This document shows positions 1-5,719 of a DNA stretch of 5,719 bases, in pieces. The stretch comes from Candidatus Rokuibacteriota bacterium (GTDB lineage: Bacteria > Methylomirabilota > Methylomirabilia > Rokubacteriales > JACPHL01), in contig JACPHL010000158.1 of the NCBI GenBank assembly GCA_016188625.1, forward strand, positions 1 to 5,719, given 5' to 3'. A program made the translations under genes and the position numbers. Under the pieces are notes generated by a model, which searched no databases, was not told the origin of the DNA, and worked only from the letters and a program-made list of their open reading frames with translations. The first letter of the stretch is position 1; each line of letters opens with the position of its first letter.

Positions 1-106
1 CTCGGAGGGGGGCGCTGCCCCCCTCCGAAGCTCCCCCCCGGGGCTGCGCGGGCCAAGCCCGCGCTCGGAGCGAACCACCCAGTCTGCGAGCCGAGGGTCC
101 TGAGCG
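1..106 (+). repeat. Left copy of a ~106-bp intergenic direct repeat with two hairpins
   Basis: This segment aligns in the same orientation with 5560-5665 at a constant offset of 5559 bases, apart from two compensating 1-base shifts in the first 45 bases. Positions 45-72 are identical in both copies, and 55 of the 62 positions 45-106 match. It can form two hairpins. The first pairs 2-13 with 17-28 around the loop GCT (12 bp). The second pairs 46-53 with 57-64 around CAA (8 bp). It lies beyond the 3' end of the leftward operon, and by analogy with the right copy a rightward gene may end just before base 1. The remaining gap, 107-165, shows no gene or convincing signal. Known repeat family: none recognised. 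A two-way terminator or REP-like role is inferred. Confidence 0.8.
2..28. terminator. GC hairpin in left repeat, possible two-way terminator
   Basis: A perfect 12-bp stem pairs TCGGAGGGGGGC with GCCCCCCTCCGA around a 3-base loop. No T-run follows on either strand, so it is not a textbook intrinsic terminator. Its place downstream of the leftward operon, and the presence of the same structure after the rightward operon, make a transcript-end function (termination or 3'-end stabilisation) likely but unproven. Confidence 0.4.
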
Positions 107-165
107 GGAGTGTACAGCGTTACTCGGGCGGACGCCTAGGCCGGCTCCGGGCGGGTGCGAGCGGC

Positions 166-477
166 CTACTCCAGGTAGGTGGCCAGGTCGGGGATCGCCG
201 GGGCGAGCTGCGGCAGGGGCTGCATGACGGCGGTGTCGCGCTTCGGGGCGTAGCCGGGCGGATAGGTCCCGCCCAGCACCTTCGCCTCGAGCAGTTCCCT
301 CGACGAGCCCTTGATCGCGGGCCCGACCGTGCCCTCCCGGGTCGGGTCCAGGTTGTGGCAGGCGATGCACTGCGCGAGGTACACCTGCTGACCGCGGGCC
401 GCCGGGCCGTCCGCCCCGCCGCAGCCCGCCGCCGCCAGCGCGAGCGCGCACACCCACAGGGCGTCGCGTCGAGCCAC
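166..477 (-). CDS. Small monohaem cytochrome c, predicted lipoprotein (103 aa)
   Basis: The protein begins with a short basic N-terminus, a hydrophobic stretch (residues 7-18) and a lipobox-like Ala-Ala-Gly-Cys ending at Cys19. The mature protein (about 85 aa) is therefore probably lipid-anchored outside the cytoplasmic membrane. The haem site is CIACH (Cys37, Cys40, His41). VGPAIKG at 51-57 matches the conserved Gly-Pro turn of class I cytochromes c, and Met85 (AVMQP) is the likely distal haem ligand. The family carries single electrons between periplasmic partners; the partner here is unknown. The start is GTG at 477-475, chosen because it gives an intact signal peptide and overlaps the preceding TAG stop by one base (TAGTG). 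I see no good Shine-Dalgarno, so translation is probably coupled to the DUF3501 gene. The longer frame reading upstream to 714 is antisense-like composition, not signal sequence. It is the last gene of the operon. Confidence 0.85.
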   Translation of the reverse strand: MARRDALWVCALALAAAGCGGADGPAARGQQVYLAQCIACHNLDPTREGTVGPAIKGSSRELLEAKVLGGTYPPGYAPKRDTAVMQPLPQLAPAIPDLATYLE

Positions 478-1064
478 TAGGCCCCGAGGTCCTGAAGGAG
501 CGAGGCCTTCACCTCGTCCGGGATCCGAACCCGGGCCCGGGCGCCCGGATGATCCGCCACGAGGAAGGCATCGTCCTCGCGGAAGCCCCGGATCTCGGCC
601 GGGCCGAAGCGGAACCTCACGAAGTGGACGGCGCTGAGCTTGCCGCGCTCCTCGTCCGAGTGCCCGGCCTCGAAGATCCCCGGGATCACGTGCGCCCCGC
701 CGATCTCGATCCACACGCGCTCGCCGACGTCGATCCCCATCAGCCGATCCAGGGTCTCCTTGATGAGGGCAGGGTCCTCGATCTCGATGAACAGGGTGGC
801 GGACAGCTCCCCCTCGCCGGGGATCAGGTCGTTGTAGACGTCGATCTCGTCCCGGACCCTGGCCTCCTCCACGATGCGCTCCGCCCGCAGCATCTCCTGG
901 ATCTGGAAGAGCACCGTCTCCCGGTTCTCGAAGAGGAAGGAGAGGTGGTCGCCCACCTGGACCCGGCGCCGGCGCTTGAGGTCGATGATCCGGCGCCGGT
1001 AACCCTCCCGCATCCGCTCGTACTCGATGAGGGGCGCGACCTCGGCGAACTCGATCTTCCGCAT
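477..1064 (-). CDS. DUF3501 family protein (195 aa)
   Basis: Recognised as DUF3501 from family-like blocks: SFLFENRETVLFQIQEMLRA at 42-61, then an acidic segment with DVYNDLIPGEGELSATLFIE around 75-94. It has no cysteine, no signal peptide and no membrane segment, so it is a soluble cytoplasmic protein unlikely to carry an Fe-S cluster itself. Its biochemical role is not known to me. The family recurs beside rubrerythrin and CCG-type Fe-S proteins, which is the arrangement here, so a role as assembly or partner subunit of the Fe-S protein is a reasonable inference. The ATG at 1064-1062 overlaps the Fe-S gene's TGA by one base (TGATG). A GAGGAGG Shine-Dalgarno lies four bases upstream inside that gene, which fixes the start. 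The stop codon shares its last base with the GTG of the cytochrome gene. Confidence 0.88.
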   Translation of the reverse strand: MRKIEFAEVAPLIEYERMREGYRRRIIDLKRRRRVQVGDHLSFLFENRETVLFQIQEMLRAERIVEEARVRDEIDVYNDLIPGEGELSATLFIEIEDPALIKETLDRLMGIDVGERVWIEIGGAHVIPGIFEAGHSDEERGKLSAVHFVRFRFGPAEIRGFREDDAFLVADHPGARARVRIPDEVKASLLQDLGA

Positions 1065-2326
1065 CAGGCCTCCTCGATCCCGTACGCCCGCGCCAGGAGT
1101 TGGACCGGGTGGAGGGGGCGAGACCCCAGGCCCTGGGCGATCTGGAGCGCCGAGAGCGGGCAGTCGGTGGCGATCTGGTCGGCCCGGGCCTCGCGGAGCT
1201 CGCGGAGGAGCGGCTCGGCGACCCGGAGCGACAACCCGTAGAATTCCCGCTTCATCCCCCAGGTCCCGTCCATCCCCGAGCAGCGCTCGACGAGCCCGAC
1301 CCGCGCCCCCGGGATCAGGGCGAGGGCGTCCCGCGACTTGAACCCGATGTTCTGCGCCCGCAGGTGACAGGGGATCTGGTAGGCGATCCGGCCGATCCCG
1401 GCCTGGAAGGCCATGTCCAGCCGGCCCGCCTCGTGGCGCCGCATCAGGTACTCCATCAGGTCGAAGGTCCGCGCCGCGACCACCCGGGCCTCCGGCGAGC
1501 CGTGGAGCCAGGGGTACTCCTGCTTGAGGACGTAGCTGCAGGTCGGGCCCGGGACCACGATGTCCACCCCCGCCTCGGCCAGGGGCGCCAGGCTCCGGAG
1601 GTTGGCCTCCATCTTCGCGAGGGCCGCGTCGATGTCGCCGCCGTCGAGCCACGGCATCCCGCAGCAGCGCTGGGGCGGCAGCTCGACCGCGAGGCCGTTC
1701 CGCTCCAGGACCGCCACGGCGGCCTTACCGACTGCCGGGTCGTGGTACTCCACCGAGCAGGTGGCGAACAGGGCCACCCGCTCCCCGCCGGTCGCGCCGG
1801 AGCGCCGCCGGGCGAACCAGCGCGAGAAGGGCTCCCGAGCGAAGGGGGGGAGCTGGCGGTCTCGGTGGATCCCCACCACCCGCTCCAGGAAGAGCCGGTG
1901 CGGGCGGAAGGTGTTGGCCCAGGTCGAGAGCGGCGCGGTCAGGGTCCCGAGCCGCCCCAGCCGGTCCGGGTCGCCGAGGAGCCGGTCCTGGCGCGTCACC
2001 CCCTCGCGGCGGGCCCGGACGGCCCTGGCCCGGAGCATCACCCGCGGGAAGTCGAGGTCGAAGCGGTGGGGCGGGGTGTAGGGGCAGTGGTTGAAGCAGA
2101 GCTTGCACTGGTAGCAGAGCTCCTCCACGCGCCGGAGGTCGCCGGTGGGGAGCCGCTCGGCCTCCCCATCCACCGCCTCCTGATCGAGGCCGGCGAAGAG
2201 GTGGGCGAAGGAGGGGCAGAGGTTGAAGCAGCGGCGGCAGCCGGTGCAGATGTCGAAGATCCGCCGCTCCTCCCGCTCGAGGGCGGCCTGATCCCAGAAC
2301 CCGGACGCGCGGATGTCTAGTGTCAT
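1064..2326 (-). CDS. GlpC/HdrD-like Fe-S oxidoreductase with two [4Fe-4S] motifs and CCG domains (420 aa)
   Basis: The N-terminal half has two bacterial-ferredoxin-type motifs, Cys27/30/33/37 ([12 protein letters not shown]) and Cys71/74/77/81 ([12 protein letters not shown]), each of the CxxCxxCxxxCP form that binds [4Fe-4S]. The C-terminal half has two CCG-type modules as in heterodisulfide reductase HdrD and glycerol-3-phosphate dehydrogenase GlpC. The first has Cys190, Cys221-Cys222-Gly and Cys263. The second has Cys320, Cys349-Ser-Gly and Cys389. The second CCG therefore has Ser350 in place of the second Cys, so that site may bind its cluster differently or not at all. There is no signal peptide or membrane span, so it is cytoplasmic or membrane-peripheral. 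Family members pass electrons between a flavoprotein or quinone and a partner; the substrate here is unknown. It lies behind the rubrerythrin gene across a terminator-like hairpin. No clear Shine-Dalgarno precedes the ATG at 2326. Confidence 0.87.
1069..1075 (-). promoter_or_regulatory. Ribosome binding site for the DUF3501 gene
   Basis: GAGGAGG on the minus strand lies within the last codons of the Fe-S protein gene, four bases before the ATG at 1064. The spacing is short but usable. It supports independent as well as coupled initiation of DUF3501 despite the 1-bp gene overlap. Confidence 0.6.
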
Positions 2327-2348
2327 GACGCTGGAGACCCTTGGGAGG

Positions 2349-2383
2349 GAAACAACGGGGCCGGACCAGTGATCCGGCCCCGT
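2349..2383 (-). terminator. Rho-independent terminator/attenuator after rubrerythrin
   Basis: Bases 2355-2365 pair perfectly with 2373-2383 (11 bp, mostly G-C: CGGGGCCGGA against TCCGGCCCCG plus an outer A-T) around a 7-base loop. In the minus direction the stem is followed by TGTTTCCC, a short T-rich tail. It starts 15 bases past the rubrerythrin stop and ends 28 bases before the Fe-S gene's ATG. I see no separate promoter in that space, so partial read-through is the likely way the downstream genes are expressed. Confidence 0.75.
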
Positions 2384-2398
2384 CGCGCCCCGCTGGTG

Positions 2399-2845
2399 CT
2401 AGATCGCCTCGGCTGGCTCCTTGCCCTGGACGTTCTGCAGCCCCTTGTTGAACCGGCCGGCGTGGGACTTCTCCGCCTTCGCCAGCGTCTCGAACCACTC
2501 GGCCAGCTCGGAGAACCCCTCCTCCCTGGCCGTCTTGGCCATGCCCGGGTACATCTGGGTGTACTCGTAAGTCTCGCCTTCTACCGCCGACTTGAGGTTC
2601 AGCTCGGTCTTGCCGAAGGGGACGTCGGTCACCGGGTCCCCCACCTCCTTGAGGTAGTCGAGGTGCCCGAAGGCGTGACCGGTCTCGGCCTCGGCCGTGT
2701 CGCGGAAGAGCCCGCCCATGTCGGGGTACCCCTCGATGTCCGCCACCCGGGCGAAATACATGTAGCGACGGTTGGCCTGCGACTCCCCTGCGAAGGCGTT
2801 CTTCAGGTTCTCCAGGCTCTTGGTCCCTTTGAGGCTCTTGGCCAT
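2399..2845 (-). CDS. rbr: Rubrerythrin-family diiron protein without rubredoxin domain (148 aa)
   Basis: A ferritin-like four-helix protein with rubrerythrin diiron motifs in order: GESQANRRY (Glu21), [10 protein letters not shown] (Glu54, His57), GETYEY (Glu91, Glu94) and KAEKSH (Glu125, His128). Classical rubrerythrins use such residues to reduce hydrogen peroxide to water in the cytoplasm, fed by electrons from a C-terminal rubredoxin FeS4 domain. Here the protein ends soon after the fourth helix, at residue 148, and contains no cysteine at all, so that domain is absent and an outside electron donor is required. The Fe-S protein downstream is the obvious local candidate, by inference. The ATG at 2845-2843 has a strong AAAGGAGGA eight bases upstream. 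Only 37 bases separate it from the regulator's stop, so it is probably co-transcribed with it. A terminator-like hairpin follows. Confidence 0.93.
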
Positions 2846-2853
2846 GCGTGCAC

Positions 2854-2862
2854 TCCTCCTTT
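2854..2862 (-). promoter_or_regulatory. Strong Shine-Dalgarno of rubrerythrin
   Basis: AAAGGAGGA on the minus strand, eight bases before the ATG at 2845, is the strongest ribosome binding site in the window. It decides the start against the longer upstream-extended frame. With the terminator behind the gene, it suggests high rubrerythrin output. Confidence 0.85.
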
Positions 2863-2882
2863 CGGTTGAGCGTGAGTGAGGG

Positions 2883-3386
2883 TTAGCCCCGGGAGGCGCC
2901 CCTCGCCGGTCCCCGGGGGCGAGCCGTCCGGGGTCGGGCGCCCCTCCCGAGACAGTCGGTACAGTAGCCGAGGAACTCGATCCGATGACCCAGGACCTTG
3001 AACCGGCGCCCCAGCCGCCGGGGGGTCCTCGGGCGCCGCGTGGACTCGTCGGCGATGTCGATGATGGTCCTGCACCCGAGGCACACGGCGTGGTCGTGCC
3101 GCTCCTGGTTCGGCTCGTAGCGGGCCGCCACGTCGCCGATCCCCACCTCGGAGATCTCACCGACCCGCTTCAGGGCCTCCAGGGTCTGGTAGATCGTGTT
3201 GCGGGAGATCATCGGCACCCGCCCCCGAACCTCCCGGTAGAGCTCCTCGGCGGTGGGGTGCGAGCGGCTCGCCCTGAGGGCCCGGAAGACGGCCAGGCGC
3301 TGGGGGGTCAGCTTGAGACCGGCCCGCCTGAGGCGCTCGGCCAACGGGTCCAGGGGAGCGATCGTCTCGTGCCCTTTCGGTAGCAT
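2883..3386 (-). CDS. perR: PerR-like Fur-family transcriptional regulator (167 aa)
   Basis: A winged-helix DNA-binding domain covers about residues 15-83 (LTPQRLAVF at 26-34, HPTAEELY at 43-50, recognition helix SRNTIYQTLEAL at 61-72), followed by the Fur dimer domain. Cys102-x-x-Cys105 and Cys142-x-x-Cys145 form the structural Zn(Cys)4 site. By alignment from memory with Bacillus PerR, the regulatory metal ligands are His43, Glu91, His97, His99 and Asp110. Asp at the last position is the residue associated with peroxide sensing rather than iron sensing (Fur has Glu), while Glu91 is Fur-like. With a rubrerythrin next door, a peroxide-responsive repressor is the best call. Odd features are a basic Arg/Pro-rich stretch at 117-128, where homologues have a helix, and an Arg/Gly/Pro tail at 147-167. 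The ATG at 3386 abuts its own promoter and operator, so autoregulation and a leaderless mRNA are likely. Confidence 0.88.
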   Translation of the reverse strand: MLPKGHETIAPLDPLAERLRRAGLKLTPQRLAVFRALRASRSHPTAEELYREVRGRVPMISRNTIYQTLEALKRVGEISEVGIGDVAARYEPNQERHDHAVCLGCRTIIDIADESTRRPRTPRRLGRRFKVLGHRIEFLGYCTDCLGRGARPRTARPRGPARGASRG

Positions 3387-3410
3387 TAGGAATCAATCCT
3401 AATCAGGATT
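3385..3410. promoter_or_regulatory. Putative PerR/Fur operator (overlapping AT-rich dyads)
   Basis: Two overlapping inverted repeats stand out in an otherwise GC-rich region. ATTAGGA (3385-3391) faces TCCTAAT (3397-3403) across 5 bases. AATCC (3395-3399) faces GGATT (3406-3410) across 6 bases. Together they make three alternating AGGATT-type half-sites. They cover the -10 element and the start codon of the regulator gene, an ideal place for repression. The motif is not the classical Fur box or the Bacillus PerR box, so assignment to this regulator rests on position and symmetry. No similar site is visible before the rubrerythrin gene. Confidence 0.7.
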
Positions 3411-3424
3411 TTGTCCCGTGTCAA
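3396..3424 (-). promoter_or_regulatory. Promoter of the perR-rbr operon
   Basis: On the minus strand a perfect -35 TTGACA (3424-3419), a 17-base spacer and a -10 TAGGAT (3401-3396, 4 of 6 to consensus) match a housekeeping sigma promoter. The expected transcription start, about 3389-3386, coincides with the ATG at 3386, so the mRNA would be leaderless or nearly so. The AGGA within the -10 lies 10 bases before the ATG and could serve as a ribosome site only if transcription started further upstream. Confidence 0.7.
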
Positions 3425-3467
3425 CCCCTTTTCTTGGCCGGCCCGGGCCGATGCCTCCCGGCTCACG

Positions 3468-3497
3468 TTGAGGGCCCGCGGCAGGCGGGGGTATAAT
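3468..3497 (+). promoter_or_regulatory. Promoter of the MBL-DUF554 operon
   Basis: TTGAGG (3468-3473, 4 of 6 to the -35 consensus), an 18-base spacer and a perfect TATAAT (3492-3497) precede the ATG at 3506. Only 8 bases lie between the -10 and the ATG, and they contain no Shine-Dalgarno, so transcription probably begins at or next to the A of the start codon. The operator at 3385-3410 is about 60 bases upstream of the -35, so direct repression from it is not expected. Confidence 0.75.
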
Positions 3498-3505
3498 GTT
3501 CCGCC

Positions 3506-4885
3506 ATGCGCGTGACCCTGATCGGCCACGCCTCCCTCCTCATCGAGACGGCGGGGGGCACGGTCCTCACGGATCCGGTCTTCTTCGACCCCTTCGAGGG
3601 CGGGGCGGTGACCTCCTGCCCCGAGCGGGAGGTGGACCCCGGGAAGCTCCCCGAGGTGGACTACCTGGTCGTCTCCCATCGTCACGCGGACCATTTCGAC
3701 ATCCCGTCCCTGGCGCGCGTCCCCCGGGGCTGCCAGGTGCTCTGCCCGCGGGATCCCCTCATCCTGTACGCCCTGGACCGGCTCGGCTTCGGCCGGGTCA
3801 CCCCGGTGGACCCGATGCGCCCGCTCCCCGCCTTCGACCTCCAGCTCTTCCCCACCCGCTCCGAGGAGCCGACCGTGCGGGAGTTCGGGCTCGTCGTCGC
3901 CGACGGGTCGGGGACGCTCTGGAACCAGGTGGACACCGTGCTCTCCCTCGCCACGATCCAGGCGACCGTCGCCCGCTTCGGGGCCATCGACGCCCACATC
4001 GCCCGTTACGCCAGCCAGAACTTCGACTTCTTCGAGGGGCGGGCCGCGGGCTTCCCCTACGAGGAGCACCAGCGGAACCTCGAGACCGTCCTCGCCGTCC
4101 GGCCGCGGGTGGCGGTCCCGGGCTCGGCCGGGTTCAGGTTCGCCGCCCCGCACGGCTGGCTGAACCGTTACCTCTTCCCGGTCTCCTCGGAGCGGTTCGC
4201 CGCCGACCTCGCCGGGCTCGAGCCGGCGATCCGTCCCCTCCTCATGAGGCCGGGGGACGCGCTCGATATCGAGCGCGGCGAGGTCCATCACTCCCAGGGG
4301 GCCTCACCCTTCTGCCGGACGGTGCGGGATGACACCGAGGCGATCCGCTTCGACCCGACTGCCCCCATCCCGCCCCTCGAGGACCCGAACCCCGACGGCT
4401 ACCCGGAGGCCGAGATGGAGCGGGTGATCGGCGGGTTCCTGGAGCGCCTCCACGGCTACGCGGTCGCGCAGGCCGACCGGCGTCTGACCCTGCCCGACCG
4501 CTACCGGCGCGCCCGGGCGCTCTACGAGCTCGAGGTCATCTTCCCGGCCGGGCGTCGCCGCTGGCAGCTCGACTTCCGCGCCGACCCCCCGCGCCTCGAC
4601 CCGGACGGGACGGCTGAGGCCCACGTGGTCCACCGGATCGCCGCCTCCGCCCTCACCGGCTGGGTCCTCCGCCGCCGGGGGTACCTCTACACCCGCGCCT
4701 ACTCCCGGCGGTCCTCCACCCTCTACCGGGTCTACGGCGACGAGGCGGGCGTGGAGGTCCGGCCGGTGACCCTGCCGGACCTGGCCATTCACTACCTCCT
4801 GAACGTCGCCGAGGACGCCGCCGACGCGGCCCGCCGGCGGATCGACCTCGAGATCGAGGCCTGCCCCGGGGCGGGGCAGTCATGA
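3506..4885 (+). CDS. Two-domain metallo-beta-lactamase-fold hydrolase-like protein (459 aa)
   Basis: The N-terminal domain (about 1-260) is an MBL fold of the UlaG/COG2220 and CMP-Neu5Ac-hydroxylase-like type. It opens with LIGHASLLI (His8), then TDPVF, then the metal motif HRHADH (His58, His60, Asp62, His63), LWNQVDT (Asp143) and PGSAGFRF at 205-212. I cannot find the usual metal-binding His in the strand segment LFPTRSEE near 114-121, so the metal site may be unusual. The C-terminal part (about 300-450) is a separate alpha/beta region (LYELEVIFPAGRRRWQLDF at 339-357, then an Arg/Tyr-rich stretch to about 410) that I do not recognise; an SCP2-like fold is only a guess. It is soluble, with no signal peptide. 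Its substrate is unknown. The start at 3506 directly follows a TATAAT promoter, with no ribosome site. The ATGA overlap with the DUF554 gene shows an operon. Confidence 0.8.
   Translation: MRVTLIGHASLLIETAGGTVLTDPVFFDPFEGGAVTSCPEREVDPGKLPEVDYLVVSHRHADHFDIPSLARVPRGCQVLCPRDPLILYALDRLGFGRVTPVDPMRPLPAFDLQLFPTRSEEPTVREFGLVVADGSGTLWNQVDTVLSLATIQATVARFGAIDAHIARYASQNFDFFEGRAAGFPYEEHQRNLETVLAVRPRVAVPGSAGFRFAAPHGWLNRYLFPVSSERFAADLAGLEPAIRPLLMRPGDALDIERGEVHHSQGASPFCRTVRDDTEAIRFDPTAPIPPLEDPNPDGYPEAEMERVIGGFLERLHGYAVAQADRRLTLPDRYRRARALYELEVIFPAGRRRWQLDFRADPPRLDPDGTAEAHVVHRIAASALTGWVLRRRGYLYTRAYSRRSSTLYRVYGDEAGVEVRPVTLPDLAIHYLLNVAEDAADAARRRIDLEIEACPGAGQS
4861..4879 (+). promoter_or_regulatory. Hairpin just before the DUF554 start, possible coupling element
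   Basis: CTGCCCC (4861-4867) pairs perfectly with GGGGCAG (4873-4879) around GGGGC, ending two bases before the ATG at 4882. The only G-rich ribosome-site candidate for DUF554 lies in the loop and 3' arm, so it would be hidden unless ribosomes finishing the upstream gene open the stem. Such translational coupling is inferred. In DNA this GC-rich, short stems occur by chance quite often. Confidence 0.4.
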
Positions 4886-5559
4886 AGGGGACCCTCGTCA
4901 ACGTCGTCGCCGTCCTCGCGGGGAGCGGGCTCGGGCTGGCCATCGGAGGGCGGCTCCCCGAGCGCTGGAAGGGGATCATCACGGACGCCCTCGGCCTGGC
5001 CACCCTCGTCATCGGGGTGAAGCTCGCCCTCCAGGCCCAGAACCTCCTCATCGTGATCGGGAGCCTGGTGGCGGGCGGGCTCCTCGGGGAGTGGGGGGAC
5101 CTCGAGGGGCGGCTCGAGCGGTTCGGGGAGTGGCTCAAGAGTCGGACCGGGGCCCAGGAGGGGACCTTCGCGGCCGGCTTCGTGACGGCGAGCCTGGTCT
5201 ACTGCGTCGGGCCGATGACCGTGGTGGGCGCCATCCAGGAGGGGATCGACGGGACGGCCGACATCCTCTACGCCAAGTCGATGCTGGACGGGGCGGCCTC
5301 GGTCGCCTTCGCCTCCACCCTGGGGCTCGGCGTCGCCTTCGCCGCCCTGACGGTCCTGGTGGTCCAGGGCGGCCTCACCCTCCTCGGGGGCCGGCTCGCC
5401 TTCCTCCTGGACGAGAAGGTGCTGAACGAGCTGACCGGGACCGGCGGGGTCCTCATCCTGGGGATCGGGCTCCTCCTCCTCGACGTCCGCCGACTCCGCG
5501 TCGCCAACTTCCTCCCCGCCCTCCCCCTCGCCGTCCTCCTGGCGACCCTGTTTCGGTAA
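4882..5559 (+). CDS. DUF554 family integral membrane protein (225 aa)
   Basis: Recognised as DUF554 (the family of Bacillus YdfK) from the N-terminal GTLVNVVAVLAGSGLGLAIG, the central block CVGPMTVVGAIQEGIDG at 108-124 and the KSMLDGAASVAFASTLGLGV block at 132-151. About six or seven membrane segments can be seen, near residues 4-22, 33-51, 54-70, 97-116, 141-163, 187-201 and 207-223, so it sits in the cytoplasmic membrane. The length is normal for the family. Function is unknown; a transport role is often suspected from the fold, but nothing here names a substrate. The ATG overlaps the MBL gene's TGA as ATGA, so translation is probably coupled. The stop TAA is followed at once by the repeat hairpin. 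Its link with the MBL protein is by operon only. Confidence 0.9.
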   Translation: MKGTLVNVVAVLAGSGLGLAIGGRLPERWKGIITDALGLATLVIGVKLALQAQNLLIVIGSLVAGGLLGEWGDLEGRLERFGEWLKSRTGAQEGTFAAGFVTASLVYCVGPMTVVGAIQEGIDGTADILYAKSMLDGAASVAFASTLGLGVAFAALTVLVVQGGLTLLGGRLAFLLDEKVLNELTGTGGVLILGIGLLLLDVRRLRVANFLPALPLAVLLATLFR

Positions 5560-5665
5560 CTCGGAGGGGGGCTTCGCCCCCCTTCCGAACCTCCCCCCAG
5601 GGATGCGCGGGCCAAGCCCGCGCTCGGAGCGGACCACCCCATCCGCGAGGCGAGGGTCAAGAGCG
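5560..5665 (+). repeat. Right copy of the ~106-bp intergenic direct repeat
   Basis: This is the counterpart of 1-106. It begins on the base after the DUF554 stop codon. The shared 28-bp identical core is at 5604-5631, and its second hairpin (5605-5612 with 5616-5623, loop CAA) is unchanged. The first hairpin keeps its arms, but its loop is TTC instead of GCT and there is one extra T bulged in the 3' arm. Conserved arms with a changed loop fit selection on RNA or DNA structure. The last nine bases overlap the end of a possible leftward gene. Confidence 0.8.
5561..5588 (+). terminator. GC hairpin directly after DUF554, probable 3'-end structure
   Basis: 5561-5572 pairs with 5576-5588 (12 bp with one bulged T at 5583/5584) around TTC. 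It starts two bases past the TAA. There is no T-run, so either termination is helped by another factor or the hairpin protects the transcript end. If a leftward gene ends at 5657, it would serve both strands. Confidence 0.5.
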
Positions 5666-5719
5666 CGCGATCTTCTGCTTGCGCGTGGGAGGCCCCGCCG
5701 GGGGTTCCCGGGCGAGCGA
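5657..5719 (-). CDS. Possible 3' end of a leftward gene cut by the window edge
   Basis: The minus strand is open from the window edge to a TGA at 5659-5657, giving 20 residues that end in PTRKQKIARS. 17 of the 20 third codon positions are G or C, as in the real genes, and the basic end looks protein-like. Nothing can be said about function. The alternative is plain intergenic DNA, since open frames of this length are common at this GC content. The gene would converge on DUF554, with the repeat filling the gap. Confidence 0.3.
   Translation of the reverse strand, partial: SLAREPPAGPPTRKQKIARS

Follow-up and report, generated by a model that had tools for sequence, protein, structure and literature searches.

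Several described systems lie close to the locus studied here. For the aerobic-type rubrerythrin system, Cardenas, Quatrini and Holmes (2016, PMC5114695) already proposed that the Fe-S protein RFO is related to GlpC/HdrD and serves as electron donor, and mitochondria of some protists are predicted to have the same peroxide-defence system (PMC7050145). Peroxidase activity has been demonstrated for ferriperoxin (Fpx) from Hydrogenobacter thermophilus, which is required for aerobic growth; in vitro, NADPH/FNR reduced it with no RFO present (PMC3317640). In Geobacter, a candidate PerR operator overlaps the -10 element (PMC545781). The membrane urate oxidase PuuD is a single fusion protein of about 400 aa with a C-terminal cytochrome c (PMC4562309). 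We found no biochemistry of RFO or of DUF3501 proteins in the literature searched.

Gene organization and conservation of the locus

The window is a stretch of 5,719 nucleotides (contig JACPHL010000158.1) from a Candidatus Rokuibacteriota bacterium whose genome is 84% complete. It contains all five genes that the initial annotation had listed: perR, rbr (encoding the rubrerythrin RBR), the RFO gene, a DUF3501 gene and a lipoprotein cytochrome c gene are consecutive at 3386-166, all on the minus strand. An Rfam search of the window gave no match.

To place this arrangement, we surveyed the gene neighbourhood of DUF3501 and found that both RBR and RFO adjoin it in 67/75 loci from many phyla. PerR adjoins in 48 of 61 DUF3501 loci, and the gene order recurs across many phyla, far above chance. 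The opposite pattern, DUF3501/Fe-S pairs mostly without rubrerythrin, did not emerge, as RBR was present in 67/75 loci. A few loci (L032, L053, L063) carry DUF3501 but no RFO, and five have DUF3501 with no RBR next to it. A search of plasmids for DUF3501 gave four Burkholderia records, and the DUF3501-RFO fusion published for Nitrosomonas was absent among the loci examined. The trio of RBR, RFO and DUF3501 is a previously published system, of which this locus is a further instance.

PerR and its operator

The perR gene (2883..3386) encodes a predicted Fur-family peroxide-sensing repressor (PF01475, 8.7e-26). Its best NCBIfam model is PerR, with a score under the model cut-off, and the best PDB match of the family is B. 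subtilis PerR (2FE3). Residues H43, H97, H99, C102, C105, C142 and C145 are invariant in the aligned family, and the window copy has the four zinc cysteines (Zn-Cys4). The PerR-type Asp D110 (B. subtilis D104) is found in the window copy and in at least 90% of aligned rows; the position of B. subtilis D85 carries E in place of D in the window. Judged from its sequence, by fold, ligands and a PerR box at its own promoter, this Fur-family protein is classed as a PerR.

The candidate promoter and PerR operator are located at 3387..3424 on the minus strand. The sigma70-like promoter consists of TTGACA (3424-3419), a 17-nt spacer and the -10 element TAGGAT (3401-3396), and two promoter-like sites were found in the window versus 0.1 expected. 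The 7-1-7 palindrome TAGGATTGATTCCTA at 3401-3387 overlaps the -10 element and abuts the perR ATG (3386), indicating that the perR transcript may be nearly leaderless. A second palindrome, ATCCTAATCAGGAT (3396-3409; 0.06 expected), overlaps TAGGATTGATTCCTA.

The site at 3387-3401 agrees with the PerR-box motif at 13/14 positions, and the motif is of the same type as the independently derived Desulfovibrio PerR boxes (PMC545781, Table 7). This motif, which was picked after inspection of the same loci in which it was later counted, occurs upstream of PerR in 42/61 homologous loci versus 0.6% of shuffles. It was found in none of the upstream regions of RFO (0/75) and DUF3501 (0/89). The conservation of the PerR operator across phyla is new here, and it ties the rubrerythrin system to peroxide. 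A wider PerR regulon in this genome was not apparent: the one further operator match, with 1 mismatch, lies within a glycerate-kinase-like frame and is therefore probably due to chance.

Rubrerythrin, RFO and the DUF3501 protein

The rbr gene (2399..2845; PF02915, 9.2e-30) encodes an aerobic-type rubrerythrin, a diiron four-helix protein with E and ExxH ligands and with neither a rubredoxin domain nor a cysteine. The initial annotation had already noted the diiron motifs and the lack of cysteine and rubredoxin domain. In the family, the diiron ligands are invariant in 29 orthologues, and none of these aligned sequences contains a cysteine. RBR matches B. pseudomallei Rbr 4DI0 (4e-60) and sulerythrin (8e-56) better than classical D. 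vulgaris Rbr (7e-25); these e-values assign it to the lineage of sulerythrin, B. pseudomallei Rbr and ferriperoxin.

A free rubredoxin gene acting as the donor was rejected, since PF00301 had no match in this genome (84% complete), nor in any of the phylum's genomes that carry DUF3501. The five rubredoxin-positive genomes of the phylum all lack DUF3501, an association that is suggestive only (Fisher p ~0.056).

RFO (1064..2326), a GlpC/HdrD-like Fe-S oxidoreductase of the COG0247 type that is nearest to GlpC, with matches to GlpC-like families and also to HdrB, contains two 4Fe-4S sites (C27/30/33/37 and C71/74/77/81) and two CCG domains. Fifteen of its cysteines are conserved in at least 97% of 39 loci. 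E. coli GlpC, of the anaerobic glycerol-3-phosphate dehydrogenase, aligns with RFO at 26% identity, and the domain order, both cubane sites and the first CCG domain correspond. In the second CCG domain, however, the CCG and CxxC of GlpC correspond in RFO to CSG and, at the third site, a single Cys; unlike GlpC, RFO has no GlpA/GlpB partners. RFO is likely the electron donor to the rubredoxin-less RBR, and the earlier proposal of an Fe-S donor within a PerR-controlled peroxide-defence operon is supported.

The DUF3501 protein (477..1064; PF12007, 9.8e-61) was modelled by AlphaFold2 with a pLDDT of 95.6 as helices plus a beta-sandwich. The model has the fold of 3FJV (Z 24.5, rmsd 1.9), its sole clear match and itself a protein of unknown function, so the fold was set aside as a clue to function; further matches have Z <7 and may reflect merely a common arrangement. 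In the aligned loci, DUF3501 shows no conserved cysteine and no haem motif. Lacking a conserved cysteine, it is unlikely to carry electrons, contrary to the initial annotation. This argument is an addition of the present analysis.

Distribution of the cytochrome and alternative explanations

All five genes could form one electron chain, in which DUF3501 and the cytochrome exchange electrons with the Fe-S protein and RBR. In the window, as in most of the order, the genes run in one direction and are separated by short gaps, and several genomes have a 4-bp overlap between DUF3501 and the cytochrome. However, the distribution of the cytochrome makes this explanation very improbable. We found cytochrome orthologues in 12 genomes without DUF3501, ten of which keep the Urate_ox_N neighbour, while five trio-bearing genomes lack the cytochrome and all have Urate_ox_N. 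Some genomes have the trio at another place (G040, G065, G089, G091), and there it is not followed by the cytochrome; in ten loci another gene, or UvrA, stands upstream of the cytochrome in the place of the trio. Overall, 44/51 cytochrome copies lie beside Urate_ox_N and only 30/51 within 300 bp of DUF3501. Of the cytochrome orthologues outside the phylum, 3/3 neighbour Urate_ox_N and none the trio, and in 44 loci from outside the phylum the region after DUF3501 has no CxxCH frame. The absence of a conserved cysteine in DUF3501 also argues against the chain. Moreover, the lipobox indicates export of the cytochrome, predicting it on the opposite membrane side from RBR, RFO and DUF3501; these three and PerR have no export signal, and no membrane protein links them to the cytochrome. 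The cytochrome is thus rejected as a component of the rubrerythrin operon by distribution and synteny. Of the dedicated reductant pathway suggested initially, the PerR/RBR/RFO peroxide-defence core is supported, but DUF3501 as a carrier and the cytochrome as a member are not.

Two further explanations concern the core itself. RBR could be reduced by a general NADPH:ferredoxin-reductase, with RFO and DUF3501 standing outside catalysis and acting after stress in the maturation, repair or re-reduction of damaged RBR or of some other target. In vitro, ferriperoxin needs only NADPH and FNR to function, which means that RFO need not be the donor, and DUF3501 and RBR occur without RFO in some loci, as in Thermoproteales. 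We nevertheless regard this explanation as rather unlikely: RFO is kept with RBR in 67/75 loci and its cubane-cluster sites are complete, to which a purely accessory role is a poor fit. It is less probable still that RBR mainly handles iron or oxygen and that PerR control reflects general oxidative stress. Single-domain members of the RBR family bind several metals, there is debate over their activities, and ferriperoxin has a Km for H2O2 in the millimolar range. On the other hand, the Hydrogenobacter fpx mutant is unable to grow aerobically, Fpx reduces both H2O2 and organic peroxides, the RBR ligands are fully conserved, and a dedicated PerR box is present at the promoter.

The cytochrome and the short Urate_ox_N protein

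The last gene (166..477, with a GTG start at 477 or 453; PF00034/PF13442) encodes a monohaem cytochrome c lipoprotein, in which the lipobox Cys19, C37xxC40H41 and Met85 are invariant in 29 orthologues. Within the order, the gene often begins a few bases after DUF3501 or overlaps it, a spacing that makes co-expression likely. The cytochrome is probably co-transcribed with the rubrerythrin operon here, and a lineage-specific link to that system may exist within the order. Its place in a peroxide pathway is not supported, as it occurs without DUF3501 and tracks the short Urate_ox_N protein. The neighbourhood in a single window therefore misassigns the cytochrome, and the survey corrects the assignment.

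The Urate_ox_N neighbour is a convergent short membrane protein of the DUF989 form. It matches only two sections of the PF06181 profile (~7-35 and 173-262), and CxxCH is absent in 48/48 of these proteins. PF06181 has no match in this genome (84% complete). Only 165 bp of contig remain past the cytochrome, ending in a 44-copy repeat, and the partner either lies past the contig end or is missing in this genome.

The pair looks like a PuuD split into two genes, apparently undescribed. We tentatively suggest that it may be a new two-gene PuuD-like oxidase using the cytochrome in trans, on a substrate that is not necessarily urate, with the cytochrome under peroxide control in Rokubacteria, as its location downstream of the rubrerythrin operon would imply. 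As a candidate split PuuD-like enzyme, the pair is open to experimental test.

Proposed mechanism

Taken together, these data make it probable that the locus holds a self-contained PerR-repressed aerobic-type rubrerythrin system, and that the cytochrome belongs to a separate two-gene unit. From the position of the operator over the -10 element and start codon, inactivation of PerR by H2O2 would lift repression and allow expression of perR-rbr-RFO-DUF3501. The RBR diiron site would then reduce H2O2 to water, as was shown for its close relative ferriperoxin. Electrons would reach RBR via the RFO clusters in place of the absent rubredoxin, and RFO might draw them most likely from the quinol pool, as GlpC does, or by a cytosolic ferredoxin/NADPH route. 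DUF3501, which has no redox group, is likely a docking or assembly factor that would bring RFO together with RBR. The downstream cytochrome c would be co-transcribed but act with the convergent short Urate_ox_N protein.

Comparison with known systems

The aerobic-type rubrerythrin system (PMC5114695) has the same three adjacent families and an RBR without a rubredoxin domain, as found here. Unlike in that system, perR is the first gene here and a PerR box lies over the promoter, while the cytochrome c is adjacent merely by synteny; neither 'PerR' nor 'cytochrome' appears in the searched text of PMC5114695. Ferriperoxin (PMC3317640) is likewise a rubredoxin-less RBR in an organism without rubredoxin, but its in vitro donor is NADPH/FNR, and the RFO gene is separate in the Hydrogenobacter thermophilus genome whereas it is adjacent here.

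The delta-proteobacterial perR-rbr operons (PMC545781) share with this locus perR beside rbr and a palindrome of the type TAGGAATnnTTCCTn. Their partners are of the rubredoxin type (rdl or roo), in contrast to RFO and DUF3501 here. Finally, the cytochrome neighbourhood in related genomes combines a Urate_ox_N membrane domain with a class I cytochrome c, as PuuD does (PMC4562309), but divides them between two convergent genes with a short membrane part instead of a single fused protein.

Gene organization of the window

Five head-to-tail genes were found on the minus strand from 3386 to 166, as the initial annotation had described. A gene for a Fur/PerR regulator comes first, followed by those for a rubrerythrin (RBR), a GlpC/HdrD-like Fe-S protein (RFO) and a DUF3501 protein; the last encodes a class I cytochrome c bearing a lipobox. 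A divergent plus-strand pair (3506-5559) encodes a metallo-beta-lactamase-fold protein and a DUF554 membrane protein; the two genes overlap by 4 bp, and a promoter-like TTGAGG-18-TATAAT (3468-3497) lies just 5' of them. The source assembly (G000; window contig C281) is 2.6 Mb and 84% complete. A dispersed repeat of ~99 bp lies near both contig ends (1-99, 5560-5658) and has 44 matches in the assembly, most at 81-91% identity. This repeat probably caused the assembly break at the window ends.

RBR, RFO and DUF3501 form a recurrent trio

A search of 84,980 species genomes gave 63 DUF3501 loci, and 47 of 95 genomes of the phylum Methylomirabilota were positive; together these yielded 89 distinct DUF3501 sequences. 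The closest DUF3501 relatives come from Rokubacteria/Methylomirabilota MAGs. Where at least 2.5 kb of upstream sequence was available, both RBR and RFO adjoin DUF3501 in 67/75 loci (33/33 in the phylum, 34/42 outside), and PerR lies within 4.5 kb in 48/61. These counts are not independent events, because the DUF3501 of the window served as query for the first set and many of the loci share ancestry. This argues against DUF3501/Fe-S pairs occurring mostly without rubrerythrin. Nor is a free rubredoxin a likely donor, as PF00301 (rubredoxin) was detected neither in G000 nor in any of the 47 DUF3501-bearing phylum genomes.

In Leptospirillum-type and related Nitrospirae (L041, L051, L052), RFO occurs with DUF3501 and no adjacent rubrerythrin. 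Some Rokubacteria carry a more divergent trio at other chromosomal sites (L103, L104, L123, L124), with a different PerR that is sometimes divergently transcribed; this looks like an independent acquisition.

The cytochrome c probably belongs with a Urate_ox_N protein

The initial annotation had placed the cytochrome in the operon's electron chain, which its distribution contradicts. Its orthologue family is sharply bounded (E <1e-33 or absent, one fragment excepted), with 51 copies in 50/95 phylum genomes. DUF3501 lies within 300 bp of only 30/51 copies, whereas a short Urate_ox_N (PF06181) membrane protein lies within 1.2 kb of 44/51, always convergent. Of the 12 cytochrome-bearing genomes without DUF3501, 10 still have Urate_ox_N next to the cytochrome, and Urate_ox_N is likewise retained in five genomes that carry the trio but no cytochrome. 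Four genomes (G040, G065, G089, G091) carry a more divergent trio elsewhere in the genome, and there the cytochrome remains with Urate_ox_N. At ten loci, a small conserved gene or UvrA stands directly 5' of the cytochrome, in the slot that the trio occupies in other genomes; at four loci, the small gene is likewise 5' and the trio lies between it and the cytochrome. Among 31 DUF3501-bearing genomes outside the phylum, the cytochrome was found in three, each time adjoining a convergent Urate_ox_N and never beside the trio, and none of 44 loci outside the phylum has a CxxCH frame within 1 kb downstream of DUF3501.

On inspection of the sequences, the cytochrome is predicted to be exported by its invariant lipobox, and the other operon products carry no recognizable export signal. 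In G000 the Urate_ox_N partner is unseen, since PF06181 was not found in this 84% complete assembly and the contig ends in the 44-copy repeat 165 bp past the cytochrome. At several loci (L105-L110, L118, L077, L088, L090, L098), an NtrC-type response regulator and then two small proteins (~130 and ~105 aa) are encoded 5' of the cytochrome; the two from L106 match no Pfam family.

The membrane urate oxidase PuuD carries a cytochrome c at its C-terminus, and short DUF989 proteins without cytochrome are described in a different gene context (PMC4562309). The cytochrome's partner is of this short type, matching profile parts ~7-35 and ~173-262, and CxxCH was absent from all 48 checked. The natural reading is that a separate gene supplies the cytochrome. 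The convergent pair (L106:5627-6747 and equivalents; L125:1342-2568, L126:1417-2828, L127:572-2178) occurs in many Methylomirabilota and three genomes outside the phylum, and resembles a PuuD divided between two genes. Eleven genomes also encode a full-length, PuuD-sized Urate_ox_N protein, with CxxCH in 5/5 checked, so the two-gene form is probably not simply the urate oxidase. Our partial literature search found no description of this pair.

A candidate PerR operator at the perR promoter

A sigma70-like promoter (TTGACA-17-TAGGAT) lies 5' of perR. At 3401-3387, the palindrome TAGGATTGATTCCTA extends over the -10 box and directly adjoins the perR ATG at 3386, so repressor occlusion and a nearly leaderless transcript are plausible. 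The motif TRRKAATNATTMCTA (at least 12 of 14 positions) was found upstream of PerR in 42/61 loci versus 0.6% of shuffles, an enrichment that is partly circular because the motif was defined on the same loci. It was absent upstream of RFO (0/75 regions) and DUF3501 (0/89), and agrees with independently derived Desulfovibrio PerR boxes, e.g. AATAGGAATCGTTCCTGTT (PMC545781). In G000, the box occurs at the perR promoter and, with one mismatch, inside an unrelated frame.

Candidate electron carriers and comparison with known systems

The proposed electron chain is reasonable for RFO, in which 15 cysteines, belonging to two cubane sites and two CCG domains, are conserved in at least 97% of 39 loci. 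All 29 RBR sequences lack cysteine. DUF3501 is an unlikely carrier, as it has no conserved cysteine column (31/54 are cysteine-free) and its fold resembles 3FJV, a structure of unknown function; we infer a docking or assembly role. RFO differs from E. coli GlpC in its second CCG domain, with CSG for CCG and a single Cys for CxxC. Given its kinship to GlpC, RFO likely takes its electrons from the quinol pool, although an NADPH/FNR route functions in vitro for ferriperoxin, a rubredoxin-less RBR.

Ferriperoxin has demonstrated peroxidase activity and is required by Hydrogenobacter for aerobic growth. The window's RBR matches B. pseudomallei Rbr (4DI0; 4e-60) and sulerythrin (8e-56), versus only 7e-25 for classical RBR. 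Cardenas et al. 2016 (PMC5114695) reported that rubredoxin-domain-less RBR, DUF3501 and a GlpC-like RFO co-localise and co-occur, with all three in 185 genomes; the idea that RFO makes up for the absent rubredoxin domain was put forward there already. These three proteins have also been predicted for the mitochondria of protists, including Andalucia, and have been reported from a Blastocatellia operon. The window operon is a copy of this known system, probably under PerR control.
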